Assembly: GCA_026709225.1 (NCBI GenBank)
Contig: JAPOTJ010000030.1
Span: 1-55,801 of the forward strand
DNA length: 55,801 bases
Reading direction: 5' to 3'
Origin: Gammaproteobacteria bacterium
GTDB taxonomy: Bacteria > Pseudomonadota > Gammaproteobacteria > Pseudomonadales > Azotimanducaceae
A program made the position numbers and the translations under genes. This document shows positions 1-55,801 of the stretch, one piece after another (the stretch's first letter is position 1; every line of letters starts with the position of its first letter). Under the pieces are notes generated by a model that was not told where the DNA came from, did not search any database, and was given only the letters and a program-made list of their open reading frames with translations.

Positions 1-157
1 CTCCGTTGCAGCCCTTGGCAATATGCCCGATATTCCCTGCGGACTGCGCCTTGCCGTCGGCGATTGTGCTCACTCTGAATCACACTTATTTATGGGACAG
101 GACACTAGGGCATAGTGTGAACACGCCCCAGGAGCCTGCGCCGCCCGGTAAGGGCGA
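1..157. other. Window-edge sequence, no supported gene
   Basis: This is the stretch beyond the ppk1 stop codon. I see no reading frame with family features, no hairpin with a T-tract, and no RNA gene. A 61-codon plus-strand frame here overlaps the 3' end of ppk1 and has no recognisable content, so it is left out. Confidence 0.5.
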
Positions 158-2263
158 TCATCCATTGAATGCAGTCAACAGCGTCAATTGACTGTCGTGC
201 GGCGCCTCGTCTCCTGAGGGTGAGACCTGCACGTAACTCCCGTCGCTTTTGAGTTCCCACGCGCGCACATTGTCCGCGAGATAGTTCTCGAACGCTTCTT
301 CGATAATGCGTTCGCGTAAGCGCCGGCTGCGCACCGGAAAACAGACCTCGATGCGATCGAAGAAATTGCGTGGCATCCAGTCGGCGCTTGTCAGGTACAC
401 ATCGGGCTTGCCGTCGTTTTCAAAGTAGAGCACGCGCGTGTGTTCGAGAAAGCGCCCGACAATCGAGCGCACGCGAATATTCTCCGAGACGCCTTCGATG
501 CCGGGACGCAGCGAGCACAGCCCGCGCACGACCAAGTCAATCTCAACGCCTGCGCACGAGGCGCGGTAGAGTTCGGCGATGACGCGCGGCTCAATGAGCG
601 AGTTCATCTTCGCCATGATGCGCGCGCTCTTGCCGGCTTCGGCGTGTTTGATCTCGCGCGCAATGAGCGACTGAACGCCGTCAAAGAGGGTGAACGGCGC
701 TTCGAGCAGCGCGTGCAGCTCGCCTGGCTTGCCCATGGCAGTGAGTTGGTGGAAGACTTCTTGGACATCGCGTCCGATCTCGTCGCGGCAGGTCAGCAAG
801 CCGTAGTCGGTGTAGATGCGCGCCTTGACCGCATGGTAGTTGCCTGTGCCGAGGTGCGCATAGCGCACGAGCTTGCCCTCTTCCCTGCGAATCACAAGGC
901 TCATCTTGGCGTGCGTCTTGTAGCCGACGATGCCATAGACCACTTGCGCGCCCGCCTCCTGCAAACGGTTGGCGAGCTCGATGTTGTCGGCCTCGTCAAA
1001 GCGCGCGCGCAGCTCGATGACAACGAGCACCTCCTTGCCGGCGCGCGCGGCATTGACGAGGGCTTCGGCGATCGTTGAGTCGGCGCCTGTTCGATAGAGC
1101 GTCTGGCGAATAGCGAGCACATTGGGGTCGGTAGCGGCGCTCCGCAGGAAGTCCACAACCGGCGCAAACGACTCGAACGGGTGGTGCAGCAGCACATCGC
1201 CCGCGCGAATGGCGGCAAAGATGTCCTGCTTGCCGCGCAGCACCTTGGGAACTTGCGGCACGAAGCCTGGGTAGCGCAGTTCAGGACGATTGACGAGCGA
1301 CGGGATCGAGGTCAGGCGATTGAGGTTGACGGGGCCGTTGCAGCGGTAGACATCTCGCAGCGCGAGACAAAAGCGCGCTGACAGGAACGCCTCGAGCTCT
1401 GGAGGGCAGTCGTCGGCGATTTCGAGCCGTACTGCGTCGCCGTAGTTGCGCGTGGAAAGCTCTCCTTCCATCGCTCGCAGGAGGTCATCGACTTCTTCGG
1501 AATCAACGAACAGGTCGCTATTGCGGGTGACGCGAAACTGGTAGCAGCCAGTGACTTTCACGCCGCGAAAGAGCGCTTGCACGTTATGGTGGATGACTGA
1601 GGAGAGGAATACGAATTCGTGCGCGCCACCGGGCACCGAGACCACGCGCGGCAAGGCTCTGGGCGCCTGCACCACCGCCTTGCCGGACTCCCGTCCGAAG
1701 GCGTCCTTGCCTTTCAAGGTGACAATGAACGCAAGGCTTTTGTTCAACAGGTTGGGAAAGGGGTGCGCCGGGTCGAGACCGACAGGCGTCAGTATGGGCG
1801 CGAGCTCGTTCTCAAAATAGTCTTCAATCCACGCCTGCTGCTCGCTCGTCCACTGATCGCGCTGTACGAAGCGAATGTCGTGCGCTTCAAGCTCGGGCTT
1901 GAGCACGCTATTGAGAATCTCGTAATGATCTTCCACGATTTCATGCGCGAGCGCACTCACGGCGTCGAGCTGCTCGGCTGGCGTTCTGCCGTCGGCGCCG
2001 GGTCGCCCGTCTTGCAATTCTCGCTGCTTGAGCCCGGCGACTCTGATTTCAAAGAATTCGTCGAGAATCTCGGCGGCGATGCACAGGAACTGCAAACGCT
2101 CAAGCATCGGCACTTCGGGATCTTTGCACAACGAGTACACGCGGCGATTGAACTCAAGAAACGCAAGTTCGCGATTGATATAGAGATGCGGGCTTGACAG
2201 GTTGGGCGCGTCCATCTGAGATGCTGGCGATTGGCAGACTTTCCAAGGCGCGGAGTTTACCAT
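158..2263 (-). CDS. ppk1: Polyphosphate kinase 1
   Basis: Reversible transfer of the ATP gamma-phosphate onto inorganic polyphosphate, a membrane-associated enzyme. The protein opens with the PPK1 N-terminal signature YINRELAFLEFNRRV and has the phosphohistidine site GYKTHAKMS (His about 450, or about 433 from the internal start), followed by the RYAHLGTGNYH motif. The length of about 700 aa is normal for the family. The first Met is at 2263, but MDAPNLSS at 2212 is a better start by comparison with family N-termini. It diverges from cmoA across only about 30 nt, so the two share a very short promoter region. No polyphosphatase (ppx) gene is visible next to it, although the window ends there. 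Confidence 0.95.
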   Translation of the reverse strand: MVNSAPWKVCQSPASQMDAPNLSSPHLYINRELAFLEFNRRVYSLCKDPEVPMLERLQFLCIAAEILDEFFEIRVAGLKQRELQDGRPGADGRTPAEQLDAVSALAHEIVEDHYEILNSVLKPELEAHDIRFVQRDQWTSEQQAWIEDYFENELAPILTPVGLDPAHPFPNLLNKSLAFIVTLKGKDAFGRESGKAVVQAPRALPRVVSVPGGAHEFVFLSSVIHHNVQALFRGVKVTGCYQFRVTRNSDLFVDSEEVDDLLRAMEGELSTRNYGDAVRLEIADDCPPELEAFLSARFCLALRDVYRCNGPVNLNRLTSIPSLVNRPELRYPGFVPQVPKVLRGKQDIFAAIRAGDVLLHHPFESFAPVVDFLRSAATDPNVLAIRQTLYRTGADSTIAEALVNAARAGKEVLVVIELRARFDEADNIELANRLQEAGAQVVYGIVGYKTHAKMSLVIRREEGKLVRYAHLGTGNYHAVKARIYTDYGLLTCRDEIGRDVQEVFHQLTAMGKPGELHALLEAPFTLFDGVQSLIAREIKHAEAGKSARIMAKMNSLIEPRVIAELYRASCAGVEIDLVVRGLCSLRPGIEGVSENIRVRSIVGRFLEHTRVLYFENDGKPDVYLTSADWMPRNFFDRIEVCFPVRSRRLRERIIEEAFENYLADNVRAWELKSDGSYVQVSPSGDEAPHDSQLTLLTAFNG

Positions 2264-2294
2264 TTGCTTTTTGCTTCGATTCTTGAGAGTGACT

Positions 2295-3038
2295 ATGGCA
2301 AGCGGTTCACGCGATGCGCTCTACGCCGAACCAATCCATGAGGTACCGCGTTTCGAGTTCAACGAGGCGGTGAGCGATGTCTTTGACGATATGATTCGGC
2401 GCAGCGTTCCGGGCTACGATGCCGTCATGCGCACGACCGGCGTGCTCGTTGCCGAAGTCGTGCGCGACGGGGACACGGTCTACGATCTTGGATGCTCGCT
2501 CGGCGAAGCAGCGCATTCCATGCTCGCGGCCTGCAGTGACAAGACGGTGAATCTCGTGCTTGTTGATTCATCGCAGCCTATGATCGAGCGCGCTCGCGAA
2601 CGCTTCTCAGCGTCCCCTAGTGTCACCTGCCTGTGCGCTGACATCCGGCAGCTTCACTACGATGAGGCTGCGGCCTTTGTGTTGAACTACACACTGCAGT
2701 TTATCGAGCCGCAGGCGCGCACCGCGCTGCTTGGTCGCTTGTGTGAGCGTCTCTTGCCGGGCGGTATCCTCGTGCTATCCGAAAAGGTCCGTCTCGATGC
2801 GCCAGAGCATGACGCGCGCGCCTCTCGCAGGCACCACGGATTCAAGCGACTGATGGGCTACAGCGACCGAGAAATCGAGCAGAAGCGCGATGCGCTCGAA
2901 GATGTGCTGGTGCCCGATACGCTTTCAGGTGTGACCTCTCGTCTGCGGCAGGCGGGTTTCGAGCGTATCGAGATCTGGTTCACGTGTTTGAATTGGGTGT
3001 CGCTCATTGCCTACAAGGCAGATTGCGTACAAAGCTGA
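2295..3038 (+). CDS. cmoA: Carboxy-S-adenosyl-L-methionine synthase
   Basis: CmoA makes carboxy-SAM from SAM and prephenate, the donor used by CmoB to build 5-oxyacetyl-uridine at tRNA position 34. The Rossmann SAM loop is visible as VYDLGCSLGEAAHSML (about residues 64-79 from this start), and the length (about 247 aa) fits the family. I chose the ATG at 2295 (MASGSRDALYAEP) over the upstream in-frame codon at 2271 because family proteins begin with this kind of short polar N-terminus. The gene is followed after 5 nt by cmoB, the standard gammaproteobacterial pairing, which supports the call. Confidence 0.93.
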   Translation: MASGSRDALYAEPIHEVPRFEFNEAVSDVFDDMIRRSVPGYDAVMRTTGVLVAEVVRDGDTVYDLGCSLGEAAHSMLAACSDKTVNLVLVDSSQPMIERARERFSASPSVTCLCADIRQLHYDEAAAFVLNYTLQFIEPQARTALLGRLCERLLPGGILVLSEKVRLDAPEHDARASRRHHGFKRLMGYSDREIEQKRDALEDVLVPDTLSGVTSRLRQAGFERIEIWFTCLNWVSLIAYKADCVQS

Positions 3039-3043
3039 AGGGC

Positions 3044-3997
3044 ATGCTTGAACCGCTTCTCAAGTGGCAGTTGAACGCACTGCCCGCTGCGCTACGCAGT
3101 TCGCAGGTCGCCGGTGCTGCGCTTGATCGAATTGCGACGCACGGCGATGCGCCGCGCTGGAGCAGTGCGCTGCAAGCGCTGCCGACGGCAAGCGTAGGAG
3201 GCGCTGACTTCGGCGACTGCGTGACCGTTGATCTTGACGACGGTGCAACAGTGAATGCCCGTCTACGTGATGCCTTGACGCGACTGACACCGTGGCGCAA
3301 AGGTCCGTTTCGCTTGGGTGCGGTAGAGATCGATGCCGAGTGGCGCTCGAACGTCAAGTGGAGCCGCCTCTCACCGATCCATGCCAAGTTCAAAGACGCG
3401 CGCATCCTTGATGTCGGCTGCGGCAACGGCTACTACGGATGGCGTATGCTCGAATGCGGCGCAGAGTCGGTTTTCGGCATCGACCACAATCCATTGTGCA
3501 CGGCGCAGCATCTTGCCATGCAGCGCTATCTTCGCGATGAGGGCAATCTCGTACTGCCGGTCTCGCTTGACGAGCTTCCGAGTGCGTGGACCGGGTTTGA
3601 CATCGTGTGTTCGCTCGGCGTGCTCAGCCATAGCCGCGCACCTCCGCAGCATCTCGCTGAACTGGCAAAAGCGGTGCGAAGAGGCGGGTTGCTGTTGCTC
3701 GAGTCGTTGGTGCTTGGCGGCGCATCCGGCGAGCTGCGTCCTGCGATGCGCTACGCGCGCATGAGAAACGTCTGGCGTCTGCCGGGCGTCGCAAGACTCC
3801 GTATTCTTATCGAGGCTGCTGGATTCACTCAAGTCGAGCTGCTTGATGTGTCGCGCACGCACGCAAGCGAGCAGCGGCGAACGGATTGGATGCCATTCGG
3901 CTCGCTTGCCGACAGCCTGAATCTAAGCGATAGTAGCCGCACAGTCGAAGGATATCCCGCGCCGCATCGCGCCATATTCACAGCCAAGCGATCATGA
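3044..3997 (+). CDS. cmoB: tRNA U34 carboxymethyltransferase
   Basis: CmoB transfers the carboxymethyl group of carboxy-SAM to 5-hydroxyuridine-34 of tRNA. The SAM-binding glycine loop is ILDVGCGNGYYGWRM in the middle of the protein, with the downstream segment GFDIVCSLGVLSHSRAPPQHL typical of CmoB. The start at 3044 (MLEPLLKWQL) gives about 317 aa, the usual length; a longer frame opening at 2984 would run back into cmoA and is less likely. The stop codon overlaps the next gene's start (ATGA), indicating one transcript and probable translational coupling. Confidence 0.93.
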   Translation: MLEPLLKWQLNALPAALRSSQVAGAALDRIATHGDAPRWSSALQALPTASVGGADFGDCVTVDLDDGATVNARLRDALTRLTPWRKGPFRLGAVEIDAEWRSNVKWSRLSPIHAKFKDARILDVGCGNGYYGWRMLECGAESVFGIDHNPLCTAQHLAMQRYLRDEGNLVLPVSLDELPSAWTGFDIVCSLGVLSHSRAPPQHLAELAKAVRRGGLLLLESLVLGGASGELRPAMRYARMRNVWRLPGVARLRILIEAAGFTQVELLDVSRTHASEQRRTDWMPFGSLADSLNLSDSSRTVEGYPAPHRAIFTAKRS

Positions 3998-4374
3998 ACC
4001 TCTTCCGATTCCGGCGTCACAGCAAGAAACTCATGAAGATCTACGAGTGTCTGCTTGCGGGCGATGTGCGCGGCCTGCATCCCATGCAGATCTCGCGCGA
4101 GACCGGCATTTCCTACCGAGAAGTGGCGAGACGGCTTGATGCGACACCCGAGCTGTTTGTACGCTTGGTGGTGGCGCGCGGCTCGCATCGCCGCTACGCT
4201 CTGCATACGCGCGCCCGCGCGATGCAGCGGCGCGACGTGCAGCAGCTGCTTGATCGCGGCGTTCTGCGCGAGAGCTTGATTCTGTACTTGGTGGGTGCGT
4301 TCATCCTGTTCGCGCTCATTTGGGTGGTGCTGTCCGCGATATCAATGTCTCAGCAAGAGTTCACAGGGTTTTGA
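3994..4374 (+). CDS. Small winged-helix-like protein with C-terminal membrane segment
   Basis: I do not recognise this 126-aa protein. Residues about 25-75 look like a winged-helix/MarR-type DNA-binding fold: a helix, then MQISRETGISYREVARRLDA as the helix-turn-helix, then a basic wing. The C-terminus carries one strongly hydrophobic stretch (about residues 93-117, LILYLVGAFILFALIW), so the protein is probably membrane-tethered with an N-in domain. It overlaps cmoB by 4 nt and ends 2 nt before the lysS GTG, so it sits inside a tRNA-modification/aminoacylation operon. What it does there is unknown. Confidence 0.75.
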   Translation: MNLFRFRRHSKKLMKIYECLLAGDVRGLHPMQISRETGISYREVARRLDATPELFVRLVVARGSHRRYALHTRARAMQRRDVQQLLDRGVLRESLILYLVGAFILFALIWVVLSAISMSQQEFTGF

Positions 4375-4376
4375 TC

Positions 4377-5870
4377 GTGTCAGCACACGCAGACAATGAT
4401 CTCAGCGAACAACGTCGCGCCAAGCTGCGGGCGTGGCGGGCACGCGGCGACGCCTATCCGAACGACTTTCGTCGCACCGACTTCGCTGCCGACTTGCACG
4501 AGCGCTTGGCTGATAAAAACAAGGAAGCGCTCGCAGAAGACAATGTGGAAGCGGCGGTGGCTGGGCGCATCATGCTGCGGCGCATGATGGGCAAGGCGTG
4601 CTTTTTGACGATTGAAGATATGTCCGGGCGGATTCAAGTCTATGCGCGTCTCGACGGACTCGGCCAAGACGCCTACGCCGACATCGAAGGATTGATGGAT
4701 TTGGGCGACATCGTCGGCGTGCGCGGGACAATGATGCGCACCATGCGCGGCGAGCTCACCGTCGAAGCGACATCCATCGAACTGTTGTCCAAGTGCCTGC
4801 ATCCGCCGCCTGAAAAATTCCACGGCCTCGTCGATCAAGAGATGCGCTACCGCGCGCGCTATCTCGACCTGATGGTGAACGAGGCTTCGCGCCAAGTGTT
4901 CAGGCTGCGCAGCACAGTCGTCAGCGCTATCCGAGCGTTTTTTGAAGCCCACGACTTCTTCGAGGTGGAAACGCCGATGATGCAGCCAGTGGCATCGGGC
5001 GCGGCGGCGCGACCCTTCACCACGCACCACAATGCGCTCGACATGCCGCTTTACTTGCGTGTGGCGCCTGAGCTCTACCTGAAGCGCCTTGTGGTCGGCG
5101 GCTTCGAGCGCGTGTTCGAGATCAATCGCAACTTTCGCAACGAGGGCTTATCGACGCGCCACAACCCAGAGTTCACCATGCTTGAGTTCTACCAAGCCTA
5201 CGCTTCGGTCGATGAAGTCATGGCGCTCACCACCGAGTTGATTCATGAGGTCGCGGCACGTACTGGCCGGCAGCGCGTCACGGTCGATGGCAAGGAAATC
5301 GATCTCAGCGCTGATTTTGATGTCATTGCCATGGAAGATGCGGTGTGCGAGTACACGGGACTTTCGTTGGACGACGTGTGGAACGTCGATGCGCTGCGTC
5401 GCGCGCTTGGCGACGATGCGCCGGACAAGCGCGCAAGCGCGGGCGAGCTCTTGTTTGCGCTTTTTGAGGCGCGCGTCGAGCCGCATCTTGTGATGCCGAC
5501 CTATGTGACGGGCTATCCGTCAGAGGTCTCGCCCCTCTCTCGCGCGAACGATGATCGCCCGGAGATCGTTGATCGCTTCGAGCTCTTTGTCGGCGGACGC
5601 GAGATCGCCAACGGCTTCTCCGAACTCAACGACCCCGACGAGCAGCTTGCCCGGTTTCACGCCCAAGAAGCGCGCCGCGCAGCGGGCGATGCGGAAGCCA
5701 TGCGCATTGATCATGATTACGTGCGTGCGCTTGAATACGGGTTGCCGCCGACTGGCGGGCAAGGGCTCGGCATTGATCGTCTCGTGATGCTGCTCTCAGG
5801 AGCTTCGACGATACGCGATGTGCTGTTGTTCCCGCTTCTGAAGCCGGAAGGCGGCGGACATGGCGACTGA
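4377..5870 (+). CDS. lysS: Lysyl-tRNA synthetase, class II
   Basis: Charges tRNA-Lys with lysine in the cytoplasm. An N-terminal OB-fold anticodon-binding domain (about residues 50-150, with ARLDG and [13 protein letters not shown]) is followed by the class II catalytic domain. Motif 2 is [12 protein letters not shown] and motif 3 is [13 protein letters not shown]. About 497 aa is normal for bacterial LysRS and too long for the truncated EpmA/GenX paralogue. The start is a GTG at 4377, 2 nt past the previous stop; the frame stays open upstream, but the family N-terminus begins here. The 3' end overlaps ung by 11 nt. Confidence 0.94.
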
Positions 5871-6579
5871 GTCCGAGACCCAAGCGCGCGTGCGTCTCGA
5901 TCCTTCGTGGCGCGAGCCTTTAATGAGTGCGTTTGAGCGCGAGTCCATGCAGGCGCTGCGCGCCTTCCTGCTTGCCGAAGCCAAGGCGGGCAAGCGCATC
6001 TACCCGCCCGCCGCGCAGATTTTTCGCGCCCTTGACCTGACGCCTTTGCCCGCTGTCAAGGTTGTCATCATCGGACAGGATCCGTATCACGGTCCGGGGC
6101 AAGCCGAAGGACTGTGCTTTTCAGTGCCACCGGGCGTTTCGAAGCCGCCGTCGCTCGTGAACATCCTCAGAGAGGTTGCCGACGATATGGGACAGACAGG
6201 CGAAGCCAAGCAGTTCGCTTCGGATGGAGGATCATTGGTGCCGTGGGCAGAGCAGGGTGTCCTGTTGCTCAACGCCGTGCTGACAGTGGAGCACAGGCGC
6301 GCCGCGAGCCATCGCGGACAAGGTTGGGAGGCATTCACTGATCGCGTCGTTGACGTCCTCGACCAAGACTGCGAACACCTTGTGTTCATGCTCTGGGGCG
6401 CCGACGCGCGCAAGAAGGGCGAGCGGGTTGATCGCGACCGGCACCTCGTGCTGTCTGCGCCGCATCCGTCACCGTTTTCAGCTGATCACGGATTCTTCGG
6501 GTGTCGGCATTTCTCGCGCGCCAATGCGTATCTTGTTGAGCAGGGTAAGATGCCCATCGACTGGTTTGCGGTGCGCTAG
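5860..6579 (+). CDS. ung: Uracil-DNA glycosylase, family 1
   Basis: Removes uracil from DNA as the first step of base excision repair. The water-activating motif GQDPYHGPGQ is at about residues 72-81, and the DNA-intercalating loop HPSPFS, carrying the second catalytic His, is near residue 202. The 239-aa length is typical. The start lies 11 nt inside lysS, so it is probably translated from the same mRNA. The N-terminus is slightly longer than in E. coli Ung, and a start at MSAFERESMQ (5923) is possible. Confidence 0.95.
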   Translation: MATESETQARVRLDPSWREPLMSAFERESMQALRAFLLAEAKAGKRIYPPAAQIFRALDLTPLPAVKVVIIGQDPYHGPGQAEGLCFSVPPGVSKPPSLVNILREVADDMGQTGEAKQFASDGGSLVPWAEQGVLLLNAVLTVEHRRAASHRGQGWEAFTDRVVDVLDQDCEHLVFMLWGADARKKGERVDRDRHLVLSAPHPSPFSADHGFFGCRHFSRANAYLVEQGKMPIDWFAVR

Positions 6580-6617
6580 CGTCGAGACCGCAGCTCTCAT
6601 TCTTGTTGCCATTATCC

Positions 6618-7769
6618 ATGAACTTCGATCTCAGCGAAGAACAGACGCTTTTTGTCGAAACGGCGCGCGACTTCGCGCGTCAGGAATTCGCGCCGCACGC
6701 CGCTGAATGGGACCGCGACCATGTGTTTCCAAAGGATGTCATTCGCCGCTCGGGCGAACTGGGCTTTTGCTCGCTTTACACGGCTGACGCGCACGGCGGT
6801 CAAGGACTCAGCCGCCTGGATGCAAGCCTGATTCTTGAGGAGCTCGCCCAAGGCTGCACGTCCACCACGGCGTTTATCACCATCCACAACATGGCCTTGT
6901 GGATGCTCTCGACCTTTGGCACAGAGCATGCGCGCGACGAATGGGTGCCGCAGCTTGTCGGCGGAGAGAAGCTGGCATCCTATTGCCTCACCGAGCCCGG
7001 TTCAGGCTCGGATGCCGCGGCCATGAAGACGCGAGCTTGCGCGACTGGCGAAGGCTTCGCGCTCACCGGCGCCAAGGCGTTTATATCCGGTGCTGGCCAC
7101 ACCGATGCGCTCGTCGTCATGGCGCGTCAAGACGATGATCAGATCGGCTGCTTTCTAGTGCCGGGCGATGCCGAAGGCGTTAGCTATGGACGCCGCGAAG
7201 ATAAGATGGGCTGGAATAGTCAGCCGACCTCGCAAATCAACTTTGATGCGGTGTCTATTCCTTCGCATTATCGGATCGGGGCGCCCGGCGAGGGCTTCAA
7301 AATCGCCATGCGCGGTCTCGACGGAGGACGCATCAACATCGCCACCTGCTCGATCGGCACGGCGCAGGCCGCGCTCGACCAGGCGGCGCGCTGGATGCGC
7401 GAACGCAAGCAGTTCGGCAAGCCGCTTGCGGACTTCCAAGCCCTGCAATTCAAGCTCGCCGACATGGCGACCGAGCTGGTGGCGGCGCGTCAGATGGTGC
7501 GCTACGCCGCCTTCAAGCTCGACCAAAGCGACGCCGAGGCCGGCCTCTATTCGGCCATGGCCAAGCGCTTCGCGACCGATGCTGGTTTTCGGGTGTGCGA
7601 CGAAGCGCTGCAGTTGCACGGCGGCTACGGCTATATGAAGGAATTTCCGCTCGAACGACATGTGCGCGATCTGCGCGTGCATCGCATTCTCGAAGGCACC
7701 AACGAAATCATGCGACTTATCATTTCACGCAGGCTCCTCATGGAAGGCGCCACGGAGGTTATTCGATGA
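6618..7769 (+). CDS. Acyl-CoA dehydrogenase (isobutyryl-CoA dehydrogenase-like)
   Basis: FAD-dependent alpha,beta-dehydrogenation of an acyl-CoA. Signatures are YCLTEPGSGSDAA (substrate/FAD site), LHGGYGYMKEFPLER and the C-terminal RILEGTNEIMR. The start MNFDLSEEQ at 6618 is the classic N-terminus. The gene is first in an operon with an enoyl-CoA hydratase, a 3-hydroxyisobutyryl-CoA hydrolase and a 3-hydroxyisobutyrate dehydrogenase, which are the consecutive valine-degradation steps after isobutyryl-CoA. That context makes isobutyryl-CoA the likely substrate; chain-length preference cannot be read from the sequence. Confidence 0.9.
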   Translation: MNFDLSEEQTLFVETARDFARQEFAPHAAEWDRDHVFPKDVIRRSGELGFCSLYTADAHGGQGLSRLDASLILEELAQGCTSTTAFITIHNMALWMLSTFGTEHARDEWVPQLVGGEKLASYCLTEPGSGSDAAAMKTRACATGEGFALTGAKAFISGAGHTDALVVMARQDDDQIGCFLVPGDAEGVSYGRREDKMGWNSQPTSQINFDAVSIPSHYRIGAPGEGFKIAMRGLDGGRINIATCSIGTAQAALDQAARWMRERKQFGKPLADFQALQFKLADMATELVAARQMVRYAAFKLDQSDAEAGLYSAMAKRFATDAGFRVCDEALQLHGGYGYMKEFPLERHVRDLRVHRILEGTNEIMRLIISRRLLMEGATEVIR

Positions 7770-8542
7770 CTCAATCCACCTCAAGCAAGCTTATTCTTGA
7801 AATTCAAGATGGCGTTGCGCTTGTCACCATCAATAACCCGCCAGCGAACACATGGGACGAGGAAAGCCTGCCCGCGCTCGAAGCCTTGGTGGATGCGCTC
7901 GACGCGGATGCGGGCGTGCGTGCGCTCGTTATCACCGGCCAAGGCGAGAAGTTCTTCTCCGCTGGCGCCGACTTGAATCTGTTTGCCGATGGTCGGAGCG
8001 AAACGGCGAGGCGCATGAGTGATGCGTTTGGCAGCGCATTCGAGCGTCTCGCTTCGTTTTCAGGCGTCTCGGTGGCTGCCATCAACGGCTGGGCGATGGG
8101 CGGCGGACTTGAATGCGCGCTTGCGTGTGACATTCGCGTCGTGGAGGCGCAAGCGCGCATGAGCTTGCCGGAAGCCGCCGTCGGACTGCTGCCCTGCGGC
8201 GGCGGTACGCAGCTTCTGCCGTGGCTCGTCGGGGAAGGCTGGGCGAAGCGGATTATTCTCTGCGGCGAACGGGTCAATGCCGAGACCGCGGAGCGGATTG
8301 GCCTGTGCGAAGAGATTGCCGAGACCGGGCAGAGTCTTGCGCGCGCGACTGAAATCGCGAGGAGCGCTGCCAATCAAAGTCCGGATGCCGTGGCCGCCTG
8401 CAAGGGGCTTGTTCACAAGGCGCGTCATAGTTCGGTGGATTTTTTGACTGAGCGCGATGCGTTCGTTGCGCTGTTTGACGGTGCTAATCAGCGCGAAGGC
8501 GTCAATGCTTTCTTGGAGAAGCGCTCGCCAGTCTGGACTTGA
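7766..8542 (+). CDS. Enoyl-CoA hydratase (probable methacrylyl-CoA hydratase)
   Basis: A crotonase-fold protein of 258 aa. The oxyanion-hole segments are visible as FSAGADLNLFADG and GWAMGGGLECALACDIRV, followed by MSLPEAAVGLLPCGGGTQLLP. The start ATG at 7766 overlaps the stop of the acyl-CoA dehydrogenase (ATGA), so the two are translationally coupled; the longer upstream frame is ignored for that reason. In this operon it should hydrate methacrylyl-CoA to 3-hydroxyisobutyryl-CoA. Crotonase-fold members are hard to assign by sequence, so the substrate is inferred from neighbours. Confidence 0.87.
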   Translation: MTQSTSSKLILEIQDGVALVTINNPPANTWDEESLPALEALVDALDADAGVRALVITGQGEKFFSAGADLNLFADGRSETARRMSDAFGSAFERLASFSGVSVAAINGWAMGGGLECALACDIRVVEAQARMSLPEAAVGLLPCGGGTQLLPWLVGEGWAKRIILCGERVNAETAERIGLCEEIAETGQSLARATEIARSAANQSPDAVAACKGLVHKARHSSVDFLTERDAFVALFDGANQREGVNAFLEKRSPVWT

Positions 8543-8545
8543 CGC

Positions 8546-9616
8546 ATGAGTCAGGAGATTGTTCTCTTTCAGGAGTTGCCGAGCGCAGGCGGCGGGCGCA
8601 TCGGCCTCGCGACCCTCAATTCCGAGAAAACGCTCAACTCGCTATCGCTCGCAATGATCGAGCGCTTGAATCCGCAGCTGACCCGTTGGCAACGGGATGA
8701 TGCGATTGAGGCGGTTGTGCTGCGTGGGGCTGGCACGCGTGCCTTCTGTGCCGGGGGCGATATTCAGGCGCTCTACGCATCCATGACCGAAGACCCGAAG
8801 GTTGCCCTTGCAGATAGGTTTTTTCTTGAGGAGTACAAGCTCGATTATCGATTGCATACCTTTCCCAAGCCCGTTGTGTGCCTCGGCACCGGCATCGTAA
8901 TGGGCGGCGGTCTCGGGCTGTTTTCGGCGTCCAAGGTGCGCATTGTCGGGCCGCGTTCGCGCATCGCCATGCCGGAACTCACCATCGGACTCTTTCCCGA
9001 TGCCGGCGCGAGTTGGGTACTCAAGCACCTGCCGTATCACTTGGCAGCGTTCCTTGCGATGACTGGCGCACAGGTCTCTGGTGCAGACGCGCTGTATATC
9101 GGCTTGGCGACACACGCGGTCAGGGACGTTGAAAGCTTGGCGTCGCGGCTCTCTTTGGTCGATTGGTCTGACCCTGACATGCCCGATGACCTCGACCAAC
9201 CGAGCACGTTGCAGATGCATGATGCGCGTCTTCAAGAAGCGATCGGCGATGCACCCCTCGGTGCCGACGAGCTTACCGAGTGCATCGCGTCGCTTGCTGG
9301 CCAGGACGAATGGCTAGATCGTGCCATCGCCACCATGCAGCGCGGATGCCCTGCGACGCTCGCCATCATCGCCGAGCAGCTAGCACGTGTTCGCGATATG
9401 GATCTCGCGGCGAGCTTTCGCATGGAGCACAACATCGCGAGCCATTGCGCGCGCAATCCCGACTTTCGCGAAGGTGTCCGCGCTCTCATCATCGACAAGG
9501 ACATGACACCGGATTGGCGCTACAAGACGCTTCGTGAGATGCCGAAAGAGTATGTCCTGTCGCACTTCGATACACCCTTCTCGCATCACCCCCTCAAGGA
9601 TCTCGGTCATGGCTGA
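8546..9616 (+). CDS. 3-hydroxyisobutyryl-CoA hydrolase-like protein
   Basis: A longer crotonase-fold protein (356 aa) of the HIBCH type, which hydrolyses the CoA ester to free 3-hydroxyisobutyrate and releases CoA from the valine pathway. Characteristic segments are EKTLNSLSLAM, AFCAGGDIQALY, VMGGGLGLFSASKVRIV and MPELTIGLFPDAGASWVL. The C-terminal about 100 residues beyond the crotonase core are typical of HIBCH rather than of hydratases. It starts 3 nt after the upstream stop and its end overlaps the next gene by 8 nt. Confidence 0.88.
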   Translation: MSQEIVLFQELPSAGGGRIGLATLNSEKTLNSLSLAMIERLNPQLTRWQRDDAIEAVVLRGAGTRAFCAGGDIQALYASMTEDPKVALADRFFLEEYKLDYRLHTFPKPVVCLGTGIVMGGGLGLFSASKVRIVGPRSRIAMPELTIGLFPDAGASWVLKHLPYHLAAFLAMTGAQVSGADALYIGLATHAVRDVESLASRLSLVDWSDPDMPDDLDQPSTLQMHDARLQEAIGDAPLGADELTECIASLAGQDEWLDRAIATMQRGCPATLAIIAEQLARVRDMDLAASFRMEHNIASHCARNPDFREGVRALIIDKDMTPDWRYKTLREMPKEYVLSHFDTPFSHHPLKDLGHG

Positions 9617-10526
9617 CATCGGCTTTATTGGACTCGGCAACATGGGCGGCCCTATGGCCTCGAACTTGCTCGCCGCAGGGTATCGGGTCAAGGTCTTCGA
9701 CCTCGTTCAAGAGCGACTCGACCTGCTCGCATCGAAGGGAGGCGATGCCGTCGAATCCCCGAGCGAAGCTGTGCGCGGTGCCGAGTTCTGCATCAGCATG
9801 CTGCCAGCGTCCGCGCATGTGCGCGGCCTGTACTTGGAGAGTGCGCGCGATGCGGCGCTCATCGATCAAATCGACCCAACGACACTTGTTATCGATTGCA
9901 GCACCATCGCTCCCTACGCCGCGCGAGAAGTTGCCGCGGCCGCGAGCGCACGCGGTATCGACATGCTCGACGCGCCAGTATCAGGCGGTACGGCAGGTGC
10001 CGAGGCAGGCACGCTGACGTTTATTGTTGGCGGCGATGCGGCGGCGCTCGAACGTGCGCGTCCGCTACTTGAAGCCATGGGCGCAAATATATTTCACGCA
10101 GGCGTATCAGGCGCCGGTCAGGTTGGCAAGATCTGCAACAACATGCTGCTTGCAATCCTGATGACGGGCACCGCCGAAGCCCTATCACTTGGCGTCGCCA
10201 ACGGTCTCGACCCAGCGCGCCTGTCAAGCATCATGCGCGACTCATCAGGCGGCAACTGGGCGCTTGAAAAATACAACCCGTGGCCGGGCGTGATGGACGG
10301 CGTGCCAGCGTCGCGCGGCTACAGCGGCGGATTCCTGACCGACTTGATGATCAAAGACCTCGGCCTTGCCATGGAAGCCTCCGCCGCTACTGGCAAAGGC
10401 GTGCCGATGGGCAGCCTCGCGCTCAGCCTGTACCGAATGCACCGCGAGCAGCTCGACGCGGGCGGGCTTGATTTTTCGAGTATTCAGAGGCTGTATGGGT
10501 CGGGGAGTGGTGTTTCTGGCGGGTAG
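9609..10526 (+). CDS. mmsB: 3-hydroxyisobutyrate dehydrogenase
   Basis: NAD-dependent oxidation of 3-hydroxyisobutyrate to methylmalonate semialdehyde. The N-terminal dinucleotide motif is GFIGLGNMGGPMASNLL, the substrate loop is DAPVSGGTAGAEAGTL, and the catalytic Lys is in GQVGKICNNML (about residue 172). The ATG at 9609 lies within the end of the hydrolase gene, so translation is coupled. The next enzyme, methylmalonate-semialdehyde dehydrogenase (mmsA), is not in this window. No clear terminator follows the stop before the AbiE promoter. Confidence 0.93.
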   Translation: MADIGFIGLGNMGGPMASNLLAAGYRVKVFDLVQERLDLLASKGGDAVESPSEAVRGAEFCISMLPASAHVRGLYLESARDAALIDQIDPTTLVIDCSTIAPYAAREVAAAASARGIDMLDAPVSGGTAGAEAGTLTFIVGGDAAALERARPLLEAMGANIFHAGVSGAGQVGKICNNMLLAILMTGTAEALSLGVANGLDPARLSSIMRDSSGGNWALEKYNPWPGVMDGVPASRGYSGGFLTDLMIKDLGLAMEASAATGKGVPMGSLALSLYRMHREQLDAGGLDFSSIQRLYGSGSGVSGG

Positions 10527-10584
10527 GTTTTTCGGATCGGAAATGCTGTTTGAAGATGTCGCTCTAAATGCGGAATTGACCGTG

Positions 10585-10609
10585 TAAACAATATTTAATA
10601 TATTGTTTA
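10585..10609. promoter_or_regulatory. Perfect palindrome upstream of abiEi (probable operator)
   Basis: TAAACAATAT and ATATTGTTTA form a perfect 10-nt inverted repeat around a 5-nt spacer, ending 28 nt before the abiEi GTG. AbiEi antitoxins are known to repress their own operon by binding inverted repeats in the promoter. The AT-rich palindrome contains -10-like hexamers (TATTTA, TATATT), so binding here would block polymerase. Confidence 0.7.
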
Positions 10610-10637
10610 AGCATACCTGATTACATTCTTCCGAATC

Positions 10638-11438
10638 GTGCCGCGGGTCATATCAGCCCCATTCTTCAGTGCTCACCCAGTGTTTCGTCGCGCTGAGTAC
10701 GCAGCTTGGATTGGTCGAGAGCCAACCGACAATGTCGTGACGGCGATGCTTTCGCAGCATCTCAAAGCAGGTAATATTCAACGAATTAGCCGTCAAGTTT
10801 TCGCATCTGTCCCCCCCTTCGCAAAGGGGAGGTCGTGGATGGCAGACAAGTTTCTTGCAGCGTCGCGGCTTCGGCCGGATGGCGTGATTGGTTATCACTG
10901 TGCCCTTGAGATCCATGGCTACAACTACAGTGAATGGCATATGGCACAGGTGATTGCGCCCGGTCAACCGAAACTGCACGTGACGCCCAGGATCACCTGT
11001 CGATTTGTCGTCCCTCGCACGCCTTTTGACCCGTCCTCCAAGGAGGATGTGGTGTCAATCGACCGGCTCGGCTTGGAAGTAAAAGTTACAACGCTTGAGC
11101 GAACGATCGTGGATCTTTTTGATCGATATGATCTTGCAGGCGGCATCGATGAGCTCTTCAACTCGCTCAGCCTGATCAATCGTATTCATGAAGGTCGATT
11201 GGTCAATCAAGTGCGAGCACTTGCCAACGCATCGGCTGCGGGTGCCATTGGATTTTGGCTGGAGCAGGCTGAATTGAATGTGTCGCATGAGACGCTCGAT
11301 GCACTACGCACACTGGCTCCGAAAACGCTGCGCTACGCGCTTGGCACCAGACGGGGGGAAGGACGGGCCGTGCGCGCTTGGAGGGTGATACTGCCTGAGC
11401 GTCTGGTCGAGCAGGGCTTTGAGGGCACTCAGACATGA
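10638..11438 (+). CDS. abiEi: AbiEi-type antitoxin of a type IV toxin-antitoxin system
   Basis: This 266-aa protein fits the AbiEi layout: an N-terminal winged-helix region (about residues 15-80, with YAAWIGREPTDNVVTAML and a basic segment) and a C-terminal antitoxin domain containing KVTTLERTIVDLFDRYDLAGG. In characterised AbiE systems the antitoxin represses the operon and counters a nucleotidyltransferase toxin without forming a stable complex. The start is a GTG at 10638. The 3' end overlaps abiEii by 4 nt (ATGA). Family assignment rests on the fold pattern plus the partner gene. Confidence 0.85.
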   Translation: MPRVISAPFFSAHPVFRRAEYAAWIGREPTDNVVTAMLSQHLKAGNIQRISRQVFASVPPFAKGRSWMADKFLAASRLRPDGVIGYHCALEIHGYNYSEWHMAQVIAPGQPKLHVTPRITCRFVVPRTPFDPSSKEDVVSIDRLGLEVKVTTLERTIVDLFDRYDLAGGIDELFNSLSLINRIHEGRLVNQVRALANASAAGAIGFWLEQAELNVSHETLDALRTLAPKTLRYALGTRRGEGRAVRAWRVILPERLVEQGFEGTQT

Positions 11439-12397
11439 TTCCATCAGCGCAAGCAGTTCAGCGCATCGCTTCACACATCAAGCTTCGCCCAGGCGCAATT
11501 GAGAAGGCGCTCAGACTTCTCGATTTGCTCACAGAGATCAATGCCGACCCGACGCTCAAAGGTCGGCTCGCGCTCAAAGGCGGGACGGCGCTCAATATGT
11601 TTCATCTCGACATGCCACGTCTTTCTGTTGACATTGATCTCAACTATGTCGCTTCGCTCAACCGGTCTCAAATGCGGCGCGAGCGATCGCTTATCGATGA
11701 TGCCATCAGTAAGCTACTTGTTTCGCGAGGCTATGCCATCCGGCGAGTGCCGCGGGCACACGCTGGCGGCAAATGGTCCGCGCGCTTCAGTTCTGCGCTT
11801 GGCGGCAACGGCACTTTGGAAGTCGATGTCAATTATATGAACCGAGAGCCGATTTTCGGCATGAGAAAAATGGACTCATGTAAGGTTGATGGCATGCAAG
11901 CGTTCGACATCCTAGTCATCGATGTCCATGAAATCATTGCAGGCAAGCTCGTCGCGCTCGTAGCCCGGAATACCGGACGCGACCTTTTTGATACCTGTTC
12001 CATTCTGGAGATGGGGAGCCTCGACTGGTCTTGGATAAGAATTGCCGTGCTCGCGCTCGGCGCGTCGGGGAGACCCGATTGGAGGCAAGTGTCGATTGGC
12101 GCAATAGAGCGTCCTGATGAATCACTCGACAAGCTTGCGTACTGTCTGAAGGCAGGGTATTTGGACGACAGCGGTGGGGTTGAGGCTTGGCTGACGAGAT
12201 CGCTACTGACGATCCGGCGCCAACTAAGCAGTCTCTTCGATTTTTCGGCTGGGGAGAGATTGTTTCTCGATGCGCTACTTGATCATAGGGAGGTTGATGT
12301 GCGCGGGCTTGATATCAATGCGAATGTAAAAGAAAAACTCAAGGCCATGCCGATGCTCGCATGGAAAGCGCAGCATGTGCGAGATGCTCAGCGCTGA
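11435..12397 (+). CDS. abiEii: AbiEii-type nucleotidyltransferase toxin
   Basis: A 320-aa protein with the AbiEii/DNA polymerase-beta-like nucleotidyltransferase motifs: LALKGGTALNMF (GG-S/T motif), LSVDIDLNY (catalytic D-x-D) and a later segment VHEIIAGKLVALVARNTGRDLFDT, equivalent to the conserved K and D of motifs III/IV. Such toxins transfer nucleotides to RNA and cause bacteriostasis or phage abortive infection. All motifs look intact, so this module is probably functional. It stands between the metabolic operon and the CRISPR array. Confidence 0.88.
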   Translation: MIPSAQAVQRIASHIKLRPGAIEKALRLLDLLTEINADPTLKGRLALKGGTALNMFHLDMPRLSVDIDLNYVASLNRSQMRRERSLIDDAISKLLVSRGYAIRRVPRAHAGGKWSARFSSALGGNGTLEVDVNYMNREPIFGMRKMDSCKVDGMQAFDILVIDVHEIIAGKLVALVARNTGRDLFDTCSILEMGSLDWSWIRIAVLALGASGRPDWRQVSIGAIERPDESLDKLAYCLKAGYLDDSGGVEAWLTRSLLTIRRQLSSLFDFSAGERLFLDALLDHREVDVRGLDINANVKEKLKAMPMLAWKAQHVRDAQR

Positions 12398-12908
12398 TTC
12401 GCGGTTTTGGATTCGTTTTTAACGATGCCTCACATCGCGACGAAAATACAGAGACATCCAGTAAAACACGCCCGACATATGAACATAATTTGCATGAAAA
12501 TGAAGCCGCTCTCCCTTCGCCTTCAGCAAGAAGGTGTCAAAGAGCAAGGAAAATGTTATCTGGTTAGGCGCCTACAAGCGTCACTGGCCTCTTTGCGATT
12601 CCCTTTCTGAGTCCCGCTGTGCAGACTTTATGTACTGACTTGGAAGGAAGCGGAGAGCCGCGAATAAGAGTAGAGCGGTTGCGACTTGCGCTGCTCCGAT
12701 TTGGTCGCGATTTTGGTACCGGCTTCCGAGATTGCGCACATAGTGGCTTACGCAGCGCGTTCTTCAAGGCTAGCGGATTTCAGGTCGTGAATGACGGGAG
12801 CGGTGTCTAAGCGAAAGCTCACGGAGCGGGACTCGTTAGGCAGCTATGTGATCATACAAGCATTGCCCTTCGAATGGCTTGCCGACGGCCGATGAACGGC
12901 ACGTAAAT
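12398..12908. other. Non-coding gap between abiEii and the leader-distal end of the CRISPR array
   Basis: About 510 nt with no convincing gene. Several short open frames exist on both strands but lack ribosome binding sites and family features. No degenerate CRISPR repeat, tRNA or terminator hairpin was seen. The final repeat of the array abuts it directly at 12909. It may be relic sequence from array or island insertion. Confidence 0.5.
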
Positions 12909-15900
12909 GGTCTATCCCCGCATGTGCGGGGAAGCCACCGGCACAGCGCCGGCGTCGGTGCGGTAGTAGGGTCTATCCCCGCATGTGCGGGGAAGCCGTA
13001 ACGGCGCAAGGGTGACCTAGGTCGTAATAGGGTCTATCCCCGCATGTGCGGGGAAGCCGAGATCAACCAAGCGATTATGCTCGAATTTAAGGGTCTATCC
13101 CCGCATGTGCGGGGAAGCCCGCAGGCTCCCATGTCCCTGCCGACTCGGACCAGGTCTATCCCCGCATGTGCGGGGAAGCCTTATTCCTTGGGAACTTGGT
13201 CTATCTTCTCGCAGGTCTATCCCCGCATGTGCGGGGAAGCCCGTGAGCGTGTATGTTCGCTGTGAATTAACTACGGTCTATCCCCGCATGTGCGGGGAAG
13301 CCCGTAATACCCTCCGCACGGATTGAGCGCAATGAGGTCTATCCCCGCATGTGCGGGGAAGCCGCATACAGCACTTTGCCGCATTCATCCAAGACGGGTC
13401 TATCCCCGCATGTGCGGGGAAGCCACGGCGACAAAAGACCTGACCCAACGAGCCACAGGTCTATCCCCGCATGTGCGGGGAAGCCTCGGATGTGAGCCAA
13501 CCGGCGGCGATCTGTTGGGGTCTATCCCCGCATGTGCGGGGAAGCCCGTGAGCGAATGGCAGTACATGAACATCTGCTAGGTCTATCCCCGCATGTGCGG
13601 GGAAGCCTACTGACGGCATTCATTCTCAGCGTCTCCGAGAGGTCTATCCCCGCATGTGCGGGGAAGCCATAGCGGTCTGTAAGCAATCGGAGCAAGTCAA
13701 GGGTCTATCCCCGCATGTGCGGGGAAGCCTCAACAACGTTACGCACGGCGGCAGTCACAGTGGGTCTATCCCCGCATGTGCGGGGAAGCCCAATTCGAAG
13801 CTTAGAGCCAGCTATACGCGCAGGGTCTATCCCCGCATGTGCGGGGAAGCCAGGACAAGATGGCTGGTGAACGTCCCCTGCCAGGGTCTATCCCCGCATG
13901 TGCGGGGAAGCCAGGCTTGCCTATTTTGTGCGGAATGGTGTAGACGGTCTATCCCCGCATGTGCGGGGAAGCCAGCTTGGTCTTGCGGCTGCTGGCCTCC
14001 CGCCCAGGTCTATCCCCGCATGTGCGGGGAAGCCTACGTCGATCGCCGTACCATGGTGCTTCGGTGCGGTCTATCCCCGCATGTGCGGGGAAGCCCGTAA
14101 TACCCTCCGCACGGATTGAGCGCAATGAGGTCTATCCCCGCATGTGCGGGGAAGCCGCGGAGCCATTATCAACCTTGCGGGTATCTTGGGGTCTATCCCC
14201 GCATGTGCGGGGAAGCCCGAAGCCACGCAGTCGTGCCGATCTCTACCGCGGGTCTATCCCCGCATGTGCGGGGAAGCCCTGCAAAGGCTGTGGAGGACGC
14301 GCCGAAATAAGGGTCTATCCCCGCATGTGCGGGGAAGCCGGAGCATTTGCGAGCTGTCGCAAGGCTGTCTAGGGTCTATCCCCGCATGTGCGGGGAAGCC
14401 ATGGCCAGCGTTGCCGAGGCAGGAAAGGTAATGGGTCTATCCCCGCATGTGCGGGGAAGCCGAGGAGCTCGCTTCGCTGATGAATCACCTGTCGGGTCTA
14501 TCCCCGCATGTGCGGGGAAGCCGATCTCCACCTGGAGACGCGCCACCATATCTCGGGTCTATCCCCGCATGTGCGGGGAAGCCTTCTTGATCGCGGCCGC
14601 GATATCCTTCGTCTGCGGTCTATCCCCGCATGTGCGGGGAAGCCCGAACCAAGACGGCGCAGGAGTGAAGGTGCTTCGGTCTATCCCCGCATGTGCGGGG
14701 AAGCCCGAACTAATTTTGCGATCAGCCATTGTTATGAGGGTCTATCCCCGCATGTGCGGGGAAGCCGGGGTCTTTCTGAAGACCACGCTTGGGAAGTCGG
14801 GTCTATCCCCGCATGTGCGGGGAAGCCATCCACCGAGGGGCGGAAGTCTCAGAACCACGCGGTCTATCCCCGCATGTGCGGGGAAGCCTCAGGGGGATGA
14901 CGGCGCAACCAGTCAAGGTAAGGTCTATCCCCGCATGTGCGGGGAAGCCCAATCGCGGGAATTTACCTCAGAATCTCAAGCGGGTCTATCCCCGCATGTG
15001 CGGGGAAGCCGGAATCCCAAAATGCGTAGAGCCATGCCCGTTGGGTCTATCCCCGCATGTGCGGGGAAGCCGACCTCGATGTCGGCCTTCAGCTGCCCGT
15101 GCTGGGTCTATCCCCGCATGTGCGGGGAAGCCCTCGTGCGTATGTTTTCGTACCTGTTGACATGGGGTCTATCCCCGCATGTGCGGGGAAGCCTCTGCGC
15201 ATTAGGCGGTGGGGGGGTATCATCTGGGTCTATCCCCGCATGTGCGGGGAAGCCGCTCAGGTCTGCGCTGGCTGTCTATTGCTCTTGGGTCTATCCCCGC
15301 ATGTGCGGGGAAGCCGAGCAGTGGATGCCTGAAGCCGACGGCATGACGGGTCTATCCCCGCATGTGCGGGGAAGCCGCGTCGATGAAAGCGTCCGCCGAC
15401 GCGTCGTAGGGTCTATCCCCGCATGTGCGGGGAAGCCGCCTACGCGGACCAGAGCAGCGGCGAGCCGTCGGGTCTATCCCCGCATGTGCGGGGAAGCCAC
15501 GCTTAGTGTTTACTCCGTACCAATTGCCTTGGGTCTATCCCCGCATGTGCGGGGAAGCCAGGTTTGTCATCTGGTTTCGAGTCCGAAGGTAGGGTCTATC
15601 CCCGCATGTGCGGGGAAGCCCACTGCGGCACTACGGCTTGCCATGCCGGATGGGGTCTATCCCCGCATGTGCGGGGAAGCCGAGACCCGCTCTCCAAAGG
15701 CGAACTTCAGCGCGGGTCTATCCCCGCATGTGCGGGGAAGCCCCTCAAGCGTGACGACGGCCTCGATCATCTGCGGGTCTATCCCCGCATGTGCGGGGAA
15801 GCCGTTGATGTGAAGCCGCCGCTGAAGCTCGCCGAGGGTCTATCCCCGCATGTGCGGGGAAGCCGTGGGCGTGGTTCGCGAGGTCGGGGGGTGTTCGGGT

Positions 15901-16108
15901 CTATCCCCGCATGTGCGGGGAAGCCTAGGTCGCCCCGCCCAGCTCGCGGGTCGACCCGGGTCTATCCCCGCATGTGCGGGGAAGCCTCTGCTATCGGCAT
16001 GAACCGGTCGCGGAAAGTGGGTCTATCCCCGCATGTGCGGGGAAGCCGGCCGCCCGCTGTGGCGGCTTCAGTGCGGCTTGGGTCTATCCCCGCATGTGCG
16101 GGGAAGCC
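12909..16108 (-). CRISPR. Type I-E CRISPR array, 53 repeats and 52 spacers
   Basis: Repeats are 28 nt and begin on the plus strand at 12909, 12970, 13031 and so on to 16081. Every start I checked falls on an exact 61-nt grid (52 x 61 = 3172 nt), giving 33-nt spacers. The repeat contains the palindrome CCCCGC/GCGGGG around a 4-nt loop and, read on the minus strand, ends GGGGATAGACC, matching the I-E repeat class (E. coli ends GGGGATAAACCG). Transcription is therefore on the minus strand, with the leader at 16109-16168 beside cas2, the newest spacers at the high-coordinate end and the oldest near 12937. I found no degenerate repeat, even at the distal end. One spacer occurs twice (13303-13335 and 14096-14128). 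Long plus-strand open frames through the array are artefacts of the repeats. Confidence 0.99.
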
Positions 16109-16168
16109 TCTAGGCAGTAAATGCATGATTATAATGGGTTTTTAAATAACGGTTGAGGCGCAGTGTCG
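16109..16168 (-). promoter_or_regulatory. CRISPR leader with -10 box and IHF-like site
   Basis: An AT-rich 60-nt interval separates the cas2 stop codon from the first repeat. On the minus strand it has a perfect -10 (TATAAT, 16133-16128) with only a weak -35 about 17 nt upstream (TCAACC). AATCATGCATTTA at 16130-16118 matches the IHF consensus WATCAANNNNTTR with one mismatch. In E. coli I-E, IHF bends the leader at a comparable distance from the first repeat to position Cas1-Cas2 integration, so this short leader could serve both transcription and adaptation. Confidence 0.7.
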
Positions 16169-16468
16169 TTAGAGCTTGCGAACTAGCAGTATCCCTTCCA
16201 CATCGCAAATTTCCTTGGGGGGATCGCCAAGATACCTCAGGGCCAGTCCTCCTGCGCACGAACTATCCCTCCAAATCATTGCTATCGCGCCACGACCAAG
16301 CGCTTCATACCAATCCCGTACGACGTTCCAAACACGCTCCCTCACGCCTGCGGAAAGGTCCGGCGACACATATACACCCGGTGCAACCTCAAGCAGTACC
16401 GAAGCCAGAAACCCTCGATACCTAGCCTCGACATCGCGCGTTACGATCACAGTCATCGGCATCTTCAT
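16169..16468 (-). CDS. cas2e: CRISPR-associated Cas2e
   Basis: A 99-aa Cas2 of the I-E subtype and part of the Cas1-Cas2 integrase. The ferredoxin-like strand MTVIVTRDVEARYRGFLASV and the segment LLEVAPGVYVSPDLSAGVRERVW are characteristic of I-E Cas2. The likely start is MKMPMTV or MPMTV, overlapping the end of cas1 by 4 nt. It is the last gene of the Cascade/adaptation operon and ends 60 nt before the first CRISPR repeat. Confidence 0.95.
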   Translation of the reverse strand: MKMPMTVIVTRDVEARYRGFLASVLLEVAPGVYVSPDLSAGVRERVWNVVRDWYEALGRGAIAMIWRDSSCAGGLALRYLGDPPKEICDVEGILLVRKL

Positions 16469-17355
16469 TTCTTGGCTTTAGAGGGATCTTCGAATAGCTT
16501 CTTAATCCGGGAAATCATGTCAGGAATGATGTTCTGACGAACAAGCTCTTGTCCGATAGCTTGTCGGGTAACTCGTTCAATATTTAGCGTAGGCGAGTTG
16601 CTCACTTGTTTTGCGCATTGGAATGCCGTGGGGATGGTCAGGCCAGTCCGATACAGATCTGAGATATCCAACACAAAGGACTGGCCCGGATCCTCGTGAA
16701 TAAATCCCAATTGGGGCACTGTAGATGTTGCCGAAACCGCGATGGCGGCAGCCGCTTCAACTGCGGTGGAAGCATGGTTCAACGCTTGGTTCGCGAAGTC
16801 GCTACTTTCGGGCTTTGACCGATCATATTTCCTGCCCTTCCATTCGATTCCGATTTGACCTGCAATGATCTGATAGCTCTTTTTCATGCGCGATCCCTCG
16901 ATACCGCGAAGCACAGAGATGTCCCGGTGCGGGAGTACTTGGCCGAAACGCCAAGCATACATGCGACGGGCGATATCAAGACGACTCTTGGTGTCTGCCC
17001 AGCAAGCAGCTTGTCGTCTTGCCAAAGAGGATTTGTCGGAGACTAGGGGTGGGGCGGTGTAGAGACGAACTCCATCTTGCCCCACAGCCGCCATAGCGGT
17101 GCCATTTGATGCCATAAGCCGGAGCGCGTCGTGGCTTACAGTTGAGCCAGGACCAAGCAGAATCATAGAAATATTTTGGAAGGGTACGGTGTAGTGGCCG
17201 GGAGCTAGCTCTCTGGTTTCGGCAATCTTGACTCTTCGCTCGAATATTAAGGTACCGTCCTGTACAGATAGATTGCCGCGAGATAACCAGAGAAGCCCCG
17301 ACCTGTCCGCATGAGGGATTCGCGCGGATTCTAGTCCAAGACGCCCCTTAAGCAT
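16465..17355 (-). CDS. cas1e: CRISPR-associated Cas1e integrase
   Basis: Catalyses spacer integration. The metal ligands are visible: Glu in LRGIEGSRMKKSY (about residue 150), His in GFIHEDPG (about 218) and Asp in FVLDISDLYR (about 230). 296 aa is the normal length. The start ATG at 17355 is preceded by GAGGT. It lies 30 nt downstream of cas6e and overlaps cas2. All active-site residues are present, so adaptation should be functional, in keeping with the long, regular array. Confidence 0.96.
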   Translation of the reverse strand: MLKGRLGLESARIPHADRSGLLWLSRGNLSVQDGTLIFERRVKIAETRELAPGHYTVPFQNISMILLGPGSTVSHDALRLMASNGTAMAAVGQDGVRLYTAPPLVSDKSSLARRQAACWADTKSRLDIARRMYAWRFGQVLPHRDISVLRGIEGSRMKKSYQIIAGQIGIEWKGRKYDRSKPESSDFANQALNHASTAVEAAAAIAVSATSTVPQLGFIHEDPGQSFVLDISDLYRTGLTIPTAFQCAKQVSNSPTLNIERVTRQAIGQELVRQNIIPDMISRIKKLFEDPSKAKK

Positions 17356-17385
17356 CGGTCAGGTGAACCTCGTAGCTAAAGGTAG

Positions 17386-18177
17386 TCATCTATTGAAGGG
17401 CCGAGTGCCCGGTGGGCGTAATAGGAGCATTCCATATCCGTAGGACTTATGACGTCCGACTCCATCCCTGAGGCATTGAGTAAATTTCATTGGATCCGAA
17501 ACGATAAAGTTGCCGTTAAGCACCGCATCAGGCCCTTCAGATGCTCTGCCTCGGCCTCGTGCGATGCGGGTACGCGAGAACGATGCGACCCTGAAGGTGT
17601 TCGGACAGATTTCCGCGGAACCAGCAAGTCTCTCAGTAAGCCACTTGAAATAGGATGATTCGCGGCTCGGTGTTTTAGAACGCTTGCTCTCTTCTGTAAG
17701 CTTCCAACCCTCGGAGTCATACGAGAGTAGCTCGGATCTATGGGCGTCTATCTCTGCGCCTTTTCTTAACAGTCGCCTCGACTGACTGTCCTCTACATCA
17801 TGCCGCAGGCGACGGACGGGACGGACTCTCACATCAAACCCGAGGCGCTGGCCGTCTGCGAATTCAGTCCGCAATGGTTTCGAACGCAAGTTACGAGGAT
17901 CAAGCACTTCAACTGAATCTGGGAGGCCCGATATCTCTGCTACCGATGTCGCTTTCTCGTGATCGTAGTCCGCATAGGCGTAAAGCGATCCAGTCACTCT
18001 TCGTTGACCAGAAAACATGCGAAAAGGCTTGAACGCACCCTGACCAAACATCTCACTGAGCAGTATGTGTAGCGCGAACCCTTCGTCAAGGTCTCCACGC
18101 CAGACAAGCCCGCGTTGCCCTGCCCACTTGTTGAAAGCACGCATCTCGATTGGCGCATGAATTAGGAATGTACTCAT
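17386..18177 (-). CDS. cas6e: Cas6e (CasE/Cse3) pre-crRNA endonuclease
   Basis: Cuts pre-crRNA at the base of each repeat hairpin and stays bound in Cascade. The C-terminal glycine-rich RNA-binding loop is GVGRHKSYGYGMLLL. The N-terminal segment around DEGFALHILLSEMFG has His37 in the position of the family's catalytic His. At 263 aa it is longer than E. coli Cas6e (199 aa); the extra length is a charged central segment (about residues 115-175). It overlaps the end of cas5e (ATGA). It would also be the enzyme that processes the repeat-like hairpins upstream of cse1. Confidence 0.93.
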   Translation of the reverse strand: MSTFLIHAPIEMRAFNKWAGQRGLVWRGDLDEGFALHILLSEMFGQGAFKPFRMFSGQRRVTGSLYAYADYDHEKATSVAEISGLPDSVEVLDPRNLRSKPLRTEFADGQRLGFDVRVRPVRRLRHDVEDSQSRRLLRKGAEIDAHRSELLSYDSEGWKLTEESKRSKTPSRESSYFKWLTERLAGSAEICPNTFRVASFSRTRIARGRGRASEGPDAVLNGNFIVSDPMKFTQCLRDGVGRHKSYGYGMLLLRPPGTRPFNR

Positions 18178-18887
18178 TCGGGCTTGGTTCCTTCAATACG
18201 TCCTTCGTAAACGATTCGGGAACCCCCGTGCAATCCAGTGCGCCAATTCCTCTCGTCAGATATATCAAACTTTGTGTAAGAGCCTTCTGATCCCTCGCGT
18301 CCAGACCAAATGACTCGAAAATCCTGCTTTTCTTCGGAAAGGATAGATTGAAGTGCCAAGAACGCACTTGGAGATTTGACTATGCCTTCATATAGCGGCC
18401 TTGAAGGAAGGCAAGACTTTCTGCCAATGAACAGTGGTCTGGCAGGCTTCTGTATGGCCTTTGCAACTTCTTCCAAGTTGGGCTGTTTGTCCTGTGGGTC
18501 GAGTCGCAGCACCACAGAATGCTCAATATCCGAAAGATATTCTTTCCATTGCTGATAAGAACCAACGTATGAGGCAAGTCCTCCGGCTCTGCCGATTGGC
18601 ACGCCGGTCGTCGACCACACTTTTTCACCTTTCTCCAGCTTCGCGGTTTGGTAGTCCATCATCCTGTCAGATGGAGTCAAGCACTTGCGAGCGACACCAA
18701 ACACGATACGGTCCTGTAGCGCTTGATGTTCCTCGCGCATCTGTCGGCTCCAGCCAAGGGCATTCGCAATTAAGCCTGTAAACATCGAAAGTGACGGAAA
18801 CTCACGGGTGACTCGCTGTGCATCTATGCTTTCGCCCCCGAAACTTACAAGAGGGGCGGCTAGCTCCATGTGAAGCCAAAGCTTCAT
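18174..18887 (-). CDS. cas5e: Cas5e (CasD) Cascade subunit
   Basis: Binds the crRNA 5' handle. MKLWLHMELAAPLVSFGGES is the typical Cas5e start, with the family segment FPSLSMFTGLIANALGW and the C-terminal RRIVYEGRI-like end (SRIVYEGRIEG). I chose the ATG at 18887 because it overlaps the cas7e stop as ATGA; the frame extends upstream inside cas7e, but that part is not Cas5-like. About 237 aa, near the family's usual length. Confidence 0.93.
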   Translation of the reverse strand: MKLWLHMELAAPLVSFGGESIDAQRVTREFPSLSMFTGLIANALGWSRQMREEHQALQDRIVFGVARKCLTPSDRMMDYQTAKLEKGEKVWSTTGVPIGRAGGLASYVGSYQQWKEYLSDIEHSVVLRLDPQDKQPNLEEVAKAIQKPARPLFIGRKSCLPSRPLYEGIVKSPSAFLALQSILSEEKQDFRVIWSGREGSEGSYTKFDISDERNWRTGLHGGSRIVYEGRIEGTKPE

Positions 18888-20017
18888 GCGCTGTCGCCTT
18901 GAATTGCCTTTGCGACCCATTGGGACAGTTTCTCAAGATCGACATGCTTATCATCCGGTTCGGAAGCCTGACTGAAGCTCATAACACGCCGGATCTCGTG
19001 ATCTCCATAGCATTTATCGATCTGTTTGATGTATTTTTGAATTTCTGAGACCGCCTTGTCGAGCGTTGGTTCGCAGGGCGTTCTGAACGCCTCCGCCAAG
19101 CTGCGCGGTTGTCGTTCACCAGCCTCGGCCATCATCCACCCCGCATAGCCAAATGGCGCGGTAGAGCCTAGTTTCGCTCCAGGGGAAACGGTTGCGATAA
19201 GCCGTATCAGGCATGCAGCTACCTCGCCAGCGAGGCTCACATCATCGCCAAGATTGTTGATCAACGTATCTCGGTCTATGACCACATACCCGTAAAAAAG
19301 CCCTGAACTCAGCTCTGTTTCGCCAATGTGGTCTGCACCAGCATCATCCTCAACCTGCTGCAAGTCATCAACGACTGTGAAATAGTCGCTTTCCGTTTGT
19401 TCGGCATGAACAGTGAACGCGTGCGCTACATATATCGCTGCATCAATATTCGCTTCGACATCTGATGTCACCATTCTTCCGAAAAGTGCTGATGCCATAC
19501 CGCCGGGCAGTTCACAATTGCTTCGTAGTGTCTTCATGTTGTCCCGATATTTCTTCCGCCATTCTTCCGCAGATTTCTTGGCGTCTTCTGCACTGCTCAA
19601 GTTCCCTTTCGCGATTTGCCTGGCTTCATTGGCGAGGTAGGTAATTTCCGGCTGCCCAAGAAGTAAGGGCTGTCGAGACTTTATGCTGGTTCCCTTTTCG
19701 CCGTACACAGCGAGCTGAAACTGTTCCTCGATTGCCTCGACGACATCCTTGTCGACCCCCATATCTAATAAGGGCTGAATAACCTTCCTAGTTACCGTCT
19801 CTCTTGATCGAACAGCCGCGGCGTCGGTTGAGATGGCTTCGATCGCATTGATGTCTTTGGCTACCCTCCAATGCCGCTTGAGACATTGTGAAGAGATTCG
19901 TGTTCTGGATTTGCCCCCGTAAGAGATGCGCTTGGAAAGTCCCGAGTCGTCTCGATTCAGCAGCGTTGCAGAATAGCCGTGAAGACTATGGATTTGAATG
20001 AACTTGGCGTGTGACAT
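18884..20017 (-). CDS. cas7e: Cas7e (CasC/Cse4) Cascade backbone
   Basis: Forms the six-copy backbone along the crRNA; its thumbs flip out every sixth crRNA nucleotide. The N-terminus MSHAKFIQIHSLHGYSATLL and the motif RISYGGKSRTRISSQCLKRHWR are diagnostic. The ATG at 20017 is preceded by the ribosome binding site ACGGAGA; the frame opens 123 nt further upstream but overlaps cse2. 377 aa is the usual length. C-terminal residues overlap the cas5e start. Confidence 0.94.
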   Translation of the reverse strand: MSHAKFIQIHSLHGYSATLLNRDDSGLSKRISYGGKSRTRISSQCLKRHWRVAKDINAIEAISTDAAAVRSRETVTRKVIQPLLDMGVDKDVVEAIEEQFQLAVYGEKGTSIKSRQPLLLGQPEITYLANEARQIAKGNLSSAEDAKKSAEEWRKKYRDNMKTLRSNCELPGGMASALFGRMVTSDVEANIDAAIYVAHAFTVHAEQTESDYFTVVDDLQQVEDDAGADHIGETELSSGLFYGYVVIDRDTLINNLGDDVSLAGEVAACLIRLIATVSPGAKLGSTAPFGYAGWMMAEAGERQPRSLAEAFRTPCEPTLDKAVSEIQKYIKQIDKCYGDHEIRRVMSFSQASEPDDKHVDLEKLSQWVAKAIQGDSA

Positions 20018-20052
20018 CAGATTGTCTCCGTAAATTATGTTTTGGGTCGTGA

Positions 20053-20586
20053 TTAATCCACAGATGGTTCGGCTTCTATCTGTTCTTTTCGCTTTTGATC
20101 GGCAGCTTGCGCCTGATAGTAGTCCTTTGCAACTTTCCAAGCGAACTTCTGTTTGTTCGAGAGGATTAGGTATGCTAAATCGCTCAAATTGAACTGCGCG
20201 TGTTCTGCTTTCGATGCCAGCCTTCTACAGATACGGGGAAGCAGGATTCTGCGCTCCTTTCTAGGTGCCGATAGCAGCGCTGTAAGACGTAATTCCGAGA
20301 TGCATGCAGAATGGAGCACAGTTCCCATTCCTATCTCGGACTGATGCGGGTCCACCTTCTTACCACCCTTCGGCACAAGTATTGCTATGCATTGAACGAT
20401 AGCTGCCCAATCATCTACGGGATTGAGGTCGAGGGTTGCGACAAGTTTCCAAAAGGCCGCGACTCCTTGCCCTTCTAAAGGGCCTCGTCGCAGAGCTGCC
20501 AACGTGCCCGATCCTGATTTTGAAACACATCTTGATAGGTTGCGTATTATCTTTGTGGCAGATTTTTTTTTCTTGAGGTTGGTCAC
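20053..20586 (-). CDS. cse2: Cse2 (CasB/Cas11e) small subunit of Cascade
   Basis: The small helical subunit (two copies per Cascade) that stabilises the R-loop. The family features are AALRRGPL near residue 32 and the helical body. The start is a GTG at 20586, 6 nt past the cse1 stop. Codons 5-8 contain an uninterrupted run of nine A on the coding strand (Lys-rich), a site where polymerase slippage or frameshift mutation is likely. 177 aa, similar to E. coli CasB (160). Confidence 0.9.
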   Translation of the reverse strand: MTNLKKKKSATKIIRNLSRCVSKSGSGTLAALRRGPLEGQGVAAFWKLVATLDLNPVDDWAAIVQCIAILVPKGGKKVDPHQSEIGMGTVLHSACISELRLTALLSAPRKERRILLPRICRRLASKAEHAQFNLSDLAYLILSNKQKFAWKVAKDYYQAQAADQKRKEQIEAEPSVD

Positions 20587-20592
20587 TTAAGA

Positions 20593-22164
20593 TTACCCCT
20601 GTGTGAAGATTTTTGGGTCATCGCTGAAGGTGCTTTTGGGACTTCTAATCAAGCCATGAAACGCTCTTTGCGCTACGACTTTCGACCGTAATCTTAGTGC
20701 CGAAGAGCACGAAATGGTTGCGATAGCATCATTCAAAATGCTCTCGCCTTCGTCGATGAGTCGGCACACAAACTGTCTGCGAACGTTTAGCCTTTCGCTC
20801 TCTGCTGCTTGGAACCTCTCGTCAAGTTGTTCAAAGAAAAGACCATCAGCAAAATCATCAAGTTTGTTGCCGAACTTGTTGGCTAGTTCTCTGCCTTTGT
20901 CGGATGATTTATCGAACCTGCCACCACTTGCGGCTACAGCGATTCCCCTCCTGAGTGCCTTGGATACTTCGCCAATTTCTTCCATAAGTGACTCTGAAAC
21001 CAGAGATAAATCTCTGTGAGCCGAGGTTTTACGGAATAGAATCGGGGCTGTCTTTCCAGAGAAAAGGATGTTGCGGCGTTCATGGTAGCCTTCAGTTTTG
21101 CCTTGACCAGCGGCGATCCCGCGAGCAATCACACGCCATATTGACTCCGGTGTGCTGTCAACCTCCATTGAACGCGGCTGTTTGAACTTTGAGTGGTCGA
21201 GAAGGACCTCTCGGAGCTTCTTATAGGTAAAGCCAGCACCAGAAACTGATAATGCTTTCGGTTCCTTTTCTGCAATAGACACGGGTGCCCAAAAATCGCC
21301 GATGTTGCCTTTGGCATCACTTGCCTGTATACGAGCAGTCTTGGAGCCAGCCGTCATCGCCGTCCACGAATTTCCAGCAGGCAGAAAACGAACTCGTCGA
21401 CAAATTTCAATGAAATAGGGGTCAAGCTGGTTAAGACTTAGCGATTCCTTACCGTTCCAAGTTTGCAGCCAGAGTAACCTGACACCATTTGATCTCCGAT
21501 AATAAGGGTACTCTTGAAGCAGTTTTTCTCGCCCGTCAATCATTCTTCGAACATCGTAGAACAGGCAGGCACCGCAGCGTCCTTTGGCTGGGTAGAGACC
21601 CATGCTAGGGCGGGAAGAAAATCCACCATTCATGCGTGCGATGCCATAGTTGCCTTGCCCTAGGAATCCAGCCATCGTCTGCAAGCTGATAAGTGCGAAT
21701 ATCCAATCCTCGGCCAGCGGCTCCCGTGCAATGCTCTGCTTCACATCGTGATTTTTTGAAGTGACTAGAATATCTAAGTCGTCAGGTGAGCAACATTGAC
21801 CCCTGTAGTCCCTTCGGTCTGGTCCGGCAGGTGGCTGCATGAATGCAGGAAGCCTTGTATCGTCAACGACAAGCCGCCAAGGTTCGTCTTGCGGGAATTT
21901 TTGGGTCAGGTTGCGCAGAAGACCGCGCCACGCTTCCGGGCATCTCGGGATGTCTGTGCTCCTAGATTCATGCAAGGCCAAAGTCGCTAGTTGCGCCAGA
22001 AAAGCATGCCATGCATGCCGTTGATGCGGTCTTAGTGAGGGGAAGGACTCAATTTCATCATCAGACATCAGGGCAAGCACTTCGCAGAGCGATACGGTTT
22101 GAACCTGTCCGTCGGCTAGCTTGGCTCGAAAGACTCGATCTTTGAGGATGTTGGGTGCTTGCAT
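20593..22164 (-). CDS. cse1: Cse1 (CasA/Cas8e) large subunit of Cascade
   Basis: Recognises the PAM and recruits Cas3. Family-typical segments include SLCEVLALMSDDEIESFPSL, HQRHAWHAFLAQLATLAL and FSSRPSMGLYPAKGRCGACL. 523 aa matches the family (about 500). The start ATG at 22164 has only a poor ribosome binding site of its own and lies 2 nt past the stop of a short open frame and 22 nt past a repeat-like hairpin, so its translation may depend on what happens in that leader. First cas gene downstream of promoters P1/P2. Confidence 0.94.
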   Translation of the reverse strand: MQAPNILKDRVFRAKLADGQVQTVSLCEVLALMSDDEIESFPSLRPHQRHAWHAFLAQLATLALHESRSTDIPRCPEAWRGLLRNLTQKFPQDEPWRLVVDDTRLPAFMQPPAGPDRRDYRGQCCSPDDLDILVTSKNHDVKQSIAREPLAEDWIFALISLQTMAGFLGQGNYGIARMNGGFSSRPSMGLYPAKGRCGACLFYDVRRMIDGREKLLQEYPYYRRSNGVRLLWLQTWNGKESLSLNQLDPYFIEICRRVRFLPAGNSWTAMTAGSKTARIQASDAKGNIGDFWAPVSIAEKEPKALSVSGAGFTYKKLREVLLDHSKFKQPRSMEVDSTPESIWRVIARGIAAGQGKTEGYHERRNILFSGKTAPILFRKTSAHRDLSLVSESLMEEIGEVSKALRRGIAVAASGGRFDKSSDKGRELANKFGNKLDDFADGLFFEQLDERFQAAESERLNVRRQFVCRLIDEGESILNDAIATISCSSALRLRSKVVAQRAFHGLIRSPKSTFSDDPKIFTQG

Positions 22165-22166
22165 AG

Positions 22167-22433
22167 CTACCTACCAAGCAATGGAACCCCGCAGTTGCGG
22201 GGAGGGCGACCATTCGAAAGATCAACGATGGCACGCGACGGACTATCTCCACTGGTAGGGGAGGACGTTTCATATGTATGGCATTGCGTTACTACCATTT
22301 CGGATACGTTTAGCTCAGAGATCTCCACGCTGATGCTGTCCTGTAGCCTAGAGTGTTCCCAAAAGCATTCAAATGATCTGCTGCTACTGGACTCGTGAGT
22401 GAGGGTTGTTTGGGTTTTTTGCTCATATTTCAT
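22167..22433 (-). CDS. Possible 88-aa leader ORF upstream of cse1
   Basis: An open frame beginning MKYEQKTQTTLTHESS with a strong ribosome binding site (AGGAGG, 9 nt before the ATG) and ending 2 nt before the cse1 start. The product is Ser/Thr-rich and resembles no family I know. Its last third is encoded by the mini-CRISPR (22180-22266), so amino-acid conservation there would be surprising. It could be a leader peptide coupling translation to cse1, a small effector or toxin-like product, or a chance frame. The position and ribosome binding site argue for translation; the composition argues against a folded protein. Confidence 0.4.
   Translation of the reverse strand: MKYEQKTQTTLTHESSSSRSFECFWEHSRLQDSISVEISELNVSEMVVTQCHTYETSSPTSGDSPSRAIVDLSNGRPPRNCGVPLLGR
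22180..22207 (-). repeat. Degenerate CRISPR repeat, unit 2
   Basis: 28 nt. The palindrome CCCCGCA (22187-22193) and TGCGGGG (22196-22202) is identical to the array repeat, with the central TG changed to GT. The handle end has diverged (GTTCCATT instead of GATAGACC). A Cas6e hairpin is therefore preserved but no functional 5' handle follows, as expected for the last unit of a one-spacer array. It ends about 22 nt before the cse1 ATG. Confidence 0.8.
22240..22266 (-). repeat. Degenerate CRISPR repeat, unit 1
   Basis: 27 nt. Read on the minus strand it ends GGAGATAGTCC, where the array repeat ends GGGGATAGACC, so the would-be 5' handle differs at one base. On the plus strand the stem is CTCC/GGAG instead of CCCC/GGGG: the T248-A262 pair replaces C-G, a compensatory change. 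There is one A-G mismatch and a 5-nt loop. Confidence 0.75.
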
Positions 22434-22482
22434 CGGCAATCGCCTCCTGTTTGTATTCTAAGCCTGCTGAAGAGTGGTCGCG

Positions 22483-22509
22483 ATTATATCGCATGACTCA
22501 TGAATTCAA
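22483..22509 (-). promoter_or_regulatory. Promoter P2 of the Cascade operon
   Basis: Perfect -10 TATAAT at 22488-22483 (minus strand) with a suboptimal -35 TTGAAT at 22509-22504 and 15-nt spacing. The -10 sits inside the palindrome GCGATTATATCGC (22480-22492), which abuts a second palindrome, CATGACTCATG (22492-22502). The candidate RNA-guided target overlaps the -35. Confidence 0.6.
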
Positions 22510-22525
22510 CCATGGCACGCGAATT
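22506..22525 (-). promoter_or_regulatory. Candidate Cascade/CreR target site with AAT PAM-like triplet
   Basis: Minus strand 22522-22506 reads TCGCGTGCCATGGTTGA; the mini-CRISPR spacer (22238-22222) reads TCGCGTGCCATCGTTGA. 16 of 17 match. The three bases 5' of the protospacer are AAT (22525-22523). The site lies just downstream of the predicted P1 start and over the P2 -35. Confidence 0.8.
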
Positions 22526-22536
22526 TGTAATAAAGA

Positions 22537-22566
22537 GTTATATTGAGATTGGGCATTGAATGTCAA
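22537..22566 (-). promoter_or_regulatory. Promoter P1 of the Cascade operon
   Basis: Consensus -35 TTGACA (22566-22561), 18-nt spacer and -10 TATAAC (22542-22537) on the minus strand, about 20 nt past the cas3 stop. The predicted start is near 22530. This is the best sigma-70 promoter I see in the window and would make cse1-cas2 independent of cas3 transcription. Confidence 0.75.
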
Positions 22567-22586
22567 GTGTCAGCGTTCGCTTCACG

Positions 22587-25274
22587 CTAACCTTCTGCCC
22601 GAAATAGCCCGGATGCCGAATAGGTGAAACAGGTCTGTCCTACTGACAGGGACACGCCGTTCGAGTCTCTTTGTACTGTTGCGTTCTCAATGTCATCCTT
22701 GCTAGGTAGCCTGTTCCGAAATAGATGGGCTGGAATATTAAACGTTCGCACGTCGTTACCGAACGGTCCTATGATAGATGCATCCAATTCAATACGAGGA
22801 CCATCTTCACCAAGCCGTGTACGGATGTGCCCATCATCTTGCGGAAACTCTATTCGCGAATCGAAATCGCAAGCACGGTCGAGGGAAAAGGCTTTCGCAG
22901 CGCTGACTTCAGCGCATCCTCGACCGAGTATTTGTTGCTGGTGCTTCTCCCATCCCTCACCAAGCTCTTTGACTCGATCTCTGACAATGGAAGAGTGCGT
23001 TGCATGTTCCACCAAGAAGCGATTCATTTCGGGAATTTTCCAAAGAGGGTGCTGCTGGATAATCTGTTGGGTCAGCTGCGTATGCAATAGATTTCTGTAG
23101 ATTCCTCCGTCGCCTTGCTCGGAGGTCCCGAGCCCATACTTCATAAGTGAACCATTGAGGCCGATCTCTAACCCGTCTGAAGGAGTCAAGATAATGCAAC
23201 TGGCCTCTTTGCAAACTCTTGGTCTCAGATTCTGAGGATGCCTATGCAGTCTTCCAATCCTTTGCAATAGAACATCCATAGGACATAGGTCGGTGATCAA
23301 AATGTCTGCGTCTATATCAAGGGACTGTTCCAACGTCTGAGTTCCGATAACAATGTTCCCTCTTTGCAATGACTGGCGTTTTGTCCCCATGACTTCCTCA
23401 ACCTTGTCATCGAGTAGCCGCCTGTCTTCAACGGCGAACCGACTGTGGTGAAGGGTTGAGACACCATTGACTCTCAACAAGAGTTCTTCGGCATCCTGAT
23501 CAGCTACAGCGTCGAAGACTTGTTGCGCCGCAGCTACCGTATTTCGTATCACGAGCACCGCTACGCCCCGCCGGGCGTACGCTATCGCATAAGAGGCGAC
23601 GTCAGAAGCGTTGTTCATCCATGGTTTTAGACAAACAGATACCTCTTTCTTGTAGCCCGTGAAGCCGATGGGTTTCGTCACTATATCGCGCCCATACACC
23701 TCGGTGAGCGCGGGATAGGAGGCTGCACAGGCCTGATCAACGTTCTCATCAAGCGTATCGAAATCGGATGACCTTGGACGGCAAAACTGTGCTCGAACCT
23801 CCGCAGCGAGCGTCGCAGACATGAGCATCGCATAGCCTCCTGCTTGTAGATGCCCCTCCAACAGGGTTCGCAGGAGTTCTGTCATATACGGGTCGCTTGA
23901 ATGAACTTCATCAACCACCAGAAGACTGCGCGCTAATGAAGCATGCCTCAGGTGCGCCCACTTAACTCTTAAAGCGCCAAGAAGAGTTTGATCAAGGGTG
24001 CCGACGGCCGCAGCTGCGCTCAAATAATGGCGAGCGCTCTCGGCCGCCCATCGCGCCTGCCTTTCCTGTTCATCGGGCTTGTCTTCCCAATACACTTGAA
24101 AATTCTCGATAGCACGGCCGACCTTTTCTTCACTGCCTACCCGAAGATAACCTGGAATCGCCAAGACTGTATCAAGCGCTGACTCTGCCGGAAACAGCTT
24201 CTTGAGTGCCAAATCCACACGCCCGTGAATTTGTTTGGCCGCAGCACGGGTTGGAAGGGCGAAGTACAAGCCGTCAACTCGACCAGATTGCCATAGGCGT
24301 ACAAATCTCATGATCGCAGCTTCGGTCTTCCCAGAGCCGGTTTCGCTCTCTAAGATAAGTAACTGAGTGTCTAAATGGGCTTTGGACACCGCTTTTTGAA
24401 TAGGTCGAGGCTCGACTTCGAATATTTCTTCAAATCCAACAGGGTTGCTGCGCGCGCGGAACTCTTCTCTGATGAGTTTGCGCTGTTCCAATAGACTCTT
24501 GGCTCGTTGTCGAGCAGTGTCTACGTAATCAATATCTCTGTACGCTTCAAACTCGAAAAACTCTTTTGCCGATCCAAGTTGGTCCGCCAGCGCCACCAAT
24601 CCGGCGAAAAAGTGTGCAAAGGGAGGCGACGAAGGTAGGGGAGGCCCTGCTTCGAATGCCTGAGGGTACCATCGGCGCATAGCGTCTCCTAGATCCTTTG
24701 CAGCACACACTGGATCATAGTTCCCGAATGCTTGCCATATCGCAGGCGAACGATGGGTATTTTTCGCTTCGGTCATCGGCCGTCCGTGATGTGACCATGA
24801 GGCGAAGAGTAGGGGTTCAACAGCTTCTCCCCAATCAACTATGGCATGTAACCCAAGCGCGTCGACAAAGCGTGGTTGACCACAAATGAGGGCGGATTCT
24901 TCAACGTGCCCCATTCTCGGCGGCTTAAGGTTCCCCTTCATGCTCGCACGAACTTTGAATTGAAAGCCTGAGTTTAGTTTCCCGAGATCATGAAGGAAGG
25001 CAAGGACGAGCAGGCGCTCTTTGGTTGTTTCGCAGATCTCTTTGATTCCAGCGGTATGGATGACTCCGCGCCGGATATTCGGTTGTTCAAGTAGTAATTC
25101 AAAACATGCGGCGACATCTGCGCAGTGGTGTTCAAGTCTGTGAAAAGAGCCATCCGTTTGATCGAATTTGCCCCATGCAGGGAGGATGTCGTCTTCCACC
25201 ACGGGCATCTGATCTTCCAGACTCTGAATAATAGCGACACCCTTACCGTTCTGCATTCTCATCAGCCCGTCCAT
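22587..25274 (-). CDS. cas3: Cas3 helicase-nuclease
   Basis: Target-degrading nuclease-helicase recruited by Cascade. The N-terminal HD nuclease domain shows HHCADVAAC and FLHDLGKLNSGF; the SF2 helicase domain shows Walker A ESETGSGKTEAAI, the DEVH box (VVDEVHSSDPYM), LMSATLAAE and motif VI QRIGRLHRH. 895 aa is close to E. coli Cas3 (888). The start is uncertain among Met at 25274 and the nearby in-frame Mets (25262, 25256); 25262 has GGACGGG upstream. It is transcribed away from a divergent vapB gene 60 nt away, and separated from cse1 by a 422-nt regulatory gap. Confidence 0.95.
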   Translation of the reverse strand: MDGLMRMQNGKGVAIIQSLEDQMPVVEDDILPAWGKFDQTDGSFHRLEHHCADVAACFELLLEQPNIRRGVIHTAGIKEICETTKERLLVLAFLHDLGKLNSGFQFKVRASMKGNLKPPRMGHVEESALICGQPRFVDALGLHAIVDWGEAVEPLLFASWSHHGRPMTEAKNTHRSPAIWQAFGNYDPVCAAKDLGDAMRRWYPQAFEAGPPLPSSPPFAHFFAGLVALADQLGSAKEFFEFEAYRDIDYVDTARQRAKSLLEQRKLIREEFRARSNPVGFEEIFEVEPRPIQKAVSKAHLDTQLLILESETGSGKTEAAIMRFVRLWQSGRVDGLYFALPTRAAAKQIHGRVDLALKKLFPAESALDTVLAIPGYLRVGSEEKVGRAIENFQVYWEDKPDEQERQARWAAESARHYLSAAAAVGTLDQTLLGALRVKWAHLRHASLARSLLVVDEVHSSDPYMTELLRTLLEGHLQAGGYAMLMSATLAAEVRAQFCRPRSSDFDTLDENVDQACAASYPALTEVYGRDIVTKPIGFTGYKKEVSVCLKPWMNNASDVASYAIAYARRGVAVLVIRNTVAAAQQVFDAVADQDAEELLLRVNGVSTLHHSRFAVEDRRLLDDKVEEVMGTKRQSLQRGNIVIGTQTLEQSLDIDADILITDLCPMDVLLQRIGRLHRHPQNLRPRVCKEASCIILTPSDGLEIGLNGSLMKYGLGTSEQGDGGIYRNLLHTQLTQQIIQQHPLWKIPEMNRFLVEHATHSSIVRDRVKELGEGWEKHQQQILGRGCAEVSAAKAFSLDRACDFDSRIEFPQDDGHIRTRLGEDGPRIELDASIIGPFGNDVRTFNIPAHLFRNRLPSKDDIENATVQRDSNGVSLSVGQTCFTYSASGLFRAEG

Positions 25275-25334
25275 CGAAACGCGGAACGGTGTATCTTACT
25301 CTCTGCTTACTTTGCGACTGAAAGCAAATTTACC

Positions 25335-25610
25335 ATGTCCCTGACGCAACCACTGACAACCACCCTGTCGAAAAAAGGGCAAGTCATCCTACCTAAATCT
25401 ATTCGTCAGGCACTAGGCTGGATGGTTGGTACCCGTCTCATGGTCGAGAGCACCCGTGATGGCGTATTGCTCAGGACCGAGACTGTATTTCCAGAAACCA
25501 ATCCAGAAGATGTGTTCGCCAGCTTGTCCTACGACGGCCCACCGAGGTCGCTTGAAGAAATGGAGGTTGGCATATTGGCCGAAGCCAAGCGAAGGTATGA
25601 GGGCAATTGA
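25335..25610 (+). CDS. AbrB/MazE-type antitoxin (VapB-like)
   Basis: A 91-aa protein with an N-terminal swapped-hairpin AbrB DNA-binding domain (TTLSKKGQVILPKSIRQALG) and a C-terminal tail likely to bind the toxin. Such antitoxins repress their own operon. The ATG at 25335 is taken because family members start a few residues before TLSKKGQ; an open frame extends upstream into the cas3 start but has no such features. Its toxin partner immediately downstream is broken, so the antitoxin is now solitary. Confidence 0.88.
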   Translation: MSLTQPLTTTLSKKGQVILPKSIRQALGWMVGTRLMVESTRDGVLLRTETVFPETNPEDVFASLSYDGPPRSLEEMEVGILAEAKRRYEGN

Positions 25611-25990
25611 CACTAAGGTCTTTGTCCGCTATCTGACCGGAGACGATGCGAAACAGTCGGCAAGAGCAATGGCCGTCATTGACTTGGGGAGCGTCTTTGT
25701 GGGCACGGCGGTTGTTCTGTAGAGCGAGTGGGTGCTGCGCAGCGTCTATGGATTTGACCGCGATGCGGTCGTCAATTCTCTAAGAGCCTTCTTAAGTCTG
25801 CCAAGCATTTCTGCTGAGACTCCACGTTTGCTCATGGAGGCGCTCGACCGAGCGGAGGAAGGCGTGGATTTCGCAGATGCGCTGCATCTTGGTGTCTCCG
25901 CTGGTTGCGATGCGATGCTTACGTTAGTGCAACTCTCCAAGTCGGGAACACGAACAGCCATCACGCAGCCATCGCAATCCTGCGTTTCCA
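25597..25990 (+). pseudogene. VapC-like PIN toxin, inactivated
   Basis: The frame starts at ATG 25597, overlapping the vapB end, and reads MRAIDTKVFVRYLTGDDA (PIN Asp in the AIDT start). An in-frame TAG at 25720-25722 follows VFVGTAVVL. The same frame continues SEWVLRSVYGFDRDAV and VDFADALHLGVSAGCDAML, the family's central and C-terminal acidic motifs. Near 25925 the frame is lost again: the +1 frame there encodes NTNSHHAAIAI, similar to the normal VapC end. One nonsense codon plus one frameshift make it a dead toxin. Confidence 0.85.
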
Positions 25991-26530
25991 TATCGCCGCG
26001 GGCGGCCTTGGGTCATTTCGATCATAGGCGCCCAGCGCTTCAAGATACTGGTCTTTTTCTTCTGGCGTCCGGGTTGCTGTGTCCATAATCGGCAGATCCA
26101 TTCTGTGCAGCAGTTCAAACAAGAAAAGCCGTGTGACCCGGCCATTGAAGTCTTCAAAGGGGTCGATATAAAGAAAACGACCTTCGGCGAAGGCCAAGTC
26201 TCTTGCTGTCTGATCGGATTGTCCTGCGATCGGGCTCGCTAATCGGGTTTCGAGGTCAGCTAGCGAATTCGCGCATGAGAACCGGCACGCGCCAGTGCGG
26301 CGGAGGGATATGAAAGCCAACTTGGACTTCTTTGACTCGCCATCGACCAGATATATCTGGCACGAGGTCTCCACAAATCTGCCGATGCAACTCCAATAGC
26401 AGCTTCTCGACAGGGAGCGCTGCAAAATTTCGCTGAGCTATATCGAGTTCGGTGAAGCTGACCTGTTCCGCAAGAAGCGGCGCAAGCTCTTGGCAAGTCA
26501 GGATGCCAAATTCGGTTTCGATACATCGAG
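25961..26530 (-). pseudogene. Fic-domain toxin, frameshifted
   Basis: Two adjoining minus-strand frames together encode one Fic-like protein. The first (about 26530-26256) has VSFTELDIAQRNFAALPVEK and HRQICGDLVPDISGRWR and then stops. The second (from about 26270) gives ADLETRLASP, FAEGRFLYIDPFEDFNGRVTR and a normal C-terminus. A frameshift lies near 26260-26275. The Fic motif reads DPFEDFNGR, so the catalytic His of HPFx(D/E) is Asp. No clear start codon is visible for the first frame. Both lesions indicate loss of AMP-transfer activity. Confidence 0.8.
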
Positions 26531-26707
26531 TTGCGCCATGCGTTGTGTGATCCGTTGGCGAATCCACTCTTCGTCGACGGGCTCCCCTTCCATCGCCATA
26601 GAGTTTGCGACATGGCTCGGAATCGCCGCTATGTGTCGCCTCTGACGCTCCTCCCGGGAGAGATTTCTCCATCGTCGGATTGCCCCCTTCCAGTCCGGTT
26701 CCGCCAT
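26498..26707 (-). CDS. Fic antitoxin-like small protein
   Basis: A 69-aa protein carrying SMAMEGEPV, which fits the (S/T)xxxE(G/N) inhibitory helix that blocks the ATP site of Fic enzymes (class I, separately encoded antitoxin as in VbhA/VbhT). It ends where the Fic toxin pseudogene begins, the normal antitoxin-toxin order. Its frame is intact although the toxin is broken, so it is an orphan. An alternative is that it was once the N-terminus of a longer fused protein. Confidence 0.7.
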   Translation of the reverse strand: MAEPDWKGAIRRWRNLSREERQRRHIAAIPSHVANSMAMEGEPVDEEWIRQRITQRMAQLDVSKPNLAS

Positions 26708-26895
26708 TGTTAGGCTCCCGCCTAGTTGCTTGATATTCCAAGAGCAGTGTATCCGATACCTCCGCGCCGGGTGACCGACCCGCAGAATGCACCAAGTTTG
26801 TGGTGGCTATCCACGCCAACATACTCTTACTATTGATGCCGCGACTATAATATGGACGCGTTAGCAGCCCGAAGCGGATTTCCAGAGACCATTCA

Positions 26896-27135
26896 ATGTC
26901 ACTGCATACACGAGCAGCGCTGATGAAGCACTTCGGCATTCGAGAGCTTGACAAGCCGCCGTGTCCGGTGCGGTTTGCAGGTCCCGGCGAACTATCTCAA
27001 ATCGAACGCGAAGAGCAGGCACAGGAACAAGCGAAAAACGACCGCCTTGTCGAGCAACACGGCGGCTATCAGGCGCTATACGGCGATGCGACGAAGCGCC
27101 TTCCGCCTGTGAAAGACGAATGGATGTCGCGGTAG
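26896..27135 (+). CDS. Putative antitoxin partner of a PIN-like protein
   Basis: A 79-aa charged, probably helical protein (segment IEREEQAQEQAKNDRLVEQH) that I do not recognise. A TATAAT box at 26846-26851, about 45 nt upstream, could be its promoter. Its last 16 nt overlap the start of a PIN-like gene, the layout of a two-gene toxin-antitoxin operon. The antitoxin role is inferred from this arrangement only. Confidence 0.6.
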   Translation: MSLHTRAALMKHFGIRELDKPPCPVRFAGPGELSQIEREEQAQEQAKNDRLVEQHGGYQALYGDATKRLPPVKDEWMSR

Positions 27136-27974
27136 ATACGAATCGGCTCGTGAGGCCGACACAGCGACGATTCAATGCCGCTTGGATGGAATGCTCAGAC
27201 GAGACGCTCAAGATATTGCCGCAAGTCGCAATTGAACTCACGCACGGGAAATATTTGGCTGATCTTGAGTTTTCGCTTGAGCAAGCACGACATGCACTCG
27301 CCAGTATCCGAAACAGGGGGGATCAGCACACCGCCTTCATTGTTGAATGCGATATCTGGTGGCTGAGAGAACTTCTTCGCAATGACTCGCCGTATGCGCT
27401 TCTTGAACTGACACCAGAAGAATACGAACAAAGCGCAGAGATACGACAGGCGTTTCCGGCAGATGCATTTCCGGCTGCACGTAAGCATGAGGTTGCATCT
27501 GACAGCGATGCCGTGATCGTCAGTCAAGGGATTGTGAAGCAACAGAATCTTTTGATCACGTCTGACAGCAATACGATCAAAGTCGGCCGGTTCAATGAGT
27601 GGCTACAGTCAAAAGGGAACGAATTGGGCGTTCGTGCCGCCCCTATTCTGTTTGTGCAGGATGACATCATGCCTCAATTGTTTGCCGATAAAGAGCACGA
27701 ATTACTGTGCATCGCATTGGCCGCCTCGTGGCCACATGATCGATATGCGGCAATCGAGATCATCCGCCAGCAATTTGATGGCCAGCTAAAGGCGATGCAA
27801 GGTGCCCTGCTGGAAAAAACAGCACGCACAATCAATGCGGCATGGCGCAAGGTCACCGACATCGAACAGCTACTGTCCTATGTGAGAGAGGCATACTTCC
27901 CACATAAAACACTTGCATCGGAAGCGAGACATCCCGGGTCGAGGGTCAGTAAGCGAGGGAGCATTGAGCAGTAG
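27120..27974 (+). CDS. PIN-like nuclease-domain protein (putative toxin)
   Basis: A 284-aa protein. The start MDVAVDTNRL places the first PIN acidic residue in a hydrophobic strand (D-T-N). The segment SDSDAVIVSQGIVKQQNLLITSD at about residue 125 matches the central and late acidic motifs and final strand of PIN folds. The C-terminal about 110 residues beyond the PIN core are unlike VapC, so this belongs to a longer PIN group. The ATG at 27120 overlaps the upstream small gene by 16 nt. RNase activity is an inference. Confidence 0.65.
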   Translation: MDVAVDTNRLVRPTQRRFNAAWMECSDETLKILPQVAIELTHGKYLADLEFSLEQARHALASIRNRGDQHTAFIVECDIWWLRELLRNDSPYALLELTPEEYEQSAEIRQAFPADAFPAARKHEVASDSDAVIVSQGIVKQQNLLITSDSNTIKVGRFNEWLQSKGNELGVRAAPILFVQDDIMPQLFADKEHELLCIALAASWPHDRYAAIEIIRQQFDGQLKAMQGALLEKTARTINAAWRKVTDIEQLLSYVREAYFPHKTLASEARHPGSRVSKRGSIEQ

Positions 27975-28115
27975 CCCTCAAAGAAACGAGGCTGATGTCG
28001 CAAAGCCCGTGCGCTACTTCCCAATCTTCAGCAGATTCAATTGCTGCGCCATCAACAGAACCCGTTGAACCGACAGGATGCGCCAGAATGGCTCGCCCTT
28101 GTCCCCGTCCATCCC

Positions 28116-29093
28116 ATGGCCACCCTCGACAACATCTACCATCTCGCCCAAATCCTCAAATCGCGCCGCTATCCTGTCTCGGAAGCCACCCTCATGCGCG
28201 AGCTTGAGTGCTCCCGCTCAACGCTCTTTCGCACCATCGAGACGCTTCGCGAACGCTTTGGCGCACCAATCGAGAATAGGCGAGGGCAGGGCTATGTGTA
28301 CGCCAAAGGCAACCAAGACTTCGAGCTTCCTGGCACGTGGTTCCGAGCGCAAGAGATCGAGGCGCTCTTGGTCATGGACAATCTCATCGCCCGCTTGCAG
28401 CCGGGTGTGCTCGATGATCGCGTGGCGGCGTTGCGGGAGAAGCTCGCTGCATTGCTTGATAAGAGCACCGTCAGGCCGTCGCCGAAGTTTCCGCGCGAGC
28501 GTTTCCGAGTGCTCCCGTCGCATATCCGCGAGCTGCCAAGCAGGATATTTGAATTGGTGGCGCAATCGCTGATCGAGCGTCGCCAGCTTCGCTTTCAATA
28601 TCGGAATCGAGGTGACGGGGCGGAAGCGCTTCGCGAAACATCGCCTCAGCGCCTTGTCCACTACAAGGACCATTGGTACTTGGATGCGTGGGATGAGCGC
28701 AAAGATGCGCTGCGAACGTTTGCGCTTGATCGAATGCGCGATGTGATCATCGCAAGCGAGTCTGCACGAGATGTGGACGCGGACATGCTTGACGACGCGC
28801 TGATGCAGGGCTACGGGCTTTTCTCTGGCGAAGCGAAAGAACATGCCACTCTTGTTTTCTCGGCCAGTCGCGCCGAGTGGGTGTCGGAAGAGACGTGGCA
28901 TCCTGATCAGCAAGGGCGCTTTTTGGACGATGGCTGCTATGAGCTTGTTGTTCCGTATTCAGATTCCCGCGAACTCGTGGGCGAGATTTTGCGTCATGGT
29001 CAGCATGTTCGCGTCGAGTCGCCTGATGCGTTGGTGCGCGAAGTGAGCGAGGCACTTCAGGCGGCGTTAATGCTGTATCAGCGCAATACGTGA
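28116..29093 (+). CDS. WYL-domain transcriptional regulator
   Basis: A 325-aa regulator with an N-terminal winged HTH (about residues 3-60; YHLAQILKSRRYPVSEATLM then ELECSRSTLFRTIETL), a central WYL domain carrying HWYLDAWDERKDALRTFALDRM, and a C-terminal WCX-like region. WYL regulators sense ligands, possibly nucleic acids, and often control defence or DNA-damage genes; in cyanobacteria one regulates a CRISPR locus. Here it is the first intact gene beyond the toxin-antitoxin cluster, 2.8 kb from cas3. A role in controlling the island is possible but not shown. Confidence 0.88.
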   Translation: MATLDNIYHLAQILKSRRYPVSEATLMRELECSRSTLFRTIETLRERFGAPIENRRGQGYVYAKGNQDFELPGTWFRAQEIEALLVMDNLIARLQPGVLDDRVAALREKLAALLDKSTVRPSPKFPRERFRVLPSHIRELPSRIFELVAQSLIERRQLRFQYRNRGDGAEALRETSPQRLVHYKDHWYLDAWDERKDALRTFALDRMRDVIIASESARDVDADMLDDALMQGYGLFSGEAKEHATLVFSASRAEWVSEETWHPDQQGRFLDDGCYELVVPYSDSRELVGEILRHGQHVRVESPDALVREVSEALQAALMLYQRNT

Positions 29094-29094
29094 A

Positions 29095-30645
29095 TCACGC
29101 TTCGGCGACTTCAAAGCCGACCACGCTCCGCGCCTCGCTGCTGAACTCAACGCCGACCAGATACACCTTGCCGTCCGCGCTCGCGTACTTGTCGGCGTAG
29201 CCCTTTTCGCGCAGCTGCGCCATGGCCGAGCCTATCCCGGCCTGCTCGACCACCTTGAACTCGAACAGGAGCACGTTGCCGCCGACGTGCACACACATGT
29301 CGGCGCGGCCCTTGATGCTGCTGTCCTCGATGGTGATGTCGAGTCCGGCGGCGGCGAAGTAGGAGTAGAAGATGCTCGCGTAGCAGCCTTCGTAGTTGGC
29401 GATGGTGTTGTTGCTGAGCCACTCCGAGGGGATGCTCGCGTAGAAGGCGCTGACCAGCGTTTCAAGTCCTTGGAAGTCCTCGGCCAACAGCAGCGGCATG
29501 AGCCTAGCGCGGTTGCTTTCACGGCCTGACTGGTTCTTGACCATCCAAGCGAGCAGATGCTCGTTGAGACCTTGTCGGACTTCGCGGTTCGGGTAGCCGA
29601 GGCGGTAGAAGCGGGCGCCGCCGTGGTCCTCTTCGGCGGCGATGGTCAGATAGCCGGTTTGGAAGAGCAGAGCTTCCACCTCGATATCGTCAACGTCGAA
29701 CTTCGACAACAGGCTGTCGCCGGCGATCAGGCTGTCGAGGGCGAGCGACGGGACGCGGCGCGACGTGAGGAGATCGACGAGGAAAGTCGGCGTGCCGGTC
29801 TCGAACCACCAGGGGCTGAACTCCCTGTTCTCCAGGAGCAGCAGGATGTCGAAGGGGTTGTAGACGCAATCATCGCCCCGCCAGCAGTAGCCGTTGTACC
29901 AGTCGCGCACGCGCGCCCGGTCGAGTCCTGCCATCTCGGCGCCGAACACAGTGTCCAAGTCGGCCTCGGTGTAGCCGCAAATAGTCGAATATCGCGGATT
30001 CAGCGTGAGGTCAAAAAGATGGTTCACGCCCGAGAACAGGCTCACCTTGGAAAACTTGCTCACGCCCGTGAGAAGGCAGAACTTGATGTCCGCATCCGAA
30101 GATTTGAGGGTGCCATACAGTCCGCGTAGGTAGTTTCTGTTCTCGATTGCCACTTCAGAAGACTGCAACGCGTCAAGAATCGGCTTGTCGTACTCGTCCA
30201 CGAGCACGACGGCTCGCTGTCCGCACTTTGCATGCAAGGCCTCGAGCAGATGCGCGAGGCGTTCCGCAGAAAACTGCTCGTCTCCGCAGTCGATTCCGAA
30301 TGCCCGCCCCGCTTGCTCAAGCTGCCGCATCACCGTCTGATGCAGATAGCCGGGGGTCGTGAAGTCGCCGCGTCCGAAGTCGAGTTTCACCACCGGGAAC
30401 GTGACCGACCAGTCCCAATGCTTGTGGATGGCCAGCCCTTGAAAGAGCCGCTCGTTGCCTTCGAACATTTCCTTGATGGTGTCGAGCAGGAGGCTCTTGC
30501 CGAAGCGGCGCGGCCGAGAGAGGAAATAGTGCTTCGCGCCTTCGATAAGATTTCGGATGTGTTCCGTTTTGTCAACGTAGTAATACCCGTCCTCTCGTAT
30601 TTCGCGAAAGGTCTGAATGCCGATGGGGAGTTTGAGGCGGGTCAT
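29095..30645 (-). CDS. AAA-ATPase/PD-(D/E)XK nuclease family protein, copy A
   Basis: A 516-aa protein with an N-terminal AAA-ATPase-like domain (Walker A region SRPRRFGKSLLLD at about residue 43, Walker B VVLVDEYDKPI at about 146) and a C-terminal PD-(D/E)XK nuclease-like domain (GRADMCVHVGGNVLLFEFKV, with the D and E-x-K residues). The family is multi-copy in many bacteria and its role is not settled. It overlaps its tandem paralogue by 4 nt. The last about 125 codons are almost identical in DNA to those of the paralogue, whereas the rest is diverged. Confidence 0.88.
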   Translation of the reverse strand: MTRLKLPIGIQTFREIREDGYYYVDKTEHIRNLIEGAKHYFLSRPRRFGKSLLLDTIKEMFEGNERLFQGLAIHKHWDWSVTFPVVKLDFGRGDFTTPGYLHQTVMRQLEQAGRAFGIDCGDEQFSAERLAHLLEALHAKCGQRAVVLVDEYDKPILDALQSSEVAIENRNYLRGLYGTLKSSDADIKFCLLTGVSKFSKVSLFSGVNHLFDLTLNPRYSTICGYTEADLDTVFGAEMAGLDRARVRDWYNGYCWRGDDCVYNPFDILLLLENREFSPWWFETGTPTFLVDLLTSRRVPSLALDSLIAGDSLLSKFDVDDIEVEALLFQTGYLTIAAEEDHGGARFYRLGYPNREVRQGLNEHLLAWMVKNQSGRESNRARLMPLLLAEDFQGLETLVSAFYASIPSEWLSNNTIANYEGCYASIFYSYFAAAGLDITIEDSSIKGRADMCVHVGGNVLLFEFKVVEQAGIGSAMAQLREKGYADKYASADGKVYLVGVEFSSEARSVVGFEVAEA

Positions 30646-32195
30646 TGGCCGACCGATTCCACTTCGAAGCCGACCACGCTCCGCGCCTCGCTGCTGAACT
30701 CAACGCCGACCAGATACACCTTGCCGTCCGCGCTCGCGTACTTGTCGGCGTAGCCCTTTTCGCGCAGCTGCGCCATGGCCGAGCCTATCCCGGCCTGCTC
30801 GACCACCTTGAACTCGAACAGGAGCACGTTGCCGCCGACGTGCACACACATGTCGGCGCGGCCCTTGATGCTGCTGTCCTCGATGGTGATGTCGAGTCCG
30901 GCGGCGGCGAAGTAGGAGTAGAAGATGCTCGCGTAGCAGCCTTCGTAGTTGGCGATGGTGTTGTTGCTGAGCCACTCCGAGGGGATGCTCGCGTAGAAGG
31001 CGCTGACCAGCGTCTCAAGTCCTTGGAAGTCCTCGGCGATGAGTAGGGGGATCAGCTTCGCGCTATTGGCCTCACGGTGCGAGTGGTTGCGCACCATCCA
31101 AGCGAGCAGATGGTCGTTGAGACCTTGGCGGACCTCAAGGTTCGGAAAGCCGAGTCGATAGAATCGCTTGCCGGGCTGGTCTACTTCGCCGGTGATTGTC
31201 AGGTAGCCAGTTTGGAAAAGTAAGGCCTCGGTAGCAATGTCATCAACATCGAACTTCGAGAGCAGGCTGTCACCGGCGATCAGGCTGTCGAGAGCGAGCG
31301 ACGGGACGCGGCGAGAAGTGAGCAGGTCGACGAGGAATGTCGGCGTGCCGGTCTCGAACCACCAGGGGCTGAACTCTCGACGCTTGAAGAGCAGCAATAT
31401 ATCGAACGGGTTGTAGACACGCTTGTCGCCTCGCCAGCAGTAGCCGTTGTACCAGTCCCGAACACGCGCCTTGTCGAGCCCTTCGAGCTCGCGCCCGAAC
31501 ACCTGCTCCAGATCTTCCTCGGTGTAGCCGCAGATGGTTGCGTTCTCCGGGTCGAGCGTAATGTCGAGGAGGTTGTTCACTCCGGAGAACAGGCTCACCT
31601 TGGAAAACTTGCTCACGCCGGTGAGGAAGGAGAACCGCAGGTGCTCGTCCGCGTCCTTGATGACGGAATAGATGCCTCGCAGCATGTCGCGGTTGCGCCT
31701 CGCGACTTCGGGCGCATCGAGCGCATCGAGTATGGGCTTGTCATACTCGTCGACGAGCAGCGCAACCGGCTGGCCAGTTTCGCGATGCAGTTCGCTGATC
31801 AAGTGGAGAAGCCGTCCTCCGAGCGTGCTGCGGCGTGCGGTGATGCCTGCCGCAGTCTCAAGCGTCATGAGTTGATCGGAGATATGTCCGGCCAGTCCGC
31901 CCGGCTCCTTGAAGTCCCCAACCGCAAAACTGAGGCGCAGCGTCGGATGCCTGACCGACCAGTCCCAGTGCTCGTGAATGACCAGCCCTTGAAAGAGTCG
32001 CTCGTTGCCCTCGAACAGTTCCTTGATGGTGTCGAGTAGGAGGCTCTTACCGAAGCGGCGCGGCCGCGACAGGAAATAGTGCTTGGCACCTTCTATGAGC
32101 TTGTGAATATGCGGTGTCTTATCCACATAGTAGTAGCCTTCCTCGCGTATCTCGCGAAAGGTCTGAATGCCTATCGGAAGCCTTTGCGCTGCCAT
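30642..32195 (-). CDS. AAA-ATPase/PD-(D/E)XK nuclease family protein, copy B
   Basis: 517 aa, same domain order as the adjacent copy: Walker A in SRPRRFGKSLLLD, Walker B in VALLVDEYDKPIL, and the C-terminal nuclease motif GRADMCVHVGGNVLLFEFKV. The N-terminal halves of the two copies differ clearly (for example the segment after HWDWSV), whereas 30661-31037 differs from 29108-29484 by only two bases. It is the upstream gene of the pair and overlaps the downstream start as ATGA. Start ATG at 32195 (MAAQRLPIGIQTFREI). Confidence 0.88.
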   Translation of the reverse strand: MAAQRLPIGIQTFREIREEGYYYVDKTPHIHKLIEGAKHYFLSRPRRFGKSLLLDTIKELFEGNERLFQGLVIHEHWDWSVRHPTLRLSFAVGDFKEPGGLAGHISDQLMTLETAAGITARRSTLGGRLLHLISELHRETGQPVALLVDEYDKPILDALDAPEVARRNRDMLRGIYSVIKDADEHLRFSFLTGVSKFSKVSLFSGVNNLLDITLDPENATICGYTEEDLEQVFGRELEGLDKARVRDWYNGYCWRGDKRVYNPFDILLLFKRREFSPWWFETGTPTFLVDLLTSRRVPSLALDSLIAGDSLLSKFDVDDIATEALLFQTGYLTITGEVDQPGKRFYRLGFPNLEVRQGLNDHLLAWMVRNHSHREANSAKLIPLLIAEDFQGLETLVSAFYASIPSEWLSNNTIANYEGCYASIFYSYFAAAGLDITIEDSSIKGRADMCVHVGGNVLLFEFKVVEQAGIGSAMAQLREKGYADKYASADGKVYLVGVEFSSEARSVVGFEVESVGQ

Positions 32196-32225
32196 TCGTA
32201 TAGCCTAGCAGCTTTCATCGCGCAC

Positions 32226-34265
32226 TTAATCGCGTGCGTTGCCTGTGTCGCCCGCGCTGCTCGTGAGCCGCTTGCTGAGCGTGGCTGCTGCTGGCGTGTC
32301 CAACGCCTGAAGGCGCGCCGCCATGGCCTCGCGTTCGCTCGCGGGCCAGCGCGCCGTAAACTCGGAGAGACTCACCTCATCGGCGAGCGCTCTTGCTGCG
32401 CGCGTCTCCGCGAGTGCTCGCCACGGGGCGCTAGCGGAAGCCCGCGCACGCGCGCTGTCGGCGGCACTTGCGGCACTCGCCATATCGGACTCATCGACGG
32501 GCTGTAGATCCTTCATCACGCGGTTAAACATGTCCAGTGCGCAGATCGAATGTACCGTGCCCGTTTCGTTGAGATCGTCAAGTCGATTGAACAGGCCGCC
32601 GTTGCATTCGCCTTGGTGCAGCGAGACCTCAAAGGCGGACATGAGCGTGTCTGCAAGGTCTACGCTGTTTTGTCTTGGCACGACGCGATCCTTGCGCGCG
32701 TGAAAGAGGTGAAAGTGGGTGTTGGTCGCCTGCACCGTGCCTGTCAAATCGAGCAGGTTTGTGAACGAACTGAGCTGTATGAGTGCTTTGAAGCGATCGA
32801 ACTTCGCCTCTGGCGGGTCATCCGCAAGATAGCCGCTTACAAATGCGTCCGTGAACTTGAACTCTTCGTTCTCGGCATCCACTTCCTCGAGGACATCGGC
32901 AGACGTCAGACCAGTGTCCAGATACGCCAAATAGCCTGGCATGGTCCATCGTTGCACATAGTAGAGAAGACGCGCCGTATCGATGGCGCACCAGGCGTCG
33001 TTCTCCTCGCATTCGCCCGCGATGCGGCGCAGACCGCCTTGAAGCATCCTATGCGGGTCATAGGGCCCGGCGCCGATATAGACTTCGCGAATATTGCTGT
33101 CGCGCGCCTTGAGCGCGTGTGCGAGCCAGAGCGCCATACCGCTGTGACCGCCTTGCGAATAGCCAATCACGGCAAGATCGCTCGCTTGCATCGGGTCGAT
33201 GAATGCCTTGAATCGGTCATCGGCGCGCACTGCTTCGATCATGTCGAGGCTGTTGGCGGCCACGCGGCTCGCCATCACATAGGTTTCCGGGGCATCGTCA
33301 GCCAGTGTCTGGCCATTGCCCCAGTTGTCCGGTGCGAGCACGAGATAGCCTCTGCTGGCGAGCAGATTACCGAGCATGTACCAGACATCCGTGTCGTCTA
33401 GGTCGCTTGGGTGCGAGCCAGTGCTGTGGCTCAGTATGATGATGCGTTCGCCGCGCACGAAGCTGGCATCGTCGGTGATGCGCGGACGAACGATCATGCC
33501 CGACAGCGCGGCTTCGCTGCCGTCAGGCTTGTGGCTCGGATAGGTCACGCGCTCCGAGAGCGTGGCAAAGTTGGCCTTATCGGCGCCGATTTCGTCCCAT
33601 GCTTCCCTCGCGATTCTCTCAACGACCTCGGCACCGAGCGCGCCGAATATGTCGTTCTCAAACTCATTGAGCGCGGCGTTGCGCACATAGTTCTCATAGA
33701 GTCTTCTGATCAAGCCAACCGAGCGCTCCACGCTTTCAAGCACCGTCACCCCTTCCGACACCTCTGCGCTCACGCTTGAGAAGCTCAAGCTCGCGCGCTG
33801 CGTGCTGTCATCGTCATCGGCGCCATCGGTATCGACGTCAACGTGCAGCGTGTAACTGCGCCCGCCTTCAAGCTCGCAGCTCAATCGATGGTTGATGATC
33901 TCCGCATAGGGAGTGTCGTCGCTGACCTCCACGAGTTGTCTGCGGACGGCGAGGCCATCGGGCGAGCAGTCGCCGTCATAGTCGTACTTCCAATCGCTCG
34001 CACTGAGGTGGGCGATCGTGAACTCGCCGGTATTTGCGGACACGCGCGCATCGCTTGCCGGGACCGAGTCAATGATCATGACGGGGTCGGAAGGTTCGGG
34101 CATCTGCGTGGTCACCCCGGCGGTTTGATCCGTCGGCGTATCGCTGCCACCGCCGCCACCGCCGCAGGCGGAGAGCAGGATGGTGCTGATGGCAACGCTT
34201 AAGGCGCGGCCGATGCGGGTGCTTAAGGCTTGCACGAGGCTATGCAGGTTTCCAGAATTCGACAT
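32226..34265 (-). CDS. Lipoprotein alpha/beta-hydrolase
   Basis: A 679-aa secreted lipoprotein. Residues about 20-34 form the signal peptide, with lipobox LLSAC followed by a glycine run. The hydrolase core has the nucleophile elbow GYSQGG (Ser) preceded by IIILSHSTGSHPSDL, the oxyanion region of large esterases, and a late FHARKDRVV segment that may place the acid. The C-terminal about 90 residues are Ala/Arg/Ser-rich and probably disordered. It resembles bacterial lipase/PAF-acetylhydrolase-like proteins; substrate unknown. Confidence 0.8.
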   Translation of the reverse strand: MSNSGNLHSLVQALSTRIGRALSVAISTILLSACGGGGGGSDTPTDQTAGVTTQMPEPSDPVMIIDSVPASDARVSANTGEFTIAHLSASDWKYDYDGDCSPDGLAVRRQLVEVSDDTPYAEIINHRLSCELEGGRSYTLHVDVDTDGADDDDSTQRASLSFSSVSAEVSEGVTVLESVERSVGLIRRLYENYVRNAALNEFENDIFGALGAEVVERIAREAWDEIGADKANFATLSERVTYPSHKPDGSEAALSGMIVRPRITDDASFVRGERIIILSHSTGSHPSDLDDTDVWYMLGNLLASRGYLVLAPDNWGNGQTLADDAPETYVMASRVAANSLDMIEAVRADDRFKAFIDPMQASDLAVIGYSQGGHSGMALWLAHALKARDSNIREVYIGAGPYDPHRMLQGGLRRIAGECEENDAWCAIDTARLLYYVQRWTMPGYLAYLDTGLTSADVLEEVDAENEEFKFTDAFVSGYLADDPPEAKFDRFKALIQLSSFTNLLDLTGTVQATNTHFHLFHARKDRVVPRQNSVDLADTLMSAFEVSLHQGECNGGLFNRLDDLNETGTVHSICALDMFNRVMKDLQPVDESDMASAASAADSARARASASAPWRALAETRAARALADEVSLSEFTARWPASEREAMAARLQALDTPAAATLSKRLTSSAGDTGNARD

Positions 34266-34701
34266 GGAATCTCACAGGTTGATCAATACAAAGGTGGTGT
34301 TTCATCTGCGGCACGATGATGGCTTCGGTCGGCGCATTCAAGGCAAAACGCTTGTTGACAGGTGCCTGCACACGGTACTCAAGCGCGCCCTCGGTGATTT
34401 GCAGCTTGCCCCATACGCCGCGTTTGGTTGCGTGGTCGCGCAGGAATCCCGCAGGCACCGAGCGCTCGCACAGATCGCGTGTGCGCTTGTAGTTGACGAG
34501 ACCCTGCGGCCATTCCATGCGGTCGCATAGTGGACACTCGAGTTCGCTGCCGAGCATGGCGCGGCGACCGGATTCGCTTGTCACCCAAGGCCGATTGACG
34601 AACGGTGGCTTGTGGCGAACATGCTGCGAATGGCCGCAGTCGAGATGCGCAAGAGGATCGCCTCGCTCATCCGTGCTGAATCCGATGATGCTGCGTTTCA
34701 T
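34240..34701 (-). CDS. DUF3565-DUF1971 fusion protein
   Basis: 153 aa. The N-terminal half is a DUF3565-like zinc-binding module (ERGDPLAHLDCGHSQHVRH, then LECPLCDRMEWP). The C-terminal half resembles DUF1971, a small cupin found near TehB tellurite-resistance proteins (SVPAGFLRDHATKRGVWGKL). Both modules are usually separate proteins or join in this order in proteobacteria; function is unknown. It overlaps the next minus-strand gene by 26 nt and the upstream nfeD by 4 nt, so it is probably co-transcribed with nfeD. Confidence 0.75.
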   Translation of the reverse strand: MKRSIIGFSTDERGDPLAHLDCGHSQHVRHKPPFVNRPWVTSESGRRAMLGSELECPLCDRMEWPQGLVNYKRTRDLCERSVPAGFLRDHATKRGVWGKLQITEGALEYRVQAPVNKRFALNAPTEAIIVPQMKHHLCIDQPVRFHVEFWKPA

Positions 34702-36179
34702 GCCTTCGCGCGTACTTCCAACGTGAGGCGATCAACACCTGCGACCTGCAGGATCGCGCCTTTTGACACGTCTTCGACGCTTGTCGCATCCCAGACCTCG
34801 CCATGATAGACGACCTTGCCTTTCTCGCCGGCGGCAAAATCACTGCTTGCCTCGACATCTTCGCCAATCATGGACGCGGTCCCTGAGACGACTCTGCTGC
34901 GCCAAGACTTGAGCGCCGCTCCGCTGATGATGCTGACCAAGATCAGCATGACCAGCGCGACGCCGACCAAGAGACCAATGGAGACGTCAAAGCCCGGCAC
35001 GTCTGTGTCGAGCAGGAAGATGCCGCCAAAAATGAACGCCACGGCACCGCCGAAGCCGAATATGCCGATAGTCGGCGTGAAGAATTCGGCGATCATCAAG
35101 GCAATGCCGAGGATGAGCAGGGCAAGGCCAGCATAGTTGATCGGTAGCATCTGCATCCCGTAGGCTGCGACGAGCAGGCAAATGGCGCCGACAACGCCGG
35201 CGACTCCCGTGCCTGTGTAGAACTCGGCGACCAGCGCAAGCGAGCCGAGGCTGATGAGCAGTACCGCGACGCTTGGATTGGTGATGACAGCAAGTAGCTG
35301 TGCGCGCCAGTCAGGCGTGACTGTCTCAATAGTGGGCGATTCGAGGGCGAGTGTCTTCGTGCCTCCGGACGGCGCTTTGTAGTCTTGCCCATTGACCTGT
35401 TCGATGAGCTCGTCGATGGTTTGCGCGACCATGTCGATGACGCCCGCTTCGAGTGCTTCGGCCGACGGCAGGTTGACGCCGCTGCGCACGGACTCCTCGG
35501 CCCAGTCGGCGTTGCGCCCACGAAGTTCGGCGAGTCCGCGAATATAGGCGACGGCATCGTTGATGATTTTGCGTTCCATCGCAGTGGAAGGCGCTGGCGC
35601 CTCGTCGCTGCTTTCTTCGTCCTCGCTTCTTGCCTCGTTATCGGCAGCTTCGTCATTGCTTTCGGACTCTTCGTCGCTCTCCGCTTCTGCGTTGTCCTCC
35701 GCCTCCTCGTCCGTTGAATCCGGCATCGGGAACGGGATGGGGCGCCGAGGGCCGTCGGAGTCATCAGGATTCATCATATCGACCGGCGTGGACGAGCCGA
35801 TGTTGGTTGCCGATGCCATCGCCGCGAAATGACTTGCGTACATGATGTATGTGCCAGCACTCGCCGCGCGCGCGCCTGATGGCGCCACCCAGGTCGCAAC
35901 GGGTACTTCGGATGCGAGAATTGCCTTAATCATGTCGCGCATGGCGGCATCAAGGCCACCGGGCGTGTCGAGTCGCAGCACCAGCAGCTTGGCACCGCGT
36001 TCGTTGGCATCTTCAAGCGAATCGATGAAGTAGCTTGCGGATGCGGGTCCGATCGCATCTTCAAGCTCAACGACGACCACGAGGTCTTGATCGGCGACTT
36101 GGGTAGATGCGGGCGCCGCGAGCAGCGCAATCCCGGCGAGCAAGAGAAAGAGTGCATGAAGGGAGAATGAGGGCCGCAT
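34698..36179 (-). CDS. NfeD-family membrane-bound ClpP-class serine protease
   Basis: 493 aa. A signal peptide (about 1-26) is followed by a ClpP-like protease domain (LVLRLDTPGGLDAAMRDMI; SGARAASAGTYIMYASHF with the candidate catalytic Ser), about four membrane helices, and a C-terminal NfeD OB-fold domain (GEDVEASSDF to EVRAKA). An unusual Glu/Asp/Ser-rich insert of about 55 residues (about 150-205) interrupts the protease domain. Family members cleave stomatin-type partners in archaea; no stomatin gene is adjacent here. Confidence 0.88.
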   Translation of the reverse strand: MRPSFSLHALFLLLAGIALLAAPASTQVADQDLVVVVELEDAIGPASASYFIDSLEDANERGAKLLVLRLDTPGGLDAAMRDMIKAILASEVPVATWVAPSGARAASAGTYIMYASHFAAMASATNIGSSTPVDMMNPDDSDGPRRPIPFPMPDSTDEEAEDNAEAESDEESESNDEAADNEARSEDEESSDEAPAPSTAMERKIINDAVAYIRGLAELRGRNADWAEESVRSGVNLPSAEALEAGVIDMVAQTIDELIEQVNGQDYKAPSGGTKTLALESPTIETVTPDWRAQLLAVITNPSVAVLLISLGSLALVAEFYTGTGVAGVVGAICLLVAAYGMQMLPINYAGLALLILGIALMIAEFFTPTIGIFGFGGAVAFIFGGIFLLDTDVPGFDVSIGLLVGVALVMLILVSIISGAALKSWRSRVVSGTASMIGEDVEASSDFAAGEKGKVVYHGEVWDATSVEDVSKGAILQVAGVDRLTLEVRAKA

Positions 36180-36210
36180 TCGCTGTTTCCTAGTTCAGGT
36201 GAGTTACTTT

Positions 36211-36227
36211 AACACGAGCGGCGTGTT
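36211..36227. terminator. Weak hairpin after cysK
   Basis: AACACG and CGTGTT form a 6-bp stem around a 5-nt loop just past the stop of the minus-strand cysteine synthase gene. There is no T-tract on the minus strand, so if it terminates transcription it does so poorly. Confidence 0.25.
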
Positions 36228-36231
36228 TGAC

Positions 36232-37263
36232 TTAGGCCAATCCCTTTGCGGCGAGCCATTTCGGGTTCCATAGGCTCGATTGATAGCGCGAGCCGGCATC
36301 GCAGAGTATCGTCACGATGGTGTGCCCCGGCCCGAGGCGCTTCGCCGCGCGCACCGCGCCGCAGAGATTGATGCCAGTGGAGGTGCCGAATAGCCAGCCT
36401 TCCTCGCGCAGCATGCGCTGCACCATGCGCACCATGTCGATATCCGGGACTTGAAAGGCTTCATCGACAGCAGCAACGGCAAGATTGTCGGTGACGCGGC
36501 TGTTGCCGATGCCTTCGGTGATCGACGGGCCTTGACTCATCACTGGCTCGCCGGTTTTCACCCATGAATAGAGGCCGCTGCCCATGCAATCGACGAGCAT
36601 GACTTTGACATTGGCGCTCTGCGCCTTCAGATAACGCCCGGTGCCAGCGATGGTGCCGCCAGTGCCAGCGGCGCAGACGAAAGCATCGATCATGCCTTCA
36701 GTTTGTGTCCATATCTCCGGGCCGGTGCTTTCGTAGTGGGCGCGTGCATTGGCGAGGTTGTCGAATTGATTGACCCACACGGCGTTTTCCAGCCGTGCCG
36801 CATGGCGACCGGCCTGCTTTTGATAATTCATCTCATCCGTGTAGGGTGCGGGCGGCACGAGCATGACCGCGGCGCCGAGCGTTCGCAGCAACTCGATCTT
36901 TTCTTGCGACTGGTTGTTCGGCATGTAGATCAGGCACGCATAGCCGCGTGCATTGCATACATGCGCAAGGCCGATGCCGGTGTTGCCAGCGGTGCCTTCG
37001 ACGACGGTGCCGCCAGGTTCGAGCGCGCCTTCGACTTCAGCGCGCCTGACCATCCACAGCGCAGCGCGATCCTTGACCGAGCCGCCTGGGTTCAGGAATT
37101 CAGCTTTGGCGAGTATTTCACAGCCTGTTTCTTCGCTTAAGCTGTTGAGGCGTATCAAGGGCGTATCGCCGACCGCTTCGGCGAATCCTGCTTGCACGCT
37201 GGCTTTGGTTCGTTCAATGAGCGGCGTGCTGGCTTGGTCGAAGAAGTCGGTGTTGCGGGTCAA
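36232..37263 (-). CDS. Cysteine synthase A-family PLP enzyme
   Basis: 343 aa. Joins O-acetylserine and sulfide to make cysteine. The PLP lysine is in FLNPGGSVKDRAAL (about residue 64), with the phosphate-binding TAGNTG loop (EGTAGNTGIGL) and AAGTGGTIAGTGRYL, all normal for CysK/CBS-type enzymes. It is longer at the N-terminus than E. coli CysK by about 25 residues, and the C-terminus lacks a CBS regulatory domain. Divergent from rsgA, with about 55 nt between the likely starts. Confidence 0.88.
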   Translation of the reverse strand: MTRNTDFFDQASTPLIERTKASVQAGFAEAVGDTPLIRLNSLSEETGCEILAKAEFLNPGGSVKDRAALWMVRRAEVEGALEPGGTVVEGTAGNTGIGLAHVCNARGYACLIYMPNNQSQEKIELLRTLGAAVMLVPPAPYTDEMNYQKQAGRHAARLENAVWVNQFDNLANARAHYESTGPEIWTQTEGMIDAFVCAAGTGGTIAGTGRYLKAQSANVKVMLVDCMGSGLYSWVKTGEPVMSQGPSITEGIGNSRVTDNLAVAAVDEAFQVPDIDMVRMVQRMLREEGWLFGTSTGINLCGAVRAAKRLGPGHTIVTILCDAGSRYQSSLWNPKWLAAKGLA

Positions 37264-37317
37264 GGCTGTGCGTTCCGGTCGGGAATACGCGAAATTCTAA
37301 CAATCAAGGTTGGCCTC

Positions 37318-38343
37318 ATGCGAAGATTCGCCCTTATGAGTGCGATTGACTTGCAAGATTGGGGCTGGCCGGGCGCGTCAGTCGAGGATGCGCAAGAAAG
37401 TGAAATCGGGCGCGTGCTGCGTGAGGACCGGCGGCGCTTGCGCGTGATGACCGCAAGAGGGATGCGGCTTGCTGCGCATCGCGGCAAGGCATTTCAAGGG
37501 GCGCATATCTTGCCGCAAGTCGGCGACTGGGTGCGGCTGAGCAAAGACCGTGAGCCCGAATCGCTGGCTCAGATGGTTGAGACGCTGCCGCGCACGAGTG
37601 AAATCGCGCGTCGATCAGGCCAAGGCACACAAATTATCGCCGCGAATGTGGACGAGGCATGGCTGCTCGTTGATTCATCTCGAACGGCGGGCACACCTAC
37701 ACTTGAGCGCTATCTCATCGCCATTGAAGAAAGCGGCGCAGCAGCGCGCTTGATACTGGGCAAAACAGACGTCAATCCCAATTGGCAGACGCTGGCCGAT
37801 CAGCTGCGTGAGCACTTTGCAGATCTGCACGTGCTCGCGGTGAGCGCGCTCAAAGGCGATGGCATGCAGGCGCTTGCCGCCACGCTTCGCGCGCGTTCGA
37901 CCTATTGCGTGATGGGCGAATCGGGCGCTGGCAAGTCAACGCTTGTCAATCGGCTGGCAGGCCGGGATATTGCACGCACGGGCGATGTGCGCGGGCGCGA
38001 CAGAAAAGGACGCCATGTCACGACCCACCGCGAGCTGTTTCAGCTGCCTTCGGGAGCGCTCTTCATCGATACGCCGGGCATGAGAGAGTTGGTGCCGGCA
38101 CTTCGCGCGGGTGCGAGGCCGAAGCGATTTGACCGCATTTTTGAGATTGCGCGCGACTGCCGGTTTGCGGACTGCTCGCACCAGCACGAGCCTGGTTGCG
38201 CGGTGAGGCAAGCGATTGAAGACGGGCGTTTGCCGGCTTCGCTCTTGAAGAGTTACTCGCTGCTGGCTTCATCCGCGAGCGCGCCGCCCGAAGCGCGAAC
38301 GAGCGCCCGAATGCGGTCACATAGATCATCGAGCACGGATTGA
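37318..38343 (+). CDS. rsgA: Ribosome small subunit-dependent GTPase A
   Basis: Helps late maturation of the 30S subunit. The GTPase motifs appear in the circularly permuted order typical of RsgA: G4 ILGKTDVN, then G1 GESGAGKSTLVN, then G3 DTPGMRE. They are preceded by an OB-fold and followed by a Zn-finger (CRFADCSHQHEPGCAV). The start is uncertain between ATG 37318 and ATG 37336 (MSAIDLQDWGW); the first is given. The 3' end overlaps the convergent cinA-like gene by 91 nt, so the C-terminal tail after LLKSYSLL is probably not conserved. Confidence 0.93.
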   Translation: MRRFALMSAIDLQDWGWPGASVEDAQESEIGRVLREDRRRLRVMTARGMRLAAHRGKAFQGAHILPQVGDWVRLSKDREPESLAQMVETLPRTSEIARRSGQGTQIIAANVDEAWLLVDSSRTAGTPTLERYLIAIEESGAAARLILGKTDVNPNWQTLADQLREHFADLHVLAVSALKGDGMQALAATLRARSTYCVMGESGAGKSTLVNRLAGRDIARTGDVRGRDRKGRHVTTHRELFQLPSGALFIDTPGMRELVPALRAGARPKRFDRIFEIARDCRFADCSHQHEPGCAVRQAIEDGRLPASLLKSYSLLASSASAPPEARTSARMRSHRSSSTD

Positions 38344-39014
38344 TCTGTGCCGCGCACGACGAGGCGGGTGCCATAGCCGCCGGCGTCGCGAAAAGGATAA
38401 CTACCGATATCGACGTTCGGCAGTTCCGATTGCAATGTTCCGAGACCAGCCGCCACCGAACTTTCGGTGACGTAGGCTTTGACAGAAGCCGAAAACACCT
38501 GATCGCCGGTTTCGAGCTTGCCTTTGAGGCCGGCCAGCATGTCGCGCATGACGCTTGGAATGCCAGCGAGCACATAGACGTTTTCCATGCGAAACCCCGG
38601 CGGCCCGCCTGGATTGTCGACGAGCCCTCCGCCTTCTGGCACCATCGCCATGCGCAGTCTCGATGCGAGCACCGCTTCGGACGCATCTTGGCTGCGGCTG
38701 CGGATGAGGTTGGCAATGCCCTCGTGCTCGACAAGCGGCACTTCAAACGCCTTGGCGATGCACATGGCGGTGATGTCGTCGTGCGTGGGACCGATGCCGC
38801 CGGTGGTGAACACATAATCGTACTTGGCTTTGACTTCGCGAACTGTTGGCACGATGACGGACTCCTCATCGGGAATCACGCGCGCTTCGGCGACGCGAAT
38901 GCCCCAGCCGCCAAGCGTGTTGGCAATATCGCGTAAATTGGTATCCTGCGTTCGTCCGGACAAAATCTCGTTGCCGATAATGAGTACGCACGCATTGACG
39001 ACCTTGGCGGTCAC
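38253..39014 (-). CDS. CinA N-terminal/MoaB-Mog-like molybdopterin-binding domain protein
   Basis: 253 aa. The N-terminal MoCF-like domain shows ACVLIIGNEILSGRTQDTN and the conserved VFTTGGIGPTHDDIT loop. It corresponds to the first half of CinA only; the C-terminal nicotinamide-nucleotide amidase domain is absent. Related stand-alone proteins are annotated as competence/damage-inducible protein A or FAD/ADP-ribose pyrophosphatase-like. It converges on and overlaps rsgA by 91 nt. Confidence 0.83.
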   Translation of the reverse strand: MTAKVVNACVLIIGNEILSGRTQDTNLRDIANTLGGWGIRVAEARVIPDEESVIVPTVREVKAKYDYVFTTGGIGPTHDDITAMCIAKAFEVPLVEHEGIANLIRSRSQDASEAVLASRLRMAMVPEGGGLVDNPGGPPGFRMENVYVLAGIPSVMRDMLAGLKGKLETGDQVFSASVKAYVTESSVAAGLGTLQSELPNVDIGSYPFRDAGGYGTRLVVRGTDQSVLDDLCDRIRALVRASGGALADEASSE

Positions 39015-39059
39015 TTCTGCTCCTTGATTGGCAAGCAGCGCAGTATAACGGCATGGCCT

Positions 39060-39923
39060 ATGGATGAATTTCGAGTCAGACGCATCCCGCTCTTTTTGCT
39101 GCTTGCGTGGGTCTGCGCTAGCTGCTCATCCCCCGATGACATCGGCCAAGCGATCGCAGTCATGCCGGAGGACTGGAAGATCGTCGAAGCCTATTTGCAG
39201 CTCGACCAGGCGTGGGACGCACGCGAGCGCCAGATTCGAGCGATGGACGTGGCGGATGAAGAGAAAGATGTGCTGAGGCGGCAAACGAGAGGCGGGCGAC
39301 CGGATGTCGCGCTCGCCGCGCTCGCCGCCATGCGCATCATCGAGGACGATGCCGGAGGTGTGATGCAAGCGGCGGAGTTTCTGGTCGGACACACCAGCGC
39401 CTCACCGACGCAACAGGCGAATATCCGACTCGGCTACGAAACCTTGGCGAGATTGATTGGCCCTGACTGGTCGCGCATCGCGCTGTTTCGGCAAGCAACT
39501 GGCGAATGGAGCGAAGCCGTGGACGCGATTGCCCAATCCGAATCGAGCGAGCGCGAAAAGCGCCTCTTGATGCTCTCAATTGGCGAGCGGCCAAAGATGT
39601 TCGATGCGTGCGCGGCTGCGCTCGCGATTCTTGACCAAGGTGATCAACATCCGCAACTGCTCGATGCGGCCGAGTTTCTATTGACAGAAGCGACCGAGGA
39701 GGTCGGTGCTGACCTATTGCTCTCAAAGGCAGCGCAAGCAATCACCGTTCACTTTTCGCACTATGATGAGTGGCCGCGAATGCTCGAGCATCTGGCGCGC
39801 GTCGAACCGCCGCGGGACGCCGTTGACGAATTCATGCGCAGCATGGCGATGCGTGCGCCCGACAGGGAAGTGAGAGAGAAGGCGGAGCAGCTGCTGTCAA
39901 CGATTATCAATGAGCGACAGTGA
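39060..39923 (+). CDS. Hypothetical lipoprotein
   Basis: About 287 aa from the ATG at 39060 (MDEFRVRRIPLFLLL). A hydrophobic signal segment ends in the lipobox VCASC, so the mature protein is lipid-anchored. The rest is predicted all-helical with Ala-rich repeats reminiscent of TPR-like helices but without a recognisable motif. I do not recognise the family. The 3' end overlaps the convergent TPR-sulfotransferase gene by 17 nt. Confidence 0.65.
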   Translation: MDEFRVRRIPLFLLLAWVCASCSSPDDIGQAIAVMPEDWKIVEAYLQLDQAWDARERQIRAMDVADEEKDVLRRQTRGGRPDVALAALAAMRIIEDDAGGVMQAAEFLVGHTSASPTQQANIRLGYETLARLIGPDWSRIALFRQATGEWSEAVDAIAQSESSEREKRLLMLSIGERPKMFDACAAALAILDQGDQHPQLLDAAEFLLTEATEEVGADLLLSKAAQAITVHFSHYDEWPRMLEHLARVEPPRDAVDEFMRSMAMRAPDREVREKAEQLLSTIINERQ

Positions 39924-41469
39924 CACCTGCGTCAGCCAAGATCTTGACCATGGGCGCAAGCTCGTTCTCGTAGCGCCGCCAACGGCCGACTGAGCGCGTG
40001 TGCGCGGGTTCGCGAACCTGGGCAGCACTTGCGGTTGCGACCGCGCCCGAAGCCTCGTGAAACGCAAGGCAGGCATCCTCCCAAGGCAGTTCAAGAAAAT
40101 CGATGAGGCGTCTCGCGTTGGGTTCAAGATCAGCCACAAGCTGCTCGTAGCTGACGTCAAGAAAACGCCCTCCGAAGCGTTGCCGCCACACGTCCATGAG
40201 CCGGTGGTAGCGAACGAAGTGGCGCGCCATTTCTTCGAGCGTGTAGGAGTGCGGGTAGGCTTCGGCGAACAGCTGCTTGAAACTCGCGAAGCAGGCGTCT
40301 TCCGGCGCGCGCACCAAATGCACGATTTTTGCGTTCGGCAGCGCCTTCAAGATCAGCGGCAGGTAGAAAAAATTGCCCGGCAGCTTGTCAACAAATCGTG
40401 GCAGGTCGCCGCGCACGGGTTCGGTCGCCTTGAGATAGGCTTCGCCGAGCGATTTGGCATTGAGATCAACTGACGCCTTGACGAGGTCGGCATTGAATCG
40501 ACCTGGAAACTCGCCGCTCGCGAGCCGGCGGATGGAGAGGCCGAACTGCTGCAGCTCGCCTGCGGAATGCACCATGGAATGGCTTGTGACGATGCGTTCG
40601 ACGAGCGTGGTGCCGGTTCTCGGCTGGCCGACGATGAAGATAGGTGATTGGTCCGGATCGCCGGTGTCGTCCTGATCGAACCAATCCTCGGTGAACGTTT
40701 CGATTGCGGCGTCAAATGCGGCGATTTCGGCATCTTCGTCGTAGGAGACGATCTGCCTTCGCGCCGCTGCGCCGCGTTTGAATGCCTCGAACGCGCGCGG
40801 CCATTCTTCCAAGTCTTCGAGTTCCTTGCCGAGGCCGTAGAACAAGAAGGCGAGTGCTTGCGGCGGCGGATGTTCCTTGGCCATCAGGTTGACCATTTCT
40901 TCGATGTGGCTGCGGTCACGAGCGCGCCGAGCGCTCGCGAGCAGCCAGTGCGCTTGCGCGTTCGACGGCTCTGCTGCGAGAACACGTGTCAGTTCCTGCA
41001 CTGCTCGCGAAGTCTCGCCGAGGAAGACGAGGCTATTGGCGAGATTGACGCGAAACCTCCACGACTTCGGCTGTGCGGCGACCGCTTTTGAGTACCAAGT
41101 GTGAGCGGCCGCCTGATCCCCGAGCAATGAGCATACGGCGCCGATCAAATCCTGCACCATCGGGTCGCCGTGCTCGTGCTGCTTGGCATTGTCGAGGGCC
41201 TGGTCGGCGCGGCGGGCTTGCCCAGAGAGCATGAACAGGCGGCTTAAGTGTGCCCAAGCTGCTGCGTGCGAAGGTTCAAGCCGAGTCACTGAGCCAAAGG
41301 CGCTCGCCGCCGTGCGTCGATCATTCTTTTCTAGCGCGACGAGTCCGACGAGGAAATGCGCTTGATGGGTCTTCGGAAACGCGTGTAAGACCTGTCGGCA
41401 CTGCGCCGCAGCTTCATCCGGACGGCCTTTGGAGAGCGCATCAAGGCCGCGCGCGAGGGCACTTCGCAC
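39907..41469 (-). CDS. Tetratricopeptide-repeat sulfotransferase
   Basis: 520 aa. The N-terminal half (about 1-240) holds TPR-like helix pairs (for example ALAEPSNAQAHWLLASARRA and GLGKELEDLEEWPRAFEAF). The C-terminal half is a PAPS-dependent sulfotransferase: the 5'-PSB loop is FIVGQPRTGTTLVERI, followed by HSAGELQ, and the 3'-phosphate region KIVHLVRAPEDACFASFKQLF. The acceptor (protein tyrosine or glycan) cannot be read from sequence. Converges on the lipoprotein gene. Confidence 0.88.
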   Translation of the reverse strand: MRSALARGLDALSKGRPDEAAAQCRQVLHAFPKTHQAHFLVGLVALEKNDRRTAASAFGSVTRLEPSHAAAWAHLSRLFMLSGQARRADQALDNAKQHEHGDPMVQDLIGAVCSLLGDQAAAHTWYSKAVAAQPKSWRFRVNLANSLVFLGETSRAVQELTRVLAAEPSNAQAHWLLASARRARDRSHIEEMVNLMAKEHPPPQALAFLFYGLGKELEDLEEWPRAFEAFKRGAAARRQIVSYDEDAEIAAFDAAIETFTEDWFDQDDTGDPDQSPIFIVGQPRTGTTLVERIVTSHSMVHSAGELQQFGLSIRRLASGEFPGRFNADLVKASVDLNAKSLGEAYLKATEPVRGDLPRFVDKLPGNFFYLPLILKALPNAKIVHLVRAPEDACFASFKQLFAEAYPHSYTLEEMARHFVRYHRLMDVWRQRFGGRFLDVSYEQLVADLEPNARRLIDFLELPWEDACLAFHEASGAVATASAAQVREPAHTRSVGRWRRYENELAPMVKILADAGVTVAH

Positions 41470-41538
41470 CCACGCCGGTGTTGAGGCTGTCTCAGTCAGT
41501 TGCTGGCTCTCTGGCGGCGGGGCCGGCGACCTTGCGTC

Positions 41539-42861
41539 TCATGCGAGCCCTCTGAACGCATGGTCGGCCTTTTCAATCAGTTCGTCGATTTCCGATTTGG
41601 AGATCACGAGCGGTGGCGCAATAATCATAGTATTGCCTGTTGCGCGCATGACAAGACCCGCCTTAGTCGCTAGGTCCCGGCAAGTTTCGCCAAGCGTTTT
41701 CGGAGAGTCCGGCGTGCCGAGCTCAAACGCGCCCATGAGTCCTAAGAGGCGCGCTTCGGCAATGATCTCGTGCTTCGAGGCAAGTTCGGCCATCAGCGCT
41801 CGCAAATACGGCTCAGCTTCTTCGCGAACATGCGCAAGCACATTGGTGTCATGCATGAGCTTGAGATTCGCGAGGCCGACGGCGCAGGCGACGGGATGCC
41901 CAGAATTCGTGAATCCGTGCGCGAACTCGCCGCCGTCCGAGGTCAGGGTTTTCGCGACTCGATCACCGACGAGCACACCGCCCAAGGGGATGTAGCCTGA
42001 TGTCACGCCCTTGGCGAAAGTTACAAGGTCCGGCTTGAAGCCCATGCGCTGAAAGGCGAACCACTCGCCGAGGCGCCCGAATCCGGTGATGACTTCATCG
42101 GCGATCAAGAGCACGTCGTGGCGGCGGCACACGGCTTCGATGGCGGGCCAGTAGTTTTCAGGAGGAATGATGACGCCGCCTGCACCCTGCACCGGCTCGC
42201 CGATAAACGCTGCGACGTTCGATGGTCCGAGCACCTTGATGCGTTCGTCAAGCTGATTCGCGAGGCTCTGCGCAAATGCTTCTGGCGACTCGTTGGTCTG
42301 CGCGCCGAAGTAGTAGGGCTGATCGACATGCACGATATCTGGAATCGGCAGGTCGCCTTGCGTGTGCATCGGCTTCATGCCGCCGAGGCTTGCGGATGCC
42401 AGCGTGCTGCCGTGATAGGCGTTCTCGCGACCAATGACGATGCGTTTTTCTGGCTTGCCTTGAAGCTGCCAGAAACGCTTAACGAGCCTCAATTGCGTGT
42501 CGTTGGCGTCCGATCCGCCGTTCGTGAAAAAGACGTGCGAAAGGCCGCTGATCTCGCTTAACTGTTCTGCGAGATGCACGCTCGGCAGCGTTGTACACTG
42601 AAAGAAGCTGTTGTAGAAGGGTAGAGTTTCTAACTGTTCTCTAGCGGCGTTGATGAGCGATGGCTGCCCGTAGCCCATGTTGACGTTCCACAGGCCGGAC
42701 ATGCCATCTAGAAGCTTGTGGCCTGAATGCTCGAAGATGTAGACACCTTGGCCTCGCACGACGAGGCGGGTGCCTTTCTTCGCGAGGTCTGCGAAATCCG
42801 TAAACGGATGCAGATGATGCGCAGCGTCGCGGCGCCGAAGCTGCTCGGCCTGTTGGGTCAC
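41539..42861 (-). CDS. Class III PLP aminotransferase
   Basis: 440 aa of the omega-amino acid/putrescine:pyruvate transaminase type. The PLP-binding Lys is in VTFAKGVTSGYIPLGG; other signatures are HPFTDFADLAKKGTRLV, SGLWNVNMGYG, FFTNGGSDANDTQLRL and LLIADEVITGFGRLGEWFA. The length and N-terminus fit SpuC-like/beta-alanine-pyruvate aminotransferases; the amino donor is not determined. It lies next to a TonB receptor on the same strand, 13 nt apart, which may be a shared transcript. Confidence 0.9.
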   Translation of the reverse strand: MTQQAEQLRRRDAAHHLHPFTDFADLAKKGTRLVVRGQGVYIFEHSGHKLLDGMSGLWNVNMGYGQPSLINAAREQLETLPFYNSFFQCTTLPSVHLAEQLSEISGLSHVFFTNGGSDANDTQLRLVKRFWQLQGKPEKRIVIGRENAYHGSTLASASLGGMKPMHTQGDLPIPDIVHVDQPYYFGAQTNESPEAFAQSLANQLDERIKVLGPSNVAAFIGEPVQGAGGVIIPPENYWPAIEAVCRRHDVLLIADEVITGFGRLGEWFAFQRMGFKPDLVTFAKGVTSGYIPLGGVLVGDRVAKTLTSDGGEFAHGFTNSGHPVACAVGLANLKLMHDTNVLAHVREEAEPYLRALMAELASKHEIIAEARLLGLMGAFELGTPDSPKTLGETCRDLATKAGLVMRATGNTMIIAPPLVISKSEIDELIEKADHAFRGLA

Positions 42862-42874
42862 TGCCTAAGTGCTG

Positions 42875-45214
42875 TCAGTCGAACGACCATTGTGCGCGAA
42901 CCCCGAAGGTTGTGGGGCGACTCATGCCGAACGCCGTAGAAGGCAAGATGTCTCCGCCCTCGGTGGTGAAGTCGTGATACTCGGCGTCGTTGAGGTTTTC
43001 GACGTAAGCCCAGAGCTCCCAGCCGGAGTTCGCCCGATAGCCGCCTCGCACGGCGACCTCCACCCAGCCATCATTGACTGTGTCTGGGTCGAGTTCCTGT
43101 CCGCCGTAGGTCTTGGTTTGTCCGAAAGCTTCAATGCGGCCGACCCATTCGCCAGCGCCGGTCGGCAGTTTGCCTTGCAGGACGGCGCCATAGGAGTACT
43201 CGGGCAGTCGTCCGAGCGGATTGCCTTCGCAGGCATCGGTGTCGCCGCAAATTGCGGAAACATCGCGTGCTTCCGAATCGGCCCACGCGAAGGACAGGAA
43301 CATATCCCAGTTCTCGCTCAAAATTGCTTGGAAAGTGCCCTCGAAACCCCATCCCTTGACCTCGCCGACGTTTCTCACACGCGCCCCGCCGCCATCGTTG
43401 AAAATGACGACCTGCAGATCTTCGAAGGTGTAGTGGTAGAAGTTGCCATCGACTTGGGCGCGTCCATCAAGGAGGGTGCCCTTGGCGCCCACTTCAAAGG
43501 ATATCGAGGTTTCTGGGTCGAAGGGGTCTGGTACGGCGTCCGCCTGAGTGATTCCTGTAGTGCCGGCTTCCTGGTCGGGCGAGAAGGCGAAACTTCCGAA
43601 GCCGCCCGACTTGTAGCCCGTGGTGGCGCTGCCGTAGAGCGTCCAGTCGTCGTTGGGACGGAAGCGCAGCACAGCGCGGGGCGTCCAGTCGCTCCATGTC
43701 TTTTCGTCCTGTAGAAAGCCGTCGGTGGAGAAGGTGATTGCCCAGAAGGGGCCGAGCTCGCTCTCAACAGGGAAGACGTTGTTGGCGAAATCCTTGGTGT
43801 CGCTGGTGTAGCGCAGGCCGATGCTCGCATCTAATGCTGGGGTGAATACATAGTTTAAGTCCACATAGGCCGCCCAGCCGGAGTAGTCGCCCTTGACGCG
43901 ATTGTTCTCTACAAGTCCGTGCGGATGCGGCGTGAAGCTATCGCCGATATAGTCGCTGCAGGTCATTCCTTCGTAGTAGTACAAGCACATCTCGTCCTCG
44001 CCTGCCACCTGCGTGAACAGCGTGTCGATGTTCTCTTGGTAGTAGGAGACGCCGGCGTACCAGGAGAGGTCGTTTGAGGTTTCGGACACGAGTCGAAACT
44101 CCTGCTCGAAGTAGTCGCCTTCCTGATCTTGCGCGTAGTTGTTGATCTCGAGTGGTGATCCGTCAAAGTCTTCGGAGTAGTAGTACTCGTGATCCTTGAA
44201 GCCCGTGAGTGATGTGATCGTTGCCCAGCCCATGTCGTGTTCGACGTTGAGGCCAATACTCAGAATCTTCGCGTCATCGGCTTCGCCCTCTGAGAGGTCG
44301 CTGTCCGTGTCTTGGCTGTCACCACGCATCGTCACGCCGAATATCTCTGCTAGGTTCTCCCAAACTTCTCCACGATCAATCGCCCGGTAGACGGTGCCGG
44401 ACTGTTCGCGGTCTTCAAACTCGAAGAAAGCGTTGATATCGGTGTTGCCTTCGGTGTGGCGCAGCGACAGGCGGGCGGCCTGTTTGTTGTGCGCGATCAG
44501 GTCTTCGTCCTGCGGGCGAAAATGGTTTTTGACGTAGCCGTCTTCCTGCGAGCTATAGAGGGCAATGCGCGCAGCGGCGTTCTCGCTCAAATCAACGCTC
44601 ACCGCGCCTTCGATGACCGCGTGGTTGCGCTCGCCGATGTCAACTTCCACATAGGCTTCGCGCTGGCCGAGTTCGGGCCTGCGCGTGTGCGTGCTGATGG
44701 CGCCGGCAATCGAGTTGCGCCCAAAGAGGAAGCCTTGCGAGCCGCGCGCGACTTCCACGCGGTCAATGTCATAGAGGCTCGTGACCACCGAACCATTGCG
44801 GCCTTGATAGAGGCCGTTCTTGAAAAAGCTAATCGACGGGTCGCCGCCGACGCCGAAGTCGAGCGTATAGATGCCGCGGATTTGCAGCACGTCGATAAAG
44901 CTGTCCTTAGAGTTGCCCGTGAGTCCGGGGGTGTAGGCGACGAGGTCTTTTACATCGTCCAAGTTGACATCGCGCATGAACTCGCCGGTGAAGGCCGAAA
45001 CTGCCAAGGGCACTTCCTGCAATGTTTCGGCGCGCCTGCTGACGGTAACGATGACTTCTTCGATCATGCTGCTTTGAGCAACCGCCGGCATCGGCGCACC
45101 AAGGCTGGCCGCGACCGCAACTCCCGCGGCGACTGTTGCGCTGGTCTTGGTCTTGGTGGCAGCGTGAGCGGCCGGATTCCACGGCAGCGTGCTGCCTCTT
45201 ACTCGCATTGCCAT
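42875..45214 (-). CDS. TonB-dependent outer-membrane receptor
   Basis: 779 aa. A signal peptide (about 1-47, ending AVAQS) leads into a plug domain with the TonB-box-like start IEEVIVTVSRRAETLQEVPL and RVEVARGSQGFLFGRNSIAGAI. The rest is a 22-strand barrel ending in the Phe-terminated beta-signal FGVRAQWSFD. The sequence resembles the receptors of steroid/terpenoid- and carbohydrate-utilising gammaproteobacteria. The ligand is unknown. The start has GGGGG upstream at 45220-45224 and sits opposite the Uma2 pseudogene. Confidence 0.92.
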   Translation of the reverse strand: MAMRVRGSTLPWNPAAHAATKTKTSATVAAGVAVAASLGAPMPAVAQSSMIEEVIVTVSRRAETLQEVPLAVSAFTGEFMRDVNLDDVKDLVAYTPGLTGNSKDSFIDVLQIRGIYTLDFGVGGDPSISFFKNGLYQGRNGSVVTSLYDIDRVEVARGSQGFLFGRNSIAGAISTHTRRPELGQREAYVEVDIGERNHAVIEGAVSVDLSENAAARIALYSSQEDGYVKNHFRPQDEDLIAHNKQAARLSLRHTEGNTDINAFFEFEDREQSGTVYRAIDRGEVWENLAEIFGVTMRGDSQDTDSDLSEGEADDAKILSIGLNVEHDMGWATITSLTGFKDHEYYYSEDFDGSPLEINNYAQDQEGDYFEQEFRLVSETSNDLSWYAGVSYYQENIDTLFTQVAGEDEMCLYYYEGMTCSDYIGDSFTPHPHGLVENNRVKGDYSGWAAYVDLNYVFTPALDASIGLRYTSDTKDFANNVFPVESELGPFWAITFSTDGFLQDEKTWSDWTPRAVLRFRPNDDWTLYGSATTGYKSGGFGSFAFSPDQEAGTTGITQADAVPDPFDPETSISFEVGAKGTLLDGRAQVDGNFYHYTFEDLQVVIFNDGGGARVRNVGEVKGWGFEGTFQAILSENWDMFLSFAWADSEARDVSAICGDTDACEGNPLGRLPEYSYGAVLQGKLPTGAGEWVGRIEAFGQTKTYGGQELDPDTVNDGWVEVAVRGGYRANSGWELWAYVENLNDAEYHDFTTEGGDILPSTAFGMSRPTTFGVRAQWSFD

Positions 45215-45442
45215 AGTGAGCGTCCCCCTTTGTGAGCCTGTTTGGAAAGCGTGTAGAAAAGCAATACTACACTACTTGTTCATGCCAGAAGAGTTAGCAG
45301 ATGCCATGCCAACTTTATGAGCTAATCGTTGTGGAAGCGAAGGCTTGGGCGGCGGCTTGAGGGTGATGATTCGCTTCATTACGTTGTCTTGAATGTGCTT
45401 CGCTGTAGAATCAAGCACTACCTCGTCAGCCGTTGGGTCGTT
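45215..45442. other. Divergent intergenic region
   Basis: About 230 nt between the TonB receptor start (minus) and the Uma2-like pseudogene (plus). AT-richer than the surroundings, but I could not find a confident -35/-10 pair on either strand. Confidence 0.5.
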
Positions 45443-46021
45443 ATGAGCATTTCGGCATCAGGTGCTGCGACAGGGACTGTTCGTCGCGCAACCTATCAAG
45501 ACGTTCATGCTGCGCCGCAGCACAAGGTGGTCGAGATATTAGATGGCGAGTTGCATTTGCATCCGCGACCCGCGTCGAGGCAGGCATTGGCGAAGTCCGC
45601 AATCGGCGCGACCCTGTTGCCGCCGTTTCGTCGAGGTCGATGCGGCCCGAGTGGCTGGTGGATTGTCAACGAGCCAGAGTTGCACTTTGGCGAAGATGTC
45701 GTCGTTCCTGACCTCGCGGGCTGGCGGAAGAGCCGATTGCCATAGTATCCGGATGCGGCCTTCTTCACGCTGGCTCCCGATCGGGTGTGCGAAGTGCTTT
45801 CGCCTTCAACGCGCAGAATTGATACAGGCATCAAGCGAACCATCTACGCGCGCGAGGGCGTTGGCTTTCTGTGGTTCATCGACCCGATCGCGAGGACACT
45901 GGAAGCATTCGAATTGCGCGACGGCTTCTGGGTGCTGCTCGATATGCTCACCGGCGATGCGAGCGTTTCTGTGCCACCCTTCGACGCCATCAGCTTCGAT
46001 CTTTCCGACCTCTGGGCATGA
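45443..46021 (+). pseudogene. Uma2-family endonuclease interrupted by TAG
   Basis: The frame starts MSISASGAATGTVRRATYQDV and contains ILDGELHLHPRPAS and EPELHFGEDVVVPDLAGW (PD-(D/E)XK-like acidic site). It hits TAG at 45743-45745 within RLP-stop-YPDAAFF. The same frame resumes without loss: LAPDRVCEVLSPSTRRIDTG, then DPIARTLEAFELRDGFWV to the natural end SDLWA. Only this codon interrupts an otherwise intact member of the family (DUF820). Most likely a nonsense mutation; sequencing error cannot be excluded. Confidence 0.85.
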
Positions 46022-46035
46022 AGCTACGATATCCG

Positions 46036-46512
46036 CTAAAACAGCATCCGGAGCACACTCTGCGCGACGCACGCAGGCTTCTCAGAGCCCTGAACCTCGA
46101 CGGTCAACTCGTTGACCGCTTCGATCATGTTCTCGCCCTTGACCGTGACCTCGACGAGCTTCGGTACTGTGCGGATGCGCGCGCCGACGGGCACCGGGCT
46201 TGGGAAGCGCACCTTGTTCCAGCCCATGTTGATGCCCATCTTGACGCCGTCGAGCTTCGGGATGCCAGCGCCGTCGCCGCCCGGCAGAAAGCTCATCACC
46301 GACATGGTGAGCTGACCGTGCGCGATGGTGGTGCCGAATGGACCGGACTTCGCCCGTTCTTCGTCGACATGAATCCACTGGTAATCCATGGTGGCGTCAG
46401 CGAACGCGTTGATGCGCTCTTGCGTGACTTCAAACCATTGGGTGGGTGTGCCTGCCTGGCCGATGCGTGATTCGAGCACGGCCTTGGCGTTCGCGAGTGC
46501 TTCTTGCGACAT
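46036..46512 (-). CDS. MaoC-family dehydratase
   Basis: About 158 aa, a single hot-dog domain. The hydratase motif is FADATMDYQWIHVDEERAKSGPFGTTIAHG, with the catalytic Asp/His pair, and the protein starts MSQEALANAKAVLESRIG at 46512; the frame opens further upstream but the family N-terminus is here. Homologues act as (R)-specific enoyl-CoA hydratases. The immediate neighbours, a DUF1295 gene and a CoA-ester lyase, are not a known pathway with it. Confidence 0.88.
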   Translation of the reverse strand: MSQEALANAKAVLESRIGQAGTPTQWFEVTQERINAFADATMDYQWIHVDEERAKSGPFGTTIAHGQLTMSVMSFLPGGDGAGIPKLDGVKMGINMGWNKVRFPSPVPVGARIRTVPKLVEVTVKGENMIEAVNELTVEVQGSEKPACVAQSVLRMLF

Positions 46513-46588
46513 GTGAATTACCTCTTGGGCTTTGCGGTTGTGATGCGTTAGCATAGCCCATACGCCAGACAGCTCATGGGCCGCAGTC

Positions 46589-47446
46589 ATGTTTGACATC
46601 AATTTCATCCCCCATCCACTCGTCGGCACACCCTACGGCGCGGCGCTCGACCTATGCATCGTGTTCATCATCTGTTGTTATATATCGGCAGTCGTCACAC
46701 GCCGATACGAGTGGGTGGACCGATTGTGGAGCGTGTGCCCGCCAATCTATTGCTTGCTGGTCGCTGCGGAAACCGGCTTCGAATCGCCGAGAATCAACCT
46801 GATGACGGCGCTCGTTGTGCTCTGGGGCGTTCGCCTCACATACAACTTTGCGATCAAAGGCGGCTACGGGAAAGGGGGCGAAGATTACCGCTGGCCTGTC
46901 GTGCGAGAGCGCATGAAGCCGTGGCAGATTCAAGTGTTCAATGCGACCTTCCTCGCGCCTGGCCAGATGCTGCTCATTTGGTGGTTCACTGCGCCGGTAC
47001 ACGTTGCTTGGGAAAATATGGCCGCGCCGCTCAATTGGCTGGACTACACGGCGGCGATTGTGTTCGCGCTCGCGCTGATTGGCGAAACCGTGGCTGATCG
47101 GCAAATGAGCGTCTTCCAAGAAGACAAGAAGCGCCGAATCGCCGCTGGCGAGCCGGTGGAGCAGGGGTTTTTTACCGGCGGTCTCTATCAATATAGCCGC
47201 CACCCCAACTACTTCTGTGAGCTCGCCATGTGGTGGTGCTTCTATTGGTTCGCAATCGCCGCGTCGGACGATATCTTCAGTTGGACCGCCGGTGGGTTTA
47301 TCGTGCTGACGGCGTCGTTCCTTGGTTCGACCCCGCTCGGCGAGCAAATCAGTTTGTCCAAGTATCCGGACTATGCGAAGTATCAGGCGGAGAAGCCGCG
47401 CATGATTCCGTTTACGGGGCTTGGGAAGATCCGGGGTGGGGCGTGA
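46589..47446 (+). CDS. DUF1295 membrane protein (steroid 5-alpha-reductase-like)
   Basis: 285 aa with about six to seven membrane helices. The C-terminal signature GLYQYSRHPNYFCELAMWW is the conserved NADPH-binding region of the DUF1295/ICMT-like superfamily. The substrate is unknown; relatives reduce sterol or fatty-acid enone bonds or methylate isoprenoids. It diverges from maoC by about 75 nt. Confidence 0.87.
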   Translation: MFDINFIPHPLVGTPYGAALDLCIVFIICCYISAVVTRRYEWVDRLWSVCPPIYCLLVAAETGFESPRINLMTALVVLWGVRLTYNFAIKGGYGKGGEDYRWPVVRERMKPWQIQVFNATFLAPGQMLLIWWFTAPVHVAWENMAAPLNWLDYTAAIVFALALIGETVADRQMSVFQEDKKRRIAAGEPVEQGFFTGGLYQYSRHPNYFCELAMWWCFYWFAIAASDDIFSWTAGGFIVLTASFLGSTPLGEQISLSKYPDYAKYQAEKPRMIPFTGLGKIRGGA

Positions 47447-47488
47447 CGCTGGGGATCATCGGGTGCCTGCGACTGTCACACCATTGAA

Positions 47489-47707
47489 ATGGAGAGGTTG
47501 CCGGCAAGCGAGCCTGAGCGAGTGGCACGAAGAGGAATCCGCAGTAAGTCTGCTGTGACGAGAGAAGTCATCGACCTATATCTGCGAAACAGTGCAGGTC
47601 TGAACTCGCTGAAAAGGCGAGAGAGAATAGAAGACTTGGTTGGATGCGTGGCAGGTGCGGCAGATCTCTCGACCAATACGGCGCATATGAGCGGGTTTGG
47701 AAAATGA
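47489..47707 (+). CDS. Possible antitoxin remnant (RHH-like)
   Basis: A 72-aa frame with RSKSAVTREVIDLYLRN and DLSTNTAHMSGFGK, which resembles the ends of small VapB-type antitoxins encoded before PIN toxins. No intact toxin follows: the downstream 80 nt contain a start-like codon but stop at once. It may be a degraded module or a chance frame. Confidence 0.35.
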   Translation: MERLPASEPERVARRGIRSKSAVTREVIDLYLRNSAGLNSLKRRERIEDLVGCVAGAADLSTNTAHMSGFGK

Positions 47708-47786
47708 TGCGATTGTAGCGTGTGCCCTGAATCCACACGTATTCGTAGGACATCACCGTGCATGAGCCGCGCTGCGCAATTTTGGC

Positions 47787-48707
47787 TCACATCCCATACA
47801 AATCCGCCCTGTCAATCACATTCCTCGCAATCCGTATGGTCGCCGCGTCCACCATTTCGCCGTCGATATTGATTGCGCCCAAGCCTTGGGCGAGGGCCTC
47901 CGCATAGGCCGCTTCGTGTTTGCGAGCGCGTGCGACGGTGTCGGCGTCCGGCGTGAATACGTCCATCGCCGTTGCCACCTGATTGGGGTGAATCGCCCAT
48001 TTGCCTGACATGCCGAGCGTCAAGCAGCGCTGGCATTCGGTGCGGAAGCTGTCCATATCCGCGAAGTTGGCGTATGGGCCGTCGACTGGGTCGATGCCGT
48101 TGGCGTGGCACGCGACGATCATGCGATACCTCGGGTAGTGCCAAATATCGGGCGGGTAATCGCCGGAACCGCCGATCGTTGCAAGCTGCATCTTCTGGCT
48201 CGCGGCATAATCGCCCATGCCGAAGGTGAGGGCTTCAAGGCGGCTCGACGCGCTTGCGATCTCATCGACGTGCGCGATGCCTTCGACTTCTTCAATGAGG
48301 CACTCGATGCCGATGCGCTTCTCAATTCCGAGCTTGGCTTCGAGCTGGCTGAGCAGATGATGCACGAACATTACATCGCTCGCGGACTTGGCTTTGGTGA
48401 GCATGATGGTATCGAGCTTGTCTCGCGCGCCAGTGACGACTTCGATGATGTCGTCGTGGCAGTACTCGGTTTCGACATCGTTCACCCGCACGCAGATGGT
48501 TTTGGGTGTCCAGTCGTGCTTGTTGATGGCTTCGACGATCATGCCGCGTGCGTCGAGCTTGGCCGCTGGCGCCACTGCATCTTCGAGGTCGAGAAACACT
48601 TCGTCTACTTCAATGCCGGATGCCTTTTCGAGCATTCGTGAGTTGCCGCCCGGGACGGAGAGCAGGCAGCGGCGGGGGCGCTTGGGTTGGGTGCGGTTCA
48701 TTGCCAT
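47787..48707 (-). CDS. HpcH/HpaI-citrate lyase family CoA-ester lyase
   Basis: A TIM-barrel lyase of about 306 aa from MAMNRTQPKRPRRCLLSVPGG (48707); an earlier in-frame ATG at 48743 is possible. The barrel motifs are RRCLLSVPGG, EVDEVFLDLEDAVAP, IECLIEEVEGIAHVDEI, ALTFGMGDYAASQ and KWAIHPNQVATAMDVF. The family includes L-malyl-CoA/beta-methylmalyl-CoA lyases and (S)-citramalyl-CoA lyases; the sequence does not decide which. Confidence 0.87.
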   Translation of the reverse strand: MAMNRTQPKRPRRCLLSVPGGNSRMLEKASGIEVDEVFLDLEDAVAPAAKLDARGMIVEAINKHDWTPKTICVRVNDVETEYCHDDIIEVVTGARDKLDTIMLTKAKSASDVMFVHHLLSQLEAKLGIEKRIGIECLIEEVEGIAHVDEIASASSRLEALTFGMGDYAASQKMQLATIGGSGDYPPDIWHYPRYRMIVACHANGIDPVDGPYANFADMDSFRTECQRCLTLGMSGKWAIHPNQVATAMDVFTPDADTVARARKHEAAYAEALAQGLGAINIDGEMVDAATIRIARNVIDRADLYGM

Positions 48708-48804
48708 GATGGGACTCGGCTCAGCGGTCGTGCAGGCGTCCATTCTTGCACGAGATGATTGCCGAATATCTATAATTCAAAATGATTTCGTCGGGAGACC
48801 GCCT

Positions 48805-49404
48805 ATGGCAGAGAAAGAGAAGCCAAAGATTGCTCGGATTCGTATAGACCTTAGGCATGTGGAGCCTTGTGTGCGTCGGTGCGTTGATGTGCCTATTTCA
48901 GCATCGCTCGATTCCCTGCACTGGATTATTCAAACTGCGATGGGATGGGACAACGACCATATGCACGAGTTCGAGATTGGTGGTCGCAGGTATGAGCACC
49001 ACGAACCTTTCTTTGATGTCGGCGACCACGACAGCGAGGTCATCAGCAGTCGCGCCATTGACTTGGCTGGCATCATTGCGCAAGGTGTCAAGAAGTTCGT
49101 TTACCTCTATGATTTCGGTGACAATTGGACGCATGAAATCAACATCGGGAGAGTGCGTGACGGGAAGTCAGGCGAGAAGTTTCCGCTTCTGATTGATGCG
49201 TCTGGTCGTTGTCCGCCGGAAGATTGCGGTGGCGCATGGGGGTACGCAGACTTGCTTGAGGTGCTCGGCGATCCTGCTCACAAAGACCATGAGGAAATGC
49301 TTGAATGGTGCGGTGAATTCGACCCGCAGGAGATCGATGAACAAGGCATTCAGGCGAATCTCTGGCGCGTCCCTATCGTCCCCAAGTCGGATTCGCTTGG
49401 CTGA
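48805..49404 (+). CDS. pRiA4b ORF-3-like protein
   Basis: 199 aa. Conserved features of this uncharacterised family are SLDSLHWIIQTAMGWDNDHMHEF, FVYLYDFGDNWTHEI and the Cys-containing GRCPPEDCGGAWGYADLLEVL. The start ATG at 48805 is chosen because the upstream frame overlaps the divergent lyase gene. Such genes are common on plasmids and in accessory regions; no function is established. Confidence 0.88.
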   Translation: MAEKEKPKIARIRIDLRHVEPCVRRCVDVPISASLDSLHWIIQTAMGWDNDHMHEFEIGGRRYEHHEPFFDVGDHDSEVISSRAIDLAGIIAQGVKKFVYLYDFGDNWTHEINIGRVRDGKSGEKFPLLIDASGRCPPEDCGGAWGYADLLEVLGDPAHKDHEEMLEWCGEFDPQEIDEQGIQANLWRVPIVPKSDSLG

Positions 49405-49421
49405 ATGCTACACTTGCCCGC

Positions 49422-51146
49422 ATGAAACACCCAAGCTTTGACACAATCATCCGAGCAGCGAGTGTCCTAGATGGCACTGGCGCGCCTGCATTTACCGCCG
49501 ACCTAGGCATCAAAGACGGCGAGGTCAGCGAGATCGGTCGCATTTCGGGGCGCGGCGCTCGCGAAGTCGATGCCGATGGCGCGCTCGTCACACCCGGCTT
49601 CGTGGATATCCACACCCACTACGACGGACTCGTCACTTGGGGCGAGCGGCTCATGCCGTCGAGCCATCACGGCGTGACCACCGTCGTCATGGGCAACTGC
49701 GGCGTCGGCTTCGCCCCATGCCGCGCTGACGACCAGGATCTCCTTATTGAACTCATGGAAGGTGTCGAGGATATCCCTGAGCCGGTGCTTTCCGCCGGCT
49801 TGCCTTGGAAGTGGGAATCTTTTGAGGACTATCTCGACTTTGTAGGTGAGCGACGCACCGACATGGACTTCTGTGCACAGCTTCCGCATGGCGCGCTGCG
49901 CGTCTTCGTCATGGGGCAGCGCGGGGCCGATGGCGCACCAGCCACGCCTGAAGATGTTGCTGAAATGCGAGCGCTCACCAAGCGCGCCATCAAAGCGGGT
50001 GCCATCGGCGTCACCACCTCCAGAACACTGAATCATCGCACCTCGACGGGCGCGCCGACACCGTCCTTGAAAGCCGAACGCGAAGAGTTAATCGGGCTCG
50101 GCATGGGCCTCGCTGATGCGGGCAAGGGCGTGTTCCAAGTCATCTCTGATTTCAAGGATTTAGACGCTGAGTTCGAGATGATTGCTGCGGTCGCTCGTGA
50201 AAGCGGACGTCCCTTGTCTATCTCGCTCGCGCAGGGCATATCGTCTCGCGGCAATCGCTACCAAGACTACTGGCGACGGATTCTTGATCGCATTCATAGC
50301 GCCAACGCCGAGGGCCTGTCGATTCGTGCGCAAGTGGCGCCGCGCGCGGTCGGCATCACGATCGGGCTTGATGTCACCCTGAATCCATTCATGTTGACGA
50401 GCGGGTACAAAGCGCTCGCCGAACTGCCGCTCGCGCAGCGCGTGGCACGTCTCAGTCGGTCAGAAGTACGCGAGCATATCCTGAGCGAATCAGTTGACTC
50501 GATAGAGCACCCGCTACAAAGGCTCATGGGCAATCTTGAGCGCGTATGGGAGCTTGATTCCGAGCCCGACTACGAACCCTCGCCGAGCACAAGCATCGCG
50601 AGCCGTGCTCGCGCCCTCGGGATGGTGCCGGCGCATCTCATGTATGACCTATTGATCGCCGAAGGCGGTTCCAAACTCTTCTACTCGCCGTTCGCCAACT
50701 ACGCTGAGGATTCGCTCGATTGCTGTCGCGACATGATCCTGGATGAACACTGCGTCATGGGGCTTGGCGATGGCGGCGCGCACGTATCAACCATTTGCGA
50801 TGCGAGCTTCGCGACCTTTTTGTTGACGCATTGGGGACGGGATCGAACGCGCGGTGAACGCATTGATCTGCCGACCCTAGTCAAGGCGCAAACGCACGAC
50901 ACCGCCAAGGCCGTCGGCCTTGCAGACAGGGGGGTGCTGAAAGAAGGCTACAAGGCAGACATCAACATCATCGACTTTGATGCCTTGGCGATCAAGAAAC
51001 CCGAAGTCGTGTTCGATCTTCCAGGAGGCGGGCGGCGTCTAGAGCAGCGCACCGAAGGGTTCCTAGCAACCTTCGTTAGCGGTGAAATGACATATGAGAA
51101 AGGTGAGCCGACCGATGCATTGCCGGGATGCCTGATTCGTCTTTAA
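49422..51146 (+). CDS. Amidohydrolase (N-acyl-D-amino-acid deacylase-like)
   Basis: 574 aa. The N-terminal metal site [19 protein letters not shown] and the late [26 protein letters not shown] (second His cluster) are characteristic of the D-aminoacylase branch of metal-dependent amidohydrolases. No signal peptide, so probably cytoplasmic. It overlaps the following ribBA-like gene by 19 nt. Substrate not known. Confidence 0.87.
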
Positions 51147-52267
51147 CCGACAACTTCGAGTTCGACAGCGTCGAGGCGGTGCTTGAAGCCATCGCCGGCG
51201 GTGAACTCGTCATTGTCGTTGATGACGCCACGCGCGAAAACGAGGGCGACCTCATCATGGCGGCTTCGCACGCCAAGCCTGAGCGGGTCGCGTTCATGAT
51301 TCGACACACGAGCGGTATTCTCTGCACGCCGCTCGGCGAAGAAGACGCGAGGCGCTTTCGCTTGGACCCGATGGTCTCTCGCAATGATGCGCCGATGAGC
51401 ACCGCATTCACCATTTCCATTGACTACAAGCATGGGCTGACGACCGGCATTTCCGCGGAGGAGCGCGCGAACACCGTGGTGGCGTTGACTAACAGCAATG
51501 CCTCGCCCGATGATTTTGTGCGTCCTGGTCATATTTTCCCGCTCATTGCCAAGCAGGGCGGCGTGCTCGTGCGCTCAGGTCACACGGAAGCTGGCGTTGA
51601 CCTCGCCAAGCTCGCTGGCTTGCCGCCGGTCGCCTTGCTTGCGGAGGTCGTCCACGATGACGGCACCGTGATGCGCCTGCCAGCGCTGCAGACCTTTGCC
51701 AAGGAACACGGCCTCAAAATGGTCTCGATCGCGCAGATTATCGAGTATCGACAGCGGCGCGAAAAACTCGTTTCGAGAGTGCGCGAGTTCCCCGTCAAGA
51801 CGCCCTTCGGCGGTGCGCGCGCGTTGACCTACCGCACCGAGTTCGAGGATGCCGAGCATCTTGTTGTTGTCTTTGGTCGCATTGATGCGAGTGGGCCGGT
51901 GCCGGTTCGCATTCACCGCGAGAAACTGTTGGACGATGTGTTCGGCTCGCAATCGCCGCAGCACGACCAAAACCTCTTGAATGCCTCGCTAGAGCGCATC
52001 CATGCACTTGGCGGCGGCGTGCTGATCTACTTGCGAACTGGATTCGCTGGCGTACCGGCGGAGCCGATGATGGGAGAAGCGGAAACGGCTGAAGATGCCG
52101 ATGCGAAGCGCAAGCGTTCGTGGCTGGAAGTGGGTGTCGGCGCGCAGATCTTGGGCGATCTCGGCATCAGCCGCATTCGTCTCGTGACTGGCCGACCTTC
52201 AGAGCACTATGTTGGGCTTGAAGGCTTCGGCATTCACCTTGATTCAATCGAGCTGATCGGCGGTTAG
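51128..52267 (+). CDS. ribB: 3,4-dihydroxy-2-butanone-4-phosphate synthase with degenerate GTP cyclohydrolase II domain
   Basis: 379 aa. The RibB half (about 1-210) is intact: DDATRENEGDLIMAA, AFMIRHTSGILCTPL and HIFPLIAKQGGVLVRSGHTEA. The C-terminal half aligns with RibA but the zinc-binding cysteines are gone: the segment that should read like DVFGS-x-x-C-D-C-G is DDVFGSQSPQHDQNL. The C-terminal domain therefore cannot bind zinc in the usual way, and the protein is probably RibB only, like the RibBX proteins of other gammaproteobacteria. The start ATG overlaps the previous gene. Confidence 0.88.
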   Translation: MPDSSLTDNFEFDSVEAVLEAIAGGELVIVVDDATRENEGDLIMAASHAKPERVAFMIRHTSGILCTPLGEEDARRFRLDPMVSRNDAPMSTAFTISIDYKHGLTTGISAEERANTVVALTNSNASPDDFVRPGHIFPLIAKQGGVLVRSGHTEAGVDLAKLAGLPPVALLAEVVHDDGTVMRLPALQTFAKEHGLKMVSIAQIIEYRQRREKLVSRVREFPVKTPFGGARALTYRTEFEDAEHLVVVFGRIDASGPVPVRIHREKLLDDVFGSQSPQHDQNLLNASLERIHALGGGVLIYLRTGFAGVPAEPMMGEAETAEDADAKRKRSWLEVGVGAQILGDLGISRIRLVTGRPSEHYVGLEGFGIHLDSIELIGG

Positions 52268-52287
52268 GTCTTAATTATTAGCAAGTT

Positions 52288-52770
52288 CTAATTGAGTTTG
52301 GATTGCAGCGCTTCGAACACTTTTTGCGGATGATCGGCTGCCTTGGCAACACGCCGCCAATGACGTAGTACCTTGCCGTCAGGCCCCACCCAGACCGTCG
52401 AGCGAATCACGCCAACGGTCTTCTTGCCGTACATGACTTTCTCGCCGTAGGCGCCATAGCTTGTCATCACGGACTTGTCAGGGTCGCACAGGAGCGTGAA
52501 GTTGAGGCTGTACTTGTCGGTGAATTTCTGGTGCGCGCTTTGGCTATCTGGGGAGATGCCGACCACGGCCGCGCCAAGGCCGGTGATCTCATCATTGAGA
52601 TCGCGAAACCCGCACGCCTCCTTGGTGCAGCCCGGCGTGTCATCCTTCGGGTAGAAGTAGATGATCAGGTGCTTGCCAGCGAAGTCGGACAGGCCGACAT
52701 CATTGCCTTGAGTGTCTTTGAGGGTAAAGTCGGGAGGGGCGGCGCCTTCTGAAATGGTCATGGTGGTCAC
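52288..52770 (-). CDS. bcp: Thioredoxin-dependent peroxiredoxin, BCP/PrxQ type
   Basis: 160 aa. Reduces hydroperoxides using thioredoxin. The peroxidatic Cys is in FYPKDDTPGCTKEACGF (about residue 46) with the resolving Cys five residues later, the PrxQ pattern. It starts in an ATGA overlap with the MFS gene upstream, so the two are probably co-transcribed. Confidence 0.94.
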   Translation of the reverse strand: MTTMTISEGAAPPDFTLKDTQGNDVGLSDFAGKHLIIYFYPKDDTPGCTKEACGFRDLNDEITGLGAAVVGISPDSQSAHQKFTDKYSLNFTLLCDPDKSVMTSYGAYGEKVMYGKKTVGVIRSTVWVGPDGKVLRHWRRVAKAADHPQKVFEALQSKLN

Positions 52771-53972
52771 CTTGATTCGGGCGGGTGATGATACCGATAG
52801 GATGGTGTCTTGAGCAAGCCGAGCGCGATGACAGCGACAAGCGTCAGCGGCAGGGAAGAGAACAGCACGGCGTTCCAGCCGAACGTTTGCATGACCACGC
52901 CTGCCGCGAGCGAGCCAACAGCGGACAGGCTGAATACGCTGAAGTCATTGACGGCTTGCGCGCGGAAGCGTTCCTCTCGCGTGTGCGTGGTGCCGAGTAG
53001 GGTGGTGCCGCCGATAAAAAGGCACGCCCAGCCGAAGCCGAGCGCGACCATCGATGCCCCGTAGTGCAGCACTTCGCGGCCGGCGAAGCCGAGCGCGACT
53101 GTCAGGCACAGCAGCAGGGCGCCCGCAAGCATCACTGGCTTTGCGCCGAAACGCTGCAGCAATGCGCCGATGACGAGGGAAGGGGCGTACATGGCAAGCA
53201 CGTGCGCTTGAATGACGCCTGATGTGTGTTGCAGCGAGTGTCCGTCCGAGATGTGCATGGCAATCGGGGTCGCAGTCATCACGAAAGACATGACGCCGTA
53301 GCCTGATGCGGCTGCGAGGATGGCGATGATGAACGTGCGACTGCGTGCCATTTCTCGCAAATTGCGCGCCAGCCCGCTTTCCGCCACGATGCTCAGCGTT
53401 CTTTGCCGCAAGCCAAGAAGAATGCTTGCGGAGGCGAGATAGCATCCGGCAATTGCCGTGAAGGTGCCAGCGAAGCGCGTCTCATGAAACCAATACTCGC
53501 CGCTTGCCGCAAGCTGCGGGCCGAGAACGGCGCCGACCAACGAGCCTGCAAGGATGATCGAGACCGCAAGCGGCGCAGCGCCTTCGCTGACGCGCTCCAC
53601 AGCCGCGAAGCGATATTGCTGCGCGAAGGCATTGGCAACGCCGATCATTGCGGCCGCGCCGCAAAAGAGCGCGAAGCTCGCCTCGAACAGTGCGAGTGCG
53701 GCGAGGACTGCGCCAGCGCATCCGATTGAGGCACCGATTGCGAAGCCGCGCGCACGCCCGATTCGTGACATGAGCCAGGCTGCGCCAAGCGTTGCCGCGG
53801 CGGTGCCGATGACGAGCAGCGAGACGGGTAGGGTCGCCAGCGCAGGGGAAGCGGCGAGATCCCTGCCAACGATGCCGCCAAGCGTGATCAGGGCTGCGGT
53901 GCCAGTGACCGACGCCGTCTGCGCGATGGTCAGCACGAGAATGTCGAAGTTGAGAAGTTCGCGGTGTCTCAT
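52767..53972 (-). CDS. MFS transporter
   Basis: About 401 aa from MRHRELLNFDILVL (53972), with about twelve membrane helices and the MFS loop pattern SRIGRARGFAIGASIG after helix 2. An earlier Met at 54020 overlaps the divergent lipoprotein gene. Sequence does not reveal the substrate; the drug/metabolite:H+ type is likely. The 3' end overlaps bcp by 4 nt. Confidence 0.88.
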   Translation of the reverse strand: MRHRELLNFDILVLTIAQTASVTGTAALITLGGIVGRDLAASPALATLPVSLLVIGTAAATLGAAWLMSRIGRARGFAIGASIGCAGAVLAALALFEASFALFCGAAAMIGVANAFAQQYRFAAVERVSEGAAPLAVSIILAGSLVGAVLGPQLAASGEYWFHETRFAGTFTAIAGCYLASASILLGLRQRTLSIVAESGLARNLREMARSRTFIIAILAAASGYGVMSFVMTATPIAMHISDGHSLQHTSGVIQAHVLAMYAPSLVIGALLQRFGAKPVMLAGALLLCLTVALGFAGREVLHYGASMVALGFGWACLFIGGTTLLGTTHTREERFRAQAVNDFSVFSLSAVGSLAAGVVMQTFGWNAVLFSSLPLTLVAVIALGLLKTPSYRYHHPPESR

Positions 53973-54028
53973 AAGTGCGCGTCTGCTTTCAGGTAGCATA
54001 GCCGAGAACGATGACGACACTTGAGTCC

Positions 54029-55120
54029 ATGTCTTTGAAGCCCCTTACTCTACGCTTGTTGGCCGTGGTGGCCGCTGGCATCTTGGCGACCGGCTGCGCA
54101 TTCCAAGCAGGCGACGAGCGGCTACGCGCAAGCGCATCCTGCATTGATCGCGAAGCCCGCGACCATCTCCCGCTTGTTGACGCGCATGTGCATTTTCGAC
54201 CTTTCGGTGGGCCGACGCTCGATTTTGAGCGCATGGTGGAATATCTCAATCATGCGGGTGTTCGCTACGCGACCGTCTTCGGAATCGGTCAGATGCTGCC
54301 GCTCGATTCGGACTGTATCTATTATCTCGATTGTCCGGGCGTGCCGGTCACGCCGACTTTGAAGAATGACTTTGTCAATGCCATGGACTATATAAAGACA
54401 GGGCCGCATCCTGTGCATTTGGCGATGTCCATGACCTTTGCAGACCTTGCCAACCCGGACACTGTACTTGAAGGCATTCGAGTGCTCGACCGCGAATTCC
54501 CCGGTCTATTTGGCTGGATGGGTGAGGTCAATCTGGTCAAGCAAGCGCTCTTTGGCAATCACCATGCGCCAGTGCCCATCGAAAAGATCGCGGGCTGGGC
54601 GCCGTTCATGGCGGTGCTGCGCGAACGCGGCATTCCAATGGCCATTCACGCCGATCTCGGCAACGATCTTGAACCCACCAAGTATCACGCATGGATGGAC
54701 GAAGTGCTGAAGCGCTATCCCGACAACAAAATAGTCTGGATGCACTTGGGTCTATCGCGGGAACTCACCAGCATCGATGCGGATGTCCATATCAGTGTGA
54801 TGCGTGACTGGTTCGAAGCCTATCCGAATTTGATGATGGATTTGTCTTGGCGCGTCGTTGAAGAATCTATTTTCGACACCAAAGAAAAGCGCGATCGCTA
54901 CCTGCCTTTCTTGCACGAATACTCGGACAGACTTCTACCGGGCAGCGATTTCGTGGCGTATGACACGAGCACGCGCGCGCAGTATGCGGCGGAACTGCGA
55001 GCGACCAGCGGCATTTTTCGTGACCTAGACGATGAGGCGTTCGCTAATATCGCGCTCGGTCATAACTACTTGCGATTGCTTGATCTTGACCACCAGCACC
55101 CGAGACTGTGCGCAAAGTAA
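54029..55120 (+). CDS. Lipoprotein amidohydrolase (amidohydrolase 2-like)
   Basis: About 363 aa from MSLKPLTLRLLAVV (54029; another in-frame Met lies at 54011). The signal peptide ends at the lipobox ILATGCA. The TIM-barrel amidohydrolase core shows LVDAHVHFRPFGG (metal site), IPMAIHADLGND, KIVWMHLGLSRE and LLPGSDFVAY. It is probably anchored in the outer or inner membrane facing the periplasm. Substrate unknown. Confidence 0.82.
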   Translation: MSLKPLTLRLLAVVAAGILATGCAFQAGDERLRASASCIDREARDHLPLVDAHVHFRPFGGPTLDFERMVEYLNHAGVRYATVFGIGQMLPLDSDCIYYLDCPGVPVTPTLKNDFVNAMDYIKTGPHPVHLAMSMTFADLANPDTVLEGIRVLDREFPGLFGWMGEVNLVKQALFGNHHAPVPIEKIAGWAPFMAVLRERGIPMAIHADLGNDLEPTKYHAWMDEVLKRYPDNKIVWMHLGLSRELTSIDADVHISVMRDWFEAYPNLMMDLSWRVVEESIFDTKEKRDRYLPFLHEYSDRLLPGSDFVAYDTSTRAQYAAELRATSGIFRDLDDEAFANIALGHNYLRLLDLDHQHPRLCAK

Positions 55121-55214
55121 ATCGCGGGCGGTCAGCCCCGACATCTGCCTGAACGCTTCTTCCAGCTCGGCCACTCAATGGATTGTCTATCCGCTCCGCG
55201 AGACAAGAGGCTCC

Positions 55215-55801
55215 CTAGCGAGCGCCGCCTCCGTTCGGAAGCATCGAGAGAAGCTCTTCTTCGCTCGCGCAGTCCATGATCCAGTCCGAGACCTGCTCGA
55301 ACTCCGCCGTGCTACTCAAGCTCGCAAGATGCTCGCCGAGGCGCTCCCCCGCGCTGCCCCCGAACCTTCGCGTCGCAATTCGGCCGAGCCAAGCGCGCTG
55401 CTCCTCCCGCAGCGTGCTCGTGGCTTGCTCGATGCCTTGTACAAGCCCTTGCTCAACGCCTTGCTTGACACCTTGCTCAAAGCGCAGCTCCAGAAAATCC
55501 CTCTTGATTTCCTCCACAAATTCGGGGAACTCTTCCAGCAAATTCATCAGCACCTCCTCTCGGTCTGCTTCTTTGTATGTCTTGGGCGGCCACAGCACCT
55601 TGTGCGCCCACAGCGTCAAGTCGCGGCAGAACACCCTGTCTGCCTCGCCCCACCGCCGCCGCGCCGCCGTCAGGACTTCCTGCGCCTCCGCGCCGCCCGG
55701 CGCGCCCGCCATCCTGACGATCAGGGACATGCGGCCGTCTTCACTCTGTTGACTTGACGACAGCGCCCCGGCGTCGAGCAGAAGATAGCACTTCTCCGGC
55801 A
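55215..55801 (-). CDS. Rpn/PDDEXK-like protein, C-terminal part (cut by the window edge)
   Basis: The frame is open to the window end: upstream of the apparent Met at 55730 the codons continue PEKCYLLLDAGAL, typical of Rpn-type (recombination-promoting nuclease-like) proteins, so the true start lies outside. The visible part has FEQGVKQGVEQGLVQGIEQA, the Gln/Gly heptad-like tail of this family, and a C-terminal region with WLGRIATRRFGGSAGERLG. Catalytic residues would lie in the missing N-terminal part. Confidence 0.75.
   Translation of the reverse strand, partial: PEKCYLLLDAGALSSSQQSEDGRMSLIVRMAGAPGGAEAQEVLTAARRRWGEADRVFCRDLTLWAHKVLWPPKTYKEADREEVLMNLLEEFPEFVEEIKRDFLELRFEQGVKQGVEQGLVQGIEQATSTLREEQRAWLGRIATRRFGGSAGERLGEHLASLSSTAEFEQVSDWIMDCASEEELLSMLPNGGGAR

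Follow-up and report, generated by a model that had tools for sequence, protein, structure and literature searches.

A mini-CRISPR in a type I-E Cascade leader is a predicted guide to the promoter region of its own operon

A mini-CRISPR, composed of two degenerate repeats around a 31-nt spacer, is present between cas3 and cse1 in the leader of a type I-E Cascade operon and is predicted to send Cascade to that operon's own predicted promoter region, likely repressing it as a CreR circuit. We put the probability of this reading at about 88%. The element lies in a contig stretch of 55,801 nucleotides (the window), and sequence comparison supports both the anatomy of the locus and selection on the guide-promoter pairing. 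Taken alone, this comparison points to a self-directed guide that is kept paired with its promoter, about 17 to 20 positions deep, in several phyla.

The window carries a type I-E cas locus, all on the minus strand (Table 1). The effector set beside the mini-CRISPR is complete, with cas3, cse1, cse2, cas7e, cas5e, cas1e and cas2e reaching the NCBIfam cut-off; Cas6e (17386-18177) matches TIGR01907 at 2e-09 and 38.1 bits, below the cut-off of 45.2, and so is a divergent member. The 422-nt gap from cas3 to cse1 contains the predicted promoter, the protospacer, the leader ORF and the mini-CRISPR. The main array is oriented as the cas genes, reading from 16108 to 12909 with the repeat handle ATAGACC. 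The base 3' of its 28-nt repeat, which in type I-E systems derives from the PAM, is C in 37, T in 9, G in 6 and A in none of the 52 spacers. One array spacer is duplicated (13274-13365 and 14067-14158, coordinates including repeats).

Table 1. Features of the cas locus in the window, in minus-strand order
Feature	Positions	Strand	Description
cas3	22587..25274	minus	TIGR01587 and TIGR01596 above cut-off; upstream of the targeted promoter
Predicted promoter P1	22537..22566	minus	TTGACA (22566-22561), 18 nt, TATAAC (22542-22537); 11/12 consensus bases
AAT in the PAM place	22523..22525	minus	Read from the sequence
Protospacer	22491..22522	minus	22522-22506 pairs with spacer positions 1-17 except 12; 15/15 scored
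Possible promoter P2	22483..22488	minus	Perfect TATAAT; -35 poor by eye; upstream part under the protospacer
Leader ORF, 88 codons	22167..22433	minus	AGGAGG-type ribosome site; contains the whole mini-CRISPR near its end
R1 degenerate repeat	22240..22267	minus	16/28 array-repeat bases; hairpin 22263-22247
Spacer, predicted guide	22208..22238	minus	31 nt by the 29-nt-repeat convention
R2 degenerate repeat	22180..22207	minus	19/28 array-repeat bases; stem 22202-22187, 6 bp
cse1, cse2, cas7e, cas5e, cas6e, cas1e, cas2e	16169..22164	minus	NCBIfam matches; operon predicted to be repressed
CRISPR array	12909..16108	minus	53 identical repeats GGCTTCCCCGCACATGCGGGGATAGACC, 52 spacers, period 61

R1 retains 6 of the last 7 bases of the array repeat and 10 of its first 21, and R2 retains 17 of the first 21 and 2 of the last 7. 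With 12/28 and 9/28 differences from the 53 identical repeats, respectively, both are unlike the near-identical repeats of an ordinary array. The R1 handle is ATAGTCCG (8 nt, 22246-22239), and the stems of R1 and R2 are 60 nt apart, against 61 in all 52 main-array intervals. Taken by itself, the R1 hairpin does not exceed its shuffles in stability (z -0.51) and the R2 hairpin does so only slightly (z -1.36), with the array repeat clearly more stable (z -4.47). The spacer RNA (22238-22208) is itself predicted to fold into a hairpin (whole element z -2.16), which might slow loading. A Cas6e cut is predicted after 22187, 3' of the R2 stem.

The guide start TCGCGTGCCATCGTTGA (22238-22222) differs from the target TCGCGTGCCATGGTTGA (22522-22506, minus strand) at position 12 only; the next mismatch is position 18, and matches beyond 17 are scattered. 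The complementarity of the spacer start to the predicted cas promoter region is limited, beginning beside AAT and ending at position 17. AAT stands 14 nt beyond predicted P1, and its T fits because T follows the array repeat in 9 of the 52 spacers. A stricter promoter scan of this DNA, with T required as the final base of the -10 box, reported no promoter, P1 included. Much of this arrangement had been described in an earlier sequence-only reading: the degenerate-repeat/spacer/degenerate-repeat element between cas3 and cse1, the seed match at 22522-22506 beside AAT (22525-22523) and the mismatches at position 12 and then 18 (29-nt-repeat convention) are all borne out. That reading had also given a 32-nt spacer at 22239-22208 and an RNA 5' end at 22247; the element stands, with its spacer corrected to 31 nt at 22238-22208 by the same convention and the predicted 5' end to 22246.

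The match was scored over guide positions 1-17 without 6 and 12, giving 15 scored positions with the PAM unscored. The guide scores 15/15 on its own region, compared with a maximum of 13 over 2,000 dinucleotide shuffles of the region and 12 over the 52 array spacers scored alike. Throughout the 3.09-Mb assembly (94.84% complete), all 15 positions are matched only at guide and target, with one place carrying one mismatch and five carrying two. By itself, the 17-mer repeat is unremarkable within 18 kb, where other pairs of similar length occur; its position after a handle and beside a PAM is what stands out.

Relatives were collected by a Cse1 search of genome contigs, yielding 85 loci, the best 80 of 128 plus five more from the window's family. 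The search rule required a 14-18-nt hairpin and a handle agreeing with ATAGACC in at least 5 of 7 bases, and the best match of the 17 bases after the handle was then sought in the 800 nt preceding cse1. Upstream sequence was usable for all of the 86 regions except L016. The handle likeness of R1 in relatives is selected by this rule and carries no evidence, and R2 was likewise sought as a hairpin. A candidate hairpin is present in 31 of the 86 loci (window included), 23 of which score at least 13/15. These 23, together with three at 12/15 accepted by their AAN (L017, L027 and L081, whose PAMs are left out of the PAM count), constitute 26 accepted pairs. Besides the window's own, 24 come from the best 80 (of 128) and one, that of L083, from the five family loci. 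The other five candidate-hairpin loci score below 12 or lack a PAM. A repeat-defined guide matching its own cas promoter region is accordingly found in 25 of the 85 relatives' loci (best 80 of 128 plus five of the family), and the relation recurs in distant relatives, bacteria of several phyla. The remaining 60 of the 85 hold no accepted pair by the hairpin and handle rule within 800 nt upstream of cse1; in 24 of these there is no room for one, as only 20-60 nt separate the end of the preceding ORF from the cse1 match. Cse1 occurs in 2 of 390 genomes of the order and 6 of 206 of the family, the window's own being in both counts, and no close relative of the window carrying the locus was found among them.

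Two loci were handled individually. For L014, the rule reported a minus-strand mirror pair (PAM CCA); the plus-strand pair, with an R1 element of 19 nt (over the limit) and the PAM AAC, was used in the promoter, layout and pattern counts. L074 contains a two-repeat element (6238 and 6476) with a seed of 11/15 and a site with AAC, which was left out of the counts and is perhaps a weaker case. Foreign guides placed in the searched regions score at least 13 in 9 of 3,780 trials, two of the nine being the near-identical pair L030/L031, and relatives' array spacers do so in 12 of 1,914. A chance repeat is ruled out by the shuffles, the array spacers and the foreign regions.

Type I Cascade flips out every sixth base of its guide. 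The 26 pairs carry a mismatch at position 6 in 24, at position 12 in 21 and at position 18 in 19, with none in any pair at positions 4, 5, 10 and 11. Positions 6 and 12 were unscored, with a neutral mismatch expectation of 75%, over which position 12 shows no excess (P 0.34); the pattern signal is the contrast with the scored neighbours, themselves partly selected by the requirement of 12 or 13 of 15. Position 6 lies slightly over the neutral expectation (P 0.026). The match fades past about position 20, and in the 17 long spacers read positions 19-31 agree with the target in 61 of 187 cells, close to background. AAN, also unscored, precedes 21 of the 23 pairs scoring at least 13, or 22 with L014 corrected, against a background of 4.9%, L003 with AGT being the exception. 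The target is on the cas sense strand in 26/26 loci, and promoter-like sequence (at least 9/12) stands near 17 of the 26 targets versus 13% of control places.

Comparison of homologous loci reveals compensated changes in guide and promoter at positions 3, 4 and 13 for L003/L008 and at 8, 13 and 14 for L027/L065, whose leaders are 75% alike. One-sided changes occur as well, at 9 and 12 for L003/L008 and at 12, 15 and 17 for L027/L065; of these, 9, 15 and 17 are read positions. Neither chance nor a protein operator would produce this picture. The comparisons strongly support guide-promoter pairing that is kept at the bases Cascade reads, as a Cascade-read guide requires. Covariation of spacer and promoter with 6, 12 and 18 tolerant had been predicted for relatives, and is seen in the window and 25 of the 85 relatives' loci; a spacer drifting freely away from its promoter, named beforehand as the refuting outcome, is not seen in the 25 paired loci, the other 60 yielding no accepted pair. 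The same data bear on a functionless, decaying self-targeting array, whose spacer was once taken from its own promoter and whose repeats are eroding. Degenerate repeats and a match running from the first spacer base next to a PAM, as a newly acquired spacer would have, are what such decay would leave, but an acquired spacer would match over its full length and this match stops at 17. With equally limited matches and compensated changes in many phyla, we regard decay as very improbable.

The 26 loci adopt two layouts. In 11 (the window, L003, L004, L007, L008, L010, L011, L014, L044, L081 and L083), the mini-CRISPR is downstream of its target on the same strand and so would form part of the Cascade message; the remaining 15 have it upstream of the target on the opposite strand. 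Opposite strands are difficult to reconcile with an ordinary DNA-binding regulator for which the two matching stretches serve as operator copies, an idea suggested by the two near-identical 17-mers that flank the leader. Moreover, the matched sequence varies by locus, the constant being its relation to repeat handle, PAM and six-base gaps, and we give the operator explanation next to no credence. The spacing between the R1 and R2 stems measures 49-50 nt in 8 loci, 55 in 1, 60-62 in 16 and 67 in 1, changing in steps of about six nucleotides (the loci singled out for these steps are L003, L014, L018, L033, L035, L041, L044, L081 and L083). About six nucleotides is the footprint of one Cas7 subunit. 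In the short-spacer loci, the match extends about to the end of the spacer.

An unusual feature of the window is that the guide lies inside the leader it would silence, within an 88-codon ORF, absent from the earlier reading, whose stop is 2 nt from the cse1 ATG. This ORF belongs to no NCBIfam family, and a protein database search with it returned only itself; such an ORF arises in 11 of 400 shuffled window leaders. L007, L011 and L014 likewise have an ORF, preceded by a ribosome site, that runs across the guide and stops shortly after cse1 begins; shuffled leaders give this arrangement in 85/400, 44/400 and 33/400 cases, respectively, each alone being weak evidence. The test, which covered all same-strand loci but L083, finds such an ORF in L004 and L008 too (shuffles 40/400 and 31/400) and none in L003, L010, L044 and L081. 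These ORFs, above all the window's, which holds the whole element, are the grounds for regarding the element as the coding sequence of a small cas-operon protein with incidental guide features. The controls exclude an incidental match, however, the leader ORFs of four relatives align only weakly to the window's (18-26%) while the guide-promoter relation persists, and the guide is present in other loci without such an ORF, all of which makes a purely coding role highly unlikely. The ORF may be a translation-coupling leader or may stand in the place of creT. A double reading of the mini-CRISPR, both as Cascade guide and as codons in the frame of a translated leader ORF stopping at the cse1 start, is a tentative proposal that we consider doubtful. 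If it were true, ribosomes and Cas6e would compete for one RNA, each guide-freeing cut would also break up the leader and end its coupling to cse1 translation, and this single RNA element would repress Cascade at the promoter as well as on the message.

Three relatives carry a tRNA-like stretch (L004 9597-9667, L003 9768-9843 and L008 9755-9830) that separates the cas promoter from the mini-CRISPR, in the place that creT occupies in CreTA. The L004 stretch scores as a tRNA (RF00005, 44.5 bits; tRNA-Ala by ARAGORN). Those of L003 and L008 align with it, neither reaching E 1 in Rfam; the former folds as a cloverleaf, and the fold of the latter is no better than shuffles. In the window, Rfam returns nothing up to E 1 over 20000-26000, and ARAGORN reports no tRNA.

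The contents of this interval raise the question of a CreTA- or CrePA-type addiction, in which the guide silences a toxic RNA or small protein from the interval that separates promoter and mini-CRISPR (in the window, the 88-codon ORF). The H. hubeiense operon, situated directly upstream of the cas operon, has creT after the promoter and before creA (PMC8501985, excerpt), and the order in the window is alike. The place of creT is taken by an ORF with a ribosome site in the window and by the tRNA-like stretches in L003, L004 and L008, and the guide is complementary to the predicted promoter shared by leader ORF and cas genes, as expected of CreTA and CrePA. Against this, the leader ORF has neither a known toxin family nor a relative in the protein database, the filling of the creT place varies between loci, and the mini-CRISPR is not downstream of its target in 15 of the 26 loci. 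We judge addiction quite improbable; it and autorepression can both hold, because promoter and transcript are shared.

Under the autorepression reading, the transcript from P1 or P2 would be a message whose leader carries the mini-CRISPR. Cas6e would cut at R1 and after the R2 stem, releasing an RNA from about 22246 to 22187 (60 nt). This guide would join Cascade, which would pair with 22522-22506 without reading 6, 12 and 18; the pairing would stop near position 17, too short for calling Cas3, and the bound complex would block initiation or early elongation. Array crRNAs would compete for Cascade, and anti-CRISPR proteins would relieve the block, as extrapolated from published CreR. Because cas3 is upstream of the promoter, such a circuit would set the levels of Cascade, Cas1 and Cas2 rather than of Cas3.

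For E. coli type I-E, 5 bp are reported as enough for binding and more than 18 bp as needed for interference and priming (PMC5904413, excerpt), and the 16 bases paired in the window are below this interference need. Spacers cut to 24 bp in Haloarcula repress without interference or priming (PMC10989794, excerpt). Cascade can repress at promoters, and weak off-target Cascade binding in E. coli left local expression unchanged (both PMC5904413, excerpt), so that binding alone is no proof of repression. The weak R1 hairpin, the spacer self-fold, the one-sided changes at read positions and the 60 pairless loci among 85 count against the circuit. The leader layout would form a one-transcript feedback loop, in which the Cascade message bears the guide against its own promoter, and natural guides of this kind could be used to gauge the pairing that Cascade needs for repression without calling Cas3.

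CreR, reportedly standing for the cas-regulating RNAs of Liu et al. (2023, Cell Host Microbe), provides the closest frame for this locus. CreR RNAs autorepress type I-B, I-E and V-A systems via partial promoter complementarity (PMC13131331; also PMC12737573 and PMC12948488; excerpts), which agrees with the background that the sequence-only reading had given for the same three types. The window shares the mini-CRISPR with limited cas-promoter complementarity, its function being a prediction, and sequence strongly supports the predicted assignment to the CreR kind, a kind already published. CreA of Haloarcula type I-B has a pair of degenerate repeats, the handle surviving in R1 and the stem in R2, and is encoded within the operon it represses (PMC8501985, excerpt); the asymmetry of the window repeats and the guide in the operon it would repress are alike. 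Experiments on CreA found bases 6 and 12 dispensable and the other ten of the first twelve needed, tied to pairing over 1-5 and 7-11 (PMC8501985, excerpt). CreA of CreTA is described as a type I-B element with a TTC PAM, a toxin RNA and pairing to 11, unlike the window, with type I-E, an AAN PAM, pairing to 17 and a leader ORF of no known toxin family.

Our literature search found no leader-embedded or ORF-overlapping type I-E case; Liu et al. 2023 and Shmakov et al. 2023 are outside its scope, so we make no claim of novelty. Shmakov et al. (2023, NAR) reportedly describe regulatory mini-arrays with spacers partly complementary to cas gene promoters. On this description, the window element shares their partial promoter complementarity, and it may fall within their set. 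The tracr-L of Cas9 is said to be a guide that turns a type II effector on its own promoter (Workman et al. 2021). Unlike that tracrRNA form, the window element is a two-repeat mini-CRISPR, and the feature common to both is an effector aimed at its own promoter.
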